Notes under the pieces: generated by a model
The model's database searches: none
What the model was told of the DNA's origin: nothing
Seen by the model: the letters and a program-made list of their open reading frames with translations, nothing else
Part shown: piece by piece, positions 1 through 64,000 of the stretch
How positions within the stretch are numbered: position 1 is the first letter of the stretch
Layout of the letters: each line of letters starts with the position of its first letter
Assembly: GCF_017094485.1 (NCBI RefSeq)
Contig: NZ_CP064786.1
Coordinates: forward strand, 1,364,001-1,428,000
DNA: 64,000 nucleotides
DNA from: Natranaeroarchaeum sulfidigenes
GTDB taxonomy: Archaea; Halobacteriota; Halobacteria; Halobacteriales; Natronoarchaeaceae
Direction: 5' to 3'
Translations under genes and position numbers: made by a program

Positions 1-1
1 C

Positions 2-1006
2 GGAATGCGGATCGAGGCCCCACACGTCTCGCTGTCGGCCGACACGGTGATGCCCGAGAGCCTGATCACGTCGATCCAGCCACACTATCAGGTGCCACAG
101 GCGATCGATCTCCCCGAATACTTCCGGTACGCGATCCGGATCGCCGGGCCGTTGCTCGCGCTGGGCGTCAATTCGCCGTTTTTCCCGCCCGACCTCTACG
201 ACGAGGACGCGAGCGCCCAAGAGATTCTCGACGACGGCTGGATGGAGAACCGGATCGCCGTCTTCGAGTCCGTACTCAACCCGCCCGAACCGCCCCGTCG
301 AGAGGGGAAAGTTCGGTTCCCGCGAGATATCGACTCCGTCTCGCAGGCCGTCGAGCGGATCGCGACCGACGAGACGATCGTTCCGATGCCGGTCGAGACG
401 GGGAACCGCTTCGACGACGAGTTCGCCCACTTCCGACGCAAACACGGCACCTACTGGCGATGGGTCCGGCCGGTCTTCGGCGGGCCGACGCGCTCGGAAG
501 CAAACGCCCGAATCGAGTTCCGACCCATTGCGGCACAGCCGACGGTCAGGGACTCTGTGGCGTTTCTGGCCGCCTTTGCAGGGTTACTGGAGAGTCTCCC
601 ACAGGTCGAACATCCGGTCGCCGAACTGGACTGGGAGGTCGCCTGTGACAACTTCTACGCCGCGATGCGGGACGGCCTGGACGCCGACCTGCAGTGGATC
701 ACCAATGGCGGGGAGCACACGACCGACACGAAGGCCCTGTACGCTGACCTGCTGGAACACGCGGCAGAAGGGCTTCGGGGTCGGGGACTCACCGAGGAAC
801 AGGTCGAGACGTATCTCTGGCCGCTCAGACAGCGCGCCAGACACGGAATCACGCCAGCAGACTGGAAGCGACAACAGGTCGCGGATCGCCTTTACGACGG
901 TGACGACTTTGAGGCCGCCATCCACGGAATGCAACGCAGATACATCGAGCGCCAGCGCGACTCGCTGATCGATGGCAGTTTCACCGACTGGGTCGACGAT
1001 CGGTAG
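2..1006 (+). CDS. GCS2-type glutamate-cysteine ligase-like protein, 3' part (partial)
   Basis: The frame is open to the window edge, so the 5' end is missing and the ATG at 5 is probably internal. The visible C-terminal 333 residues resemble the carboxylate-amine ligase (GCS2) fold: an [11 protein letters not shown] strand, then a helix leading to [11 protein letters not shown] (the NSPF turn typical of the family), then NRIAVFES and a late [12 protein letters not shown] strand that matches the (E/R)xR core. Members join glutamate to an amine using ATP. Haloarchaea make gamma-glutamylcysteine, but this protein belongs to a longer, uncharacterised haloarchaeal branch, so the substrate is not assignable. 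The next gene has its own promoter. Family assignment is moderately sure; the exact reaction is not known. Confidence 0.6.
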
Positions 1007-1060
1007 TCACCAGTACAGGAGTCCGTGCCTGTCTGTACCGGTTCTCCGCTCTCGTCACTA

Positions 1061-1067
1061 CTATTAT
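1061..1067 (+). promoter_or_regulatory. TATA box of cofD
   Basis: The AT-rich hexamer core CTATTAT lies about 26 bp before the ATG at 1090 and only 17 bp before the ATG at 1081. It therefore supports a leaderless start at 1090, as usual in haloarchaea. Confidence 0.5.
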
Positions 1068-1089
1068 CCCCCCAGTCTGTATGGGTGGT

Positions 1090-2082
1090 ATGGTCACGTT
1101 CCTCTCGGGTGGCACCGGGACGCCGAAGCTACTGGACGGTGCCGCCGCCTCGTTCTCTCCCGACGAAACGACAGTGATTGCGAACACCGGTGACGACGTC
1201 GAGCTCGGCGGACTGTTCGTCTGTCCGGACATCGACACGTTACTCTTTCAGGGTGGTGGCATCCTCGACCGCGAGCGGTGGTGGGGGATCAAAAACGACA
1301 CCACTGGAACCCACACCGCGTTGCACGACCTCGGCGACGCGATGGGGATCGACGACGAGCCAGTGTATCTTTCGGAAGAACGACAGACAGCGGGACGTGA
1401 ACTGGCGAACTGGCGTCGATTTTCGGGTGCTGCGGAGTTCATGGAGATCGGCGACCGGGATCGGGCGGTCCACATCACTCGGACGAGTCTACTCGATCAG
1501 GGCAAGACGCTCTCGGAGGTGACCGCGCAGCTGGCGGCTGGCTTCGGGATCGAGATCGACATCCTGCCGATGAGCGACGATCCCGTGGCCAGTCTGCTAC
1601 ACACGCCAGATGGCCTGATGCACTTTCAGGAGTTCTGGGTCGGCAGGGATGGCGAGCCTGCGGTCGATAGCGTCGAGTTCCGGGGTTCGTCGGACGCCGA
1701 ACCCGCACCCGGCGTACTGGAGGCGCTCGAAGACGACGTAGTGATCGGCCCGTCGAACCCCGTCACGAGTATCGGACCGATGCTTTCGGTGCCGGGGATC
1801 AGAGACGCACTCTGGGCGACGAACGTCGTGGTCGTCTCGCCGTTTATCGGGAGCGAAGCGTTCTCCGGACCCGCCGCAAAGCTCATGCAGGCGGTCGGGG
1901 CGGAGCCCGGTTCGGGAGGGCTCGAAACCGCCTTCCCGTTCGCCGACGCATTCGTCGTCGACGAGGCCGACGACACGGAGTTCGAGAAGCCCACTGTCGA
2001 GACGGATATCCGGATCGACGAGCGCTCGGATGCGGCCCGCGTAACGGAAGCCGTCGAGCGCGCCCTTGCGGAGGTCCGATAG
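1090..2082 (+). CDS. cofD: 2-phospho-L-lactate transferase (coenzyme F420 biosynthesis)
   Basis: CofD transfers the (phospho)lactyl-type moiety to the deazaflavin Fo, giving F420-0. The protein begins [15 protein letters not shown], the family's N-terminal phosphate-binding loop, followed by ANTGDD (about residues 30-36), [13 protein letters not shown] near residue 220 and a C-terminal segment rich in acidic residues. Length (330 aa) is normal. The ATG at 1081 would add three residues; 1090 is preferred because it matches both the family N-terminus and the TATA spacing. The Dus-like gene follows after 3 nt in the same frame, suggesting co-transcription. An F420-dependent LLM oxidoreductase occurs at the other end of the window. 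Confidence 0.95.
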
Positions 2083-2085
2083 CAG

Positions 2086-2820
2086 GTGTTCACACCGAGG
2101 CTTGCACTGGCCAGTCTGAGCGGGCGAGCGGACGCCGACTGGGCCGCCCGCGGTGCCGAGTTCGCCGGGGCGGCGTTTCTCGGTGGGATCGCGCTCGACG
2201 AGGCCAGCCGGGAGGCGGCACGGACACTTACTGAGCGCGACCGCGAGGAGTTCCTCCCCGACGACCCACACACCTTCGTGGAGCGAGAGCTACGGGCGCT
2301 GTCCGACGTGCCGATTCAGCCCGGCTGGAACGTCCGCACGACGAGCATCGAACCGCTACGAGAGGTAGCAGCGATCTGTGCGCGTCACGACGCGCTGCTG
2401 GAGATCAACGCCCACTGCCGACAGGAAGAACTGTGTGCGATCGGCTGCGGCGAGACGTTGCTGGCTGATACCGACCGTCTCTCCGAGTACGTGACCGCGG
2501 CGGCCGACGTGGGCGCGACTGTCGGCGTCAAAGTCCGCACAGAAGTCGAGGGCGTCACCCTCGTCGAGACGGCCAGGGCTATCGAGACTGCTGGCGGGTC
2601 GTTCGTACACGTCGACGCGATGGATTCCGAGCCAATGGTCGGACGGGTTGCCGCGGCGACTGATCTGTTCGTGATCGCGAACAACGAGGTCCGTGATCGG
2701 AGTTCTGCCCACGAGTATCTCGAGTACGGTGCCGACGCTGTCAGCGTCGGTCGGCCCAGTGACGACCCCGCAGTGCTCCGGCGCGTACGCTCGGCGACCG
2801 ACGAGTGGTTCGACAGGTGA
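2086..2820 (+). CDS. Dihydrouridine synthase-like FMN TIM-barrel protein
   Basis: A 244-residue TIM-barrel protein starting from GTG directly behind cofD. It resembles the archaeal branch of dihydrouridine synthase/dihydroorotate dehydrogenase-like flavoproteins: ALASLSGRADADWA at the N-terminus, the Cys-rich loop NAHCRQEELCAIGCGE near residue 105, GVKVRTEV, and a C-terminal phosphate-binding region GADAVSVGRPS. Annotated relatives are called tRNA-dihydrouridine synthase, but this clade is shorter than bacterial Dus (about 320 aa) and lacks an obvious RNA-binding C-terminal domain. The tRNA role is therefore uncertain. Tight spacing to cofD suggests one transcript. Confidence 0.7.
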   Translation: MFTPRLALASLSGRADADWAARGAEFAGAAFLGGIALDEASREAARTLTERDREEFLPDDPHTFVERELRALSDVPIQPGWNVRTTSIEPLREVAAICARHDALLEINAHCRQEELCAIGCGETLLADTDRLSEYVTAAADVGATVGVKVRTEVEGVTLVETARAIETAGGSFVHVDAMDSEPMVGRVAAATDLFVIANNEVRDRSSAHEYLEYGADAVSVGRPSDDPAVLRRVRSATDEWFDR

Positions 2821-2864
2821 GGTTCCGGGCCAAGGTTCAAGCAGTATCACGGGAATGCTAGCGT

Positions 2865-3311
2865 ATGGCACCACCCGACTGGTTCGAGGACCTCCCGGCG
2901 TGGGCGACCGTCGTGGTCGTCCTGCTCGGACTGCTGGCCGTCATGACGGCCGCATCGATGGCGCTTGGGATCGTGTTCGCCGCGATCGCCATCGGCGTCG
3001 AGACGGGGAGCGTGATCGCCGGTCTCCTCGCCGGAACGCTCGGACTTGCCGTCTTCGCCGTCCCGTTGCTCGTGGTCGCATGGTGGGTTATGGGCGACGA
3101 TGTCGATCATCCAGTCGACGACGAGGGCGACACGGTCGACGAACTCAGGTCGCAGTATCTCGACGGCGAGATCAACGAAGCGACGTTCGAGCGCCGGCTG
3201 GAGTCGTTTCTCGACGACGGCGCGGAACTCGAGTTCGATAGGTCGGAGGAGACGGAGTTCGATGCCGACCCGTCCCCTCTGAACGAGCCCGAACGCGAAC
3301 ACGAGCGCTGA
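2865..3311 (+). CDS. Small SHOCT-domain membrane protein
   Basis: 148 residues. Two hydrophobic segments (about 13-35 and 45-72) are followed by an acidic cytoplasmic tail carrying a SHOCT motif (DELRSQYLDGEINEATFERRLE, about residues 86-107). SHOCT domains are short C-terminal oligomerisation modules found in many haloarchaeal membrane proteins. The function is unknown. The gene has its own short upstream region and lies between metabolic genes with no clear link. Confidence 0.75.
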   Translation: MAPPDWFEDLPAWATVVVVLLGLLAVMTAASMALGIVFAAIAIGVETGSVIAGLLAGTLGLAVFAVPLLVVAWWVMGDDVDHPVDDEGDTVDELRSQYLDGEINEATFERRLESFLDDGAELEFDRSEETEFDADPSPLNEPEREHER

Positions 3312-3370
3312 CCGAGTCTTGGAGCGCAACTCCGCCATCATATAAGTAGCCGAAGCGACCACATAGGGGT

Positions 3371-4213
3371 ATGCGAACGCCCGCCCAGAACGCCGAACTA
3401 GCGCTCTTGCTGGAGGTCGCCGGGACGCCGAAGCCGGGCAACGTGGACCGCCAGCACGATCTGCCGGGGCTGCGATTCGAACACTTCCTCGCCGGTGCCG
3501 TGGGTGCACAGAACGGGTTACGGATGGCCCTTGAGCCGGACGTCGGTATCGGCGAGGCGTTCGAGCGTTCGATCGAGGGGATGGCCGACCAGTCGGGTGG
3601 TAACACCCAGTTCGGCGCGCTCCTGGTGCTGGTTCCGCTGGTACGAGCGACGGTCGAACACGACCTGACGCGAGCAGGGGTCCGGGCGGTAGTCGACGAC
3701 ACGACGGTCGAGGACGCCGCAGCGTTCTACCGCGCGTTCGATCACGTGGATGTCAGGGCGGGCGAGCCACCAGACGAGATGGATGACCTCGACGTCCGAC
3801 GGGGGAGCGATGCGGTGTCGGCGGTCAGAGAGCGCGGGCTGACGCTTGGCGAACTGATGGCCGAGAGCGCCGACCACGACGGTGTGGCCCGCGAGTGGGC
3901 AAACGGCTTCGATAGGACGTTCGAGGCGGCCGACGAAATAGTCAGGCGTACCGGATCGGTCCCCAACCGTGCCGCGGCAACGTTTCTGTACCTGCTCTCG
4001 CGCGAGCCGGACCAGCACGTCGCCAAGAAACACGGGACGGGCACCGCTCGAAGCGTGATGGTTCGGGCTCAGGAGGCACGTGAGGGTGGCCCAGAGCTGG
4101 TTGAAGCGTTCTCGGAATCGCTGTTGCGATCCGGGATCAACCCCGGAACGACTGCGGACCTGACGGCTGGAGGGCTATACATCGCACTGGAACGGGACGG
4201 GGTCGAACTGTGA
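3371..4213 (+). CDS. CitG-like triphosphoribosyl-dephospho-CoA synthase family protein
   Basis: 280 residues with the CitG/MdcB signature: TPKPGNVDRQHD near residue 20, GGNTQFGALLVLVPL near residue 77, and SVMVRAQEA/INPGTTADLTAG towards the C-terminus. In bacteria the family makes the 2'-(5''-triphosphoribosyl)-3'-dephospho-CoA prosthetic-group precursor of citrate or malonate lyases. No lyase genes are visible here, so the archaeal substrate is probably different. A TATA-like CATATAAGT lies 29 bp before the ATG (leaderless). The stop overlaps the GTG start of the DUF447 gene by 4 nt, so the two products are probably made together. Confidence 0.85.
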   Translation: MRTPAQNAELALLLEVAGTPKPGNVDRQHDLPGLRFEHFLAGAVGAQNGLRMALEPDVGIGEAFERSIEGMADQSGGNTQFGALLVLVPLVRATVEHDLTRAGVRAVVDDTTVEDAAAFYRAFDHVDVRAGEPPDEMDDLDVRRGSDAVSAVRERGLTLGELMAESADHDGVAREWANGFDRTFEAADEIVRRTGSVPNRAAATFLYLLSREPDQHVAKKHGTGTARSVMVRAQEAREGGPELVEAFSESLLRSGINPGTTADLTAGGLYIALERDGVEL

Positions 4214-4818
4214 GCGAGGACGGTCAGTCCGAGAGCACCGACCACGGCGAGTGGCCAGTCGATATCGTCGGCGTGACCGAGTCGCTCGTCACGACGCTCG
4301 GGCCGAACGATCTGTGGAACGTCGCGGCGCTCGGGCTTCACGGGGGAGATCCAGTCACTGCGACGACGTTCGGCCGCACCCGGACGTGGCGGAACTTCCG
4401 GCAAAGGGGTCGAGGCTACGTACAGTTTACGCCGGATCCCCAACTGTTCGTAGAGGCAGCCCTGTCCGTCGAAGAGCGCACGGAACCAGTTCTCGACGAG
4501 GCCGACGCATGGGCGGAGGTCGCGGTCGAATCCCTTGACGTCGAGGACGACGGTGGGGCCCGGAAAGAGACGTGGGCGATTCGACCAGTTGAGGGTGCGG
4601 TCGTCGATGCTCGACCCCATCTCACGAACCGCGGCTACTACGCAGTTATCGAGGCGACGGTTGCGGCGTCCCGACTGGAGATTGATGCCTACGATACTGC
4701 GACGCTGGTCGACCGACTGTCGTACTTCGAGGAGGTCGTCCAGACCTGTGGCGGCCCGGCAGAACAGGCGGCATTCGATCGCCTCTCGGCGCTGGTGGAC
4801 TGGCACGACGCCGTTTGA
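4210..4818 (+). CDS. DUF447 family protein
   Basis: 202 residues, translationally coupled to the CitG-like gene through a GTGTGA overlap. It matches DUF447, an archaeal family predicted to adopt a flavin-reductase-like split barrel: DLWNVAALGL near residue 35, RTRTWRNFRQRGRGYVQFTPDP near 60-80, and NRGYYAVIEATVAASRL near 140. No catalytic residues can be named. The coupling with a CitG homologue, conserved in my recollection of haloarchaeal genomes, suggests a shared cofactor or small-molecule pathway. Confidence 0.8.
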   Translation: MSEDGQSESTDHGEWPVDIVGVTESLVTTLGPNDLWNVAALGLHGGDPVTATTFGRTRTWRNFRQRGRGYVQFTPDPQLFVEAALSVEERTEPVLDEADAWAEVAVESLDVEDDGGARKETWAIRPVEGAVVDARPHLTNRGYYAVIEATVAASRLEIDAYDTATLVDRLSYFEEVVQTCGGPAEQAAFDRLSALVDWHDAV

Positions 4819-4880
4819 AATCGACGCCTGTGGGAGCGGAATCGAACCCTTTTAGGCACCGAGTGGACAAGAGATCAGAT

Positions 4881-5069
4881 ATGCCAATCAAACCTGGATA
4901 CGTCAAGAAGACGGGCCACATACTACTGGAGCGGTACCCCGACGCGTTCTCGGAGGACTTCGAACACAACAAGAAAGGCGTCGACACGCTCACGAACATC
5001 GAATCCAAGGACGTCCGCAACCGCGTCGCCGGGTTCATCTCCCGGAAGAAGGCCGGTCAGGCAGCGTAA
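4881..5069 (+). CDS. rps17e: 30S ribosomal protein eS17
   Basis: 62 residues, beginning MPIKPGYVKKTGHILLERYP and containing FEHNKKGVDTL and SKDVRNRVAGF, diagnostic for archaeal/eukaryotic S17e. It is a small-subunit protein with no bacterial counterpart. The start at 4881 is chosen over the longer in-frame extension because it gives the conserved N-terminus and lies 28 bp after the TATA-like CCTTTTAGGC near 4853. Confidence 0.96.
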   Translation: MPIKPGYVKKTGHILLERYPDAFSEDFEHNKKGVDTLTNIESKDVRNRVAGFISRKKAGQAA

Positions 5070-5190
5070 CTGGTTTTCCACGGTCTTGGAGCGAATTCGA
5101 GTAGTCACAACGCTCTCGCTGAATCGTGTCCGAGCGGGCTGAGAGACGCGGATCCAAACCGTTTTGAGCGCCCGAATACGACCAACTCAC

Positions 5191-6225
5191 ATGTCTGTAC
5201 GCGTTGGAATTCTCGGCGCAACCGGAGCCGTCGGACAGCGACTCATTCAGCTACTCGACCCTCACCCCGAGTTCGAGATCGCGGCCCTGACCGCGAGCGA
5301 ATCGAGCGAGGGCGAGGAGTATCGCGACGCAGCGAAGTGGCGCGTCGACTCGCCGATTCCGGACAGTGTAGCAGAAAAGACAGTCACTGCAACCGATCCT
5401 GACGCCGTTCCGGACGACGTCGACCTACTGTTCTCCTCGCTTCCGTCAGGCGTCGGTGCAGAAGTCGAGCCGGCGTTCTGTGAGGCGGGCTACGTCATGT
5501 CCTCGAACTCCTCGAACGGTCGGATGGACGACGATATCCCGCTCGTCATTCCGGAAGTGAACGCCGACCACCTCGATCTGCTCGAAGTACAGCGCGACGA
5601 GCGGGGCTGGGATGGCGCGATGGTCAAGAACCCGAACTGCTCGACGATCACGTTCGTTCCCACGCTCGCCGCGCTCGCCGAGTACGGCATCGAACGCGTT
5701 CATGTGGCGACTCTGCAGGCCGTCTCGGGTGCGGGTTACGACGGCGTCAGTTCGATGGAGATCATCGACAACGCGATCCCCTACATCGGCAGCGAGGAGG
5801 ACAAACTCGAAAACGAATCCCGAAAACTGCTCGGCGAGTTCGACGGTGCGTCGCTCTCACTCGATGGCGTCGACGTCGCCGCCTCGTGTAACCGTATCCC
5901 GACGATCGACGGCCACCTGGAGAACGTCTGGGTCGAGACCGAAGACGATCTGACGCCCGACGCGGCGGCCGAGGCGATGCGGGAATACCCCGCCCTCGAT
6001 CTTCGCTCGTCGCCCGAGCAGCTTATCCACGTCTTCGACGAGCCGGATCGACCACAGCCCCGGATGGACCGAACGCTGGGCGATGGGATGGCCATCGCCG
6101 CGGGAGGTCTCCGCGAGTCCACGTTTGGACTCCAGTATAACTGCCTCGCTCACAATACTATCCGCGGAGCTGCGGGGGCCAGCGTGCTGAACGGCGAACT
6201 GCTCCTCGAATCCGGCTACCTGTAG
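5191..6225 (+). CDS. asd: Aspartate-semialdehyde dehydrogenase
   Basis: 344 residues. The enzyme converts aspartyl phosphate to aspartate semialdehyde, the branch point to Lys, Thr, Met and Ile. Visible features are the NADP-binding GATGAVGQR at the N-terminus, the catalytic Cys in KNPNCSTIT near residue 150, the GAGYDGVSSMEI loop and a conserved C-terminal LQYNCLAHNTIRGAAG. It belongs to the archaeal/fungal-type family. The ATG at 5191 is used because nine extra upstream residues are not conserved. The gene is monocistronic, between eS17 and an insertion-element scar. Confidence 0.95.
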   Translation: MSVRVGILGATGAVGQRLIQLLDPHPEFEIAALTASESSEGEEYRDAAKWRVDSPIPDSVAEKTVTATDPDAVPDDVDLLFSSLPSGVGAEVEPAFCEAGYVMSSNSSNGRMDDDIPLVIPEVNADHLDLLEVQRDERGWDGAMVKNPNCSTITFVPTLAALAEYGIERVHVATLQAVSGAGYDGVSSMEIIDNAIPYIGSEEDKLENESRKLLGEFDGASLSLDGVDVAASCNRIPTIDGHLENVWVETEDDLTPDAAAEAMREYPALDLRSSPEQLIHVFDEPDRPQPRMDRTLGDGMAIAAGGLRESTFGLQYNCLAHNTIRGAAGASVLNGELLLESGYL

Positions 6226-6263
6226 GGACGGTTTGCGGCTGTTTGTTCCCACGTTACAGGACA

Positions 6264-6632
6264 TCGAGGAGAAAGCCCACGAGTTCAGTCGTGGGATGAA
6301 TCCGACAATACCGTTCACAAATCACTGTTCGATGTGTTGGACGGGTGTTTTAACTAACTAGCCGCCATACTATATCCAATCGAGGCGGCCTGCCCGCCCA
6401 CTCAATCGGACAATATCGGGATTCCCTGATTCCAAGCAGAAAGACCCCCTTTCTGTGTCGGGACAAGGGGTGCAGTCAACAAGTATCTCTGAATCCCATG
6501 CCGGGATAGGAGTAACGGCTGGTTGGCACAGCCAGTAGCCGCCTTTCACGGCGACTACAAATCTTAAACACCCCAACCCAGCGGTGCGGTGCCGTGGGAA
6601 TCCCACGACTTCAGTCGTGTGGAGGATGTCAA
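6264..6632 (+). mobile_element. Degenerate IS200/IS605-type element (PATE-like) with omega-RNA-like right end
   Basis: Two subterminal hairpins mark the ends. The left one (6276-6295) has a perfect CCCACGA/TCGTGGG stem with loop GTTCAG. The right one (6602-6622) has CCCACGAC paired with GTCGTG-T-GG, then AGGATGTCAA. The bulged stem and the GTCAA end follow the layout of IS200/IS605 right ends, where the RE also supplies the 3' scaffold of the TnpB-associated omega RNA. No tnpA frame and no intact tnpB frame lies between them, only about 300 bp of non-coding or eroded sequence. This fits the palindrome-associated, transposase-less derivatives (PATEs) described in haloarchaea. The exact left boundary is uncertain. 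Confidence 0.6.
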
Positions 6633-6633
6633 T

Positions 6634-7002
6634 AGTTGTGTCTGCCAGATACATGCCCGGGCAAAGGCTACTGCACGGTCTGATCAAGTAGCGGGCAGAA
6701 TAAGCGTTCAGACACACGGCGAGGGACTGTTTGAATTCACCGCGGATTTCTGGGTAGTGCTTACGCTGAGTGTACTGGTCGCGGGCGGATTGATGGGCGT
6801 CATCATGTACGCCGTGATGGGGATCATGCAGACTGTCGCCGGACTGTACACGCTCGAATCGACGGTTGCGGGATGGACCCCACACTCGGTGATCATCGCG
6901 CTCCCCTTCGGCGTCGCGTTCGCGGGGCCGCCGCTCGAACAGTACCGGACCGAAATACTGTCGAGGATGTCACTCGGCATCATCTGGGGCGTTGTACTGT
7001 GA
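6634..7002 (+). pseudogene. Headless membrane-protein remnant beside the element
   Basis: The open frame begins inside the element end and encodes, from about 6720, LFEFTADFWVVLTLSVLVAG and further Gly-rich hydrophobic segments (two to three membrane spans). It ends abruptly at LGIIWGVVL followed by TGATGA. No ATG or GTG precedes the first membrane segment within native sequence, and the end falls in the middle of what looks like another transmembrane helix. Both ends therefore seem lost. It resembles small polytopic haloarchaeal membrane proteins; no function can be given. The 5' loss coincides with the insertion-element right end. Confidence 0.45.
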
Positions 7003-7034
7003 TGAGACGACGTTCTGTTTCGGTGACTGGTACA

Positions 7035-7055
7035 GCGCTCCGAGTTGCGGAGCGC
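7035..7055 (+). terminator. Perfect 8-bp hairpin before lpdA
   Basis: GCGCTCCG and CGGAGCGC surround the loop AGTTG. There is no U-tract after it, so it is only a candidate terminator or structured spacer between the membrane-gene remnant and the dihydrolipoamide dehydrogenase promoter. Confidence 0.3.
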
Positions 7056-7153
7056 ACTCCGAACACCTCGCTGACGCTTGACCCTGGCCGGAAACGAACG
7101 GTGAGTACAACCCGGGCCACAGATTAATAATCCCGTCGTACTCCCACTTGCAT

Positions 7154-8560
7154 ATGGGGGAGAGTATCACACAGACGGGACTGCTCGTTGTCGGAGCTGG
7201 CCCCGGCGGCTACACTGCGGCGATACGCGGCGCACAGAAGGGACTCGACGTGACACTGGTCGAAAAGGAAACGGTCGGCGGCGTCTGTCTGAACCACGGC
7301 TGCATTCCGGCGAAGGCGCTGATCCACGCTGCTGGCTTTCAGCGAGATATCGCTCACTGGAACGACATTGGGATCAACACGGGCGTAGTGGATGTCGATT
7401 TTCAGGCGGTACAGGAGTGGAAAAACGACGTAATTGAGCAACTCGACGAGGGGGTTCTTCAGCAGTTAGATCACCACGGTGTCGAATACCTGAACGGGAC
7501 GGCGAGCTTTCTCGACTCGAATACGATGCGAGTCGTGCATGACGATGGGACGACCGACGTGGGTTTCGAATCGGCCATACTTGCGACCGGCTCACAGCCG
7601 ATCGAGATCCCCGGACTGGAGTTCGATCAGAAGGGTGTTATCTCGTCCAGAGAGGTGTTACAGGTCGACGAGGTCCCGGAGGAACTCGTCGTTGTGGGCG
7701 GGGGCTACATCGGGATGGAGGCGGTGACGAAGTTCTCGAAGTTCGGTGCGTTGATCAAAGTCGTTGAGGCACGCGATCGCGTACTGCCGATGTTCGAGAC
7801 CGAGATTGTCGACTCCATTCAGGAGACCAGCGAGATGTACAGCGACCACATCTACACGTCGACACTGGCCAAACACGTCGAGTACGAGAATGGGCGTCCC
7901 GTTCTCGTCGCCGAGCGCGAAGGAGAGGAACTGAGACTGAGTGGCGACTACATCGTCGTCGCGGCCGGGCGGGAGCCAAAGACGGCGTACCGATCGTTGG
8001 ATCTGGAGAATACGTCGATAGAGCTGGACGATCGGGGATACATCAAAACTGATGAGCGGATGCAAACGACGGCGGAGAACGTCTTCTGTGTCGGTGATGC
8101 CGCAGGGGATCCGCATCTGGCACACGTCGCGTACAGACAGGCGAAGGTAGCTGCGGCAGTTGCGGCGGGCGAGGACGACTCCTACGACGAACGCTACGTT
8201 CCGGCTGTGATGTACACCGATCCGGAGGTTGCCATCGTCGGCCTCAGCGAGTCCGAAGCTGCCGACGAGTACGAGGAGATACTGGTCGGGAACGTCCCCT
8301 TTACCACCTCCGGGCGGGCGCTCACGACGAACAAGAGCTCAGGGTACGTGAAGGTAATCGCTGACAGCAACGAGAAACTACTGGGTGTGCGGATCGTCGG
8401 CCCGCGGGCGTCCGACTCCATCGCCGAGGCGACGTTAGCTCTGGAGATGGGTGCACATCTCGAAGACATCACGAACACGATCCACGCACATCCGACCTTC
8501 CCGGAGTCCCTCGCCGAGGCAGCGGAGGACGCGGGAGGCGAATCGATCCACTCGCACTGA
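7154..8560 (+). CDS. lpdA: Dihydrolipoyl dehydrogenase
   Basis: 468 residues. FAD/NAD disulphide oxidoreductase with the FAD loop VVGAGPGGYTAA, the redox pair GGVCLNHGCIPAK (Cys-x4-Cys), the NAD loop VVGGGYIGMEA near residue 180, FCVGDAAG for FAD, and the catalytic His-Glu segment HAHPTFPESLAEA at the C-terminus. It normally reoxidises lipoyl-E2 in 2-oxoacid dehydrogenase or glycine cleavage complexes, but no E1, E2 or glycine cleavage genes lie nearby. The ATG at 7154 is chosen over the TTG at 7148; a GATTAATAAT box lies 28 bp upstream. It converges end-to-end with the next gene with no spacer. Confidence 0.92.
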   Translation: MGESITQTGLLVVGAGPGGYTAAIRGAQKGLDVTLVEKETVGGVCLNHGCIPAKALIHAAGFQRDIAHWNDIGINTGVVDVDFQAVQEWKNDVIEQLDEGVLQQLDHHGVEYLNGTASFLDSNTMRVVHDDGTTDVGFESAILATGSQPIEIPGLEFDQKGVISSREVLQVDEVPEELVVVGGGYIGMEAVTKFSKFGALIKVVEARDRVLPMFETEIVDSIQETSEMYSDHIYTSTLAKHVEYENGRPVLVAEREGEELRLSGDYIVVAAGREPKTAYRSLDLENTSIELDDRGYIKTDERMQTTAENVFCVGDAAGDPHLAHVAYRQAKVAAAVAAGEDDSYDERYVPAVMYTDPEVAIVGLSESEAADEYEEILVGNVPFTTSGRALTTNKSSGYVKVIADSNEKLLGVRIVGPRASDSIAEATLALEMGAHLEDITNTIHAHPTFPESLAEAAEDAGGESIHSH

Positions 8561-9532
8561 TCAGGGCTGGACCTGATTTCGGAGCCCCTCGTACTCGCCA
8601 GTCTCGTCGATCCGCCGAACGTTCTCGGCGACGATATCGGCGAGACGCTCGTAATACTCGGGCGTGTGTCCGGCGTTGTGCGGCGTGATCTGGACGTTAC
8701 CGAGATTCCAGAGCGGGTGGTCTTCCGGGAGCGGTTCGGGATCGGTGACGTCGAGTGCGGCCCCCCGGATCGTATTACTGCGCAGCGCCGAGACCAGCGC
8801 GTCGGTGTCGACAACTTTTCCGCGTGCGACGTTGACGAGGACGGCGTGAGGTGGCAGCGTCATTAGTTCGTCACGACCGATCAGCCCCTCGGTCTCGTCG
8901 GTGAGCGGGCATGCGAGGACCACGTAGTCCGATCGGGCAAGCGCGTCGTCGAACGCGTCGCCGTCGAAGCCGATCACCTCGTCGGTCGGACCGCCCTTCT
9001 CGGGGGTGTACCGGACGCCAACCGTCTCGACGCCGAAGGCGTCCAGTCGCTCCGCTGCGGCCTGTCCGATCGGCCCGAGACCAACGATCGTCACCGTCGA
9101 ACCCTGTAGTTCGTGGGTCTGGTAGTGACGCCACTCCCGACGCTGTTGCTGACGGAAGCCGCGGTTGAACCGCCTGGCGAACGTCAGGATGTTCCCGAGA
9201 ACGTGTTCACCCATGTTCGGCCCGTGGACGCCCGACGCGTTGGTCACGGTGACGCCTTTTTCGCGCAGTTTGTTGAGTGGAAGGTGGCCGACCCCCGCAT
9301 ATGCGCAGGCGAACACCTTCATCTCGGCGGCGTAATCGACCAGTGAGTCGTCCAGCACCATCCCGGCGACTACCTCTGCGTCTTCGATCAACTCCCGTTC
9401 CTCACCGGGCGTTCGGGCGAGCGTTACGTCATTCTCGGGGAGCCGGGCCCGGAGTGCGTCCGCGTACTCGGTTGTCGGGACGCCGTGTGTGTCCTTCCGG
9501 AGGACGAGCACGTCAGTCAGTGTATCCGTCAT
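8561..9532 (-). CDS. D-2-hydroxyacid dehydrogenase family protein
   Basis: 323 residues. NAD(P)-dependent 2-hydroxyacid dehydrogenase: the Rossmann loop VGLGPIGQAAAE near residue 150, catalytic Arg in VNVARGKVVD, Glu in DVTDPEPLPEDHPLW and His in ITPHNAGHT. Lid and catalytic segments include SGVHGPNMGEHVLG. The natural 2-oxoacid substrate cannot be told from the sequence; phosphoglycerate dehydrogenase is unlikely because there is no regulatory ACT domain. A TATA-like element about 27 bp before the ATG indicates a leaderless transcript. Its 3' end abuts lpdA convergently. Confidence 0.9.
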   Translation of the reverse strand: MTDTLTDVLVLRKDTHGVPTTEYADALRARLPENDVTLARTPGEERELIEDAEVVAGMVLDDSLVDYAAEMKVFACAYAGVGHLPLNKLREKGVTVTNASGVHGPNMGEHVLGNILTFARRFNRGFRQQQRREWRHYQTHELQGSTVTIVGLGPIGQAAAERLDAFGVETVGVRYTPEKGGPTDEVIGFDGDAFDDALARSDYVVLACPLTDETEGLIGRDELMTLPPHAVLVNVARGKVVDTDALVSALRSNTIRGAALDVTDPEPLPEDHPLWNLGNVQITPHNAGHTPEYYERLADIVAENVRRIDETGEYEGLRNQVQP

Positions 9533-9616
9533 GTTCGGAGGAACGAACTACGGTGGTTTATGCTTGGCTAACCGATCGCGGTTCGCGCGCGAGCACGAAG
9601 ACAGCCAAGAATCCGC

Positions 9617-10426
9617 TCAGTTCCCCTCAAACTCCGGCTCGGACTCCTCGAAAAACGCCTCGTGACCCCGCGCGTAGTCATCGGTACCGGCAAGGCGTGC
9701 AATCGTGTTGGTCTCGGCATCGAGGTGGTCGTCGAGCGATCGGGTGTGGCTGTTCGTCAGTAGCCGTTTGGTCGCGCCGAACGCGCGTGTCGGACCGTTG
9801 GCGAGTTCCGAGGCCAACTCCTCGACGCGGTCATCAAACGAGCTTGCAGGGACGACTTCGGTCGCCAGGCCAAGTTCGACGGCCTTCTCGGCGTCGATCG
9901 GTTCGTCGAGTAGTACAATTTCGCGGGCCCGACGATGGCCGACGAGATCCGGCAGGAAGTGTGTGATGCCGCCGTCACCCGAGAGCCCGAGGCGGGGGTA
10001 CGCAAACTCGAACCGAGCGTCCTCGCTGACTACGACGATGTCGGCCGCCATCGCGAGGCCGAAACCAGCGCCCGCTGCGACGCCGTTGACTCCCGCAACG
10101 GCTGGTTTGGGCGCGGTCGCGATATGCTGAACAGCGGTATGAATTCGGGATGCGAGATCCCGCAGGCGACGGCCGTCGGACTCGTCGCCCTCCAGTTGCG
10201 AAAGATCTGCTCCGGTGTTGAACCACTCGCCAGCTCCGGTCAGTACGGTACAGCGTACGTCGTCGTCAGTCTCCATCAGCTCGATCGAGGCGTCCCTGAT
10301 CTCCCCGGCCATCATCTCATTCATCGCGTTATATGCGTCGGCCCGATCCATCCGGAGATAGCCGACTCCACCATCCCGCTTGACGCTCACGTGCTCGTAC
10401 TCGGAGGTAAACTCGTCAGTTGCCAT
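9617..10426 (-). CDS. Enoyl-CoA hydratase/isomerase family protein (PaaG-like)
   Basis: 269 residues of the crotonase superfamily. The oxyanion-hole segments are NTGADLSQL (about 65) and GVAAGAGFGLAMAAD (about 113). Where classical hydratases carry two catalytic Glu residues, this protein has FEFAYPRLGLSGDGGITHFLP, without Glu at the first position and with Asp at the second. That pattern is closer to the PaaG/isomerase branch than to enoyl-CoA hydratase proper. Substrate unknown; an acyl-CoA isomerisation is the more likely reaction. A TATA-like AAGCTTTTT lies 29 bp upstream. Monocistronic; divergent from the next gene. Confidence 0.88.
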   Translation of the reverse strand: MATDEFTSEYEHVSVKRDGGVGYLRMDRADAYNAMNEMMAGEIRDASIELMETDDDVRCTVLTGAGEWFNTGADLSQLEGDESDGRRLRDLASRIHTAVQHIATAPKPAVAGVNGVAAGAGFGLAMAADIVVVSEDARFEFAYPRLGLSGDGGITHFLPDLVGHRRAREIVLLDEPIDAEKAVELGLATEVVPASSFDDRVEELASELANGPTRAFGATKRLLTNSHTRSLDDHLDAETNTIARLAGTDDYARGHEAFFEESEPEFEGN

Positions 10427-10528
10427 ACTGGTACGTGCACTCTCCGGGGAGAAAAAGCTTCACGCGGCTGTTGGGGGAGACCAGTAATTTCCGAGGGATT
10501 AATGTCACTGGGCGGGGCCACTCGGTGT

Positions 10529-11899
10529 ATGGAGCGGTACGATGTAGCCGTCGTCGGTGGTGGTCCCGCCGGGACGAGTGCTGCCTGGGAAGCCGCAAAG
10601 CGCGGTGCCGAGGCAGTTGCCCTCGAAAAAGGTGTCCCCCGCGAGGATCGCGATCGGCTCGGCCCTGACTCGACGGACGCAGCGGGTATACTCGATTACT
10701 GGGTCGATATCATGGATATCGACTACGATCGGATCTCTGACGACGTGATTCACCGCCAGCTCGATGGAACTGATTTCATCGGCCCGTCCGAGGAGTTCGC
10801 GATGGACACAACTGGGATCGACTCGTCGTACCCGAACTTCGGGTTCACGTTTCACCGTGCCCGATTCGACGACTGGCTCCGCGACGAAGCCGAGAGCTCG
10901 GGCGCGGAGTATCGGGTCGGCGTGAGCGTTGTCGACGTCGAGACGGATCGCGGGGACGATCCCAGACACGTCGTCGAACTGCGTAACGGCGACGAGATCG
11001 GAGCCGATGTCCTGATCCTCGCGGATGGGCCACAGCGACAGATGACCAACCGGGTCCTCGACCGTTATTTGCCCGCCGAGGAGTCGATCACCGACTACCT
11101 CGGCACGACCCACGCCAACCACATCGCCTATCAGGAGTACCGGGAGATTCCCCAGGAACTGTTCGACGAATCGCGGCTCAAATTCTGGTGGGGATACATC
11201 CCCGGTGAGACGGCCTATCCGTGGGTGTTTCCCAACGACGGCACCGTCGCCCGCGTCGGGTTGACGATGCCGATCGGACTCGGTATCGACGACGTCGAGA
11301 ACCCGACGGACTACGTCCTCGTCGACGAGGACGACGAGCAACTACCCTCCCCAGGGGAGTATCTTCGACGACTGCTCGAACACGAGTACGGTGACGAGTA
11401 CGACGTCGACGAGGACTTCCCGATCGTCGAGGACAGAGGCAAACAGAACGGGACGGAGACGTATCCTATCTCCTCGACCCGACCGATCGACTCGCCTACT
11501 GAGGCGGGTATCCTGGTCGCCGGTGGAGCGATGGGGACGACGTCGGCGTTCCACGAGGGGGGCGACCACGTCGCCATACGGACTGGGAAGATCGCGGGTG
11601 AGCTGGCAGCTGACGGGGATCTCCGCGCCTACAACGACCGGTGGAAGGCGGCGATCGGCGCTGAGATCACGCGAAACGTCACCTTCGCGGATATCGTCGA
11701 GGACTACGGGCCAGCCGACTGGGACCGGACGTTCTCCGTCGCCAGCGATCTGACCGCACCCGAGGAGGGGAAATTGATCGACTGGGAGCTACGCTCTGGC
11801 TTCAGTGCGATGAAACTACTGAGCACGTACAAGCGGACAAAATTCAGCTATCGGAACGGAAAGTACGTACAGTTCCACGAGTCGAAATACGAGATCTAG
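10529..11899 (+). CDS. Geranylgeranyl reductase family flavoprotein
   Basis: 456 residues. FAD-dependent oxidoreductase with the N-terminal VVGGGPAGTSAAWEAAKRG dinucleotide fold, ILADGP in the middle, and GETAYPWVFPNDGTVARVGL near residue 230. This last segment corresponds to the Y-x-W-x-F-P motif lining the prenyl pocket of geranylgeranyl reductases. A second FAD contact is GILVAGGAMGTTSAFHEGG. Relatives saturate archaeal lipid or quinone side chains; which substrate applies here is unclear, since haloarchaea carry several paralogues. The start is set by family alignment and a GGATTAATG box 29 bp upstream. Its stop overlaps the convergent cohesin gene by 4 nt. Confidence 0.85.
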   Translation: MERYDVAVVGGGPAGTSAAWEAAKRGAEAVALEKGVPREDRDRLGPDSTDAAGILDYWVDIMDIDYDRISDDVIHRQLDGTDFIGPSEEFAMDTTGIDSSYPNFGFTFHRARFDDWLRDEAESSGAEYRVGVSVVDVETDRGDDPRHVVELRNGDEIGADVLILADGPQRQMTNRVLDRYLPAEESITDYLGTTHANHIAYQEYREIPQELFDESRLKFWWGYIPGETAYPWVFPNDGTVARVGLTMPIGLGIDDVENPTDYVLVDEDDEQLPSPGEYLRRLLEHEYGDEYDVDEDFPIVEDRGKQNGTETYPISSTRPIDSPTEAGILVAGGAMGTTSAFHEGGDHVAIRTGKIAGELAADGDLRAYNDRWKAAIGAEITRNVTFADIVEDYGPADWDRTFSVASDLTAPEEGKLIDWELRSGFSAMKLLSTYKRTKFSYRNGKYVQFHESKYEI

Positions 11900-12570
11900 C
11901 GCCTGTCGAACCGACTCCTGACTACCGCGACGAGCACCACTGCAAGCATCGCGAGACCGATTCCGAAGCCGGACATCGAGTTGTCCCCAGACTCGTACCC
12001 CTCCGGCGGTCCAGCGTCGACTACTGACGCATCCTCGTCCACCACGAGCGTTCCGTCATGGAGGAACACCTGCTGTGGCCACTCGTTGGTCAGCGAGGAG
12101 TGAGCGTCGGTGAGTTCGAGGTCGTACTCTCCCTCCTCGGCGTCCTCGTCGACGGTGAACGTGAATGTCACGAACCTGTCCTGCCCAGTTGCCCCGCCCT
12201 CGTGCGGTTCTCGATCCTGACCGATCCACACGTAGCCTGCCTCGTCGTCGACTTCAGTCTCCGTCACGATGTCGGTCTCGTTACCTTGCTCCATCCACGG
12301 GCCGCGCTCGACGGACTCGAGCGTCAACACGTCGGGATCATACTCCATTCCGACTGATGTGTTGTCTACACCCACGTCACCGTAGCCGCCGTCGCTGGTC
12401 ATCAATATCCCGATGTGAACCGTCTCTCCTGGTGGCGCTTCGTTCGTGTCCGGATCGACCTGCAGGATCGTCGCGTTGTCACTCCCGCCGGTTGTCCCGA
12501 TCACGGCTCCGAGTCCCGCCGTAGCGATCAGCAGTCCTGCTACAACGACGATCGTGTGCGTTCGGCTCAT
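11896..12570 (-). CDS. Cohesin-domain surface protein with PGF-CTERM-like anchor
   Basis: 224 residues. A signal peptide (VVVAGLLIATAGLGAVIG) is followed by a cohesin-like domain: ATILQVDPDTNEAPPGETVHIGI, GMEYDPDVLTLESVE, FVTFTFTVDEDAEEGEYDLELT. The C-terminus SMSGFGIGLAMLAVVLVAVV-RSRFDRR looks like a PGF-CTERM archaeosortase signal in which PGF is replaced by SGF. Cohesin-like domains mediate protein-protein contact on the cell surface. The gene starts 2 nt after the stop of the Tp34-like gene, so it is its operon partner and may act with it outside the membrane. Confidence 0.8.
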   Translation of the reverse strand: MSRTHTIVVVAGLLIATAGLGAVIGTTGGSDNATILQVDPDTNEAPPGETVHIGILMTSDGGYGDVGVDNTSVGMEYDPDVLTLESVERGPWMEQGNETDIVTETEVDDEAGYVWIGQDREPHEGGATGQDRFVTFTFTVDEDAEEGEYDLELTDAHSSLTNEWPQQVFLHDGTLVVDEDASVVDAGPPEGYESGDNSMSGFGIGLAMLAVVLVAVVRSRFDRR

Positions 12571-12572
12571 GA

Positions 12573-13868
12573 TTACAGATCGTCAATCTCGACCCGTAAC
12601 TCCCCGGTTTCGGTGAACGCCGTCTCGTATCCCTGATGACGGGAAGCCTGTGTGACCGAATCAATAGAAAGAACGAGTTCGTCTCCGTTCTGTAACTCCT
12701 CTACCGGCGTCCCGTAATGGAATTCGAGGTCGTGATCCAGTGTTGGCTGTAGGCTACCGAGATCGATCGTCTCGCCGTCACGTTCGATCGTCGCCGAGAC
12801 CGACATCTGTGGAAGTACACATCGGTTGTACGGCGTCCGGGGTGAGACGACGAGATACTGATCGTCTTCCTCGACGAATCGCGAGCCAGCTTCTACGAGG
12901 GTCGTCGCATAGACGGCATCGTCGAACGTCGGCGTCCCGAGCAGGTCCCCGAGGAGGTGCTCCGGTTCGGGCAGGGACGAGTACGGCATATGGTGGTCGT
13001 CGTCGTGGTGGTCGTCGTCGTGGTGATCGTCGTCGTGATGGTCGTCGTCGTGGTGATCGTCGTCGTGGTGATCGTCGTCGTGATGGTCGTCGTCGTGGTG
13101 ATCGTCGTCGTGGTGATCGTCGTCGTGGTGATCGTCGTCGTGGTTGTGATCCATCGGCGGGACCGCCTCACGATCCCCCCATCGATCCTCGTCGAACAGT
13201 TCGACGGAGTCGACGAGGTGCTGGCGTCGTTCGGCGTCCATCTCGAAGTCGACGGTGACGGTTTCCGACGTCTGGAACCGGCCCTCCATCTCGCCGGTCA
13301 GACGAACATCCTCCATCGACCCTGTCGAGATGGTGGCCGTGTACTCTCCATCGCCGTCGAGTTCGTAGTTATCGCCGAAATGAAAGCCCATACCCTGCGA
13401 GATCATCGGCCATGGAGTTCGTGAATCGACGAGCTGGCCGTCCTTCTCGATCTCGATTGAGAGGCCGCTGTCGACAGGCAGGACGACCTCAGTCTCGGTG
13501 TCCCAGACAGTCGCCATAAAGTGGACTGAATCCCCCTCCGGCGGGTCGACCCGGTCGACAGTGTAGTCGTCGCCGATCCCGGTCTCAACGATCCAGAAGA
13601 AATGCGGGATAGAGAGCATCGGCGAAACGGCAACGTCACCGACGGTTTCGGTATCGAGCATCACCATGCCGTCGCGGTGAGAGGGGAGATAGACTGCATC
13701 CGGCGGGTTCTCGACCTGGGGCATGGCATCGAAGGCGTCTTCATCGTCGTTTGGTTCGCCCTCGGTGTCGTCAGTGTCTTCGGTGTCGTCGTCACCACCG
13801 AGACAGCCAGCCAGTCCTCCCAGCCCTGCGGCAGTCGCTCCCGTGTATATGAATCGACGGCGTTTCAT
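12573..13868 (-). CDS. Tp34/P19-like metal-binding Tat lipoprotein with (HHDDD)10 tract
   Basis: 431 residues. The N-terminus KRRRFIYTGATAAGLGGLAGC is a Tat signal with lipobox Cys22. A P19/Tp34-like beta-sandwich (periplasmic iron transporter family) covers about residues 45-215, including MISQGMGFHFGDNYELDGDG, which matches the metal-site loop with HYGDN of P19. Residues 243-293 are ten repeats of His-His-Asp-Asp-Asp. A second sandwich-like part (about 300-431) contains LDHDLEFHYGTP. P19 proteins bind Cu and Fe and feed FTR1-type or other iron uptake systems; no permease is adjacent. Start 13868 is chosen over 13886 because the TATA box lies 28 bp upstream of it. Confidence 0.85.
   Translation of the reverse strand: MKRRRFIYTGATAAGLGGLAGCLGGDDDTEDTDDTEGEPNDDEDAFDAMPQVENPPDAVYLPSHRDGMVMLDTETVGDVAVSPMLSIPHFFWIVETGIGDDYTVDRVDPPEGDSVHFMATVWDTETEVVLPVDSGLSIEIEKDGQLVDSRTPWPMISQGMGFHFGDNYELDGDGEYTATISTGSMEDVRLTGEMEGRFQTSETVTVDFEMDAERRQHLVDSVELFDEDRWGDREAVPPMDHNHDDDHHDDDHHDDDHHDDDHHDDDHHDDDHHDDDHHDDDHHDDDHHDDDHHMPYSSLPEPEHLLGDLLGTPTFDDAVYATTLVEAGSRFVEEDDQYLVVSPRTPYNRCVLPQMSVSATIERDGETIDLGSLQPTLDHDLEFHYGTPVEELQNGDELVLSIDSVTQASRHQGYETAFTETGELRVEIDDL
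12991..13140 (-). repeat. Ten tandem 15-bp repeats coding HHDDD
   Basis: Exactly ten 15-bp units, differing only at one or two third-position or His-codon changes (TGGTGATCGTCGTCG and variants on the + strand). They keep the reading frame and encode alternating His pairs and Asp triplets. Unit number is likely variable by slippage. Confidence 0.97.
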
Positions 13869-13891
13869 CTTGTGGTAAGTGGGCATCTGAG

Positions 13892-13916
13892 ATATTTATA
13901 CCCCGTGATATCGGGG
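13892..13916 (-). promoter_or_regulatory. Promoter of the Tp34-like gene with adjacent inverted repeat
   Basis: On the minus strand TATAAATAT (13900-13892) is centred 28 bp before the ATG at 13868. Immediately upstream, 13901-13916 holds an inverted repeat CCCCG-6 nt-CGGGG, placed where a regulator would occlude TFB/TBP. A metal-responsive repressor would fit, but the site does not match an operator I can name. Confidence 0.5.
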
Positions 13917-13975
13917 GATACACCCGCTGTCAATGACGCAGTCCAACTGAGGGGAACCGAGCCCGGAGCAGACAC

Positions 13976-15289
13976 TCATTCGGGACGTGGGGATGGAAGC
14001 GCACGATGCTCTCGCGGTGGGATAAGGAAGTTCCCGCGTCGACGAACGGAGATGTACTGCAGGATCCCGTTGTTCAGTATCGAGCCGATCGGAAGATCGG
14101 TGCCGGTCATCGCTTCTCGTGTTTTGACGAAGTCCTCGATTTCGCGCTGGACGGAGACGAAGTGGAGTCCGGCGATATCGTCGTCGGTCGTATCAAAGTC
14201 GCGTCGAAGGATGATCGGCGAGCCGTCCTCGCGAGCCCTGGCCGTCTTCTGTGCGTGGCCAACCATCCCTCCGGAGGCGTCTGATTCAGTCTGTTCGACA
14301 ACGTCCTCGACTTCCGGGGAGTCGGTGAGCTTCTCGCCGTACTCGCCGACGCGGTCCTCGCGTTCGTGGGTGGGACTAAACATCTTTGCGACGCGAACCG
14401 CCTGGCTATCCTGCTCCCACCACTGGTCGAGTTGTTGGCGGATCTTCGAGACGTGCTGGGTGGTGCCACCGGCGAAGGGGCCGTCCTGAATCGTCACCCG
14501 CTCCTCGCTGGGCTGGCTCTTCTTGAAGCGACCGCGAAACCCCATAAACATCGGCGCTTCCTCGGGAATCGGGTAGTCATCCGGGATCCCGGTCGCGTCG
14601 GTGTTCGCGGTGGGTAGTCCGGCTCCGAAAAAGCCCGTCCGGCGGTCTGCGAGATCGAATACGTCCGAAAGACGATCCTCCACGGTGACCCCGTTCACCG
14701 TGTCAGAGTCCGTATTCTGGGGCTCGGCGTCCGACCCACTGAGTGCGTCCGCCTCGCCAAACATCGCCAGTTCGGCTTCGAGCAACGCAACGGGCTCGTC
14801 GCTCGCGAAGTGGACGAGCGCATCGTACGTATCCAGGTCGTCGTCGTTGAGGTCTTCCAGCGGTGTCAGGGTGGTCGGGGCAGGGAGATCTACACTCTCG
14901 GGGAGGGATTCCTCGTACCGGTCGAAGTACGACGGGGAGTATCCTATCGTGAACACGAGCCCGTCGTTGCTCCACTCGTAGGCACGCTCAAGGGTTTTCA
15001 ATGCTGACTCAACCGTTTCACGACCGGTATCGGTGGGTTCGCCGTTCAGTTCGAGATACGCCAGTACGTGATGCCGCGGAAGTCGAACGTTTCCGTGCTC
15101 GTCCGCCTCGAAAAACGAGTCCCACTCGTGCTGGCCCGCGGGGAGGTCATCGAATTCGTCCGTACCGGATGGTATTTCGATATCGTCGTCCTCGCCGAGG
15201 CAGGCTGACAGAGCCCCTGCACCACCGACTGCAACGAGGGACTTCACGTACTCGCGGCGGGACAGCCCCTCTGGGTCGGGAAGCGACAT
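13976..15289 (-). CDS. DyP-type peroxidase-like Tat lipoprotein
   Basis: 437 residues. N-terminus SRREYVKSLVAVGGAGALSAC is a Tat signal and lipobox. The C-terminal half follows the DyP/EfeB pattern: PFAGGTTQHVSKIRQQLDQWW, GHAQKTARA (position of the proximal haem His), ILRRDFD, IAGLHFVSVQREIEDFV. However, the GxxDG active-site motif is replaced by MGFRGRFKK, losing the catalytic Asp. EfeB-type DyPs accompany ferrous-iron or haem uptake. Here the neighbour is a Tp34-like metal lipoprotein on the same strand. It may be a haem or metal chaperone rather than a peroxidase. An 86-nt gap and a separate promoter precede the next gene. Confidence 0.75.
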   Translation of the reverse strand: MSLPDPEGLSRREYVKSLVAVGGAGALSACLGEDDDIEIPSGTDEFDDLPAGQHEWDSFFEADEHGNVRLPRHHVLAYLELNGEPTDTGRETVESALKTLERAYEWSNDGLVFTIGYSPSYFDRYEESLPESVDLPAPTTLTPLEDLNDDDLDTYDALVHFASDEPVALLEAELAMFGEADALSGSDAEPQNTDSDTVNGVTVEDRLSDVFDLADRRTGFFGAGLPTANTDATGIPDDYPIPEEAPMFMGFRGRFKKSQPSEERVTIQDGPFAGGTTQHVSKIRQQLDQWWEQDSQAVRVAKMFSPTHEREDRVGEYGEKLTDSPEVEDVVEQTESDASGGMVGHAQKTARAREDGSPIILRRDFDTTDDDIAGLHFVSVQREIEDFVKTREAMTGTDLPIGSILNNGILQYISVRRRGNFLIPPREHRALPSPRPE

Positions 15290-15478
15290 TTGTTGCCCGA
15301 TCTAGTTCCCGATGATACTTGTACCGAACGCCTCGTGGCGTCACAGATACCAGCAATAAAACCCTCTGTTAGGGATACAAATATGTTGTTGCCGCTATCT
15401 AGGTCAGATGCCGATTTTTGCCACTCTGACGCCCTCAGAACGGAGGTCTTTTATTGTAGAATTACTGTAAGAGCCAGT

Positions 15479-16723
15479 ATGACGACCCGAGAAACTCGAC
15501 GTCGATTCCTGCAGACGAGTGCGGTCGCAGGCGGTATTGCACTCGCTGGCTGTCTCGGCGGCGACGATGACGAAAACGGAGCGGAGAACGGCGACGAAAA
15601 CGGCGACGAGAATGGTGAGGAGAACGGCGAAGAGGCGGCCGCCTTCGCCAGTGCCAGTCCGGTCTGTCACGACTACACGCACGACGGCGAGGCGTACGTC
15701 ACACTTGGCCCCAGCTACGCTGACGGCGGGCTGATCGTGTTCGATCCCGAATCGTTCGAGATCACCGAGGAGTTCCCGGACATCCCCGCGAACTGCGGGA
15801 CGCTCGCACACCCGACCGAGGAGAAGTTTTACGTTAACGCTGGAAGCGCGGACACGGAGGAGGCCGACGGCGCAGGTGACTGGTGGGTCTTCGATACCGA
15901 GAGCCATGAGATGATCGGCGACACCCGGAGTACCGAGGGCTACGACGCACACGGCGTCATGTTCACACCCGACAACGAGGAGCTGTGGATGGTCAACCGT
16001 GACACCGACGACGGCGTCATCATCGACCCTGAGACCGACGAGGTCATCGAGGAGATCGACGAAGTCGGCGAGTCCCCGGATATTCTCGCTGCCTCGCCCG
16101 ACGGCGAATTCATGTTCGCTTCAACGCGTGGTCCAGAAGAGTACTCCGGACCACACGCGATCGCTGGCACTGAACCCGGCGTTGCGGTCATCGACGTCGA
16201 AAGCCGTGAGCTGGTCGAGGTCGTAGAACCTGATCAGGACTACACTGAAGAGGAGATCGAGGACTCGGATTCCCCAACCCCCGACTTCCATGCGATCAAT
16301 GTCGTTCCCGGCGAAAGCGAGGATGAGTATGAGGTCTGGGCGATCGATCAGGGTCGAGCGAACATGTACGTGCTCGAACCCAGTGGGGATTCGATCGAGG
16401 TAACTGAGGAAGTCAACCTGGGTGAAGGAACTGAGGAAGTGCCTCACATGGTCGAGTACGACAGCGAATATCGCTACGCCGCGATCGCCAGTACCGGCGG
16501 CGCGAAGACCCAGATCGTCCGGGTTGACGACTACGAGATCGTCGAAGAGCTCGATACCGGCGCTGGGTCGCACTTCGCCGGCTGGAACCCCGGCGACGAG
16601 ACGCTTCTGGTGGACGTCATCGGCGACACGAAATTCGTCGAGATCGAGGCGGACATCGAAGAAGAGGAGTTCGAGATCGGTCAGGAGCTTGTGCTCTCCG
16701 AACTCGACCAGTTCCCGAACTGA
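15479..16723 (+). CDS. Beta-propeller (YncE/YVTN-like) Tat lipoprotein
   Basis: 414 residues. TRRRFLQTSAVAGGIALAGC is a Tat signal with lipobox, followed by a low-complexity spacer of repeated GDEN/GEEN. The rest shows repeating propeller blades: GGLIVFDPESFEITEEFPD, DGVIIDPETDEVIEEI, GVAVIDVESRELVEVVEP, YVLEPSGDSIEVTEEV, TQIVRVDDYEIVEELDTG. Such surface propellers act as binding scaffolds; no catalytic site is recognisable. A TCTTTTATT element about 27 bp before the ATG at 15479 fits a leaderless start. It is transcribed divergently from the DyP-like gene across a 189-bp region, suggesting joint regulation. Confidence 0.85.
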   Translation: MTTRETRRRFLQTSAVAGGIALAGCLGGDDDENGAENGDENGDENGEENGEEAAAFASASPVCHDYTHDGEAYVTLGPSYADGGLIVFDPESFEITEEFPDIPANCGTLAHPTEEKFYVNAGSADTEEADGAGDWWVFDTESHEMIGDTRSTEGYDAHGVMFTPDNEELWMVNRDTDDGVIIDPETDEVIEEIDEVGESPDILAASPDGEFMFASTRGPEEYSGPHAIAGTEPGVAVIDVESRELVEVVEPDQDYTEEEIEDSDSPTPDFHAINVVPGESEDEYEVWAIDQGRANMYVLEPSGDSIEVTEEVNLGEGTEEVPHMVEYDSEYRYAAIASTGGAKTQIVRVDDYEIVEELDTGAGSHFAGWNPGDETLLVDVIGDTKFVEIEADIEEEEFEIGQELVLSELDQFPN

Positions 16724-16789
16724 ACGTCCCCCGAACCACGATTTCTTTCGAGCCACACTACTAATAGCCAGCGTACCCTCGAATCGACA

Positions 16790-17005
16790 GTGAACGAGCA
16801 GACGATACTCAAACTGGCGGCACTCGCTGGCGTATTCGCAGTGGGAAGCTTTCTGGTACTCGGAACCACGCGACTGGTCCTCGGCTTCGAGACTGCTCAG
16901 ACCGTTGCAGCGCCGCTGTTTGCCGCTGGGTTCGTGCTCGCCGGGGCCGTTTTCGTCCTCTCCGTACTGGCGCAAATCGGTGCGATTGAACTCGAAAACG
17001 GGTAG
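16790..17005 (+). CDS. Small two-helix membrane protein (conserved haloarchaeal type)
   Basis: 71 residues from a GTG: MNEQTILKLAALAGVFAVGS followed by two hydrophobic segments (about 6-27 and 37-61) and a short polar tail. Composition and codon use look like a real gene. It matches the style of short haloarchaeal membrane proteins of unknown function. No partner is evident between the propeller lipoprotein and hisD. Confidence 0.65.
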   Translation: MNEQTILKLAALAGVFAVGSFLVLGTTRLVLGFETAQTVAAPLFAAGFVLAGAVFVLSVLAQIGAIELENG

Positions 17006-17294
17006 CGACCGGGACGACATCCTTTTTGAACCGGCGGGCATAGTACCGAGTGCGTGCCTTTGTCCCCGCCCGAGTACGTCCACACGGACGCGATGACGCG
17101 CGGCGAACCCAGGCATGCGACACGCGGCACAAAACAGTGGCACCTGCCGCAGTGCCAGCCCGGCACGAGGGTTTCCCGGCGGAGACGGCACGCCGCCTGC
17201 GATGACGCCGGCCGTTAGTGTTCCGGGCGACATTCTTCACGTCGAGAGTAATCGATACGGAAAGCGGTTTTGCCCCTGCCTCGTAAGTCAGCGT
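17006..17294. other. Intergenic region before hisD
   Basis: About 290 bp with no convincing gene. Long frames on both strands lack haloarchaeal amino-acid composition (Arg-rich). A GGTTTTG element about 26 bp before the hisD ATG is the likely promoter. I see no tRNA or other known RNA. Confidence 0.5.
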
Positions 17295-18566
17295 ATGGAC
17301 TACAAAGCTGTCGCAGATCTCTCACCTGGTGAGCGGACGAGTCTGTTCGACCGGGATTCCGGGGTCGACGAGATTCGCTCCGACGTCGCCGAGATCGTCG
17401 GGCGCGTCGAGGAGGAGGGAGACGTCGCCGTACGGGAGTTCTGTCGGGAATTTGATGGCGTTCAGGTCGGTAGTCTTGAGATTACCGATCGGGTCGAACA
17501 GGCGTACGAGGAGATCGACGACGATCTCAGAGAGGCGATCGATACGGCCGTCGCGAACGTCAGCGAGTTTCACGAGGCACAGGTCCCAGAAGACTGGCGA
17601 GACGATTTCGATGGCCGGGAGCTGGGTCGCCGGTTCCGCCCTATCGAGAGCGTCGGCGTGTACGCCCCCGGTGGCACTGCAGCGTATCCGTCCAGTGCGA
17701 TCATGGGGGTAGTCCCCGCGAAAGTCGCAGGTGTGGAAGACGTCGCCGTCGCCACGCCACCAGCCGACGAGATCAATCCGGCGACACTCGCGGCAATCCA
17801 CGCAGCAGGCGCGGATCGGGTCTACAGCGTCGGCGGTGCACAGGCTATCGCCGCACTGGCGTACGGTACCGAGTCGATCGAGCGTGTCGGGAAGGTCGTC
17901 GGACCGGGTAATCGCTGGGTCACCGCGGCGAAAGCCGAGGTACGTGGTGACGTCGACATCGACTTCCTTGCAGGACCGAGCGAGATCCTCGTCGTCGCGG
18001 ACGAGACAGCCGATCCCGAGTTTATCGCCGCAGATCTGCTCGCGCAGGCCGAACACGACCCCAACGCGTCGGTTGTCGCAGTGACGGATGACGAGCCCCT
18101 CGCCGAAGCGATCACCGAGGCAGTCGAGGCAGGAATCGACGAGCGCACCCGATCGGACGTGATCCGCGACGCGCTGGCCGGGGACGAAAGCGCGATCCTT
18201 CACGCCCGATCGATGAGCGAGGCGATCCTCTTCGCCGAGGAGTACGCCGCCGAGCACCTCTCGATCGTCGCCGAGGACGACGAAGCGGTGCTCGATCGGA
18301 TCGACAGCGCCGGGAGCGTCTTCCTCGGTCCGTACACGCCAGTCGCTGCTGGCGATTACGCCAGCGGGACGAACCACGTTCTACCGACTGGCGGCGGCGC
18401 GAAACTGACCGGGGGGCTCTCCGTCGATACGTTCGTTCGATCGACGACCGTTCAGCGGCTCGATCGGGAAGCGTTGGCGGACCTGGGGGGGACGATCACG
18501 ACACTCGCGGATGCCGAAGGACTGGAAGCACACGCCGAGAGCGTCCGGACGCGCCTCGACGAGTAG
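17295..18566 (+). CDS. hisD: Histidinol dehydrogenase
   Basis: 423 residues. Zinc enzyme catalysing the last two oxidation steps of histidine synthesis, histidinol to histidine with NAD. Diagnostic segments: VGVYAPGGTAAYPSS near residue 122, VGGAQAIAALAYGT, VGPGNRWVTAAKAEV, DFLAGPSEILVVAD, AQAEHDPNA, and the C-terminal GPYTPVAAGDYASGTNHVLPT. The in-frame extension to 17115 is not conserved, so the ATG at 17295 is used. No other his genes adjoin, normal for haloarchaea. Confidence 0.96.
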   Translation: MDYKAVADLSPGERTSLFDRDSGVDEIRSDVAEIVGRVEEEGDVAVREFCREFDGVQVGSLEITDRVEQAYEEIDDDLREAIDTAVANVSEFHEAQVPEDWRDDFDGRELGRRFRPIESVGVYAPGGTAAYPSSAIMGVVPAKVAGVEDVAVATPPADEINPATLAAIHAAGADRVYSVGGAQAIAALAYGTESIERVGKVVGPGNRWVTAAKAEVRGDVDIDFLAGPSEILVVADETADPEFIAADLLAQAEHDPNASVVAVTDDEPLAEAITEAVEAGIDERTRSDVIRDALAGDESAILHARSMSEAILFAEEYAAEHLSIVAEDDEAVLDRIDSAGSVFLGPYTPVAAGDYASGTNHVLPTGGGAKLTGGLSVDTFVRSTTVQRLDREALADLGGTITTLADAEGLEAHAESVRTRLDE

Positions 18567-18572
18567 GAGCAG

Positions 18573-18920
18573 TCAATTCAGAAGCCGTCTGACTCGCTGT
18601 AGTTCGATCGCACCGGTGGTAATGGTAAGGACCGTCCAGACGCTGACTCCAAACAGCACTACCGCAACCAGTGACTCGAGAGTTGAGGCGTATGGCAACA
18701 GGCCGATCACGACCAGAGCCATACACGCTGTGATCCCCGTTGCCGACCCCGCAGACCGTGCAAGTCGGCCATACGCCAGAGGCAGTTCCTGGTTGACAAC
18801 GTACAGATTCGCCAGTACGTACGCCGTAAACGTCACTGCTGTCGCGGCCGCAGCACCGACAGCGCCGTACACAGGGATCAAAAGCAGGTTCAGCCCGAAG
18901 TTTGCGGTGGCTGTAATTCC
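18573..18920 (-). pseudogene. Flippase (Wzx/MATE-like) C-terminal fragment
   Basis: About 115 codons of a polysaccharide flippase tail: GITATANFGLNLLLIPVYGAVGAAAATAVTF and two further membrane helices, ending RVRRLLN. The frame is blocked upstream by an in-frame TAG (18921-18923) exactly at the junction with the preceding deacetylase-like gene, so the N-terminal three quarters of the usual ~470 residues are gone. It has no start codon of its own in good context. This is a relic of a surface-glycan locus. Confidence 0.75.
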
Positions 18921-19654
18921 CTAATTCCAGCGGTGAATGGAATCCCATGTCTGTCGAATACGTCGAAAAACCAGTCTTCGTCGTCGCCTTCTGGGTTATC
19001 AATTTCGAGTACGAGATACGCAGTTTCTGGTCGTTCGACCGCACGCAGGTCATCGATATAGATGGTCTCTGGAGTATCATACAGCTGTATCTGTACCCGA
19101 TCGACAGCCGAGAGATCGGTCGTGTCGACATCGATACCCGGGAGTCCGAAGTCGATCCGTGACCAACGCTCGTCGACCGGTGACGTGGGGGAGTGTGTGT
19201 TCGTATATGAGATGGTATTTCCATGAACGTCGTCGAACCGAAGACGTAGCTGTCCACCTGGGGTTGTGTAAGACGGGATTTTGACTGCCAACGAGAAATG
19301 ATGCCCCGACAGGTCGACTGGATTCTCCGGCGACCAGGTGATCCGCCCACCGGTGTTCGTTACTTCGAGACTCCGATCTCCCAGATAGACATCATCAGTG
19401 GTGTAACCGATCGAACCGTCACCCCTGTACGACCACTCCGATTCTGACGTGAGGTACGGCTCATCAAACGTCTCGACTGGAGTACCGATCCCCGGCCCGC
19501 TATCGGTGTCGTCAGTCGAAGCTCCCGTCTGGGAACTCGCCAGCGAGGACTCAGCAGCTATACGGTCGTCGTCCCGTTGCTGATCCTGTTGTAAGCAACC
19601 GATAAGTCCGGTACAGGTTGTCGTAGCGAGCAGTGCTCTACGGGAGAGTTCCAT
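18890..19654 (-). pseudogene. Polysaccharide deacetylase-type lipoprotein, 3'-truncated
   Basis: 254 codons. Intact start with Tat/lipobox signal MELSRRALLATTTCTGLIGC, a jelly-roll carbohydrate-binding-like region (about 60-205: WSYRGDGSIGYTTDD, LSGHHFSLAVKIPSY, IYIDDLRAV) and the beginning of a NodB-like domain (AYLVLEIDNPEGDDEDWFFD, RHGIPFTAGI). It then switches to REL-QPPQTSG and stops, because the last ten codons are the flippase gene read in another frame. The catalytic domain is therefore missing. The family assignment rests on the domain order and is moderate; truncation is clear from the junction. Confidence 0.6.
18914..18928. repeat. Deletion junction with 7-bp microhomology
   Basis: TAATTCC-C-TAATTCC marks the point where the deacetylase-like frame ends and the flippase frame begins. 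Short direct repeats at a join are the usual trace of illegitimate recombination. Confidence 0.6.
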
Positions 19655-19673
19655 GGGTAGTATCCCACGGCAA

Positions 19674-19687
19674 GTAACTATAGTTAC
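19674..19687. promoter_or_regulatory. 14-bp perfect palindrome over the TATA region
   Basis: GTAACTATAGTTAC is a perfect palindrome centred about 26 bp before the ATG of the truncated lipoprotein gene, overlapping its presumed TATA box. It could be an operator or simply the TATA element. Confidence 0.45.
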
Positions 19688-19817
19688 AATCTATATACAC
19701 GATAATAACGTTCGGTAGTTGGTGTCTACGGGCTGATTCTCTCACAAAAAAGTCCTGACCGGAACGAGCGAAAGTACCGGCGTCAGTATTATCTGCGTAC
19801 CCATCATATGGTCTGCT

Positions 19818-20186
19818 ATGAGTACCGAGACCGCACAGGGCAACGACGAATCGGGGACCGTCGAGGTAACGGAAGCGGCTGCAGATGAGGCACTGTCGCT
19901 CCTCAAAAGCGAGGGCCTCGACGAGGGGGTCGCCGGACTGCGACTGTTCGTCCAGCAGGGCGGCTGTGCAGGACTCTCGTACGGAATGCGCTTCGACGAC
20001 GCCCCAGAAGAGGATGATACGATAACCGAACACAACGGGCTACGGGTGTTCGTCGATCCGGCAAGTCAAAACTATATTGAAGGCAGCGTCGTCGACTACG
20101 AAAGCGGATTGCAGGCGGAAGGGTTCCACGTCGAGAACCCCAACGTCGTCAGCGAGTGTGGCTGTGGCGAGTCGTTCCGTACCTGA
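19818..20186 (+). CDS. IscA/HesB/ErpA-type iron-sulphur carrier
   Basis: 122 residues. A-type Fe-S carrier passing [Fe-S] clusters to apoproteins. Three conserved Cys are visible: QQGGCAGLSYGM near residue 54 and the C-terminal SECGCGESF pair. The N-terminus starts VEVTEAAADEALSLL after an acidic extension. A GTATTATC box lies about 27 bp before the ATG. Its stop is immediately followed by the convergent dodecin gene, with no spacer. Confidence 0.93.
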   Translation: MSTETAQGNDESGTVEVTEAAADEALSLLKSEGLDEGVAGLRLFVQQGGCAGLSYGMRFDDAPEEDDTITEHNGLRVFVDPASQNYIEGSVVDYESGLQAEGFHVENPNVVSECGCGESFRT

Positions 20187-20387
20187 TCAGTCCTCGAGTT
20201 CGAACGCGATCTCGACTTCGGCCTGGTACTCACGACCGTCTGCGGACGCTACTTCGACGCCGAGGTTCTCGACTTCCGCCCAGTGGATGTTCTCCAGGGT
20301 CGCCTCCGCCCTGCTGAGAGCGTCGTCGGTTGCATCCTCGAAACTGTCCGGACTGGTGCCAATCATCGTGATCTTTTTGAATACCAT
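20187..20387 (-). CDS. Dodecin (flavin-binding)
   Basis: 66 residues: VFKKITMIGTSPDSFEDATDDALSRAEATLENIHWAEVENLGVEV ..., which contains the FKK-x-x-x-x-GTS start, the flavin-stacking Trp in NIHWAEV and the terminal EYQAEVEIAFELED strand. Dodecins form dodecamers that store riboflavin or lumichrome; the halobacterial protein is the best known. The N-terminal region is unusually short and canonical, so the start is secure. A flavin link exists with arfC elsewhere in the window, but they are not neighbours. Confidence 0.95.
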   Translation of the reverse strand: MVFKKITMIGTSPDSFEDATDDALSRAEATLENIHWAEVENLGVEVASADGREYQAEVEIAFELED

Positions 20388-20488
20388 CGTATCAAACCCC
20401 GTCGTTTGCTTTCACGCGACGTTACTTAAAGTTCGCCTGCAATCGACAGTCAGGTAGCTGTTTGTGACACTGCTCGATAGCGAGTGTT

Positions 20489-22246
20489 TCAGTCCTGAAC
20501 GATCAAGTTGCCGTCCTCGTCGAACCGGAATCCGGCGTCTCTGAATGTTTCCCGGGCATCCTCCGGATCCACGGCTCCGTCTTCACCCGGAAACCGTCCG
20601 AGACGACTCTGTCCGTTCCACGAGAACTCGTCTGTGACGAACTCCGTACGCTTCAGTGGGGTGTCCGACGGCTGTGCATAGCCATCGAGAACAGTTTCGG
20701 CAATATAGTTCCGGTCGACAAGGCGGGCAACCGTTCGTCGAAACTGGTGGTTCCCCATGGGATGACGTCGGGTGTTGAAGCCGAGAACAAAGAACTCCTG
20801 TCCCTCGCCAATCAGCACTTCCGTATTATCATAGTTGTTCTGGACGTTCTCTACCTCGCCCGAGGGGATCGATGTCGCGGTGATATCCCGGTCACCACTG
20901 TCGATATCGCCGAGTACAACACCGACGTTCACCCCTACCTCGAATTCTATCTCGTCGAACGTGGTGTCGCCACGTAGCGATTCAAGTCGTTCGTGTGGAT
21001 CCTCAAGATCCAGTAGAAAGTGTTCCTCATTACGCGAGAGGATAAGCTCCTGATCCTCTGTCGAGTCCTCGTAGACGAACGGGCCACTACCGATCGGCTC
21101 TTCGTTGGACGTCTCGATCGCAGTCGAAAGGTGGTCTGCCGACCGCTCCGTCCGGTCTTCCCACTCGTGTTGTGGAAGTATCGGAACGGTAAGTGCCCGA
21201 CGGGCGGTTTCGACACTCGTATCGGGAAATTCCAGGGTAATCTCGCTGTTCGAGAGTGGCTCGACGCTATCGACCAGCGAACTACGTCCACGGAACTGCG
21301 GGGCAGGGATCGGATTATCGGAGTCTCCCATCGTAGTATCCCGTAGCATGTCGTAGGTGAACCCGATATCAGCAGTGGTCAACGCAGTTTCGTCGTGCCA
21401 TTCAAGCGCAGGCCGTAGTCGAACGGTCGCCCTGACAGTGTTTCCGTTCTCACTCCACGAGACATCCTCGGCTAGCCACGGTACCAGCTCGTCATCGACC
21501 CACTCGAACAGCGGATCGTAAATACAATCCAGAATTGCTTTGTCGGGTCCGGTCTCAGGAACGAGAGGATTCAGGTTTTCCGTTACAGTCGGACGAAAGA
21601 GGCTCACCAATAGACGATCGCGTTCAGGATTCGCAGCCTCGAGTCGTAGATAGTCGTTCCGCGTAGTGAGTCCTCCCGGGAGAGTATCAGTGGTCAGGTC
21701 TGTACGGGCAGCTGTTAATTTGGAGGGGTACGCAATTACCGAGAATGGCTGGGTGTCGAGTAACTCATTCTGGATCTCTGTCACTGTCTGTATGCGCTGT
21801 TCGCCGGACTCGCGCCGTTGATTATCCAGTAGGTCATCAAGTGACGGAATCGTCACTCCGTAGGGGTTTTGCCAGCCATCCTCCTCGCTATATCGTGTAT
21901 GGAGGAGTGTCCGGAGCTCGTCGGGATCGGTGATTGCGGGGTGACGGCCGACGAAAATATCGTAGTCGTGATCCAGAAGTAATGCTCGAAGGGCTTGCTC
22001 GTCTTCGCGCGGATCAATCGTCGCATTAACACCGGACTCGGAGAGGTTATCGACGAGTTGACGCGCAATGCGTGAACTCGACGTATCATCGTCAGCTGGC
22101 AGCGTCGTCACATTGACTGAGAGCTGGGCAGGACCTGTGCTTCCCATCTCACGGAAAAAGTCGAGACACCCTGCACTCGCTCCCAGTGCTGTCGCTCCCA
22201 GGCTAGCCAGTACGGTACGACGGGAGCTGACAGATCCGGAGACCAT
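20489..22246 (-). CDS. Family 5 (oligopeptide-type) solute-binding Tat lipoprotein
   Basis: 585 residues. SSRRTVLASLGATALGASAGC is a Tat signal with lipobox. The body is an SBP_bac_5 domain: FRPTVTENLNPLVPETG, DPLFEWVDDELVPWLAEDVSW, VRLRPALEWHDETALTTADIGFTYDML, and FFVLGFNTRRHPMGNHQFRRTVARLVDR. These proteins capture peptides or other oligomers for ABC importers. No permease or ATPase gene is present here, so it is an orphan or serves a system encoded elsewhere. An unusual ~200-residue N-terminal part with a second SBP-like character precedes the main domain. Confidence 0.88.
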   Translation of the reverse strand: MVSGSVSSRRTVLASLGATALGASAGCLDFFREMGSTGPAQLSVNVTTLPADDDTSSSRIARQLVDNLSESGVNATIDPREDEQALRALLLDHDYDIFVGRHPAITDPDELRTLLHTRYSEEDGWQNPYGVTIPSLDDLLDNQRRESGEQRIQTVTEIQNELLDTQPFSVIAYPSKLTAARTDLTTDTLPGGLTTRNDYLRLEAANPERDRLLVSLFRPTVTENLNPLVPETGPDKAILDCIYDPLFEWVDDELVPWLAEDVSWSENGNTVRATVRLRPALEWHDETALTTADIGFTYDMLRDTTMGDSDNPIPAPQFRGRSSLVDSVEPLSNSEITLEFPDTSVETARRALTVPILPQHEWEDRTERSADHLSTAIETSNEEPIGSGPFVYEDSTEDQELILSRNEEHFLLDLEDPHERLESLRGDTTFDEIEFEVGVNVGVVLGDIDSGDRDITATSIPSGEVENVQNNYDNTEVLIGEGQEFFVLGFNTRRHPMGNHQFRRTVARLVDRNYIAETVLDGYAQPSDTPLKRTEFVTDEFSWNGQSRLGRFPGEDGAVDPEDARETFRDAGFRFDEDGNLIVQD

Positions 22247-22337
22247 TAGTAACGGGTAGAACAGTCAACGACTTACCGTTTTCTCATTGGAACGATGTAT
22301 TCGCCGCTTTCGAGATTCGGTCAGCAAAACAATGGAT

Positions 22338-22652
22338 TCAGGCCGCTTCAGCGCACGGCGGCGCCCGTACGACCTCGTAGTCGTCGTCTTCGACTGTAAT
22401 GATCGCCCAGTCGTACTCGGGATTTGCCTGTCGGATTCGCTGACGGAGGTCGCGGGCGCTGTGTTGATACGTGACGAAGCATCGAAGTGAGCCCGACGCC
22501 GGAGGTGATTTCGGTTCGGGCATGGGTGTAACCTCAACGACTTTCCAGCCTCGCTCAGCCGTCAATTCGTCGCCGTGGTCAGAGATCGTGTACCCGAGTT
22601 CTGCGAAGATCGACCTCGCCTCTTTGGCAAGTGGATTGGTAACAGTCCCCAT
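22338..22652 (-). CDS. Conserved haloarchaeal hypothetical protein
   Basis: 104 residues beginning MGTVTNPLAKEARSIFAELG. A compact alpha/beta protein with predicted strands ISDHGDELTAERGWKVVEVTP and DWAIITVEDDDYEVVRAPP. It looks like an uncharacterised haloarchaeal family I recall as a DUF71xx type; I do not know its function. A TTTATG box lies about 30 bp upstream, so it is leaderless. Neighbours give no hint. Confidence 0.7.
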   Translation of the reverse strand: MGTVTNPLAKEARSIFAELGYTISDHGDELTAERGWKVVEVTPMPEPKSPPASGSLRCFVTYQHSARDLRQRIRQANPEYDWAIITVEDDDYEVVRAPPCAEAA

Positions 22653-22730
22653 TCGAGTTCGGCTACCACACCTACCATCATAAAGCTACTGGCGACACCA
22701 CGGAACTGAGAACGAGCGGTACGAGGGATG

Positions 22731-22970
22731 TTACTCGTGAGCGGCGTCCCACTCGGTCGGTTTCCGAAAGTTTCCACAGCGATTGCACTGGATGCGACCC
22801 ATCGCGTCCATGGCGTTGTCGACGGATTCACAGTTACTACAGAACCAGCCGTATTTTTCTTCGCGGGCGGCTGTTCCGTACGCGACGAAGAACGGTCCGC
22901 TAGATCCCCGGTCACCCTCGTCCTCGGCAATGAAGACTGTCTTACCCTCTTCCGTCGTATGCGTTCTCAT
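22731..22970 (-). CDS. Small zinc-ribbon protein (DUF5816-like)
   Basis: 79 residues, MRTHTTEEGKTVFIAED..., with a four-Cys zinc ribbon: WFCSNCES (about 46) and IQCNRCGN (about 65). The family DUF5816 is haloarchaeal and uncharacterised. The very long in-frame upstream extension runs antisense to the nucleotidase gene and is spurious; the ATG at 22970 gives the conserved N-terminus and has a TATA-like element 28 bp upstream. Divergent from the nucleotidase. Confidence 0.8.
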   Translation of the reverse strand: MRTHTTEEGKTVFIAEDEGDRGSSGPFFVAYGTAAREEKYGWFCSNCESVDNAMDAMGRIQCNRCGNFRKPTEWDAAHE

Positions 22971-23069
22971 ACGTACTCTCTCGGTGGAGGGCCTGAAATG
23001 TGATTCGACACGAGTTCTGACCGAGGCCGTCCGCGGGGTATATACGCACTCGGGGACTGGGCTACCGAT

Positions 23070-24476
23070 ATGTCCGTGCGGCTGCTTCATTACTCTGATC
23101 TCGAAAACGCGTACGACGATCCTGACCGGATCGGTCGGCTTGCAGGACTGATAGACTCGCTTCGTGACGACACGACGATCGTCGCCGGAACTGGCGACAA
23201 CACCGGTCCTGGCGTTCTGGCGCTGACCGAGGACGGGGAGCAATCGCTCGATTTCTTCGAGGAAGTCGAACCGGCCGTAGACACGCCCGGAAATCACGAC
23301 TTCGATCACGGATACGACGCGCTCAGAGGGCTTGTAGAATCCTCGCCACAGATCTGGCTGGGTGCAAACATCGAACTCGATGGCGAACCGTTCGGCTCCG
23401 AGATCGGGATGCGTCCCTGGACCATCGTCGAACGGGCTGGATATCGTATCGGTATAGTCGGAGTAACGACGCCAACCACACCTGCCATTACGCCACCTGC
23501 CGGGGATCTCACAGTTACCGATCCGGTCTCTGCGGTGGCGAACGCGACCGAGACGCTTCGTGAGCGCGGCGTCGACGTGATCGTCGTGCTCGCACATCTG
23601 GCAGACGACGACCAGATCGCACTCCAGTGTGACGTTGACGTCATCCTCGGCGGGCACGTCCACGCGGATCGAGTCCGGCGGCTCGACGACACCCTCCTGA
23701 CGCGCCCCAGAGCGGGCGGGAACACGCTGTACGAAATCATCCTCGAAGACGACGGTACAGCATCGGTAAACCGACACACAGTCGACGACGCACCCGTGTC
23801 AGAAGCTGTGGTACACGCGTTACAGGTGCGAAAGCGCCGTGCTGGACTCCAGACGGTTGTCGCCACGGTCGACCGTCCGATCGAGCGAACGGACGCAACG
23901 ACCCACCGTGGTGAGAGTCGAATCGGGAACTTCGTCGCCGATGCGTATCGCTGGTACACTGGTGCGGATGTCGGCCTCCAGAACGCTGGAGGAATCCGCG
24001 GGGGAAAGCCTCTGGCTGGAGACATCACCGTTGCAGATCTGATCGGTATCGTTCCGTTCGAGGAACCGGTCGTGACGGCACGGTTGACGGGTGCGGAAAT
24101 GGTCGAACTACTGCGGGAAGCCAGTGGACAGGTGATCGACATCGGCGAACCGGACTGGTGGCACGCACATCTTTCGGGAGCTGAAGTGGTCTGGGACCGC
24201 ACGGAAGACTCGCTCGTGAACGTACGTATCGGAGGGGAACCTGTAGATCCTACTGTGGAGTACACGCTTGCTACCTCCGCGTACCTTCCGGTGACCGAGT
24301 ATGAGTTTCCGACGCTTTCGGAGACCCACGTCGTGAGCGAGGGACCGGTCCAGTACGACGTGCTCGTCGAGTATGCCCGGAATATGGGGATCGATCCGTC
24401 GATCGACGGGCGGATACGCTGGTCCGACGACCGTAGCAGGCCGTTGGATGCATCCATCCCTGCAGCGGACAAGTGA
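23070..24476 (+). CDS. Cytoplasmic 5'-nucleotidase/UshA-family metallophosphoesterase
   Basis: 468 residues. N-terminal calcineurin-like domain with LLHYSDLENAYDD (a variant of HFND-x-H, with Ser-Asp-Leu), GTGDNTGPG, GNHDFDHGYDALRG, VLAHL and GGHVHADR. The C-terminal 5'-nucleotidase domain (from about residue 265) has GESRIGNFVADAYRWY, LQNAGGIR and GIVPFEEPV. Unlike secreted UshA it has no signal peptide, so it would act on nucleotides or cyclic nucleotides in the cytoplasm. The first metal motif reads HYSDLENAYD, lacking the second His of DxH; activity may differ. GGTATATACG lies 28 bp upstream. Confidence 0.88.
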   Translation: MSVRLLHYSDLENAYDDPDRIGRLAGLIDSLRDDTTIVAGTGDNTGPGVLALTEDGEQSLDFFEEVEPAVDTPGNHDFDHGYDALRGLVESSPQIWLGANIELDGEPFGSEIGMRPWTIVERAGYRIGIVGVTTPTTPAITPPAGDLTVTDPVSAVANATETLRERGVDVIVVLAHLADDDQIALQCDVDVILGGHVHADRVRRLDDTLLTRPRAGGNTLYEIILEDDGTASVNRHTVDDAPVSEAVVHALQVRKRRAGLQTVVATVDRPIERTDATTHRGESRIGNFVADAYRWYTGADVGLQNAGGIRGGKPLAGDITVADLIGIVPFEEPVVTARLTGAEMVELLREASGQVIDIGEPDWWHAHLSGAEVVWDRTEDSLVNVRIGGEPVDPTVEYTLATSAYLPVTEYEFPTLSETHVVSEGPVQYDVLVEYARNMGIDPSIDGRIRWSDDRSRPLDASIPAADK

Positions 24477-24509
24477 GAACGTTTACCGTTGTCGCCCCAA
24501 TCAGTACAG

Positions 24510-24923
24510 ATGATGAGTCACGTGGTCGTTCCGGTCCGGTACCCGCTCAGCAGCCACTCCAAGAAGACGCTAGCACAGGCCATAGAGCTCGCTGAGGACC
24601 GTGACGGTGATCTGTCGGTCCTCCACGTGGACCTCTATCAGGACAGCCGGGATATCTCTCGGGCAGAACTCAAGCGATCGGTCGAATCGGAGTTTGGAAG
24701 GTTACAGAACGCTCGATATATCGTTCGCAAGGGCTTTCTCGTTGAAGAGACCATCCTGGAGGAGATTGCGAACGAGGACGCCGATGTCGTGGTCATCGGC
24801 CACAAACAGGAAGGTCGGTGGCGTCGCATGATCCGAAAGCTCGTTTCCGATCCTGATATCGAGAGCTATCTCCGCCAGCGACTGGAATGTGAACTCGTCG
24901 TCGTCCACGCGACGGACGAGTAG
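24510..24923 (+). CDS. Universal stress protein (UspA family)
   Basis: 137 residues from the ATG at 24510. Single USP domain: HVVVPVRYPLSSHSKKTLAQAIELA at the N-terminus, VLHVDLY, then VIGHKQEGRWRRMIRKL, where ATP-binding members have GxxGxx(9)G(S/T). The glycine-rich loop is replaced by basic residues, so ATP binding is doubtful. It is only 33 nt after the nucleotidase and probably shares its transcript. Confidence 0.85.
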   Translation: MMSHVVVPVRYPLSSHSKKTLAQAIELAEDRDGDLSVLHVDLYQDSRDISRAELKRSVESEFGRLQNARYIVRKGFLVEETILEEIANEDADVVVIGHKQEGRWRRMIRKLVSDPDIESYLRQRLECELVVVHATDE

Positions 24924-24940
24924 CAGACCGGTCCTGCTCA

Positions 24941-25960
24941 CTACTGAGCGCCATCGCTTTCAACCGAAGGGTCGCCAGGGACGGCCTCACTGTCCGCTGT
25001 CACTGCTGGCGAGTGATCCCCCTGTGAGACAGCGACCTGTGCCTGCCCACTCGTCTCGTCGAAGACGAGATGTGTATGCGGGTATGCGATCTCGACGTCG
25101 GCGTCGTCGAGGTCGTTCCAGATATTCGTTTTCACCTCGGACTCGATCGCCTGGAGCTTGTACGGTTCTTCGACCCAGTATCTGAGCAACAACAGGACAC
25201 CGTTGTCCGCGTATTCCTCGATGAAACACGTCGGGGCTGCCGGGAACCGGGTCTTGCCGATCCGGATGTCCGGACCGCCGCTGATGACATCGTCGACACG
25301 TCGGGCGTTCCGCTCGGCCAGCGTCCGTGCGGCTTCGATATCGCTTTCGTACGTGACCAGCAGTTCCAGGGTTCGTCTGGTTCGCTCGTCCTCCGCGGAG
25401 TAGTTAATCACGTCCCGGTCCCGGATCGTCGAGTTCGGGATTACGATAAAGGTGTTGTCAAGCGTGAACATCTTGGTATATCGAAGTGTGATGTCGTCGA
25501 CAAATCCTTTCTGCCCCTCGTCGACGAGCTCGATCATGTCGCCGATCTCGAAGGGCTGGTCCGCGAGCACGAACAGCCCGCTGATAACCGAAGCGACGAT
25601 CGGTGCGAGGATCACACCGAGCACCGCACCGAACACCGCCCCGGAAAGCAGGACATCCCCAGTATCAAGCTGCAGAATCCGTGCCGCAATAAAGACGAAG
25701 ACGACGATAACGCCAGCACGGATACCGCCCAGCACAGTCTGTGTGATACTTGGCCGCTGGAACTGTCGGGCGATCGCGCGACCGACAGAGCGGACCACGA
25801 GCTTGGAGACGTACCAGCCGAAAATCAACACGAGGATCGCACCGAGCACCTCCCAGACCTGTGTTGGGACATTCTCGATCGTCAGGTCGACTGCCCGCGA
25901 TGCCGTCGAGAGTCCGGGATCGGTTCTGGCAGATCGGAGAAGAACTGCAGAGGGGAGCAT
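24941..25960 (-). CDS. MscS-type mechanosensitive channel
   Basis: 339 residues. Three membrane helices: about 30-50, 75-97, and a pore-lining third from about 100 ([26 protein letters not shown]), followed by the MscS beta domain ([41 protein letters not shown]) and the C-terminal alpha/beta domain. It would release solutes on osmotic downshock. The ATG at 25960 is preferred; the extension to 26050 is polar and overlaps the divergent gene's promoter. Converges with the USP gene, leaving 17 nt. Confidence 0.92.
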
Positions 25961-26038
25961 ACTGTAAGCATTCTGTCGGAGCCGATAAACGTTGTGTCCG
26001 GGCGACAGACGGAGGTGGCTGGCAACCGAAGTCCGGGT

Positions 26039-26530
26039 ATGGACGAGCACACGCGGGACCCCTCAGTCGCGCCACCGGATGGCGACCCGACGGGGTGGGT
26101 CGCTGAAACAGCGCACACGGGTGGACACTGGGAACACGCAACGCTCCGCCGGGCAACCGTCCACGGAGTCCGATTGTACAACAGCGGGGAGTTTCACGAA
26201 TCGCACGACTGCTTCGAGGACGAGTGGTATAATTACGGCAACGGAACCACCGAAAGCGCCTTCGCACACGGAATGGTACAGGTCGCGGCAGGAGCGTACA
26301 AGCACTTCGACTTCGAGGACGACGACGGAATGCGATCGCTGTTCGAGACGGCGTTACAGTATCTTCACGGTGTCCCGAACGACTACTACGGCGTCGACGT
26401 GCTGGATGTCAGGACGACTCTGACGAACGCACTCAATGATCCCGGGGCGCTGCACGGCTGGCGGATTCGGCTCGACGGGGAGACGCCCACGGCTCGTCAG
26501 GAGGATTGTGCGTTCGCCGCCGACCGATGA
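26039..26530 (+). CDS. DUF309 family protein
   Basis: 163 residues. DUF309 core from about 45: [25 protein letters not shown], an E-x-H-E-x-(x)-E/W helix pattern, then [15 protein letters not shown]. These small helical proteins carry a conserved His/Glu site of unknown function. The start at 26039 is chosen because the longer frame is antisense to mscS. It is divergent from mscS with 78 bp between. Confidence 0.85.
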
Positions 26531-26566
26531 ATCGGTGGAAGCCGCTATTTGCCGGGTAAGAGCGTC

Positions 26567-27211
26567 CTAACGTGTCGGCGTTTCCAGAACCGCATTGAGC
26601 AGTTTCGACTGGGCAGCAGAAAGATGCTCGGAAAACGTCGAGCGGGCGATGTCGAGGTCATCGGCAACCTCTCCTGCGTTCGCTCCCTTGGGATAGTCGA
26701 AGTAGCCAAGATCGTGTGCGCGTTCCAGAACTTCCCGCTGTTTGTCGGTGAGCTGTCCGCGGTCGACCGGTACGATATCCTCACCTTCTGTCGGATCGAA
26801 CTTCGAGAGCGTCTGGAGCCGGACGCCGTCGTAGCGATCACGGAGCCGCTCGATGACGGTTCGGACGTTAGCGACATCCTCGGCACGGAAGGTAATAAAC
26901 AGCGAGCCGTCATTTGCGCGAACGTCCGCAACGGGCGGGCCTGCAGTCTCGACGATGTCGCAGGCACATGCGTCCTCGCGTTCACGGTCGAACCGGTACA
27001 CAGACCGGCTACCGTCGGACGTTATCTCGTTGGCGTCGATTTCGCCGTTGGCCGTCGCAGAGACGACGAACTCCTCGCCGACGGTTCCGTCCACATCCGC
27101 GCTCGCTCTGTCAACACGATCGATCCGTGTGCCTGTCGTCGAGGACGCACCAGCAACGGGGCAGTCATCGGGGGATGCGACTTCGACCTGTGCTCGAACA
27201 CCACTGGTCAT
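26567..27211 (-). CDS. HTH_10 (Bat-type) transcriptional regulator
   Basis: 214 residues. The C-terminal 55 residues form the haloarchaeal Bat-like helix-turn-helix: LTDKQREVLERAHDLGYFDYPKGANAGEVADDLDIARSTFSEHLSAAQSKLL. The N-terminal part (about 1-140) is a predicted ligand-sensing domain with a Cys pair in EREDACACDIVE and a Cys in SPDDCPVA, perhaps a metal or redox site. ATG 27211 is chosen because AATATATG is centred 29 bp before it. Divergent from the next regulator gene. Confidence 0.9.
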   Translation of the reverse strand: MTSGVRAQVEVASPDDCPVAGASSTTGTRIDRVDRASADVDGTVGEEFVVSATANGEIDANEITSDGSRSVYRFDREREDACACDIVETAGPPVADVRANDGSLFITFRAEDVANVRTVIERLRDRYDGVRLQTLSKFDPTEGEDIVPVDRGQLTDKQREVLERAHDLGYFDYPKGANAGEVADDLDIARSTFSEHLSAAQSKLLNAVLETPTR

Positions 27212-27235
27212 ACTCAACCATTGGGGTGTAACCGT

Positions 27236-27243
27236 CATATATT
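27236..27243 (-). promoter_or_regulatory. TATA box of the HTH_10 regulator
   Basis: Minus-strand AATATATG centred near 27240, 29 bp before the ATG at 27211. This rules out the upstream ATG at 27238, which would lie inside the box. Confidence 0.6.
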
Positions 27244-27343
27244 GGGTGCGTCATTTTCAACCACTGGGAATCGCCGGAATACGGCACGATCTGCACGATA
27301 TTTTGGTGAATGAACCCGTCGGAGCGAAAACGGACAACAGTCG

Positions 27344-27350
27344 ATTTATA
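27344..27350 (+). promoter_or_regulatory. TATA box deciding the start of the HTH gene
   Basis: ATTTATA is centred 29 bp before the ATG at 27377 and overlaps the first in-frame ATG at 27350, so the longer start cannot be on the mRNA. Confidence 0.6.
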
Positions 27351-27376
27351 TGAATGTATCGCTCATGTACGGTAGA

Positions 27377-27754
27377 ATGGTACGGGATCCGTTCGCGGAG
27401 GAAGAGAAACCCGATGTGCAGGCCCTTCTCGAAGCTCTGGAGGATTCCGACTGTCGGACAATCATCCGGAAACTCGACGAGCCCATGACGGCTGGCGAAC
27501 TCTCCGAACGCTGTGAGATCCCACAGTCGACGATCTATCGAAAGCTCGACAGTCTGTCCAGTGCGACGTTGCTCGAAGAGCTAACGGAGGTTCGGAGCGA
27601 CGGACACCATACGACGCGGTACGAGGTCGCGTTCGAGGACGTACGGATAGCTCTCACAGACGACCGGGAGTTCGAGTACGAGGTCTCTCGCCCCGCGCGA
27701 ACACCGGACGAACGACTGGCGGATATGTGGTCGGAGGTCAGCAAAGAACTATGA
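27377..27754 (+). CDS. ArsR-like winged-helix regulator
   Basis: 125 residues, MVRDPFAEEEKPDVQALLEAL. Winged helix at about 15-75: ALEDSDCRTIIRKLDEPMTAGELSERCEIPQSTIYRKLDSLSSATLLEELTEV, then a beta wing HHTTRYEVAFEDVRIAL. Typical of haloarchaeal one-domain regulators that sit before membrane genes. Its stop overlaps the start of the following membrane gene (ATGA), so the two are translationally coupled. Confidence 0.85.
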   Translation: MVRDPFAEEEKPDVQALLEALEDSDCRTIIRKLDEPMTAGELSERCEIPQSTIYRKLDSLSSATLLEELTEVRSDGHHTTRYEVAFEDVRIALTDDREFEYEVSRPARTPDERLADMWSEVSKEL

Positions 27755-28047
27755 GCCCACACGAAACAGCTGGAGCTGAGGTAACGACGGCACTCGCGAT
27801 CGTAAAGACACTCATACTGATTCTCGGAACGATCATCACGTACTACGCGTTCAAAGCGTATCGGCGGACCCAGAGCACGGCACTAGGTGCCCTTGCGCTT
27901 GGATTCGGTGCGATTACATTGGGGTCGTTCCTTGCCGGTGTGGCGACCGATATCCTCGGCGTCCCGCTGGCAACCGGCATTCTCATCGAAAGCCTGCTGG
28001 TGCTGGTCGGCTTTGCGATCATCGCGTACTCGCTGTACGCACGCTAA
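27751..28047 (+). CDS. Three-helix membrane partner (DUF7521-like)
   Basis: 98 residues with three hydrophobic helices (about 9-31, 42-66, 71-95): ALAIVKTLILILGTIITYYAF, ALGALALGFGAITLGSFLAG, GILIESLLVLVGFAIIAYSLY. It is coupled by an ATGA overlap to the winged-helix gene. The pair HTH plus small membrane protein is common in haloarchaea; the membrane protein may sense a signal and hold or release the regulator, but that is inference. Confidence 0.75.
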   Translation: MSPHETAGAEVTTALAIVKTLILILGTIITYYAFKAYRRTQSTALGALALGFGAITLGSFLAGVATDILGVPLATGILIESLLVLVGFAIIAYSLYAR

Positions 28048-28253
28048 TTTCACTGGAGATCGGCTCCGTGCTCCTATCGCCTGTGTGAACAGAATCCGCA
28101 AGTGAAAATGTTCATGTTGGATATGTCACCAATTTTACAGCCCATGAAGAGAGTGATCTGCGACCGAAACGATTGGTTTCAGTAACTACAACCCATTTTG
28201 ACTGTGCACCCTCATCGAAAACGGTTTTCACGACCGGCGGTAACCCGGTATGT

Positions 28254-28931
28254 ATGCACGTCGTCGTCAACGCTGCCATGAGCGCGGATGGAAAACTCTC
28301 CTCGCGACGACGAGAACAGATCAAAATCAGTGGTTCCGAGGACTTCGAGCGGGTCGACCAACTGCGTGCCGATAGTGACGCCGTCATGGTCGGCGTCGGC
28401 ACGGTACTGGCGGACGATCCGAGCCTCACCGTCGATGAGACGGATCTGTTGCCCCAAAGCGGTGATGGCACCCCTCGCCACCCAGCACGAGTCGTCGCGG
28501 ATTCACGCGCACGCACGCCACTGGACGCCAGAATCGTCGACGACGCTGCGACGACGTACCTGCTTGTGAGCGACGCCGCACCTGCCGAGCGGGTCGAAGC
28601 GCTGTCGGCCACGGATGCAGAAATCGTCACCGCAGGCGAGAGACGGACCGATCTCGACGCCGCACTGGATGCGCTCGAAGCGGCAGGCATCGAACAACTG
28701 ATGGTCGAGGGTGGGGGCGAACTAATCTACTCGCTGTTCGCGGCCGATCTCGTCGACGAACTGATAGTCTTCGTGGGACCGACTGTGATCGGCGGCCGAG
28801 ATGCACCGACACTGGCCGATGGCGAGGGGTTCGTCGACGAGTTCCCCGCGCTGCAGCTCGACAGTATCGAGCGGATGGACGGCGGCGTACTGCTCCGATG
28901 GAGCGTTCCCGTGAACGAACCGAACAGTTAA
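28254..28931 (+). CDS. arfC: 2,5-diamino-6-ribosylamino-pyrimidinone 5'-phosphate reductase (riboflavin pathway)
   Basis: 225 residues, RibD C-terminal/HTP reductase family. MHVVVNAAMSADGKLSSRRR opens the NADPH fold; DAVMVGVGTVLADDPSLTV, VVADSRARTPLDARIV and the phosphate loop LMVEGGGELIYSLF are diagnostic. It catalyses the archaeal/fungal-order reduction before deamination in flavin and F420 precursor synthesis. The start at 28254 gives the family N-terminus, with AACGGTTTTC about 28 bp upstream. No other rib genes adjoin. Confidence 0.92.
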   Translation: MHVVVNAAMSADGKLSSRRREQIKISGSEDFERVDQLRADSDAVMVGVGTVLADDPSLTVDETDLLPQSGDGTPRHPARVVADSRARTPLDARIVDDAATTYLLVSDAAPAERVEALSATDAEIVTAGERRTDLDAALDALEAAGIEQLMVEGGGELIYSLFAADLVDELIVFVGPTVIGGRDAPTLADGEGFVDEFPALQLDSIERMDGGVLLRWSVPVNEPNS

Positions 28932-28999
28932 TCGGCGTCCGGGCGAATCGTTTCCGGAAACGGTGTCTATTACGTGAGTCGAACTCGAGGTGACAGAAA

Positions 29000-30283
29000 A
29001 TGCGTCTAATCCAGACGCTCGTTCCGGATGGAAAGCGCGATGTCGTTATCGGCGTTCTAAACGATGCCGAAATCGACTACGCGATGACCAGAGAGACGTC
29101 CGAACAGGGATACAGCGACGTCCTCTACATCCCAACAGATTCGGACGAGGTAGAGGGAATACTCGATCAGCTCCGCGATGTCGGCGTCGAGCGGGAGGGG
29201 TATATGGTGGTCAGTGATGTCGAGACTATCGTCTCCGAGCGCTTCGAAGAGCAAAGCGAGAAAGACGAAATCACCGACGAAGAACGGATCTCGCGGGAAG
29301 AGCTATCGACGAAAGCGCACAACCTCTCACGGTCGACGACGAACTATATTATCTTCACCATCGTCAGCGCGATCGTCGCCACCGCTGGACTGCTTGAAGA
29401 CAGCGCCGCAGTCGTCGTCGGGTCAATGGTTATCGCACCACTGATCGGTCCGGCGATGGCCTCGTGTGTCGGGACGGTCATCAACGACGACGACCTGTTC
29501 TGGGAGGGGATCAGGTCACAGGCGCTCGGGATCGGCGTTGCTGTCATCAGCGCGACGCTCTTTGCTCTTGCCTATCGCCTGTTGCTCGCGCCCGAGATCG
29601 ACTTGCTACTGATCCAGCAGGTCGCAGAACGGGTTCACCCCGGTCTCCTCGCGCTGGCAGTTGCGCTCGGCGCGGGAGTTGCTGGGGCGCTCTCCCTGAC
29701 ATCGGGAGCCGACGAGGCGCTGGTCGGTGTGATGATCGCCGTGGCGCTGATGCCACCTGCGGCAAGCGTCGGCCTCGGGATCGCGTACGCCGAACCCGTG
29801 ATCGCGGGCGGTGCTGGCATCCTCGTGCTTGTCAATCTGCTCTCGATTAACGCCGCCGGGATCGTAACGATCTGGGCCAAGCGGTATCGGCCGACACACT
29901 GGTTCGACGAACGTCAGGCGAGACGCGCCACGCTGGAACGGTTCGCCGCCTTCCTCGTCGTTATTCTCCTGCTGACTTCGTTTCTGGCGACCAGTTCGTT
30001 CGATGCGCGGGACAACATGGCGTTCGAGGAGACAGTCGAGAACGAGATTGACGCTGCCGTTGATGGGGCCGTGCTGGACGTCGAGTTCGATTATCGTGCG
30101 GAGCTGCTAACACAATCCCAGACCGGCGTCACAGTGCACGTCGACACCGAACAACGCGGGCTGGCCGAAGAAATACGTGAACGGATCGAGGCCGAAACCG
30201 GTGAACAGCTCGAGGTGACGGTCGTATACGAGGACGTCGAGCACACTGCCGGGACCTCACCCTCCGAGGAGTCTGTCGAGTAG
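29000..30283 (+). CDS. DUF389 (TIGR00341) membrane protein
   Basis: 427 residues. N-terminal ACT-like domain (about 1-75), then helices from about 110: NYIIFTIVSAIVATAGLLED, AAVVVGSMVIAPLIGPAMA (the DUF389 hallmark), further helices to about 335, and a C-terminal extracytoplasmic domain. Transport function has been guessed for the family but is not shown. Its last 27 bp overlap the 3' end of the convergent permease gene. Confidence 0.88.
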   Translation: MRLIQTLVPDGKRDVVIGVLNDAEIDYAMTRETSEQGYSDVLYIPTDSDEVEGILDQLRDVGVEREGYMVVSDVETIVSERFEEQSEKDEITDEERISREELSTKAHNLSRSTTNYIIFTIVSAIVATAGLLEDSAAVVVGSMVIAPLIGPAMASCVGTVINDDDLFWEGIRSQALGIGVAVISATLFALAYRLLLAPEIDLLLIQQVAERVHPGLLALAVALGAGVAGALSLTSGADEALVGVMIAVALMPPAASVGLGIAYAEPVIAGGAGILVLVNLLSINAAGIVTIWAKRYRPTHWFDERQARRATLERFAAFLVVILLLTSFLATSSFDARDNMAFEETVENEIDAAVDGAVLDVEFDYRAELLTQSQTGVTVHVDTEQRGLAEEIRERIEAETGEQLEVTVVYEDVEHTAGTSPSEESVE

Positions 30284-32503
30284 GGAGCGTTCCTGTTTCG
30301 TCTCGGCCAGCAAAACAGAGCTGTCGACCCGCTCGATGACGTCGTAGATCAATGATCGGCGGACGAGTCGGGACAGCAGTCCGCGCTCTGACGCACCGAT
30401 CAGTAGCAACGTATGCTCATCTGCGGCCGTCCTGATTGCGTCTTCGAGATCCTTCGAAACGACAACCTGACGCTCCGCGTCGTCGAGTTCCATCCGCTCG
30501 GCCCAGTTTTCGAGAAATCGTTCGCCACCGCCACGGGCGCTCTCTCCGTCGACGACGTGCAAGAGCGTGATTTCGCTGTCGAAGGTCTCGGCGAAGCGTC
30601 CCGCGATCGTTGCACAGAGGTCGTCGTTGGGGGTGCCGGCGGTTGGAATGACGATCCGGGCGGGATCGAAATCCCGGTCACGGAGCACGAAAACGTCACA
30701 TGGCAGGTTGTGAGCGAGTTCGTCGAGGCTACCTTCCGTGCGACCCCCCACTGCAGGCTCGCGTCCCCACCATCCCATCACGACTGCATCGACGTTCCAG
30801 CGCCGAGCAGCGTTGAATACTTCTTCTAGTGCTTTGTGTGAGTAGACGACCCGCGATTCGACCGGGACGTCGAACGCCGCAGCCGTGTCGCGGGCCGTTT
30901 CGACCAGCTCGTCAGTGATCGGCTCCGGATCGGACATACGCAGGTATTCTGGAGCGCGATTGAGCGGTAGCTGATCGGGGACCTCGATGACGTGTGTCGC
31001 GACCACTGTGCCGTTTCGTTCGGCTGCGATTCCGGCTGCGACCGTGACCAACTGCTCTGCGGTGTTCGGATTCGAGAGCGGGACCATCACGCGATACTCG
31101 GCTTGCTCAGGACGGGCAACTCGGGCCGCAGCGACAGCGGTATCGGGAAGTTCTGCGGCCCGACCCAGCAGGTACTCGCTGAGAATTCCCTCGCGGTCGA
31201 CCTGACGCCGACCGTAGATGGCGTACCACAGACCGGCCCCGAATACGACGAGCGCCGAAAACAGCTGCACCATCAACGGCAGAGCCAGGAACAGCGCGGC
31301 GGTCAGTGCCAGCGCCGCGACCGGAACGACGGGGTACAGCGGTACAGTAAATGGGGGATCGTACTCGTCAGGATCGGTGATACGGAGTACGAACAGTGAG
31401 ACGGTCGTCAGTCCGTAGACGACCAGATGCAACCCCACGGCAACCAGTGCGAGCGTAACGAGATCGGCGAAAAGCACAGCGGCGATAAGCAAGATCCCAG
31501 TTACCTGCAGGGAGCGGTACGGGGTCGCAAAGCGGCTGTGCAAGTCGTTGAGCCAATCAGCAACCAGTCGATCGCGCCCCATCGTAAAGCTGATCCGCAC
31601 CGTCGAAAGGATCGACAGATTCGCACTGGTCGCGGTAGCGACGAGGCCCGTGACCGCAACGATGAGGACACCGGTCGTCCCGAGCAGCCCGTCCGCGGCG
31701 GTGATCATCGCTGGGTCGGTGGTCGTCTCCTCGACAGGCAGGACACCCGAGACGACCGACGCGACGCCGACGTACAGCGCCGTCACGAGGACGACGCTCC
31801 CGATCACAGCGCGGGGGAGCGTCCGCTCGGGCGATCGAAGCTCCGCGCCAACTGTGGCGACCTTCGCATATCCCAGATAGGAGACGAAGATCAGTGCGGT
31901 CGCACCGAGCAACGCACTGCCCTCCGCGGGCGTCGTCGGCGTCTCGGTCGGCGACTGTGCACCCGAGCTGAACAGACCCGCGAACACGAACAGCGTGAGT
32001 ACGGCGACCAGTCCGCCGACGACTGCGGTCTGGACGCCGCCAAGCTCACGCGCGCCGAGATAGTGCAACAGGATGACCACGCCCGTTGCCAGTATTGCAC
32101 CGAACTGCTCGGGCGAGAGTGTCACAACCAGCAAGCCGACTTCGGGGAGCGCCACGACATAGCCGAAGTAGGTCCCGAAGCCGAGCACATAAAAGGACGA
32201 TGCCGCGACCAGACCGATCCAGTCGCTGATCCCGGCGATCGTCCCGGCGAGCGGACCGAGGGTCCGGTCGATCCAGTAGTACGCGCCGCCCGAGGCCGGG
32301 ATTCCCGAACCGAGTTCACTCACGACCAGCGCGTTCAACAGCGCGATTGCGCCGCCGAGCGCGAACACGAGCACGAGCTGCCCACCGGCTGCCTCCGCGG
32401 CGACCGACGGCAGGACGAAGATCCCTGCCCCGATCATCGTCCCGACGCCGATCGTCAGCGCGCCGAGCAGTCCGACATCCGCACCGAAGGCGTCCTCTGG
32501 CAT
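30257..32503 (-). CDS. APC-family permease fused to two UspA domains
   Basis: 748 residues. Residues 1-430 are an APC transporter: LLGALTIGVGTMIGAGIFVLPS (helix 1 substrate loop GAGIF), SGGAYYWIDRTLGP in helix 3, twelve helices. After a linker, two USP domains follow: about 460-605 (YRVMVPLSNPNTAEQLV..., VVMGWWGR) and about 605-735 (ARIVIPTAGTPNDDLC..., LLIGASERGLLSRLVRRSL). The USP part probably tunes transport in response to nucleotide or stress. Substrate is likely an amino acid or cation. It overlaps the DUF389 gene tail-to-tail by 27 bp. Confidence 0.9.
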   Translation of the reverse strand: MPEDAFGADVGLLGALTIGVGTMIGAGIFVLPSVAAEAAGGQLVLVFALGGAIALLNALVVSELGSGIPASGGAYYWIDRTLGPLAGTIAGISDWIGLVAASSFYVLGFGTYFGYVVALPEVGLLVVTLSPEQFGAILATGVVILLHYLGARELGGVQTAVVGGLVAVLTLFVFAGLFSSGAQSPTETPTTPAEGSALLGATALIFVSYLGYAKVATVGAELRSPERTLPRAVIGSVVLVTALYVGVASVVSGVLPVEETTTDPAMITAADGLLGTTGVLIVAVTGLVATATSANLSILSTVRISFTMGRDRLVADWLNDLHSRFATPYRSLQVTGILLIAAVLFADLVTLALVAVGLHLVVYGLTTVSLFVLRITDPDEYDPPFTVPLYPVVPVAALALTAALFLALPLMVQLFSALVVFGAGLWYAIYGRRQVDREGILSEYLLGRAAELPDTAVAAARVARPEQAEYRVMVPLSNPNTAEQLVTVAAGIAAERNGTVVATHVIEVPDQLPLNRAPEYLRMSDPEPITDELVETARDTAAAFDVPVESRVVYSHKALEEVFNAARRWNVDAVVMGWWGREPAVGGRTEGSLDELAHNLPCDVFVLRDRDFDPARIVIPTAGTPNDDLCATIAGRFAETFDSEITLLHVVDGESARGGGERFLENWAERMELDDAERQVVVSKDLEDAIRTAADEHTLLLIGASERGLLSRLVRRSLIYDVIERVDSSVLLAETKQERSLLDRLLGG

Positions 32504-32581
32504 CGAGTTCTCTTGTCTATGTTGCCTCGTTTTCGCTATAAAAGAATACGGATACGTACCGCTCAGGGAGGTCAGAGCACC

Positions 32582-32875
32582 TCAGTGGTCGTGGCCGGTC
32601 AGTTCCGCGAACGTCGCCCCAAAGCGCTCCTCGAACAGCTCCATCGTCTCCTCCTCGATGGCCTGTAGCTCGTCGTCCGGCTCTCCGTGTGCGTGGTGAA
32701 CCGCTCCGTGGATCCGCTGTGCCAGACTGATCATCGCCATATCGGAAACGACCGTTGCCGCCGGTTCCTCGCCTTCGGACAGTAGGTCCAGCAGCGCTGT
32801 GGGCACTTCGAGTTCGTCGGTTGATTCGTCGTCCGCCTCGACCGTCACTGCGACCGTTTCGTTTGCCATAGCCAT
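32582..32875 (-). CDS. Conserved haloarchaeal acidic protein
   Basis: 97 residues, MAMANETVAVTVEADDESTD, then a helical core ALLDLLSEGEEPAATVVSDMAMISLAQRIHGAVHHAHGE and AIEEETMELFEERFGATFAELTGHDH. Starts at 32875 or 32869 are both plausible; the longer frame to 32926 crosses repeated sequence and is unlikely. Histidines cluster in GAVHHAHGE and at the C-terminus. I do not recognise a function. A phased repeat array lies just upstream. Confidence 0.65.
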   Translation of the reverse strand: MAMANETVAVTVEADDESTDELEVPTALLDLLSEGEEPAATVVSDMAMISLAQRIHGAVHHAHGEPDDELQAIEEETMELFEERFGATFAELTGHDH

Positions 32876-32924
32876 CGTTTGTCGTGTGGACGGATAAGCG
32901 CGGCTTTCCGGTGCCGATTTCTTC

Positions 32925-32994
32925 ACTTCGAAGATTGTAGTCTGTACTTCGATCTTTGTAGTTTAATACTTCGAAAGTAGTATTATAGTCGAAG
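32925..32994. repeat. Three helically phased ACTTCG repeats upstream of the acidic-protein gene
   Basis: ACTTCG occurs at 32925, 32946 and 32968 (21 and 22 bp apart, two DNA turns), each followed by an AT-rich stretch with TTGTAGT or AGTAGT, and an inverted TCGAAG ends the array at 32989-32994. The arrangement resembles a set of regulator half-sites. It lies between trxB's end and the acidic-protein gene. Confidence 0.55.
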
Positions 32995-33041
32995 AGTATC
33001 TCAAGAGTTCTTTTTCAATAGAGGAGCGGACACGAGGTCGC

Positions 33042-34100
33042 TCAGTCGTCTGCAACGGCTTCCGCAGCTGGTTCCTCGGTGGCGTGGTCTTCGAGGTACT
33101 CGTCGGCGTCGATGGCGGCCTTACAGCCCATCCCGCCCGCGGTGATCGCCTGCTGGTAGTGATAGTCGACGACGTCGCCCGCGCCGAAGATGCCGGGGAC
33201 ATCCGTGGCAGTCTGGCCGCCGTCGAAGCCGCCAGCAGTACTGATATAGCCCTCCTCGTCGGTGACGACATCCGTGTCGGCGAGATATTCGGTGTTCGGC
33301 GTGTGGCCGATGGCGTAAAAGACCGCGCCGATCTCCTGTTCGTACTCCTCGGTGTCGGGATCGTCGAGTTTCGCGGTGGGATGGCCCTCCGGGTGTGTCA
33401 CGAGCGTCGCCGATTCGACGCCGTCCTCGGGCGTTCCGTGGAGTTCGGTCAGCTCGGTGTTCCGGACGATCTCGATCTCGCCTGCCTCGGCTTTCTCCTG
33501 AACCCGATCGATCCAGTAGTCCTCCGCGCGGAACTCCTCGCGGCGGTGGACGATGTAGACCGTATCGGCGAACTTCGTCAGGAAGTTGGCTTCCTCCATC
33601 GCGGCGTCGCCGCCACCGACGACGATCATGTCCTCGTCGCGGAAGAACGCGCCGTCACAGGTCGCACACGTCGAGAGGCCATAGCCCATCAACTCGTCCT
33701 CACCGGGGATCCCCAGCGTCCGGGCGCTCGCACCGCTGGCAGCGATGATGGCGTCGGCGGTGTAGACATCGCCGTTGCGCATCTCGACGCGGAAGGGCCG
33801 CTGGGTGTCGTCGACCGATTCGACGATGCCGTTTTTCGTCTCCGCGCCGAACTGCCGGGCCTGCTCTTTCATGCGGTTGATCAGGTCCGGGCCGCTGATC
33901 CCCTCGGGGAAGCCGGGGTAGTTTGCGACATCCGTAGTGAGAGTGAGCTGGCCGCCTGGTTCGTCGCCTTCGATCACGAGCGGATCGTTGTTCGACCGCC
34001 CGGCGTAGATCGCCGCCGTCAGGCCCGCGATCCCGGTTCCGGCGATAATCAGCTTCCGATGCTCGACGAACTCGTCCTCGGCGCTCGGCTGGTCGCTCAT
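33042..34100 (-). CDS. trxB: Thioredoxin-disulphide reductase
   Basis: 352 residues. FAD/NADPH fold with IIAGTGIAGLTAAIYAGR, redox motif CATCDGAFF near residue 147, NADPH loop VVGGGDAAMEEANFL, and FGAGDVVDYHYQQAITAGGMGCKAA for FAD. It keeps thioredoxin reduced. The acidic C-terminal tail is usual in halophiles. A TAAATA box is centred 27 bp before the ATG. Single gene. Confidence 0.95.
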   Translation of the reverse strand: MSDQPSAEDEFVEHRKLIIAGTGIAGLTAAIYAGRSNNDPLVIEGDEPGGQLTLTTDVANYPGFPEGISGPDLINRMKEQARQFGAETKNGIVESVDDTQRPFRVEMRNGDVYTADAIIAASGASARTLGIPGEDELMGYGLSTCATCDGAFFRDEDMIVVGGGDAAMEEANFLTKFADTVYIVHRREEFRAEDYWIDRVQEKAEAGEIEIVRNTELTELHGTPEDGVESATLVTHPEGHPTAKLDDPDTEEYEQEIGAVFYAIGHTPNTEYLADTDVVTDEEGYISTAGGFDGGQTATDVPGIFGAGDVVDYHYQQAITAGGMGCKAAIDADEYLEDHATEEPAAEAVADD

Positions 34101-34268
34101 GCCTACAAATACGCGTCCGAATCGCTATTTAGCTTGCGCTGTCGGGCAGTGGTTCCGCACGTTCGCTTACATTCACACACATAGCAGTACCGAGTGCCGC
34201 ACTGCACGGAGGAAGCGCAAGCGGCAGGCTCCGACAGAGTTACACGCCGCTCGGCCGATCACCCGATA

Positions 34269-34553
34269 ATGGCCGCCGATCTCGCCGAGAAGACAGACCG
34301 CTACGAGGGACTGCTCGCGGAGGCGCTTGACGCCGCCGACGTTGCGCCACCCGCCGATACGCCAATGGGCGATGCCGCTGCGGAGTGTCTGGAGATGGCC
34401 GAATCCTATCTGGAGGACGGCCGGCACTTCCGGGCTGATGACGACCTGGTGAACGCGCTCGCAGCGTTTTCGTACGGGCATGCGTGGCTCGACGCGGGCG
34501 CGAGAGTGGGGCTGTTCGAAGTGCCGACCGAGGGGCACCTGTTCACAGTGTGA
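34269..34553 (+). CDS. DUF357 family protein
   Basis: 94 residues: DLAEKTDRYEGLLAEALDAA, AAECLEMAESYLEDGRHFRADDDLVNALAAFSYGHAWLDAGARVGLF. This all-helical archaeal family has no known function. The start at 34269 is set by the family N-terminus; the earlier in-frame codon lies in a non-conserved stretch. A 9-bp inverted repeat follows its stop. Confidence 0.88.
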   Translation: MAADLAEKTDRYEGLLAEALDAADVAPPADTPMGDAAAECLEMAESYLEDGRHFRADDDLVNALAAFSYGHAWLDAGARVGLFEVPTEGHLFTV

Positions 34554-34570
34554 GCCCGATAGCGTCCGTC

Positions 34571-34606
34571 AGGTAGCAATCCCTTGTCAATAGCTGCTTG
34601 CTACCT
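34571..34606. terminator. 9-bp inverted repeat between DUF357 and the DHH gene
   Basis: AGGTAGCAA (34571-34579) and TTGCTACCT (34598-34606) are perfect complements separated by 18 nt, about 20 bp after the DUF357 stop and just ahead of the GCTTAAGTG box of the next gene. It may end the first transcript or be an operator for the second. Confidence 0.4.
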
Positions 34607-34647
34607 TCGGGATGCTTAAGTGTCGTCCCACGCAACGCTTTGCTCAC

Positions 34648-36099
34648 ATGAGCGCCGGGGTCACGATATCGTCGATGGCGAACTACGCTATACTTGGCTG
34701 TGGGAGTGTCGGTCATGTCGTCGCGGAGGAGCTGGTCGAACAGGACAAGGATGTCCTGATTATCGACCGTGACGAGGGGCGCGTTGAGGCGCTGCGCGAT
34801 CAGGATCTGAACGCACAGACCGCCGATATTCGGGACGTAGAGGTTACCGACACCATCGCGGATCGCGAAGTAGTGATGATCCTGTCCTCCGATGTCGCGG
34901 CGAACAAGGCGGCAGTCGAGAACATCCGCAGCCAGAACGGCGATCAGTTCACCATCGTCCGGGCAAGCGATCCTGTCTCGGCCGACGAACTGGACGAACT
35001 GGGGGCCGACGTGGTGATCAACCCGTCCGCGGTGATCGCCGACTTCGCGCTTCGTTCGCTCGAATCCGGCGAGCTGGAGTACAAAGCTCGCCAGCTGGCC
35101 GAAGTCATCTCCGAGACCAGCGATCGGATGGCGGTTCTCACGCACGACAACCCTGATCCGGACTCCATCGCCAGCGCTACGGCGCTGCAGGCGGTCGCCG
35201 AACATCACGGCGTGGATGCTGACATCTTCTATCTCGGGGACATCGGCCACCAGGAGAACCGTGCCTTTGTCAACCTGCTCGGGATCGAGCTAAACGACTG
35301 GCACGAGCGCGACCACGACGTCGAGTACGATACGATCGCCCTGGTGGACCACGCCAGAGCGGCCGAGTCCGATGCGTCGTGGGATCCGGACGTCATCATC
35401 GACCACCACGAGTCCGACGCCGAGTACGAACCGGCGTTCGCCGACATCCGGCCGAACATGTCCTCTACCTCGACGATCCTGACGAAGTACATTCAGGAGT
35501 TCGACATGAACGTCGGGGAGGCGGTCGCGACGGCGTTGCTATATGGCATCCGTGCCGAGACGCTTGACTTCAAACGCGACACGAACCCCGCCGATCTCAC
35601 CGCGGCAGCGTACCTGTACCCTTTCGCCAACCACGATACCCTCGAACAGGTCGAGTCGCCATCGATGTCGCCCGAAACGCTTGACGTCCTCGCGGAAGCG
35701 ATCACGAACCGAGAGGTACAGGGGAGCCATCTCGTCTCGAACGCCGGGTTTATTCGGGATCGTGAGGCGCTCGCACAGGCGGCCCAGCATCTCCTCAATC
35801 TGGAGGGGATCACGACGACCGGCGTGTTCGGACTGGCGGACGACAGGATCTACCTCGCCGCCCGTTCGAAGGATATCCGGATGAACATCGGGAAAGTGCT
35901 GCAGGACGCCTATGGCGAGATTGGGGAAGCCGCTGGCCACTCGACTCAGGCCAGTGCGGAGATCCCACTGGGCATCTTCACCGGTATCGAGACCAACGAG
36001 GATAATCGAGACACGCTGCTCAAGTTGACCGAGGAAGCGGTGAAGACCAAACTGTTCGACGCGATGGGCGTCGAGAGCGGTGATGGAAACGGTAACTGA
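34648..36099 (+). CDS. TrkA-N/DHH-DHHA1 fusion phosphoesterase
   Basis: 483 residues. Residues about 10-130 form a TrkA-N (RCK) Rossmann domain: YAILGCGSVGHVVAEEL, DVLIIDRDEGRVEAL. Residues about 155-330 are a DHH domain with the metal motifs LTHDNPDPDSIAS, LVDHARAAES and IIDHHESD; DHHA1 follows with LADDRIYLAARSKDIRMNIG. DHH-DHHA1 enzymes cleave nanoRNA or cyclic dinucleotides, and haloarchaea are known to make c-di-AMP. The fused RCK domain suggests control by a nucleotide or a link to potassium transport. Start 34648 is 29 bp after the GCTTAAGTG box; 34675 is an alternative. Confidence 0.9.
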   Translation: MSAGVTISSMANYAILGCGSVGHVVAEELVEQDKDVLIIDRDEGRVEALRDQDLNAQTADIRDVEVTDTIADREVVMILSSDVAANKAAVENIRSQNGDQFTIVRASDPVSADELDELGADVVINPSAVIADFALRSLESGELEYKARQLAEVISETSDRMAVLTHDNPDPDSIASATALQAVAEHHGVDADIFYLGDIGHQENRAFVNLLGIELNDWHERDHDVEYDTIALVDHARAAESDASWDPDVIIDHHESDAEYEPAFADIRPNMSSTSTILTKYIQEFDMNVGEAVATALLYGIRAETLDFKRDTNPADLTAAAYLYPFANHDTLEQVESPSMSPETLDVLAEAITNREVQGSHLVSNAGFIRDREALAQAAQHLLNLEGITTTGVFGLADDRIYLAARSKDIRMNIGKVLQDAYGEIGEAAGHSTQASAEIPLGIFTGIETNEDNRDTLLKLTEEAVKTKLFDAMGVESGDGNGN

Positions 36100-36176
36100 G
36101 CACCGTATCTGCCAGAAGCGTTTTATAAACTTCCACGAGAATCCTACGACAGATCGAGTCCATCGATCAGTCTCGC

Positions 36177-37892
36177 GTGACTCTCTCACACACAACACTG
36201 ACACTGACGTTGATCCCGGCTATCGGTATCTGCCTTGCCATGGCCATCTACGGCTGGCGAAAACGGCCGGTTCCGGGGGCGTCATCGTTCAGCGCGTTCA
36301 TGTGGGGTGGGGGAGTCTGGGCGATGGCGGTGCTCGGTATTCGGACGACTCCGGGACCGACAACTGAGCTGTTCTGGTCCCTGTTCCAGTATTTCGGCAT
36401 CGTGTTAATCCCTCCGGCGTGGCTCGTGTTTGCACTGGATTATACCTCGCGAGACCGGTGGATCACGCCCTCGACGATTGCCCTGCTCTCGGTGTTGCCA
36501 GTCGGCACGTTGGTGGCTCTCTGGACGAACGATCTCCACCGGTTGTTTTACGACCCAGCGACCACCGAGACTGTCGCATCGGCTTCTATTGCAGGTATGC
36601 CGTACGGGCCACTGTTTTACGCAATGGTCACGTGGTCGTACCTGTTCATTCTGGTTGGCTCCGCGATGCTCGTCCATCTCTTGCTTACGGCTCCAAAGCG
36701 CTACCGGGCCCGCATTGTGGCCGTTCTGATTGCCATCGGTGCGCCGCTACTCTCAAACCTCCTCTATCTGCTCGGCGTACTTTCGCTGCCGGTCGATCCG
36801 GCACCGTATGCCTTCGCCGTTTCGGGACTGGTGTTCGGGTGGGCGCTCTTCGATCACGAACTGTTCGACGTTCCGCCAGTCGCGCCGAAGGTCGCTCACA
36901 CGATCGTTTTCGAGCAGACCGACAACGGCGTTCTGATTCTCGATGCAGGCGGGTACGTGGTCGACCACAACGACGCGGCGACGGAGTTGCTAGAGCTCCC
37001 GACCGATCCCAACGGCAAGCGTCTTGAGGAGGTTATTCCGTCGGCCGCAAAGCGATTATCGAAGCGAGATGGCGAGACGGTGACTGACGAGCTGTCGCTA
37101 TCGACGGACCCGCGTCGCTATCTCAAAGTGACATCGACGCCGATCCGTCGCCGTACGGATCGGCAAATCGGGACATTGCTCACTATCGACGACATCACCG
37201 ATCAGCGCCTTCGCGAGCAGCGACTCGACGTCCTCCAGCGGGTACTTCGGCACAACGTGCGACAGGAGACGAACAAGATACTCGGCTACACGGAGTTCCT
37301 CGAAGAGGAGGTCGATATGGACGGAGAGAGCGAGCATGCTAATGCGATCAACCGTGCGGCAAACAGCCTGATCGAGTGGAGTACGAAGGCCCGGTCGATC
37401 GATCGCACGCTCGGCCCGGACGCTGACGAGAAGCGGGTATTCGATGTCGAGTCGACAGTCGATTCAATCGTCGAGGACGCGACACGGACACACCCCGAAG
37501 CAGAGATCGACTTCGAAGTTCCGCCCAGCGAACCCATCCACTGTCATACCTCGATCGAGGACGCGCTGTACGAGATCATCGACAACGCGATCAGACACAA
37601 CGACAGCGACGAGCCGTCCGTCACAGTGAGTACCGAGGTCGAGGACGACTGGGTGACGATCAACATCTCCGATGATGGGTCCGGACTTCCGGCAACGGAG
37701 CGCGATGTCCTCGACCGGGGACGGGAGACGCCGCTAGAACATGGGAGCGGCCTCGGCCTCTGGCTCGTCAACTGGTCAGTAACAGCCTCAGGCGGGTCGG
37801 TGTCAATCGATACGGGGGACGGAACAACCGTTCGGATCAGAGTTCCGCGGGCAAACGTGGATGCGGAAACGGGCGAGACTGAAATCGCGTGA
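36177..37892 (+). CDS. Seven-helix membrane sensor histidine kinase
   Basis: 571 residues from GTG. Seven hydrophobic helices span about 5-215 (histidine-kinase N-terminal 7TM domain), then a PAS-like domain (about 245-345: NGVLILDAGGYVVDHNDAATELL), a haloarchaeal H-box (LQRVLRHNVRQETNKILGYTEFLEE, His near residue 361), an N-box (NAIRHND), G1 (ISDDGSGLP) and G2 (HGSGLGLWLV). It would sense a membrane or extracellular ligand and phosphorylate an unlinked regulator. The TATA box GTTTTATAAAC lies about 53 bp before the GTG, so a short leader is likely. Confidence 0.9.
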   Translation: MTLSHTTLTLTLIPAIGICLAMAIYGWRKRPVPGASSFSAFMWGGGVWAMAVLGIRTTPGPTTELFWSLFQYFGIVLIPPAWLVFALDYTSRDRWITPSTIALLSVLPVGTLVALWTNDLHRLFYDPATTETVASASIAGMPYGPLFYAMVTWSYLFILVGSAMLVHLLLTAPKRYRARIVAVLIAIGAPLLSNLLYLLGVLSLPVDPAPYAFAVSGLVFGWALFDHELFDVPPVAPKVAHTIVFEQTDNGVLILDAGGYVVDHNDAATELLELPTDPNGKRLEEVIPSAAKRLSKRDGETVTDELSLSTDPRRYLKVTSTPIRRRTDRQIGTLLTIDDITDQRLREQRLDVLQRVLRHNVRQETNKILGYTEFLEEEVDMDGESEHANAINRAANSLIEWSTKARSIDRTLGPDADEKRVFDVESTVDSIVEDATRTHPEAEIDFEVPPSEPIHCHTSIEDALYEIIDNAIRHNDSDEPSVTVSTEVEDDWVTINISDDGSGLPATERDVLDRGRETPLEHGSGLGLWLVNWSVTASGGSVSIDTGDGTTVRIRVPRANVDAETGETEIA

Positions 37893-37895
37893 TGC

Positions 37896-38963
37896 TCAGT
37901 CGTCGGCGGGCGTGGGTGCGTCGATGTCGATCTCGCCAGCGTCGAGTTCTGCCTCGACTTCGCGGGCCGCGGTGACCATGTTCTCCATCTTGCCGTAGGC
38001 GACCTCACGCGGGAGGAGCTTGACACCGCAGTCCGGGCTGACGACGAGCCGTTCCGGCGGGACGACCTCGAGCCCTTTCTTGATGTTCTCCTTGATCTCC
38101 TCGACGCTCTCGACTTCGGCGACGTGAACGTCGGTGACACCCAGCGCGAGATCCTTCGTGAACTCGGGATCCTTGAAGACGTCGAGCTGTTCGTAGTCGC
38201 CGTTGGCGAGTTCCAGGTCGAACTCGTCGACGGGGAACTCGAGGATGTCGGGGTAGATCCGGAAGTAATCGCCGTAACAGACGTGCAGGCCGATCCGGAC
38301 GTCTTCGGGGATGTCGGCGACGATGCGTTCGAGACAGTCGCCGACGATCTGGTGGTCATCAGGCGTCGTCGCGAGAGCGGGTTCGTCGATCTGGATGTAG
38401 CGTGCGCCGGCGTCGACGAGCTTCTCTATCTCCTCGTTGACGAGTTCGGCGAGGTCGTAGGCGAGTGCTTCCTCGTCCTCGTAGGCCTCGTTGAAGGACC
38501 ACGATGCGAGGGTGTAGGGACCGGTGATCGGTACCTTGACGGGCCTGTCGGTGACGCTGGCGGTGAATTTGTACTCGTCGACCAGCCAGGACTCGTCGTA
38601 CTCAACCTCGCTGGCGACGCTTGGCTTGTCGAAGGTGTTGTGTCCCCAGACCTTGACGGGGCCGTTGAACTCGTAGCCCTCGATCCGGTCGGCGAAGAAC
38701 TCGACCATCTCGTTGCGCCGCATCTCGCCGTCGACGACGGTGTCGAGTCCGGCGCGTTCGTGTTCGTTCGTGATCAGGCGCGCGGCGTCGTCTTCGGCCT
38801 CCTGCAGGTCCTCCTCGTCGACGGGGCCGTCCTCCTGCTCGTAGAGGTCGTTCATCCGGTTGAGCCACTTGGGCTTCGGGTAGCTCCCGACGACGGATGT
38901 CATGATGAAGTGATCGTTCGGGTGGTCCTCCGGTTTGAACTGGTCTCTGTTCTCGTTTGTCAT
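37896..38963 (-). CDS. MetE C-terminal-type methionine synthase
   Basis: 355 residues. Cobalamin-independent methionine synthase catalytic barrel: TSVVGSYPKPKWL at the start, DGEMRRNEMVEFF, IQIDEPALA, and zinc ligands HVC in RIGLHVCYGDY plus Cys in VVSPDCGVKLLP. It transfers a methyl group to homocysteine. The start overlaps the stop of the upstream MetE-like gene (ATGA at 38960-38963), so the two are translated together. The methyl donor for such short archaeal MetE forms is unsettled. The in-frame extension to 39104 is antisense and rejected. Confidence 0.9.
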   Translation of the reverse strand: MTNENRDQFKPEDHPNDHFIMTSVVGSYPKPKWLNRMNDLYEQEDGPVDEEDLQEAEDDAARLITNEHERAGLDTVVDGEMRRNEMVEFFADRIEGYEFNGPVKVWGHNTFDKPSVASEVEYDESWLVDEYKFTASVTDRPVKVPITGPYTLASWSFNEAYEDEEALAYDLAELVNEEIEKLVDAGARYIQIDEPALATTPDDHQIVGDCLERIVADIPEDVRIGLHVCYGDYFRIYPDILEFPVDEFDLELANGDYEQLDVFKDPEFTKDLALGVTDVHVAEVESVEEIKENIKKGLEVVPPERLVVSPDCGVKLLPREVAYGKMENMVTAAREVEAELDAGEIDIDAPTPADD

Positions 38964-39955
38964 GCTTCCACCTCCGTGGCTGCGGCGGCCGCAAGCGCTT
39001 CGAGTTTGGCCTCGAACTTGTTCACGGGCAAATAGAACAGCTCCGTGTTCGTCGTGAGATACGCTTTCTCGAACTCGGCACTGGGGGTCTGGTCGTCGAC
39101 CCACTGGACGCGTTCGCGGATCGTCTCGGGCTCCTCGACGAGTGTATTCTGGCCGTCGACGAGGCCGAGCGCGATCTCGTCTTTCGTACCGTACTCGTTG
39201 ATGTTGTAGAGGTTCTCCTCTTTGTTGGCGACGAAGTCGTAGCCCACAGCATCGATGTCGGCGTCGAGCAGATGGGCGTGGACCTTCTCCTCCAGGGCAC
39301 CCCAGTACGTGTTGACGACAACCTCGGCGTCGACCGCGTTCGCGACGGCGTCGATGGCCTCGCTGGCACGTTCGTCCTCGCCGTCGTCGGGCGCGTTCTC
39401 GGTCAGCGACGGTTCGAGCAGGAACAGCGTCTCGACGTCGGGGAAGGCGTCTGCCTCACCTGCGAGGAACTCCGCGATAGCGCCGAGGAACTCGGCGTCG
39501 TCGCCGTAGTGTTCGTCGGTCGCGAGATCCGCAAGCGAGTACGGCCCCGGCAGGACGGCCTGCAGCGGCGCGTCGGTCAGTTCGGCGGTCGCGTCGAGTT
39601 CGGCAGCGACATCGCCGTCGAAGTCCAGCTCGCCCTGGACGACGGGATCGCGATAGAAGTTGTTGTTGTCGTAGTACCGGACGATCCCCTGCGTGTCGAC
39701 GTTGTCGTGGACCGCCAGTGGATGTGCGAGCATGTCGTCCCAGCGCAACTGCCCCTCGACGACGCGGTCGAGTCCCGCCGACTCCTGTACGTCGACGACT
39801 TCGGAACGGGCGCGCTCATAGACGTCAACGATCTCCTCACCCTCGTCACCGCTGATGAGATCGTGTTTCTGGTGGCCTTTCAAATCTCCGAGCTCGTCCT
39901 TTGCCCAGTCCGGGAGCGGATACAGACCGGGGGACGTGGCTACGAGTTCTGTCAT
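38960..39955 (-). CDS. MetE-like partner protein (lacks the zinc site)
   Basis: 331 residues, MetE/UROD-type barrel: TSPGLYPLPDWAKDELGDLKGHQKHDLISGDEGE, EGQLRWDDMLAHPLA, TDAPLQAVLPGPYSLADLA. The position of the zinc His-x-Cys reads VVNTYWGAL, and no late Cys motif is seen, so it is unlikely to be catalytic alone. It resembles the N-terminal half of full-length MetE and probably acts as its partner. A minus-strand AAATATTAAAG box about 30 bp upstream starts the two-gene operon. Confidence 0.88.
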   Translation of the reverse strand: MTELVATSPGLYPLPDWAKDELGDLKGHQKHDLISGDEGEEIVDVYERARSEVVDVQESAGLDRVVEGQLRWDDMLAHPLAVHDNVDTQGIVRYYDNNNFYRDPVVQGELDFDGDVAAELDATAELTDAPLQAVLPGPYSLADLATDEHYGDDAEFLGAIAEFLAGEADAFPDVETLFLLEPSLTENAPDDGEDERASEAIDAVANAVDAEVVVNTYWGALEEKVHAHLLDADIDAVGYDFVANKEENLYNINEYGTKDEIALGLVDGQNTLVEEPETIRERVQWVDDQTPSAEFEKAYLTTNTELFYLPVNKFEAKLEALAAAAATEVEA

Positions 39956-40018
39956 CGTTGGTTAAAACGTAATGACGGGCTTTAATATTTCCTCTTTCGA
40001 TATATGCTTGTGGGTTAT

Positions 40019-40594
40019 TCACCGGTGCAGTTTCAACACCGTCAGCGACTCGAACGGATATGACTCGTCCCGGAGCGCAACCGCGCTAAAACCGGACTCG
40101 GCGGCAGTTTCCACGACCGCCTCCACGCCGGTCAGACTACTCACCAGCAAGAGCACGTAGCCGTCCGGAGCCAGCACGCGACCAACGTTCCCCAGAAACG
40201 GATCGATCACTGCTCGGCCGGTCTCGCCGCCCGAGAGCGCCACCTCCATCCAGTCGTCCCACTCCTCGCCTTCCTCGGTAGGGAGATACGGCGGGTTGAA
40301 GAGGACGACATCGCAGGTATCCGTACGAATCGGGTCGAGGAGGTCGGCCCGAACCACTTCGACGCCGCGGTCGCGCGCCGCCCGGCAGGCGTGGGGATTC
40401 AGATCGCTGGCAACGACACGTGCTCCCGTTTCCCCGGCCACGCGCTCGGCCACGTAGCCTGAGCCGGTACCGACTTCAAGCACGAGGTTGTCCTCGTCCA
40501 CCTGCTCGGCAGCAACCGTCGCAAGGAGGTGTGAATCCTCTGCAGGCTGATACACGTCGGTCTCGATGCCACGTCGGTCCGCGAGATCAGTCAC
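40019..40594 (-). CDS. HemK2/Mtq2-type protein methyltransferase
   Basis: 191 residues. Class I SAM fold: VYQPAEDSHLLA at the N-terminus, LEVGTGSGYVAERVAGE motif I, and catalytic NPPYLP near residue 100. This is the short archaeal/eukaryotic HemK2 class without the N-terminal domain of PrmC. It methylates the GGQ glutamine of the release factor, aRF1. Starts from GTG overlapping the stop of mscS (GTGA). Confidence 0.9.
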   Translation of the reverse strand: MTDLADRRGIETDVYQPAEDSHLLATVAAEQVDEDNLVLEVGTGSGYVAERVAGETGARVVASDLNPHACRAARDRGVEVVRADLLDPIRTDTCDVVLFNPPYLPTEEGEEWDDWMEVALSGGETGRAVIDPFLGNVGRVLAPDGYVLLLVSSLTGVEAVVETAAESGFSAVALRDESYPFESLTVLKLHR

Positions 40595-41745
40595 TCCTCA
40601 CCTCCCGGCGACGCCTCCGGGGCGGCGGCGGCCGGTTCCTCGCTCGCACCACTGCGACGACCGACGGTGCGCTGTGGGTACGGGATCGTGATTCCCGCCT
40701 CGTCGTATCGCTCCTTGATCGCGCCGATCGCCTGCGTGCGTGCGCCGTTGTACCGGCGCGCGCTCGGTCTGTCGATCCAGAACCGAACCCCAAGCAGGAT
40801 CGCGGAGTCTCCAAAGCGCTTCGAGACGACCTGTGGCGTCGGGGCCTCTTCGGCGTCCTCGACGTCTTCGATCGCATCGAGCGCGAGCTCCTTTGCCCGT
40901 TCGAGATCGGTATCGTAGTCGACGCCGACATCCAGGTCGATCCGAAGACGTCCCTTGCGGCTCCGGTTGACGATCGCCTGGCTGGAGATGACGTCGTTTG
41001 GCACCATCACGTACTCTCCATCAACGGTCTCGATTCGCGTGTTCATCATCGTGATGTCAGTGACGATCCCCTCCTGTTCGTCTCGACCGACCTGTACCCA
41101 GTCGCCGATCTCGAACGGTCGGGAGAACATCAGTACGAACCCGGCGAGCAGCGATCCGAGGGTCTGTCTGGCGGCCATACCAACCACGATTCCGAGGAAG
41201 CCGGCACCGACGAGGAGGCCACTGACGTTGACCTGCCAGACGCCCAGCACGACGAAGAGTGCAAACGTCCAGACGAGCAACTGGGAGAGCCGATAGGTGA
41301 CCTGTCGCTGATGGCGTGTCACGGCATCGCTCGATCCCATCAGATCGTCGAGGAGTCGGCGGATCACACCCGTAAACACCTGTGCGCCTACGAGTACCAG
41401 CACAGTGACGATGAGCTGTGGGATCACCGCGGAGAGCTCGAACCCTTCGACCTCCGCCAGCACGTCGTTGCTCAGGCCCCATAGCTCGACGATCAGAGCG
41501 ACTGCCGTCGCAAACACGCCGATCACGACGACCGATGCGATCAGATCGGAGACAGTCGGGGAGACGAACCGCTTCAACTGGGACTGGGCCTGCCGGGCGA
41601 ACCACGCAGCGAGGACGGCACCGGAGATTGCGAGAAGCGTCACGAGGATCTTTCCTTCCGTCGATGCGACCTCTTCGGCGAGCCCTGTCACGCCCATGAC
41701 CGAGATCAGCGACGAGAGACCGATACTTTCAGCGAGCATACTCAC
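40591..41745 (-). CDS. MscS-family mechanosensitive channel (second copy)
   Basis: 384 residues. Several N-terminal helices, including VTLLAISGAVLAAWFARQAQSQLKRF and others to about 190, then the MscS pore helix and beta domain: GFLGIVVGMAARQTLGSLLAGFVLMFSRPFEIGDWVQVGRDEQEGIVTDITMMNTRI. The C-terminal tail is Ala/Pro/Glu-rich. It is embedded between ksgA and hemK2 with 4-nt overlaps at both ends, so the three are translated from one mRNA. Start is GTG 41745 or ATG 41739. Confidence 0.92.
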   Translation of the reverse strand: MSMLAESIGLSSLISVMGVTGLAEEVASTEGKILVTLLAISGAVLAAWFARQAQSQLKRFVSPTVSDLIASVVVIGVFATAVALIVELWGLSNDVLAEVEGFELSAVIPQLIVTVLVLVGAQVFTGVIRRLLDDLMGSSDAVTRHQRQVTYRLSQLLVWTFALFVVLGVWQVNVSGLLVGAGFLGIVVGMAARQTLGSLLAGFVLMFSRPFEIGDWVQVGRDEQEGIVTDITMMNTRIETVDGEYVMVPNDVISSQAIVNRSRKGRLRIDLDVGVDYDTDLERAKELALDAIEDVEDAEEAPTPQVVSKRFGDSAILLGVRFWIDRPSARRYNGARTQAIGAIKERYDEAGITIPYPQRTVGRRSGASEEPAAAAPEASPGGEE

Positions 41746-42590
41746 TCATCCCCGTCCGGTTCGGAGCCGAACCCGTACTCGAGTGCAACAGTCGCGACTT
41801 CCGCAAACGTGGTCGGCGGTAGTTTGCCGGGTCGTCGACGGAGCAGGTCCTCGTCGAGTTGCTCGATCACTGCCGCGGCGTCGTCGATCCCCGAGATGTG
41901 AACTGTGTTGCGGATCGCGTTGCGCAACGTTTTACGTCGCTGGGTAAAGACGGCCTTGACGAACCCGAGGAAGAACTCCTCGTCGGTAACCTCGTACTCC
42001 GGCTCACGAGGCGTCGTTCGGACGATCGCACTCTCGACCTCCGGTGGCGGCGAGAACGCCTCGCGGGGCACTGTTTCGACGACCTCGACGTCCGCATAGT
42101 GCTGGGCGCTCACCGAGAGGCGTCCGTACTCGTCGGAGCCTGCCGAAGCGGCCATCCGCTCGGCGAACTCCTGTTGAAACATGAGGACGGTCGGCTTTCC
42201 TCTGGGTAGTAGCCGAAATGCGAACTCGCTAGATGCGCCGTACGGAAGGTTCGAGACTGATGCCGTGTACTCGGGCAGATCGACTGCCAGCGCATCCCCT
42301 TCGATCAGCGTGAGTCGGCCCGCATCGATCTCGTCGGCGAACTCCCGGCGGAGAAAGTCAGCGAGATTTCCGTCCCGCTCGATCGCGGTGACGTGATCGG
42401 CAACCGCAAGCAGTCGGTCGGTAAGCGCACCGGTTCCGGCACCGATTTCTAGAATGTGACTGCGGTCGGTGTCGGGATCGAGATGCTCGGGCACGCGATC
42501 GAGCACGCGATCATCGACGAGAAAGTGCTGATCGCGGTCGGGGTTCCCCCGGACGCCAGCCCGCGCGAGCAACCCATCAGGATCTCTCAT
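41742..42590 (-). CDS. ksgA: 16S rRNA dimethyladenosine transferase (KsgA/Dim1)
   Basis: 282 residues. DQHFLVDDRVLDRV at the N-terminus, SAM motif ILEIGAGTGALTDRLL, VTAIERDGNLADFLR, EGDALAVDLPEYTASVSNLPYGASSEF (NLPY catalytic motif). Dimethylates two adjacent adenosines of helix 45 in 16S rRNA during 30S maturation. Part of the conserved archaeal block with DUF655, rpo4 and eL21. The stop overlaps the next gene's start. Confidence 0.95.
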   Translation of the reverse strand: MRDPDGLLARAGVRGNPDRDQHFLVDDRVLDRVPEHLDPDTDRSHILEIGAGTGALTDRLLAVADHVTAIERDGNLADFLRREFADEIDAGRLTLIEGDALAVDLPEYTASVSNLPYGASSEFAFRLLPRGKPTVLMFQQEFAERMAASAGSDEYGRLSVSAQHYADVEVVETVPREAFSPPPEVESAIVRTTPREPEYEVTDEEFFLGFVKAVFTQRRKTLRNAIRNTVHISGIDDAAAVIEQLDEDLLRRRPGKLPPTTFAEVATVALEYGFGSEPDGDE

Positions 42591-42760
42591 TGGTTCGACC
42601 GGTATGGCACCCGTCCGTGTAAACGCATTGGCTTGCGATCGGTCGAGCGACTCCGTCGAAAAAAGCGTTGTGGCCGATCATACTGGTTACTCTCGTCATT
42701 TACCGGCGATCGTCGGACCGGGTGTGGACGACCACCGGTAACCAGTGAGAGTAAACACTA

Positions 42761-43342
42761 TCAGTCGCCGCTGCCAACGAACCTTCGATATTTCAGGTCG
42801 TCCTCGCGGAGCTCCTCGATAATACGCTCGACGATCACACCCTTTGGATCGTGGAGTCCGCTGACGCGCTCCTCGACCTCCTCGAAGCTCTCGAACGGTT
42901 TTCGCTTTCGCTCGTCGAGGATCGTGTTCCGGAGCTTCTTCCCGATCCCCGGCAGCAAGTTCAGCTGGTGGAGTCGGAGCGTGATCGGCTGTGCGTCGTT
43001 ATAGAAGTCGACGAACCGGCTTTCGTTTGCCTCGACGATCTCTTCGACGACGTAGTCGAGTTCGGACGTCGCACCGCTGGAAAGATCCTCGTACTCCACG
43101 GTCCGGAGCTGTTGAATGGATCTCCGTTCCTCGGCGGGGGAGACGACGATCCGATCGCCGATACTCACGTCGGCCTCGTCCTCGAAGAGGAGTTCGTAGA
43201 GATAGAAGTCTCGCTCGCCGATGGCGTAGGCTGCCGAGGGGGTCTCGTACTGTGGTCGGTCGTCACCCGGCAATCCGTGGGGCAGGTGATCGAGTACGAC
43301 CGCGTGACGCAGCGTCGACTCGTCGTCAGTGGCGTCGCTCAT
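42761..43342 (-). CDS. DUF655 family RNA-binding-like protein
   Basis: 193 residues. N-terminal OB-like part (AVVLDHLPHGLPGDDRP, YAIGERDFYLYELLFEDEADVSIGDRI) and a helix-hairpin-helix near 135-160 (QLNLLPGIGKKLRNTILDERKRKPF). The gene order eL21, rpo4, DUF655, ksgA is widely kept in archaea, suggesting a role in RNA or ribosome metabolism. The exact function is unknown. Confidence 0.9.
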   Translation of the reverse strand: MSDATDDESTLRHAVVLDHLPHGLPGDDRPQYETPSAAYAIGERDFYLYELLFEDEADVSIGDRIVVSPAEERRSIQQLRTVEYEDLSSGATSELDYVVEEIVEANESRFVDFYNDAQPITLRLHQLNLLPGIGKKLRNTILDERKRKPFESFEEVEERVSGLHDPKGVIVERIIEELREDDLKYRRFVGSGD

Positions 43343-43462
43343 CGTACGTAGGTGTAAGGCGACCTGTCACTTAAAGAGTGGCCTACCATACGGATTGCCG
43401 TACGATAATTCTACAGCGCCTGCCGTACGGTCGCGCGCAGAAACAGTTATCAGCAGACCCTA

Positions 43463-43819
43463 TCAGGCGTACTTCGCGACGACGTCGAGAATAGCGTCCA
43501 GCTCGTCGCCCGACAGCGTGTAACGCTCCTGTGCGTAGACGGTGCGGAGTTCGTCGCGGTCCTGAGGAAGCAGGTTCGTGATCTTGTAGGCGGTCGACTC
43601 GTCAACCTTGTCGAGCTCCTGGAGTTCATCGACGAGTTCGCGTGACTCCTCGGGGTCGAGCACGGCGAATCTGTTGGCATGCTCGATCGCACGCGCTAGC
43701 TCGTAGCGCATCTCCCGGTCCGGATCCTCCGCGCGCTCTTCTTCGACCTCGGAGAGCAGTTCCTTGGTCTCGGAGACGGTGAGATACTCCTCGCTGATCT
43801 TCTCTTTGAAGATCGTCAT
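43463..43819 (-). CDS. rpo4: DNA-directed RNA polymerase subunit Rpo4 (F)
   Basis: 118 residues, Rpb4 family. FKEKISEEYLTVSETKELLSEV, KVDESTAYKITNLLPQDRDELRTVYAQERYTL. With Rpo7 it forms the polymerase stalk that binds RNA and TFE. It starts only 3 nt after the eL21 stop, in the usual archaeal order. Confidence 0.96.
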   Translation of the reverse strand: MTIFKEKISEEYLTVSETKELLSEVEEERAEDPDREMRYELARAIEHANRFAVLDPEESRELVDELQELDKVDESTAYKITNLLPQDRDELRTVYAQERYTLSGDELDAILDVVAKYA

Positions 43820-43822
43820 CGC

Positions 43823-44113
43823 TTACTCCTGTGCCGACAGGTGTGCTGGGTTCGCGAGCAGGGTCTTCGATTTGCCCTTGTCGCTGATCTCGACCTTGAA
43901 CGAACGGCCCTGCTTGCCGACGACGGTGCCGGTGTGGCCGTTGAAGCGCGGGTGGAACTGACCTTTCGGGGTGCTGGGATCGATCGCGAGGTGGACCTTC
44001 TGTCCCTCGTCGAATTCCTGGATCGATCGCTGTGGCGGCGACGCGCCGCGGTCACGCGGACTGTTCGACAGCTTGTTCCGGGTTCCTTGTCGGGGTCCTT
44101 TGGAGTTTGGCAT
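43823..44113 (-). CDS. rpl21e: 50S ribosomal protein eL21
   Basis: 96 residues: MPNSKGPRQGTRNKLSN, GHTGTVVGKQGRSFKVEI. An archaeal/eukaryotic large-subunit protein. The longer in-frame extension to 44551 is antisense to mrp and rejected. First gene of the eL21-rpo4-DUF655 transcription unit; divergent from the Mrp ATPase. Confidence 0.96.
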   Translation of the reverse strand: MPNSKGPRQGTRNKLSNSPRDRGASPPQRSIQEFDEGQKVHLAIDPSTPKGQFHPRFNGHTGTVVGKQGRSFKVEISDKGKSKTLLANPAHLSAQE

Positions 44114-44237
44114 AGTCGTATCCCGGCTTAGACCGCTTGGCGTAATAAAAGGTGCGTTCCCGTCCTGCGAGACCGCGTGCGAACGGCTCGCAAATGCTTC
44201 ACAACGCTTTTCGCCCGACACGCACCTACGTGGTTGT

Positions 44238-45272
44238 ATGGACGAAGACGCTGTCCGAGACCTGCTCCGTGAGGTCGAGGACCCCGATCTGGGCGACGAT
44301 ATCGTCTCGTTGAATCTCGTCAACGGGATCGAACTCGATGGCGAATCTGTACACGTCTCGCTCGCGCTGGGCGCGCCGTACTCACCGGTGGAGACGGCGA
44401 TTGCCGACGAGGTACGGCAGGTACTCGGTAATGCGGGACTCGAGGTAGAGCTCTCCGCCCACGTCGACGAGGGGATCAGTGCCGACGAGCAGGTGTTCCC
44501 CGGCGTCGAGAACGTCATTGCGGTCGCCTCCGGCAAGGGCGGCGTCGGCAAGAGTACCGTCGCGGTGAACCTCGCGGCCGGACTCGCGGATATGGGCGCT
44601 CGCGTCGGTCTGTTCGACGCCGATATCTACGGGCCGAACATCCCGCGGATGGTCGACGCCGACGAGCCCCCACAGGCGACCGAGGACGAGACGCTCGTCC
44701 CGCCGGAAAAATACGGGATGAAGCTGATGAGCATGGCCTTCCTCGTCGGCGAGGACGATCCGGTCATCTGGCGTGGGCCGATGGTCCACAAGGTGCTCAC
44801 CCAGCTCTGGGAGGACGTCGAGTGGGGACAGCTCGATTACATGGTGATCGACCTGCCGCCAGGGACGGGGGATACCCAGCTCACTCTGCTCCAGACCGTT
44901 CCAGTAACCGGCGCAGTCATCGTCACGACGCCCCAGGACGTCGCGCTCGACGACGCGCGGAAGGGTCTGGAGATGTTCGGCAAACACGACACGCCGGTCC
45001 TTGGCATCGCCGAGAACATGGCGACGTTCAAATGTCCAGACTGTGGCGGCGAGCACGACATCTTCGGGGCCGACGGCGGGAAACGCTTCGCCGACGTTCA
45101 CGACATGCCGCTTTTGGGATCGATTCCGCTCGACCCCGCAGTCCGGAGCGGCGGCGATGCGGGCAAGCCGATCGTCCTCGATCAGGACAGCGACACTGGC
45201 GAGGCGTTCAGACACATCGCACGGGAAGCGTCGAACAACGCGGGGATCGTTCGCCGCCGTACCCAGCAGTGA
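44238..45272 (+). CDS. mrp: Mrp/NBP35-type iron-sulphur ATPase
   Basis: 344 residues. N-terminal MIP18 (DUF59) domain (about 1-80: DAVRDLLREVEDPDLGDDIVSLNLV), then a P-loop with deviant Walker A ASGKGGVGKSTVAVNLA, DADIYGPNIPRM, DLPPGTGDTQLT, and the cluster-ligand pair FKCPDCGGEHDIF. It assembles and delivers [4Fe-4S] clusters. A small coupled gene follows after 3 nt. Confidence 0.94.
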   Translation: MDEDAVRDLLREVEDPDLGDDIVSLNLVNGIELDGESVHVSLALGAPYSPVETAIADEVRQVLGNAGLEVELSAHVDEGISADEQVFPGVENVIAVASGKGGVGKSTVAVNLAAGLADMGARVGLFDADIYGPNIPRMVDADEPPQATEDETLVPPEKYGMKLMSMAFLVGEDDPVIWRGPMVHKVLTQLWEDVEWGQLDYMVIDLPPGTGDTQLTLLQTVPVTGAVIVTTPQDVALDDARKGLEMFGKHDTPVLGIAENMATFKCPDCGGEHDIFGADGGKRFADVHDMPLLGSIPLDPAVRSGGDAGKPIVLDQDSDTGEAFRHIAREASNNAGIVRRRTQQ

Positions 45273-45275
45273 GCG

Positions 45276-45506
45276 ATGGCTGAGAACCCAGCCGAGCGCT
45301 TCGACGACGACCCCGAGCGTGTGGAGACGCTGCGCGAGATTGCGGATGACGTCCGCGGCGACTCCTCCGAGAGCCGCCAACTCGCGGCGATTCTCTACCG
45401 GGTGAGCGATCTCTACGACGAGGACGAGCAGACCGATCCCATCGAGATCTACCGGAACGTCGAGACGATCATGCAGATCAAGGCCCAGGGTGGGCGGGAG
45501 CCGTGA
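45276..45506 (+). CDS. Small acidic protein co-transcribed with mrp
   Basis: 76 residues, MAENPAERFDDDPERVETLREIADDVR..., predicted all-helical, with AAILYRVSDLYDEDEQTDPIEIYRNVETIMQI. I do not recognise a family. It starts 3 nt after mrp, so it may assist the Fe-S carrier. No Cys, so it is not itself a cluster carrier. Confidence 0.75.
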   Translation: MAENPAERFDDDPERVETLREIADDVRGDSSESRQLAAILYRVSDLYDEDEQTDPIEIYRNVETIMQIKAQGGREP

Positions 45507-45669
45507 GGACGTGCATAATATCACGTTGTATATAATCTAACATTGTAACATCGCAGGCAGCGGGGAGGCCAGCAATTGAGGAAGATAGCGAGCGCCCATA
45601 CGCTGCCGACACTGGATTGGACGATGTGATCGGCGGTACTGGTTTTAGTTGACGGGCCGAACAGCGTGT

Positions 45670-46722
45670 ATGGACCTGTACGATTCACTGAGGACGCTCC
45701 CCGTCGACATCGACGAGTGCACCCTCCATCGACATGAGCGCGAAACCTCCAGCGGCTTTACCCGCGTAAGCACGACTGTCGAACTCCACGGCGGCGGTGT
45801 CGTGGGCCGTGGCGAGGACGTCACCTACGAGACGCCGGATCACGACGCGCTGCACGAGGCTGGCCCGCCCACCCTTGCGGGCGAGTACACTCACGCGGAG
45901 TTCTCCGGGCTGCTCGCCGATGTCGAGCTGTTTCCGGAGCCGCCCGTACAGACGGCCTCGCACAACTACCGCCGGTGGGCCTTCGAGAGCGCGGCGCTCG
46001 ACCTCGGACTCAAGCAGCGCGGCGAGACGCTGGCCGAGGCGCTCGGCCGGGAGTACGACCCGGTACGATTTGTCGTCAGCACGCGACTGGGCGATCCACC
46101 GTCGATCGACCGCGTCGAACGCTGGCTGGAGCTATACCCGGATCTGGAGTTCAAGCTCGACCCGACCAGCGAGTGGCCTGTCGAGCTCGTCGACGCACTC
46201 GCAGAGCGTGAGGTCGTTCGCGTCCTCGATCTCAAGGGCCAGTACAAAGGCACCGAGGTCGACCAGCCGGCCGATCCCGACCTCTACGAGCGGGTCGCAA
46301 ACGGCTTCACCGACGCCCTGATCGAAGACCCCGAGTTGACGCCGGAGACGCGAGCGGTACTCGACGGGCACTGGGATCGGGTCACGTGGGACTACCCGAT
46401 CACCGGCGTCGAGAGCATCCGCGACCTCGACCGGGAGCCCGACTGGCTCAATATCAAGCCCTCGCGCTTTGGCTCCGTCGAGTCACTGCTCACGAGTATC
46501 GAATACTGTCTGGATCGCGGGATCGAGCTGTACGGCGGCGGTCAGTTCGAGCTTGGTGTCGGCCGCCAGCATATCCACGCCATCGCATCGCTGTTCTATC
46601 CCGACGCACCGAACGACGTAGCTCCGCGGGCGTACAACGATCCCGAGCCCTCGGCGGGCCATCCGACGAGTCCGCTTTCGCCCCCGGCTGAACCGTCGGG
46701 GCTGGAGTGGGGCGAAAACTAG
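45670..46722 (+). CDS. Enolase-superfamily (mandelate racemase-like) protein
   Basis: 350 residues. N-terminal capping domain (GRGEDVTYETPDHDALH) and a barrel: FKLDPTSEWPVELVDALAE, VLDLKGQYKGTEVDQPADP, WDYPITGVESIRDL, LNIKPSRFGSVESLLTSIEYC, YGGGQFELGVGRQHIHAIASLF. The Lys-x-Lys base pair of muconate cycloisomerases is not obvious: strand 2 reads FKLDP, strand 3 LDLKGQ. Substrate is unknown; it may act on a sugar acid or dipeptide. Start 45670 fits the family; no partner genes. Confidence 0.75.
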   Translation: MDLYDSLRTLPVDIDECTLHRHERETSSGFTRVSTTVELHGGGVVGRGEDVTYETPDHDALHEAGPPTLAGEYTHAEFSGLLADVELFPEPPVQTASHNYRRWAFESAALDLGLKQRGETLAEALGREYDPVRFVVSTRLGDPPSIDRVERWLELYPDLEFKLDPTSEWPVELVDALAEREVVRVLDLKGQYKGTEVDQPADPDLYERVANGFTDALIEDPELTPETRAVLDGHWDRVTWDYPITGVESIRDLDREPDWLNIKPSRFGSVESLLTSIEYCLDRGIELYGGGQFELGVGRQHIHAIASLFYPDAPNDVAPRAYNDPEPSAGHPTSPLSPPAEPSGLEWGEN

Positions 46723-46766
46723 GGCGCAGCGAGACGTTTTTGTCGCCGCCCCACCATCCCGGACGT

Positions 46767-47399
46767 GTGGACGCAAACCAAGAGGAGCTCTCGAACCCCT
46801 TCGGAATGGACGAGGACTGCCGGAACTGCCCGGCGCTCTGTGAGACGCGCAAGCAGGTAGTGCATGGGTACGGCGACGTCGGCGCTGATTTCCTGTTCGT
46901 CGGGGAGGTGCCGGGAGCTGGCCCCGACCGCACCGGCGTTCCGTTTACCGGCGACGAGACTGGCCGGGCCCTCCTCTCGATTCTCCGACGGCTCGGCCTC
47001 TGTGGCTCGGAACCGGACAGCGAGGAGCCCAGACTCGGAAACACGTTTCTCACCTACACGGCACGCTGTCGCCACCCCGGCCGTGCGCCGACCGACGAGG
47101 AACTCGGGAACTGCGAACCGTATCTCAACGCCGAGATCAGAATGATCAACCCCGAGATCATCGTTCCAGTCGGCGAGCGAGCCCTCGAAGAGATCGGCAC
47201 CGAATATACGACAACGCCGGTCGAAGAGCTCGATATCGTCGCGGATCACGCCAGTCGGATCCGCGGCAGAGGGTTCGAGTTGATGCCGATGATCGACCCC
47301 ACCGAGCAGACCGACCAGCAGACGCAGGCGTTCGTCGAGGCCTTTGCCGAGCTAATGGCAAGCGATTATCGGCAGACGAAGGGGCGGCGGGGCCGGTAA
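46767..47399 (+). CDS. Uracil-DNA glycosylase superfamily protein
   Basis: 210 residues from GTG. N-terminal CRNCPALCETRKQVV supplies Fe-S ligands of family-4 type enzymes. Motif 1 reads GEVPGAGPDRTGVPFTGDETGRALL, and NTFLTYTARCRHPGRAPTDEELGNCEPYL follows. The C-terminal HP(S/A) motif of family 4 is replaced by MIDPTEQTD, so the catalytic loop is atypical. It would remove uracil from deaminated DNA, which matters in haloarchaea. The GTG at 46767 is used; the upstream frame is non-conserved. Confidence 0.85.
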   Translation: MDANQEELSNPFGMDEDCRNCPALCETRKQVVHGYGDVGADFLFVGEVPGAGPDRTGVPFTGDETGRALLSILRRLGLCGSEPDSEEPRLGNTFLTYTARCRHPGRAPTDEELGNCEPYLNAEIRMINPEIIVPVGERALEEIGTEYTTTPVEELDIVADHASRIRGRGFELMPMIDPTEQTDQQTQAFVEAFAELMASDYRQTKGRRGR

Positions 47400-47415
47400 G
47401 CGTGGAACAGTCGTC

Positions 47416-47889
47416 CTACAGCTCGACGCCGCTCGGGATGAGACTGTGCTTTCGCAGCAAGTTCCCCTCCTCGTTGTAGACGAGGAACGTCTCTTTATCG
47501 TACGACAGCAGCTCCTCGCCGTCGATCCGTAGTTGGACACCGTATCGGCCGTCAGTGTCCGGGTCGTGCTCGCCGTATCGACGTGCAGCCCGAATGAACT
47601 GCAGGACGTCAGCGGCGGCCTCGTTGAGTTCAAGGACGAAGTCGCCGGTCGTTCTGTTCGTTACGCTGACGACGCCGGTGGCGTCCTCCGCGTCCGGCGG
47701 TGACTGCAGTCGATAGGCGACATCAGTCTCTTCGGCCGTGAGCAGATCACCATCTGCGTTTGTGAGGCGCTCTCGGAGTGTCGTTCCCGGCCCGTCGAAA
47801 TCGATCGTTACCTGCGGCTGGGCGGGCTCGCCGTCGTCGTCGATCCAGTCGATGTTCTCGGCCTCCAGTGTAAAGTAATCGCGCCTCAT
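47416..47889 (-). CDS. Conserved haloarchaeal protein (DUF5793-like)
   Basis: 157 residues beginning MRRDYFTLEAENIDWIDDDGE. Predicted beta-rich first half (PQVTIDFDGPGTTLRERLTN, GVVSVTNRTTGDFVLELNE) followed by helix AAADVLQFIRAARRYGE and a last strand YLEEGNLLRKHSL-like segment. The family is haloarchaeal and uncharacterised; naming as DUF5793 is from memory. It converges with the UDG gene. Confidence 0.65.
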   Translation of the reverse strand: MRRDYFTLEAENIDWIDDDGEPAQPQVTIDFDGPGTTLRERLTNADGDLLTAEETDVAYRLQSPPDAEDATGVVSVTNRTTGDFVLELNEAAADVLQFIRAARRYGEHDPDTDGRYGVQLRIDGEELLSYDKETFLVYNEEGNLLRKHSLIPSGVEL

Positions 47890-47992
47890 TCCCTGTCGAG
47901 CGGTATGTCCTCGCTGGCAATGAACGTAACGCCTGCGGGGAATACCACGAGGGGCCATCGTACCCAGTCCGAACGGATCCGTGATGGTGGAG

Positions 47993-47999
47993 TTTATAT
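47993..47999 (+). promoter_or_regulatory. TATA box of the TIGR04206 gene
   Basis: TTTATAT centred 26 bp before the ATG at 48022; it overlaps the earlier ATG at 47998, excluding it as start. Confidence 0.55.
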
Positions 48000-48021
48000 G
48001 GGTTCCGGGGCGTCATCCTCC

Positions 48022-48540
48022 ATGGCCTGGGTTCGCTCCGAGTATGCTGGCGAGTTGGCTGTTGTCTCCGCGTGGCTCGCGGCACTGCTGCCGTGGAATG
48101 TCACCTATGCAACTATTTTCGAGGGAGAGGCCACTGTGCTCTCGATCCGGTTTCCGTTCGTCCAGTTGCGATACGTGCTGGGTATCGAGTTACCCGGCAG
48201 TGAGGGACTATCGATCGATCACCCGATGGCTGCCCGGAGTCTGGTAGAGGGGACTCCTGTGATCGTGTATGACCTCTGGATCGTCGGCGCGCTGTGTATT
48301 CTCGCTGCGGTCGGGCTCAGTGTCGTCATGTATCTCCGCGAGGAGTGGGTTACAGAACGGCTCCCGCGAAGTCCGGTCCGGGTCATGGGGGCGTTGCTTG
48401 CCGGAGCGACGATCGCGCTGTCGGCGTCGACAGTTGCTATCATCACACACGGCGAGTTCGGCGGTGGACTCCCGATTCCGATCGGTCTGGTCGTACTCGG
48501 GGCGCTCTCGTGGATACTGTTGACCGTCGACCTTGCCTGA
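48022..48540 (+). CDS. TIGR04206-type haloarchaeal membrane protein
   Basis: 172 residues with four or five hydrophobic helices: VVSAWLAALLPWNVTYATI, YDLWIVGALCILAAVGLSVVMYL, VMGALLAGATIALSASTVAII, PIPIGLVVLGALSWILLTVD. PW near the end of helix 1 is characteristic of the family as I recall it. Function unknown. Upstream of the secretion ATPase gene by 90 bp; a separate TTTAAGG element lies between. Confidence 0.7.
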   Translation: MAWVRSEYAGELAVVSAWLAALLPWNVTYATIFEGEATVLSIRFPFVQLRYVLGIELPGSEGLSIDHPMAARSLVEGTPVIVYDLWIVGALCILAAVGLSVVMYLREEWVTERLPRSPVRVMGALLAGATIALSASTVAIITHGEFGGGLPIPIGLVVLGALSWILLTVDLA

Positions 48541-48629
48541 GTTCGCCCGCCCAATTTAAGGGAGTCGACTACATTGTACCGCGACAGACAATGCCGTGTC
48601 GATCGGAGGCGGTAGCGAGAGCTTGATGC

Positions 48630-50321
48630 ATGACAGAAGACACTGACCCAGGCTCGATCCCGCTCGGAATGGACGACGTACCGACAGCGGACGCTACCGC
48701 GGACGGAAGCGCAAGCCGGGAGTCACTCGGGCAGCGACTGCGACGAGCCCTCGATCTCCTGAAAGGATCGACGATCGATGTCGATCGATATCGCCCGGGA
48801 GAGCACGGCCCGTTACTGTCCTTTACCGGGCTCGACGGGTACGACGAGATCGACCGATACTGGGTGAATGCCCCATTCGCCTTCGTCTCGATCAACCACG
48901 ACCGGGAGCGCAATCGCAAGCGCTACCACGTCGTCGAACCCGAACTGGACGACGACGAGTACGAGCTCCTCGAAACGCTGTTCGACGATATCCGCGATCC
49001 GCTTGTTTATCGGGGGGATGTCAACACCGAAAACGTCGAGGCGGTGCTGGTCGAGGAGCTTCGCAACCACCTCGAACGATACGGCGTCGAGATAGACACT
49101 GTCGGCTTCTACAGGTTGTTTTACTACCTCTATCGCTCGTTCCGTGGCTACGGCAAGATCGATCCGATCATCCACGACCCACATATCGAGGACATCTCCT
49201 GTGACGGCTACGAACTGCCGATCTTCGTCTACCACGACGACTACACCGACATCGAGACGAACGTCTCCTTCGGGAAAGGGGCGCTCGATAACTTCGTGAT
49301 CCGGCTCGCCCAGCAGTCAGGCCGTCACATCAGCGTCGGAGAGCCGATGGTCGAGAGCACGCTGCCCGACGGGAGTCGTGCGGAACTCGCACTCGGCGAG
49401 GAGGTGACCCCCCGCGGCTCGGCCTTCACCATCCGCAAGTACTCCGAGGAGCCGTTCACGCCGATCGATCTACTGGAGTACGGCACCTTCAGCGTCGACC
49501 AGATGGCCTTTCTCTGGTTTGCGATCGAGCACAACAAGTCGCTGATCTTCGCAGGCGGGACTGCATCCGGGAAGACGACCTCGATGAACGCCATCTCGAT
49601 GTTCATCCCGCCGCGCTCGAAAGTGCTCTCGATCGAGGATACCCGTGAGCTGACGCTGTATCACGACAACTGGCTCTCCAGTGTCACACGCGAGCGAATA
49701 CACGAGGGCAACGACATCACGATGTACGACCTGTTGCGCTCCGCGCTCCGGCATCGCCCCGAATACATCATCGTCGGGGAGGTGCGTGGCGACGAGGCGA
49801 TCACGCTCTTCCAGGCGATGAACACCGGCCACACGACCTACTCGACGATGCACGCCGACTCGGTACAGACGGTGATCAACAGACTGGAGAACGACCCGAT
49901 CAACGTCCCCCGGTCGATGGTCCAGTCGCTCGACGTCCTCTGTGTGCAGACGCTGACCCGGTTCGACGACGAACGGGTCCGACGGAACAAGACGATTGCC
50001 GAAATCGAGGGGATCGACCAGCGAACCGGCGAGCTGGACTACTCGACCAGCTACAGATGGGACGCGAGCGACGACACGTTTACCGAAAGCGGGAGCAGTA
50101 TCGTACTGGAGGAGATCCGTGAGGATCGTGCGTGGTCACAGGCACAGTTGTTATCGGAGCTACGAAACCGGCGGACGTTTCTGGAGTACCTCTGGGAGAA
50201 CGATATCAGCGGCTACCGGCGTTTCACCGCGCTGGTCAACGACTACTACGCCGACCCTGACGCCGTAATCGAGCGCATAGAGAACGACGAGATGGACCGG
50301 CCGACAGCTCCCGCCGAGTGA
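48630..50321 (+). CDS. Type II/IV secretion-system ATPase (PilB-like)
   Basis: 563 residues. Walker A IFAGGTASGKTTSMNA (about 305), Asp box VLSIEDTRELTL, Walker B YIIVGEVRGDEAITLFQAM, His box NTGHTTYSTMHADS. The N-terminal 200 residues (YWVNAPFAFVSI, FYRLFYYLYRSFRGYGKIDPI) correspond to the archaeal PilB/FlaI-type N-domain. Powers assembly of type IV pilus-like filaments. It is followed after 4 nt by its TadC-like membrane partner. No pilin genes are visible nearby. Confidence 0.94.
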   Translation: MTEDTDPGSIPLGMDDVPTADATADGSASRESLGQRLRRALDLLKGSTIDVDRYRPGEHGPLLSFTGLDGYDEIDRYWVNAPFAFVSINHDRERNRKRYHVVEPELDDDEYELLETLFDDIRDPLVYRGDVNTENVEAVLVEELRNHLERYGVEIDTVGFYRLFYYLYRSFRGYGKIDPIIHDPHIEDISCDGYELPIFVYHDDYTDIETNVSFGKGALDNFVIRLAQQSGRHISVGEPMVESTLPDGSRAELALGEEVTPRGSAFTIRKYSEEPFTPIDLLEYGTFSVDQMAFLWFAIEHNKSLIFAGGTASGKTTSMNAISMFIPPRSKVLSIEDTRELTLYHDNWLSSVTRERIHEGNDITMYDLLRSALRHRPEYIIVGEVRGDEAITLFQAMNTGHTTYSTMHADSVQTVINRLENDPINVPRSMVQSLDVLCVQTLTRFDDERVRRNKTIAEIEGIDQRTGELDYSTSYRWDASDDTFTESGSSIVLEEIREDRAWSQAQLLSELRNRRTFLEYLWENDISGYRRFTALVNDYYADPDAVIERIENDEMDRPTAPAE

Positions 50322-50325
50322 CAGC

Positions 50326-52428
50326 ATGTGGGTCTATCTCTCGGTCGCGCTCGTGGCGCTGTTGACCGCACCGCCACTCCTCGCCGCCCTCAGCGAACGC
50401 GCAAACCGGGTCGTGACACGGATCGCGATCGTCACGTTCGCGGACCATCTCGACATGGATGGCAGAAGACGCCTCCGCAACGAGCACCGGCTCAGGCAGG
50501 CACAGTTTCCGACCACGTATCGGATCTACGCCGGCAAGACAGTGCTGTATGCGGTTCTTGCTGGTCTGGTCGGCGTGATCCTTGGCGTTCACGTCGCACG
50601 GGGACTCAGACGTCTACTGACGACCAGTCCGGAGGCCCTCCTGGCCGAGCTCCCTGCCGCACTCCACTTCCTGGCGGGGGTCGGCGGTAGTGCCGAGTTA
50701 CAGACAGTACAGTGGGTGGCACTGCTCGTGAGCAGCTGTCTACTGATCGGCGCGCTGTTCGGGGGTGGTGTCCACTGGTTGCGCTGGTGGTACCCGGCCA
50801 ACGTGGCGAAGACACGTAAAGCACGCATTGAGGCCAATCTGCCACAGGCGGTCGCGTTCATGTACGCCCTCTCGCGGAGCGGGATGGAGCTCCCACAGGT
50901 TATGCGCATTCTCGCCGAGACCGAGCACGTCTACGATGCCGCCGCCGAGGAATTTTCTGTCGGCGTGCGCCACATGGACCTGTTCGGCAAGGACGTCGTG
51001 ACGGCGATCCAGACGATGGGCGAGCAGACGCCCAGCCCGCAGTTCAAGGAGTTCTGTGAGAACCTCGCAAGCGTCCTCCAGAGCGGACAGAGTCTCGCGG
51101 AGTTCCTCGAAGGCGAACACGAGTCGTTTCAGGAGGAAGCCGAGGCCCAGCAAGAACAGCTGCTCAACGAACTGGCCACGCTCGCAGAGGCTTACGTCAC
51201 GGTGCTTGTTGCCGGACCGCTCTTTTTGATCACGATCCTCGTCGTAATCGGCATCGCCGTCACCGACACGCTCGATTTCCTCCGGCTGTTCGTCTACGTC
51301 CTCCTGCCGCTTGCGAATCTCGGATTCATGCTCTACCTGACGACAGTGATGGGCGAACAGTCGGCCGGGGATGCCGTCAGCGGGATTGCCTCGTCGGTCG
51401 AACACCTTTCCGGGATCCGACAGAGCGCTGCTGAAACTGCCCGTACGGACGGAGGACGCACCCTTTCCCGGAACGACCAACGCGTAGAAAATCTCCGAAA
51501 GGTACAGTTGTACCGGCAGCTCCGCTGGCTTCGCGACGTGCTCGGACAACCGGTACGAACGGCGATCGATCGGCCAGTGACCGTCCTCTGGGTAACCGTT
51601 CCGTTCGTGGTTGTCGTCGGCGTCCTCCGGCTCTACTGGACAGTCTCACTCGGCATTCCGCTGGTGGTGGTGCTTGACGACATCCTCATCCAGTCGGCGC
51701 TGTTCGTCATCGGGACCTTCGCCATCGTGTACGAGATCCACCGCCGCCGGATCGCGGCGATCGAGGCCGTTATCCCCGATCTGATGGATCGGCTGGCGAG
51801 CGTCAACGACGCCGGAATGACGGTTATCGAGAGTCTTGGCCGCGTTCGCGGGAGCGATCTGGGTGCGCTCAACAATGAACTCGACCGTGTCTGGGCGGAC
51901 ATCCAGTGGGGCGCAAACGTCACCACGGCGCTCCGACGGTTCGAGACGCGCGTCCGGACGAAGACTGTTTCTCGAACCGTGACGCTCATCGTGCACGCGA
52001 TGAACGCAAGCGGTGACCTCGCTCGCGTCCTCCGGATCGCTGCCGGACAGGCGAAAGCCGACCGCCGTCTTCAGCGGGCCCGGACCCAGGAGATGCTCAC
52101 CTACGTCGTTGTCGTCTACGTCGCCTTCGGCGTCTTCCTCGTCATCATCGCCGCGCTGGATCTGGTACTCATCCCAAGCCTCCCGGATGACAGCGTCCTG
52201 CCGGAATCGACCGGTGCCGCCGGACAGGTCGGCTTCGGCGGCGTCCTCGACGAACTCGGCTCGGTCAACGAGGCTGCCTACACGCTCGTATTCTTCCACA
52301 CGACCGCGATCCAGGCCGTCTTCTCGGGGTTGATCGCCGGACAGATGAGCGGCGGGTCGATCAAAGACGGCGCGAAACACGCCGCCGTGTTGCTCTCGAT
52401 TGCCTACCTCGTCTTTCTCTTCCTCTGA
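50326..52428 (+). CDS. Type II secretion system F (TadC/PilC)-like membrane protein, duplicated
   Basis: 700 residues with two T2SSF modules: first around 170-290 (VAFMYALSRSGMELPQVMRIL) followed by helices, second around 480-610 (IPDLMDRLASVNDAGMTVIESL). Each is bordered by membrane helices; the platform anchors the ATPase. The duplicated layout is typical of haloarchaeal PilC proteins. Operon with the ATPase gene. Confidence 0.92.
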   Translation: MWVYLSVALVALLTAPPLLAALSERANRVVTRIAIVTFADHLDMDGRRRLRNEHRLRQAQFPTTYRIYAGKTVLYAVLAGLVGVILGVHVARGLRRLLTTSPEALLAELPAALHFLAGVGGSAELQTVQWVALLVSSCLLIGALFGGGVHWLRWWYPANVAKTRKARIEANLPQAVAFMYALSRSGMELPQVMRILAETEHVYDAAAEEFSVGVRHMDLFGKDVVTAIQTMGEQTPSPQFKEFCENLASVLQSGQSLAEFLEGEHESFQEEAEAQQEQLLNELATLAEAYVTVLVAGPLFLITILVVIGIAVTDTLDFLRLFVYVLLPLANLGFMLYLTTVMGEQSAGDAVSGIASSVEHLSGIRQSAAETARTDGGRTLSRNDQRVENLRKVQLYRQLRWLRDVLGQPVRTAIDRPVTVLWVTVPFVVVVGVLRLYWTVSLGIPLVVVLDDILIQSALFVIGTFAIVYEIHRRRIAAIEAVIPDLMDRLASVNDAGMTVIESLGRVRGSDLGALNNELDRVWADIQWGANVTTALRRFETRVRTKTVSRTVTLIVHAMNASGDLARVLRIAAGQAKADRRLQRARTQEMLTYVVVVYVAFGVFLVIIAALDLVLIPSLPDDSVLPESTGAAGQVGFGGVLDELGSVNEAAYTLVFFHTTAIQAVFSGLIAGQMSGGSIKDGAKHAAVLLSIAYLVFLFL

Positions 52429-52466
52429 GTCGCCGCTGTTTTGTCGATACCCATCCTTCATCGGGT

Positions 52467-53114
52467 ATGGACCGCTCGACGGCCGATGTTCGCGACACCT
52501 ACGACGAGATCGCGCGCCACTTCGCTGAGACGCGCGAGTACGCATGGCCGGAAGTCGAGGAGTTTCTTTCCGACCGCACGGGTGCCGTCGGGCTCGATCT
52601 GGGCTGTGGGAACGGCCGTCACGCGCAGACGCTCGCCGAGCATACCGACCACGTGCTCGGCGTCGACGTGAGCCGTGGGCTGCTCGAAACCGCGCGTTAT
52701 CGTCGCCGCGAGCGGGGGTTCGATGTCGAACTCGTACAGGGTGACGCATCGCGACTCCCCCTCACGACCGGCACAGTCGACCTCGCCGTCTACGTCGCGA
52801 CGCTCCACCACTTGCCCACCCGGACGGATCGGGTCGCCAGTCTCGACGAACTGTCGCGGGTGCTCGCTCCCGCCGGCAGGGCGCTCGTCTCGGCGTGGAG
52901 CACAACACACGACACGTTTGACGCCGACGAGGGGTTCGATACGACGGTCGACTGGACGCTTCCCGGTGGCGAGACAGTCGACCGGTTCTACCACATCTAC
53001 GATCCTGGGGAGTTCCGCGCTGATCTCGACCGGAGTGCGCTCGATCCACTCGATGTCTTCCTCTCCAGTGGTAATTGCTATGCGGTCGTCGGACCGAAAG
53101 GGAAACGCCCTTAA
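52467..53114 (+). CDS. Trm9/ABH8-like SAM methyltransferase
   Basis: 215 residues. Class I fold: VRDTYDEIARHFAETREYAWPEVEEFL, motif I LDLGCGNGRHAQ, YVATLHHL, VLAPAGRALVSAWSTTH, ending YHIYDPGEFRADL and LSSGNCYAVV. The C-terminal pattern (YxHxxxxGE... NxYxxV) matches Trm9-type tRNA wobble-uridine methyltransferases, so tRNA modification is likely. It ends 98 bp before tRNA-Gly. Confidence 0.85.
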   Translation: MDRSTADVRDTYDEIARHFAETREYAWPEVEEFLSDRTGAVGLDLGCGNGRHAQTLAEHTDHVLGVDVSRGLLETARYRRRERGFDVELVQGDASRLPLTTGTVDLAVYVATLHHLPTRTDRVASLDELSRVLAPAGRALVSAWSTTHDTFDADEGFDTTVDWTLPGGETVDRFYHIYDPGEFRADLDRSALDPLDVFLSSGNCYAVVGPKGKRP

Positions 53115-53137
53115 TGCACCGCGGATTACGATAGTAT

Positions 53138-53211
53138 GCACGCTGGTGTGGGCCTATGGCCCACCGGTACAGCGCATCGGGTCTTGACTCCCGATGCGTT
53201 TCACCATGTGC
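53138..53211 (+). ncRNA. Candidate structured RNA: leader of tRNA-Gly
   Basis: The 74 nt before tRNA-Gly can fold into a three-way junction: an outer stem GCAC/GTGC (53138-53141/53208-53211) with GGTG/CACC (53145-53148/53202-53205), a hairpin TGGGCC/GGCCCA with loop TAT (53149-53163), and a 9-bp hairpin CGCATCGGG/CCCGATGCG (53173-53198). A CTTAATG box near 53112 would start transcription close to 53138. The stems abut the first tRNA base. No family is recognised. Confidence 0.45.
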
Positions 53212-53282
53212 GCGTCGGTGGTCTAGTGGCAGGACCTGAGCCTTCCAAGCTCATGGCCCGGGTTCAAATCCCGGCCGACGCA
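53212..53282 (+). tRNA. tRNA-Gly (anticodon TCC)
   Basis: Cloverleaf: acceptor GCGTCGG/CCGACGC, anticodon stem TGAGC/GCTCA with loop CTTCCAA (TCC), T-arm GGG-TTCAAAT-CCC, discriminator A; 71 nt, no encoded CCA. The anticodon reads GGA and GGG codons. Its 3' end is repeated downstream, typical of an integrase attachment site. Confidence 0.95.
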
Positions 53283-53663
53283 TTTTGTGAGGAACGGACG
53301 TGACGAACAAAATCGTCAGAGGGATTTGAATCCTACCAGTCGCGCACAGCGAGCGAAGCGAGCGAGCACGTCTGGTTCCGGTTCAAATCCCGGCCGACGC
53401 ACTTCCGACAGACTTCGTCTGTCGACGTTTGCTTCGCTTTGCTCAGCAAACTCCCTGCGGTCGTGCGTCGCCCGTAGTTCGCAAACAAACCGCGTTTGCT
53501 CACTCCTGATCGACAGAGTCGATCAATGTTTGCTTCGCTCCGCTCAGCAAACTCCCGGCCGACGCATTTTGTGAGGTGCTCGCGAACTCTGTGAGCGAGG
53601 GCCAGGAAACGTAGTTTCCAATGACGGAACTGAGGAACAACTTTGTCAAATCCCTGGTCGACG
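53261..53663. repeat. Repeated tRNA-Gly 3' ends (att-like) with hairpin-rich filler
   Basis: Copies of the tRNA 3' segment GGTTCAAATC-CCGGCCGACGCA occur at 53261-53282 (in the tRNA) and 53380-53401 (22/22 identical). A 24-bp repeat, including bases past the tRNA end, joins 53269-53292 and 53553-53576 perfectly. A degraded copy may lie at 53645-53663. Between them are hairpins at 53407-53423 and 53507-53525 and two near-identical 28-nt palindromic units (53427-53454, 53528-53555). The layout suggests successive integrations and excisions with almost no cargo left. No integrase gene is visible. Confidence 0.75.
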
Positions 53664-53664
53664 T

Positions 53665-54153
53665 TCAAGCGGAAACCAGTACTGGGACGAGGATGCCGAT
53701 CGTCGACAGCACGAGTGTCAATACAGCGATCAACTGGACATCGACTTCTTCGATGACCCGCTCGATGAGCCGGACGTTCGTCCGGTGGATCGCCCAGAGC
53801 AGGGACAACGAGAGGTAATGATAGGTGAGGATCGTCCCGAGCACTCCCCCACGATCAGGTTTTGTCGGCGTCCACGATACTGTGGACGGATCACTGTCTG
53901 TTGACGCTGGTGCGACCGGCCGGTCCGCCGGCCTAGAGCCGACATCGCGTGCGACGGGTTCTTCTCCGGGAGCCGGCGCCTCGACGTCCTCAAACAATGA
54001 TGAGGCACAGAACGCACAGAGCTGATCTGTCGTGTCGCCGATCGATACCTCGACCAATTCCGAGCGTGTGACTGTCTGGGCACAGAGCGGACAGGCATAC
54101 TCCGAGTCGTGCTGTACTGTCTCCCCCCGTTCGATCGTTCGTTCCTTATTCAT
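53665..54153 (-). CDS. Zinc-ribbon membrane protein
   Basis: 162 residues. N-terminal part has two CxxC pairs: YACPLCAQTV (about 21) and QLCAFCASSL (about 45), forming a zinc ribbon. A disordered acidic/Pro linker (about 60-95) precedes two hydrophobic helices: VLGTILTYHYLSLSLLWAIH and VQLIAVLTLVLSTIGILVPVLVS. The start at 54153 (MNKERTIERGE) is preferred. Function unknown. It lies next to the tRNA-Gly repeat region, so it may be a survivor of a mobile island. Confidence 0.65.
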   Translation of the reverse strand: MNKERTIERGETVQHDSEYACPLCAQTVTRSELVEVSIGDTTDQLCAFCASSLFEDVEAPAPGEEPVARDVGSRPADRPVAPASTDSDPSTVSWTPTKPDRGGVLGTILTYHYLSLSLLWAIHRTNVRLIERVIEEVDVQLIAVLTLVLSTIGILVPVLVSA

Positions 54154-54269
54154 TCGTACCCCCCGAAGGAGTCCATATCGTTGCCTCCGGATCAGCCCGA
54201 TGTTAGGATCGATCGGGGATACGATTGACCCTCCATATGATGGTGTGTCTGAGTGAGCCATCGGCTGTT

Positions 54270-54305
54270 CTGGTATGAACTGATACCAGAGATCATCAAT
54301 ACCAG
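54270..54305. promoter_or_regulatory. Three ATACCAG half-sites
   Basis: CTGGTAT (54270-54276) and ATACCAG (54283-54289) form an inverted repeat with a 6-nt spacer; a third ATACCAG (54299-54305) lies 16 bp further. Such multiplicity suggests a regulator-binding site. They sit upstream of the zinc-ribbon membrane gene (minus strand). Confidence 0.4.
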
Positions 54306-54523
54306 TCACTCCGATTCGTTATTACCATCCCCGTTCGGGGTAAGTCAGGGTTACCTGCGGTAGTGAAAGGGCTATCCTCTGCAGTCGGGGGTACTCGACC
54401 GCAGCCGAACATAGACTGTGGCTCCGACGATTCGAACGAAAATCCGATCGTACCGCACTGAAATGTGGTCGTACTGGCTGTCACGATAGCGAGTGCGTAA
54501 ACCGTTCAGGACCGTTTGTTCAT

Positions 54524-54546
54524 ACCCGGTTAGTAACTAAGCGGGT
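54524..54546. promoter_or_regulatory. Near-perfect 23-bp palindrome over the promoter of the small zinc-finger gene
   Basis: ACCCGGTTAGT (54524-54534) and ACTAAGCGGGT (54536-54546) are complementary at 10 of 11 positions around a central A. It lies 23-45 bp before the ATG at 54569, in the BRE/TATA position, so a bound dimer would block transcription. Confidence 0.5.
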
Positions 54547-54568
54547 TACACGGCAAACGACTGGGTGT

Positions 54569-54718
54569 ATGCCAACGTGCAACAACTGTGGGGCGTTCGT
54601 GACCCGAGACTTCGCTCGTGTGTTCGGTGACAATCAGGAGAACGTCAGCGGCTGTGTCGAGTGTACGACGGGGAGGGATCTCAAGTCGGGCGGGGCGACT
54701 GAAGCGGTGACGCAGTGA
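54569..54718 (+). CDS. 49-residue zinc-finger protein (DUF7563-like)
   Basis: A short gene: MPTCNNCGAFVTRDFARVFG, then DNQENVSGCVECTTGRDLKS. Four Cys in CxxC-x(n)-CxxC form a zinc ribbon. Such mini zinc fingers are frequent in haloarchaea; this one resembles a DUF7563 type. It is likely a regulator. Its stop touches the convergent PadR gene (54719), so the ends are tail-to-tail. Confidence 0.8.
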   Translation: MPTCNNCGAFVTRDFARVFGDNQENVSGCVECTTGRDLKSGGATEAVTQ

Positions 54719-55015
54719 TCAGTTCGCCGTAGCCGACACCGACTCGTCGACGTACTCGGACTCCCACTCGCGACGCGCTTCGATCTCACGGCTGCCGCGG
54801 GCTGTCAGTGAGTAAAAGTTCGTCCGACGGTCGAGTTCCCCTTTTTCAGCGAGTCCTTTCTCGACTAGCGTGTCAAGGTTTGGGTAGAGTCGTCCGTGGT
54901 GTATCTCGCTCTCGTAGTACTCTTCGAGTTCGTCTTTAATCGCAAGCCCATGGGGGTCATCGAGTCCGGCAATGACGTACAACAGGTCGCGCTGGAATCC
55001 GGTCAGGTCGTACAT
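54719..55015 (-). CDS. PadR-family transcriptional regulator
   Basis: 98 residues: TGFQRDLLYVIAGLDDPHGLAIKDELEEYYESEIHHGRLYPNLDTLVEKGLAEKGELDRRTNFYSLTARGSREI. This is a single PadR winged helix with a short C-terminal tail, no ligand domain. A 10-bp palindrome TATTATAATA (55023-55032) lies directly before the start, a plausible self-repression site. Confidence 0.9.
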   Translation of the reverse strand: MYDLTGFQRDLLYVIAGLDDPHGLAIKDELEEYYESEIHHGRLYPNLDTLVEKGLAEKGELDRRTNFYSLTARGSREIEARREWESEYVDESVSATAN

Positions 55016-55282
55016 GTGACTGTATTATAATAGTTCCTGTATCGTGTTAAGTCTGACGCCCCGACACACACGAATCCCTATCTGCCTCTGACGATCATGT
55101 CCCATGTGGCCAGCGTGTGTAATATACTCGGTAATATTAAAGAAAATATGCTCGGAGTGAAACAGACCAAGCTATCAGCAGACATAAACACACGCCACAT
55201 ATCAGTAGTTTAATAGACACATTGAGACGGCATCTACCGGACTCTTTCAGTAGGAGACGGATCTGTACAATCGCCCCGAAAA
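55016..55282. other. AT-rich spacer between padR and malQ
   Basis: About 267 bp, clearly more AT-rich than the coding flanks (for example AATATTAAAGAAAATATG near 55133-55150). It contains TATTATAATA next to padR and no readable gene. It carries the padR promoter and the 3' end of malQ. Confidence 0.5.
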
Positions 55283-56770
55283 TTACCGGTCCGCTTCGTC
55301 GGTGATCGTCCGCAGGCGATCAGTCGGGAACGACTCAAGCAACTCGTCGGTACAGCGCCAGTCCCAGTTGCCGCTTTCGGTTCCAGGGGTGTTGAACCGC
55401 GCTTCGGCACCGAGACCGTACAGGTCCTGTAGTGGGACGACGGCCAGCGAGGAGGCAGTGTGCCAGGCGCGTTCGATCATGTCCCAGTGTATCTCGCTCC
55501 CGTCGCTCCCGAGATAGTAATGGAGACAGTCGACCTGCTCGTCCTCCAGCGCTTCGTACCACCCTCGAACCGTGTTCGTGTCGTGGGTGCCGGGATACGC
55601 AACTGTATCCTCTTCGTAGGTATGTGGAAGGTAGATGTGGTCCTCGGAACACCAGTCGGCATACTGCATCACCTTCATGCCGGGCGCGTCGATATCGCGG
55701 CGAAGCTGGGTGATCTCCTCGGTGATGAAGCCGATGTCCTCGGCGATAAAGGGAAGCTCGCCGAGTTCGTCTTCGATCCGATCGAAAAAGTCGATCCCGG
55801 GTCCGTCTCGCCACTCTCCCTCGTCTCCATCGCCATCGGCAGGGATGGCGTAGTACTCCTCGAAGCCACGGAAGTGGTCGAGCCGAACGATATCGGCGAG
55901 TTCGAGTTGCCGTTCGAGTCGGGCGATCCACCACTCGTAGCCAGAGGCCTCGTGTTCGGCCCAGTCGTAGACCGGCGGCCCCCACTTCTGAGCGGGGTTG
56001 ACCTCGTCGGCTGGGACACCGGAGACGTCCTTCGGCGTGCCGTCCTCGTCGAGTTCGAACAGCTCGGGGTTGGCCCAGACGTCGGCGCTATCCTGTGCGA
56101 CGTAGATGGGAAGATCGCCGACGATCTGGACACCGCGTTGCTCGGCGTGAGTTCTGAGCCGGTCCCACTGCCGGGCAGCTACAAACTGCAGGAACGCCCG
56201 ATAGCGGATCTCGTCAGCCAGTTCCTCGCGGTACTCGTCGAGGGCATCTGGCTCGCGCAGCGCGACTGGCTCGGGCCAGTTAGTCCAGCTCTCACCGTCG
56301 AACTCGCGTTTCAAGGCGCGAAACAGCGCGTAGTTATGCAGCCAGTCGGTCTCCTCGCGGAAGCGCTCGAACGCGCCCCACAGCTCATCGGGACGATCAT
56401 CGTCGAACCGGTCGAATGCCGTCCGGAGAAGCGGATATTTGAACTCCCGGACAGCATCGTAGTCGACGTACTCATTCGGGAACGGCTCGGTGGGCGTCAC
56501 TTCCTGTGGTGTGAGTAGTTCTTGTTCGACCAGCACGTCGAGGTCGATCAGAAGCGGTTCGATGGCGAACGCGGAGTACGCCTGGTACGGCGAGTTGCCG
56601 TGGATACTGGAGATCGGTCCGAGTGGGCACAGTTGCCAGAGTGACTGATCGGCCTCGGCGAGCGTGTCGACGAACTCGCGGGATGGCTGTCCGATCGATC
56701 CGATACCGTGGGAACTGGGCAACGAGGTTGGATGAGCGAACACCCCGCTTTGACGTGGAAACCGGCTCAT
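55283..56770 (-). CDS. malQ: 4-alpha-glucanotransferase (amylomaltase)
   Basis: 495 residues, GH77. FAHPTSLPSSHGIGSIG at the N-terminus, GNSPYQAYSAFA, GDLPIYVAQDSADVWANP, ADIVRLDHFRGFEEYYAIP (nucleophile Asp), FIAEDIGFITEE (acid Glu) and YPGTHDTNTVRGWYE (third Asp). It disproportionates maltodextrins, releasing glucose. The ATG at 56770 has a TTTACTATA box about 27 bp upstream. Paired with the double glucoamylase on the same strand. Confidence 0.95.
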   Translation of the reverse strand: MSRFPRQSGVFAHPTSLPSSHGIGSIGQPSREFVDTLAEADQSLWQLCPLGPISSIHGNSPYQAYSAFAIEPLLIDLDVLVEQELLTPQEVTPTEPFPNEYVDYDAVREFKYPLLRTAFDRFDDDRPDELWGAFERFREETDWLHNYALFRALKREFDGESWTNWPEPVALREPDALDEYREELADEIRYRAFLQFVAARQWDRLRTHAEQRGVQIVGDLPIYVAQDSADVWANPELFELDEDGTPKDVSGVPADEVNPAQKWGPPVYDWAEHEASGYEWWIARLERQLELADIVRLDHFRGFEEYYAIPADGDGDEGEWRDGPGIDFFDRIEDELGELPFIAEDIGFITEEITQLRRDIDAPGMKVMQYADWCSEDHIYLPHTYEEDTVAYPGTHDTNTVRGWYEALEDEQVDCLHYYLGSDGSEIHWDMIERAWHTASSLAVVPLQDLYGLGAEARFNTPGTESGNWDWRCTDELLESFPTDRLRTITDEADR

Positions 56771-56843
56771 AGAATTAGTTTCAGAGGCAAGTATAGTAAA
56801 CGTGGTGCAACCGTCTCGTGGCTGCAAGGGGTTCACATACCAG

Positions 56844-59800
56844 TTACAGTTCGACGGTCGTGAGCGTCGTCCCGACCTGCTCGAGCTCGTCGGCGTCAGT
56901 TGCCGCGATAACCGTTATTGACTCGGTGCCGGGGCCGACTTCGACGGTGCCCTCGAACTCTCCACCGTCTGCCGAGTACAACTGCGTATCGTCGTGTGTC
57001 CAGAGAACGATACTGTCGCCACGGGTCGTCCCTGTGACGGTTGCAGTTTCGTCCTCGACGGTAATCTCGTCGACAGCCATCGGCGGGCCGTCCGGATCGT
57101 GGACCGTATAGCGCTCCTGGACGAAAGCCGGTGTTTCGACGGGTTCTCCAGCGTCGATTCCGTCGGCAAGGCGGATGTACTGCGCCATACTCCACGCGAG
57201 TGGCGTCGCAGCACCGGTCCCCTCACCGAACTCCCAACCGTATTCGGTTGGATATTCGCGGTCCCAGACCTGTTCGGGAATCATCCGGGCGGAGTTCGCG
57301 AACTGTTGCATCGTTTCGAGTAGCCGCTGGGGATCCTCCTCACCGCTCTCGGTACCGGCGAGCAGTTCGTACTCGGCGCGTTCGCCGGTGAAGATGGGCC
57401 AGAGCCGGCCGGCTCCCTGCCGGTCCAGTGCCCAGGGCCCTCCCTCATCCGGTTCGACCTCACTCATCTCGCCGTAACAGTCGCCGTTGTAGCGATACCA
57501 GCCGGGGCCGTTGGGCGTCTCGACACGGATCGTGTCGTCGGCGACCTCGATCGAGTTCTCGATCAGTTCGTAGTCTGGCGAGCGGATGCCAAGCCTGACG
57601 AGTTCGAGGAAACCGCCGTCGATAATATCTCGTTCGTCCAGTGTCGGTCCGTTGTTTGCCAGCTCACGTTTGACGCCACTGTCGGGGGCGCCGTTTCGTG
57701 AGACACGGATATAGTACGGCGCTTCGTCGTGGCGCTCGGTCCCCTCGTATGTTGCACACCAGCGATCGACGCCGGTACGCCAGTAGTCGGCGAAGCCGAG
57801 ATATGCCAGCGCGTCGGCACGCTCTCCTTCGGCGTCCGCGAGCGGCGCCGCACAGGCGATCCCGGCGATCTCGGCCGCGATCGTCGACGGCGAGTAGCCG
57901 GCTTCCTCCTCCCAGCGCTCCTGACCGCTTCGTGGACCGGACCGGAGCATATACTCGACAGAGCGACGGACGTGGTCGTAGTCGTAGACTACGTCGTCGA
58001 ACTCGATGCCGTGGTCAGCGTAGAGCTGATACGCCATCACCGAGGGGAACGCGACGTTGTCGAGTTGTTCGCCGCCCCAGCGGATCCGCCCGTCGAGGTA
58101 GGTGTTCTGCGAGATGAACCCGTTCGGGCGCTGCTGGTAGTCGTAGATGTACTCGGTTGCCTCGATGGCGCTATCGAGATCACCGATCGCTTCGAGCGCG
58201 GTGAACACCTGATAGAGGTCACGCGCCCAGGTGAAGTTGTAACCGAAGTCCATCGGGTTCTCTGCATCGACGTTGACTCCCCACGGGACGGAGGGGCTGG
58301 CGATGCCCGCGCCGACGAACGTCTTGTCCTCGACCGCCTTGAGCACCATCGCGGCAGCACGGTACTGGTTTGCAAGCGCCGGGCTCGACTGGACCGACTC
58401 CGGAAGCTCGATGGACTCGGTGTAGGATTGCCAGCTATCGACGTACTCGCTTCTGACGCCGACGTAGCCACGTGAGAGTGCCCGCTGGGCTTCCGTGAGT
58501 GCGCGATCGGTGTCCGCGTTCTCGGCGAATCCGAGTGCGATCGTATCCGCGATCGACCCGGTTCGCTCTCCGACCCGTCCGACCAGCACGCCGTGGCCGG
58601 GATCGGCGTGATCGACGGAGTCGGTCGGTTCTCCGTCAGCGAACAACCGTGCGAGGTGTTCCTGCCCGGCCAGTCCGACGGTCGCCCAGTCGAACGACCG
58701 GTGTGATGCGATCGCAGCGGCGACCTGATACGGCTCTCCGTTCGGATCGACGAACGCGGGATCATCAGCAGCTTCGACGTCCCATGCGGTCAGCGCGTAG
58801 CCGTCGGCGTCCTCTACGAGCTCGCTTTCGGTTCCCTGCATGTATCCCGACAGCGCAGCATCGCCGACGACGTAGATGTCGTACTGATTACTATCGGTCG
58901 CCGTAAAGCCGAAGTCCATCAGGATGGTCTCGGTCTCCGGGTCCGTAATGTACTCGACGACGATCTCCCAGCCGTGACCGTTCGACCCGGTCTCGGTAAT
59001 GGTCTGTCGGTAGACCAGCGAGTCAGAGCCAACCATTTCGGTTTCGCGCTCGATCGTTTCCAGAGAGTCGTCGGTACGGTCCTCGTTGTGCGTCCGTGCC
59101 GTATAGCTTGACTCCTCGTCGGCGTCGACGACGAGGAAATCGAGTGTCCGGAAGTTCATCAGGTCCGCACGCGGGAATCGTGGCTCGGTGAGCGCGCCCT
59201 CGGTCAGCGTGAACCAGACCCGCGAGGGTGACTCGGTGCCGTGGTCTGCAGCCGTCCCGATCCCGTACTTTTCCCCAGTGGTCCACGTGGATGCCACTGC
59301 CGGACCGACCGGCTGAGTAGTCTGTGAGGTCGTGCTGAGCCCACCGACGTTCTGCAGGGTTGCGATAGTCCCCGATCGTTTTGCGTGTGCCCATGCCAGT
59401 GGCGTCGCACTGTCGGCCTGTCCGTCGTCGAACACCTGCTCGGGGAGATACCCGGAATCGCCGACCAGGTGTCCGTCCGCTTCGACGGCGGAGAGAAGCT
59501 CTCTGGACCATTCGAACATTTGCTCTTCCCACTCCTCGTCCTCGACGAGGTCGCCTAGCGCAGCGAGAGCCTCGGCCCCCCAGACCGTCGCGAGCGGCCA
59601 TACTTTCTCCCCGTCCTGTCCGCGCTTGCGGAACTCGTCGCCCTCGAACCGGCAGAGGCCGAAGAGCTCCCCGGCATCGTCAGTCCGTGTGAGCCGCTCG
59701 ATGGTCATGTCGACGTGTGAGGCGAGCTGATCGAGCCGGGTATCGTCGACGTCGTCGACCCCCTTAGCATACTCGCGGTGTGCTTCGACGAGCGCAAGCG

Positions 59801-61328
59801 TACTCGCATCGGCGGTCGTGTCTCCGGGTTTTCGCTCGAAGATGCCCTCCTCTGCGAACCGATCATCGAGGCCCTCGTAGATCGCTTTGGCCCGTGCCGA
59901 TGCCGCTTCGGTCAACTCCTGGTCGATCGGTGCGCGTGCGATGGCCGAAAAGGCGAGCAGTTCCATCGCGGCAGTGTGAGTGAACCGACCTGTCTCGCCC
60001 TCCCAGATGTCCAGACACGGCTCGGGGAGCCCGTCCTTGTCGAGGAGGTCGGTCAGTCCCTCGAACCCTGCCCGGATCGTTCCCTCTACCCGGGCAAACA
60101 GATCAGTCTCCGGAGAGCCCTGTCGCAGGTAGGTCGCGAGATACGCCAGCACGCTTGCGGTTCCGTCGGCGGCGTACTCGGTGCCGTCACGGCTGACACG
60201 TGAGTTGCCCCAGCCGGGGGCCAGCGCGCCGTTGTGCGCCCACACGCGCTGTGGCCACGTCCCGTCGGAGAGTTGCGTTTCGGCGTAGAATCTGGCCGAG
60301 TCGGCGTGGCGCTCTTCGAGTTCGACGCCAAACTGATCGTCAACCGAGAGCAAGTGTCGGGCGATCTCAGCGTCGTCACGGAACCACGTATAGCCGTACC
60401 CGCCGGAATAGACGTGATACGGGTCGTACTCCGGCCCCTTGATCCGTGCACCTGTCGGTGCGGTGAGCAGGGAGAGTGCACGCAGATCATCGACGACCGA
60501 GTCCCGCGATGGGATGTCCGGAACGTCGATCGAGTTGTGCAGGTTCGCACGCTTGCGAATTGCCCGGTCAGTCTGGTAATGGTCCGCGAACGCACGGACG
60601 TGTGCCAGCGCATCGTCCCTGTTGGTCTCCTCGTGGTCGGCGACCAGCGTGACAAGCGTGGACTGTGCATGTCCGCCCTCGTCGTCGAGTTTCGTCTCGA
60701 CGACCATCGTATCCGAGAGGTCGTCGTCGGTGTGTGAATCGATCCCCAGCCCGGCTGGATCGTCCGACAGGAGTGCATCCAGCCCCTCGCGGCGTTGACT
60801 GCTGACGTTCTGGATGCCGGTCGATGCAGTAACGTAATCGTGTTCGACGTCGTGGAAGACTTCGAGGACGCCCTCATGCATGAGATGGCCGACACTGCTT
60901 GACTGACCATCGGGTGAAAACGCCATCGCGGCGACGAGTCGTGGGCGCTCTGGCATGTCACCACGCACTTCGACGTGGGTGAGGTGTGCCCGCTCCAGGG
61001 TGTAATCGTACTGGTGAACGGAGAACTCTCCGGCGTCGTGTTCCGTGACGATCATGGTCGTCTCGCCCTCGTAGGTCTGCCGGGTCGTCTCCATCTCGTC
61101 GAACCAGTGTACCCCGTCGTCCGAGCCGATCCCCAGACGGGAACGTTCGATACCGTGTTTGTTCAATGTGGCACCGGAGTAATCGCGGATCGATCCGCTC
61201 CGGTCAACGTAGACGAGTCGTCCCTCATCACCGCTGAACAGCCCATTGACCGACGATCGCTCGCCGGGATGGGTACCGTCGTCGTGATGCTCTCGCTTGT
61301 ATTCGTCGATCGCAATGCGCATGGTCAT
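56844..61328 (-). CDS. Giant protein with two GH15 glucoamylase modules
   Basis: 1494 residues, no signal peptide (cytoplasmic). Module 1 (about 1-660): N-terminal sandwich region, then GH15 with YGYTWFRDD (about 312), SVLAYLATYL, a helix with MELLAFSAIA, and acid/base region YLPEQVFDDGQADSATPLAW. Module 2 (about 670-1390): glucodextranase-N sandwich (WTTGEKYGIGTA, SRVWFTLTEGALTEPRFPR), GH15 with YNFTWARDLYQV (about 1026), RIRWGGEQLDNVAFP and MIPEQVWDRE...GTGAATPLAWSMAQYIRL. Residues about 1395-1494 are a beta-rich C-terminal domain. Both catalytic Glu segments (LPEQ, IPEQ) remain. It would release glucose from maltodextrins or glycogen, with MalQ. Start 61328 or 61322. Confidence 0.88.
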   Translation of the reverse strand: MTMRIAIDEYKREHHDDGTHPGERSSVNGLFSGDEGRLVYVDRSGSIRDYSGATLNKHGIERSRLGIGSDDGVHWFDEMETTRQTYEGETTMIVTEHDAGEFSVHQYDYTLERAHLTHVEVRGDMPERPRLVAAMAFSPDGQSSSVGHLMHEGVLEVFHDVEHDYVTASTGIQNVSSQRREGLDALLSDDPAGLGIDSHTDDDLSDTMVVETKLDDEGGHAQSTLVTLVADHEETNRDDALAHVRAFADHYQTDRAIRKRANLHNSIDVPDIPSRDSVVDDLRALSLLTAPTGARIKGPEYDPYHVYSGGYGYTWFRDDAEIARHLLSVDDQFGVELEERHADSARFYAETQLSDGTWPQRVWAHNGALAPGWGNSRVSRDGTEYAADGTASVLAYLATYLRQGSPETDLFARVEGTIRAGFEGLTDLLDKDGLPEPCLDIWEGETGRFTHTAAMELLAFSAIARAPIDQELTEAASARAKAIYEGLDDRFAEEGIFERKPGDTTADASTLALVEAHREYAKGVDDVDDTRLDQLASHVDMTIERLTRTDDAGELFGLCRFEGDEFRKRGQDGEKVWPLATVWGAEALAALGDLVEDEEWEEQMFEWSRELLSAVEADGHLVGDSGYLPEQVFDDGQADSATPLAWAHAKRSGTIATLQNVGGLSTTSQTTQPVGPAVASTWTTGEKYGIGTAADHGTESPSRVWFTLTEGALTEPRFPRADLMNFRTLDFLVVDADEESSYTARTHNEDRTDDSLETIERETEMVGSDSLVYRQTITETGSNGHGWEIVVEYITDPETETILMDFGFTATDSNQYDIYVVGDAALSGYMQGTESELVEDADGYALTAWDVEAADDPAFVDPNGEPYQVAAAIASHRSFDWATVGLAGQEHLARLFADGEPTDSVDHADPGHGVLVGRVGERTGSIADTIALGFAENADTDRALTEAQRALSRGYVGVRSEYVDSWQSYTESIELPESVQSSPALANQYRAAAMVLKAVEDKTFVGAGIASPSVPWGVNVDAENPMDFGYNFTWARDLYQVFTALEAIGDLDSAIEATEYIYDYQQRPNGFISQNTYLDGRIRWGGEQLDNVAFPSVMAYQLYADHGIEFDDVVYDYDHVRRSVEYMLRSGPRSGQERWEEEAGYSPSTIAAEIAGIACAAPLADAEGERADALAYLGFADYWRTGVDRWCATYEGTERHDEAPYYIRVSRNGAPDSGVKRELANNGPTLDERDIIDGGFLELVRLGIRSPDYELIENSIEVADDTIRVETPNGPGWYRYNGDCYGEMSEVEPDEGGPWALDRQGAGRLWPIFTGERAEYELLAGTESGEEDPQRLLETMQQFANSARMIPEQVWDREYPTEYGWEFGEGTGAATPLAWSMAQYIRLADGIDAGEPVETPAFVQERYTVHDPDGPPMAVDEITVEDETATVTGTTRGDSIVLWTHDDTQLYSADGGEFEGTVEVGPGTESITVIAATDADELEQVGTTLTTVEL

Positions 61329-61478
61329 GGTGAAAGATCAGGGTCCCCGCCTGAATGTTGGCGGAAATCGTTCATCACGTCGCTAGTCGGTATCCATATT
61401 TAAACTTACTCATGCCACGGTACTGTGGCAAACAGCCAGACAGATGGTGGAAAATATTCGTGCAAGGTCGAGATCCGT

Positions 61479-62483
61479 TCAGTTATCTGTCGCCATTGCC
61501 GTGACGGTGGCGTCGATATCAGCGGGTGATGCTCCCCGTGGGAATGCAAGTGCCACAGCGTCGAGTCCCTTGATTTCGGTGAACGTCTGGAGCTGCTCGC
61601 GGGCCCGTTCGGGCGTGCCCGCAACGGCGAGTTCATCAAGCAGTTCGTCTTCGATCAATGCTATTGCGGCCGCCTGATCACCGCTGGCCCAGCGTGCGGC
61701 AATCTCGTTTGCTTCCGTTTCGTAGCCCTGTCTGGCAAGCGATTTGCGATAGTACGTTCCCATCGCCCCCACGTAAAACGCGAGATGCTGTGCCGCCAGT
61801 TCGCGAGCACGGTCCCCATCTTCGAGCACGCAGCAGGGTAGCGAGAGTGAGACCCGGATATCGTCGGGTGACCTGTCACCCAGTTCCGCGCCTCTTCGAA
61901 GGTCGCCGAGTCGCTCGCGGAGCCCATCGGGTGTGAAGGTTGTGGCGTGCCATCCGTCGGCGAACCGGCCCGCGAGTTCGACGGATTTCGGGCCCATCCC
62001 AGCGACATCGATCGGTGGCGGCGTCTCCGGTGGATCAAATCGGAGTCGGAACCCCGAAAGTGAGTAGATGTCACCGTCGTACTCCAGCCCTTCGCCCGCG
62101 ACGACACGCTCGATGATCTCGACGTATTCGCGGGTACGTCGCAGGGGACGATCGAACGATTCGCCGTGCCATCCTTCGATCACGGCGGGGCCGCTCGGAC
62201 CGATCCCCAGACGGAAACGGCCGTTGGACACCTCCTGAAGCGTCGCCGCGGTCTGGCCGAGCAGCGCGGGCGAGCGCGAAAAGACGTTCGCGATGCTGGT
62301 TCCGAGTTCGATCCGATCGGTGCGCTCGGCGAGCGTCGTCAGCGTCGTGACACCATCACGACCCCAGGTTTCGGGCATCCACGCGCGGACGTAGCCCTCC
62401 GATTCGGCGTGCTGGGTGATCTCGGCGATGCCATCGATACTGCTCTGTGCGGCTACTGGAAGGTGGATCTCTCGGTCTGTCAT
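61479..62483 (-). CDS. F420-dependent LLM-class oxidoreductase (TIGR04024-like)
   Basis: 334 residues, luciferase-like (LLM) barrel: AESEGYVRAWMPETWGRDGVTTL, IELGTSIANVFSRSPALLGQTAATLQEVSNGRFRLGIGPSGPAVIEGWHG, WHATTFTPDGL. The pattern follows the haloarchaeal F420-dependent NP1902A-type family. Uses reduced F420 as hydride carrier; substrate unknown. It starts with an ATGA overlap on the SDR gene stop, so the pair is translated together. Confidence 0.88.
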   Translation of the reverse strand: MTDREIHLPVAAQSSIDGIAEITQHAESEGYVRAWMPETWGRDGVTTLTTLAERTDRIELGTSIANVFSRSPALLGQTAATLQEVSNGRFRLGIGPSGPAVIEGWHGESFDRPLRRTREYVEIIERVVAGEGLEYDGDIYSLSGFRLRFDPPETPPPIDVAGMGPKSVELAGRFADGWHATTFTPDGLRERLGDLRRGAELGDRSPDDIRVSLSLPCCVLEDGDRARELAAQHLAFYVGAMGTYYRKSLARQGYETEANEIAARWASGDQAAAIALIEDELLDELAVAGTPERAREQLQTFTEIKGLDAVALAFPRGASPADIDATVTAMATDN

Positions 62484-63256
62484 TGGTTCGGTGATTTCAT
62501 GAGGTCGGGTGCGCCAGCCGCACGAATCGTCTCGCCGACGATGTAGGATGCAGCCGGACTCGCCAGAAACTGTGCGATATCCGCGATCTCCTCGCTCAGC
62601 CCGATCGTTCGGTCGACCGTGTCACGATCGATTTCGTCGGCAGTGACGCCCATCTGTGATTCGACGCCGGGCGTCGCCACGTAGCCGGGTGCGATACAGT
62701 TGACGCGGACGTCGTCGCTCGCCCACTCGTGTCCGAGCGTCGTCGTGAGGTTGATCACCGCGGCCTTCGCGGCGGCGTAATGGCTCATATACGGAGCGCC
62801 GTCCTGTCCCGCCTCGCTGGAGAGGTTGATGACACTGCCACCGCCGTCTTTCAGGTACTCGCCTGCGGCCTGCGTGCAGTGATAGGTCCCGGTGAGATTG
62901 ATATCGACGATCGTCGCCCAGCCATTCGGGCTGATACCGTCGAAGTTCGCCATGAACGAGGCACCGGCGTTGTTGACCAGCACGTCGAGGCCGCCGAACT
63001 CCTCGACCGTCGTTTCGACCAGTGCCTCGACCGCATCTCTGTCGGTGACATCGCACTCGACCGCCAGCGCGGATCCGGGGCGATCGCTCTCTGTGATCGA
63101 CTCGGCTACGGCATCGACGTTGTCCTGCTCGCGCGAACAGATCACGACGTCGAGTCCGTCCGCGGCGAACCGCTCGGCAATAGCCTTGCCGATACCGCTG
63201 GAGGACCCAGTGACGATCGCAGTCGACCCGTCGATGCTGAACTGTGTGTCAGTCAT
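62480..63256 (-). CDS. Short-chain dehydrogenase/reductase
   Basis: 258 residues. IVTGSSSGIGKAIAE cofactor loop, VLVNNAGASFM, INLSSEAGQDGAPYMSHYAAAKAAV with Ser and Tyr-x3-Lys active site, and a C-terminal VNCIAPGYVATPG. It oxidises or reduces an alcohol/ketone. Coupled by a 4-nt overlap to the LLM oxidoreductase, suggesting sequential steps on one substrate. Confidence 0.92.
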   Translation of the reverse strand: MTDTQFSIDGSTAIVTGSSSGIGKAIAERFAADGLDVVICSREQDNVDAVAESITESDRPGSALAVECDVTDRDAVEALVETTVEEFGGLDVLVNNAGASFMANFDGISPNGWATIVDINLTGTYHCTQAAGEYLKDGGGSVINLSSEAGQDGAPYMSHYAAAKAAVINLTTTLGHEWASDDVRVNCIAPGYVATPGVESQMGVTADEIDRDTVDRTIGLSEEIADIAQFLASPAASYIVGETIRAAGAPDLMKSPNQ

Positions 63257-63347
63257 ACAGCACCCCGTATAAACCGATCAGTGAGACTCATGCACACTGC
63301 ATGATACACAATCAATTGTGATAAAGTTTCTCCGGGCGGGACGGTCC

Positions 63348-64000
63348 TCAGGCATCCGGGACTTCGATGGACACACCCGTCGCAAAGCCCACAGGGATCG
63401 TGCCGTCGGATCGACGTCCAGCTACCACCAGTTCGTCCTCTTCATAGGTCGTCGCGAGCACCACACCGTCTGCGTCGTGGAGTCGTTTCTGGTCGATAAG
63501 TTCACCGTCGGAATCGATGATACCCAGCCACGCACTGTCGTCGCGCTGACCGCCAAGGACGTAGTATCCCTCCCCGATGTGATCAACCGTCCGTATCGAT
63601 GCCCCCTCGATTCGCTGTTGCCAGTCAAACGACCCGTCCTGCAGGTACCCGAGCCAGCCGTCTCCAGTAAGAACGTTCGTCCGGAACGGCCGGGCGTACT
63701 CGTAGCTCCCGACAGTTCCGGCCGCAAGGACGTCCGCTCCGTTCAGCGCGAGATCCTCGATTACCCGGTTTTGCCGGTCACTATCCTCGTCTAGCTCTCG
63801 ATCGTCGTACACCTCCCACCGTTTCTCGCCTTCCTCATCGACGGCGAGGATCCACGGTTCCGAGGGAGCCACCGACGAATCCTCACCGAGTGTCGTCGTG
63901 CCAGCCAGCAGGTAACCCTCCTCAACCCGTGTGATCGTCGTCAACCGGTCGTGCCGATCGTCCTCAGTCCAGTCCGTGTGCGTGGTATCGGCCGTATTGT
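63348..64000 (-). CDS. Propeller-like repeat protein, C-terminal part (partial)
   Basis: The minus-strand frame is open to the window edge, so the N-terminus is missing; the TTG at 63944 is not a real start. The visible part has repeating units: GYLLAGTTTLGEDSSVAPSEPWILAVDEEGEKRWE, ALNGADVLAAGTVGSYEYARPF, GEGYYVLGGQRDDSAWLGIIDSDGELI, ELVVAGRRSDG. These resemble WLL-x-x-D-x-x-G propeller blades of surface proteins. Function unknown. Confidence 0.6.
   Translation of the reverse strand, partial: NTADTTHTDWTEDDRHDRLTTITRVEEGYLLAGTTTLGEDSSVAPSEPWILAVDEEGEKRWEVYDDRELDEDSDRQNRVIEDLALNGADVLAAGTVGSYEYARPFRTNVLTGDGWLGYLQDGSFDWQQRIEGASIRTVDHIGEGYYVLGGQRDDSAWLGIIDSDGELIDQKRLHDADGVVLATTYEEDELVVAGRRSDGTIPVGFATGVSIEVPDA

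Follow-up and report, generated by a model that had tools for sequence, protein, structure and literature searches.

An exact ten-unit His/Asp repeat as a probable metal-binding linker arm in a P19-like haloarchaeal lipoprotein

In a 64,000-nucleotide stretch of Natranaeroarchaeum sulfidigenes DNA (NZ_CP064786.1, positions 1,364,001 to 1,428,000; hereafter the window), a gene for a Tat lipoprotein carries an exact tenfold DDDHH repeat between its two domains. Judging from sequence comparison, we consider it probable (at roughly 0.6) that this tract is a disordered linker arm which binds divalent metals weakly and at many sites on a P19-like surface lipoprotein. We also infer that such binding is of a weak, high-capacity mode and that metal is handed over to the first domain. 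The array belongs to a known kind of metal-protein tract, for which it is unusually regular; its coordinates and those of the surrounding features are given in Table 1.

Table 1. Features of the repeat-bearing lipoprotein gene and its neighbours, in window positions
Feature	Position	Strand	Evidence
Tat lipoprotein gene: P19-like domain, His/Asp tract and DUF7350 domain	12573..13868	(-)	ORF, Pfam
Tat signal, lipobox LAGC (Cys28, codon 13805-13803) and acidic N-terminal linker GGDDDTEDTDDTEGEPNDDEDA	13731..13868	(-)	sequence
P19/FetP/FtrA-like domain with His95, His122, Met124, Met161, Met166 and His169	13161..13748	(-)	PDB profile, AlphaFold2, Foldseek, conservation
(DDDHH)x10 tract, predicted disordered interdomain linker	12990..13139	(-)	codon register, TRF, AlphaFold2
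DUF7350 domain, keeping HYG His390 and His417	12576..12989	(-)	PF24041, hhalign
DUF7405 / Dyp-type peroxidase-like Tat lipoprotein, upstream, same strand	13976..15289	(-)	PF24152 497 bits, PF20628 23.1 bits
Cohesin-domain protein, downstream, starting 2 bp past the stop	11896..12570	(-)	PF00963 35 bits
Divergent beta-propeller-like Tat lipoprotein	15479..16723	(+)	weak YncE/cytochrome D1 matches

The minus-strand open reading frame spans 12573-13886 and encodes 437 amino acids from an upstream ATG at 13886; a start at MKRRRF, giving 431 amino acids, is more likely than this upstream ATG. In the 437-residue form, residues 250-299 read exactly (DDDHH)x10, preceded by the motif PPMDHNH. An earlier sequence-only reading had described an in-frame tandem tract of twenty His and thirty Asp on a lipoprotein, and this description holds: the counts are 20 and 30, TRF finds a period of 15 in the window (10.3 copies, 93% matches, 12991-13144), the tract in codon register is (DDDHH)x10 at 12990-13139, and the Tat signal and lipobox identify a lipoprotein by sequence. 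The coordinates proposed at that time, 12991-13140, mark the right tract and are one base off its codon register, and a division into HHDDD yields nine full units plus part units. The tract had also been called ten perfect 15-bp repeats, which is exact for the protein but not for the DNA, where four unit types follow one another in the order A A A B A A B A C D with a mean pairwise identity of 92.7%; the units differ at three wobble positions and every difference is silent. Since residue shuffling of 20 His and 30 Asp gives a perfect period-5 order with a probability of only 2e-13, this order is not a product of chance. The AAB block occurs twice, which suggests a 45-bp duplication within the tract.

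The first domain scores just above the cut-off of the Pfam family Iron_transport (PF10634; 22.8 bits vs 21), a family named for Fe2+ transport, and the second is matched by DUF7350 (PF24041; 166 bits vs a cut-off of 27). A PDB search with this single sequence gave no useful match and a family profile was needed: a profile of 65 members retrieved Brucella FtrA (E 2.4e-8) as well as Rubrivivax FtrA-P19, E. coli FetP and Tp34, and PF10634 itself matches 65/65 of these relatives (E up to 0.01). The AlphaFold2 model, built on the 431-residue form, has two confident beta domains and an uncertain stretch across the tract region (block pLDDT 47-51 over residues 241-290), and Foldseek assigns the model to P19/FetP/FtrA at probability 1.00, with a target TM of about 0.54-0.66. 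Because profiles of the N- and C-terminal domains align with each other in hhalign at 96% (P 3.8e-9), DUF7350 looks like a duplicate of the P19-like domain that has since diverged. On the side of classification, PF24041 and PF10634 are two Pfam families that may belong together.

The P19 ligands His42, Met88 and His95, with their numbering fitted to the FtrA alignment, presumably correspond to His122, Met161 and His169 of the first domain, and Met166 sits beside this site in the same alignment. His122, Met161 and His169 are present in 65/65 relatives and are invariant there together with Met124 and Met166, a result biased by the use of both motifs, HxM and MxSQxMGxH, as search patterns. Among 50 members found without those patterns, M-x-S-Q-x-M-G-x-H is matched strictly in 47/50 and HxM in 38/50, and the ten exceptions printed all have H-[L/I]-M plus either M-x-S-Q-x-M-G-x-H or MFSQRMGFH. 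A further P19 ligand, His132, corresponds to a first-domain stretch in which no His is conserved and the alignment is weak. In P19, Glu44 and Asp46 are part of the manganese (likely iron) site (PMC9174327). Their positions, mapped through a distant alignment, are taken here by Met124 and Thr126, with Met in 65/65 and Thr in 55/65 relatives. Since the protein lacks these acidic residues but retains the Met/His ones, copper appears at least as likely as iron to be the metal, and the make-up of the Met/His site leans towards copper.

A P19-type site beside the tract had been part of the sequence-only reading; profile and fold bear out the P19-type domain, and what it lacks is the acidic iron-site residues. 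The lipoprotein thus shares with P19/FetP/FtrA the first-domain profile, the fold and the three matching His and Met residues, and differs from them in the change of Glu44/Asp46 to Met/Thr, in the fusion of two domains, in being a lipoprotein and in its long His/Asp linker. Moreover, a profile search of the genome gave no match to an FTR1-type permease (PF03239). Filing the protein as a P19-Ftr1 iron system was therefore rejected, because two defining features, the acidic iron-site residues and an FTR1 partner, were looked for and not found.

Comparison with haloarchaeal relatives shows how variable the interdomain linker is. Among 140 members, which are related to one another so that the counts are not independent, 22 have at least three His in this linker, 25 have one or two and 93 have none. 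An MxM motif is found in 84/93 His-free linkers vs 2/22 His-rich ones, and in a Haloarcula member with MxM the linker is predicted to be ordered (block pLDDT 90-95). In the tree, every His-rich member falls within one 58-row part (support 88), where His-rich linkers were gained or lost several times, and the 10-row clade of the window protein has full support. In this part of the family, these sequences indicate, His/Asp/Gly tracts have taken the place of the short MxM motif that most haloarchaeal relatives carry. Many relatives of the same clade have no long tract, so the core function does not depend on it, which is a point against the metal-arm reading. One clade member (L097, 5345-6802) has a long Met-rich, GGMDD-type linker instead of a His/Asp tract.

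In a genome of the same genus (G001) the orthologue lies among the same genes; of 377 codons outside the tract, 84 show silent differences from the window gene and 18 encode another residue. This closest homologue has a His/Asp tract of about the same length (53 residues, DHGDHDDGHDHGDDHDDDHNHG..., vs 54 here) but lacks the perfect repeat: the periods that TRF detects there are all imperfect and overlapping, the order of residues differs, and the composition is 0.34 His and 0.45 Asp vs 0.41 and 0.57 in the window. Absence of the tract from close homologues had been named as grounds for refuting the sequence-only reading, and it applies by half, since the exact array is lacking and a His/Asp tract of equal length is present. 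The next relative, Natronorubrum texcoconense (L089), has a mixed tract too. Given these two tracts, the exact DDDHH array is most simply explained as a change in this lineage. The earlier claim of a recent expansion was nevertheless overstated, for silent differences between units amount to 0.218 per wobble site, close to the 0.178 (8/45) between the species at Asp/His codons, and the array need therefore not be very recent. Alternatively, older variants reshuffled by recombination could be the source of the divergence between units.

The pattern DDDHHDDDHH occurs in just 4/392 genomes of the class, and the three proteins that carry it in other genomes are Tat lipoproteins adjoining ZnuA genes. 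In the genome studied here, the single other match to the His/Asp-tract pattern (contig 965720-966151, L174) is again a Tat lipoprotein adjoining ZnuA. It has two long His/Asp tracts, and its gene is followed immediately by a ZnuA-type gene and preceded by a cupredoxin-like one; a protein similar to it precedes ZnuA at another locus (L069). Like the His-rich loop of ZnuA, the tract is a disordered insertion, rich in His and Asp, in a metal protein outside the cytoplasm, and haloarchaeal tracts of similar kind adjoin ZnuA genes. In contrast to that loop, it links two P19-like domains, is exactly periodic and lies outside any ZnuA domain, the ZnuA family PF01297 having no Pfam match in the lipoprotein. 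By analogy, the tract most likely works like the ZnuA His loop without being a member of that family. Metal-transport proteins of prokaryotes are enriched in His- and Asp-rich low-complexity regions (PMC6821194); His and Asp dominate here as well, with the difference that Asp outnumbers His and that the five-residue unit is exact. A CopI peptide with His/Asp binds Cu(II) while disordered (PMC13308877). CopI likewise joins disordered segments of His/Asp or Met to a copper-type domain, but it is a cupredoxin, whereas in the present family the site mostly holds either the His tract or the Met motif.

The tract might instead be a neutral or solubilising spacer that arose by replication slippage of an acidic flexible linker, as happens in many surface lipoproteins of haloarchaea, its His being incidental. 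Such an origin would be eased by the single base that separates CAC from GAC, and the sister species does not share the order of the repeat. The linker of a neighbouring lipoprotein, the divergent beta-propeller-like one, also repeats (a 12-bp tandem repeat at 15569-15634, encoding an acidic GDEN-type linker without His), and low-complexity regions of Halobacteria are strongly acidic (PMC6821194). The tendency of haloarchaea to expand acidic linkers could explain the Asp part. However, the N-terminal linkers of the 22 His-rich members are acidic as well (33% Asp+Glu) and yet contain 0 His in 358 residues, vs 195/1368 in their interdomain linkers; that of the window protein is likewise acidic and without His. 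Interdomain His exceeds N-terminal His in 47/47 members with any linker His, a result that is true in part by construction as members without linker His were left out. In addition, all three mutations that separate the units are silent, which mildly suggests that the residues are kept, though three mutations suffice to produce this, and comparable tracts sit at metal loci. With the reservation that the members are related, the His-specific pattern favours a role as ligands over that of a simple acidic spacer, and we think the spacer reading quite unlikely.

The neighbouring genes bear on the nature of the metal. A homologue of the DUF7405/Dyp-type gene lies upstream in 16/30 sampled loci. The downstream cohesin-domain protein has a possible PGF-CTERM anchor, with a score below the cut-off. 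The Dyp-type gene directly upstream, together with the Fe2+ transport name of PF10634, would suit an iron-uptake set in which the Dyp-type protein is EfeB-like and the tract catches ferrous iron. We regard this as rather unlikely, as FTR1 was not found in the genome, the acidic iron-site residues are absent, and the Dyp-type neighbour, present in 28/39 His-free loci, occurs more often at loci that lack the His tract. SCO1/SenC, TlpA-like or CcdA-like genes, the last named by eye as no family model matched, are neighbours in 23/43 His-linker loci vs 1/39 His-free loci, an association that follows clades. SCO1/SenC is a copper-chaperone family. One such SCO1/SenC-like neighbour (L092:7023-7997) has a His/Asp-rich stretch of its own (HADDHGDEDGHDHADHDH). 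A specific form of our main reading would accordingly be a copper protein with a Met/His copper site and the tract as a Cu(II) store or buffer, not involved in iron uptake, and we hold this for a serious possibility somewhat short of even odds. The SCO1/SenC-type or CcdA-like neighbours speak for it, as do the exchange of Glu44/Asp46 beside the kept His122, Met161 and His169 and the failure to find FTR1. On the other hand, the neighbours in the window are the Dyp-type peroxidase and the cohesin protein with no SCO1, thioredoxins accompany the Campylobacter P19 iron system too (PMC6083913), and the position mapping and the SCO1 association are subject to the reservations given above.

On the reading that we favour, the interdomain site, which normally carries a short Met motif, came to hold His/Asp/Gly tracts instead in one part of the haloarchaeal family; the exact DDDHH array would then be the product of slippage or unequal crossing-over in this lineage. 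Its clustered imidazoles and carboxylates would most likely bind many divalent transition metal ions, each of them weakly, and the tract would hold or gather them next to the first domain with its His/Met site, as is supposed for the His-rich loop of ZnuA.

DUF7350 is present in 337/392 sampled genomes of the class and is named in no paper within the literature searched. A broader and more speculative proposal, which we put forward as doubtful, is that DUF7350 proteins are a branch of the P19 fold in haloarchaea, made of two fused domains and turned copper-type Met/His protein. Their interdomain linker would be an evolvable ligand cassette that takes the form of an ordered Met motif or of a disordered His/Asp arm, depending on whether Cu(I) or else Cu(II) and other divalent metals are to be bound. 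The analysis of the tract gives a testable function to this widespread family, and the natural series from Met motif through short His and long mixed His/Asp linkers to the exact repeat is suited to the study of low-complexity metal arms.
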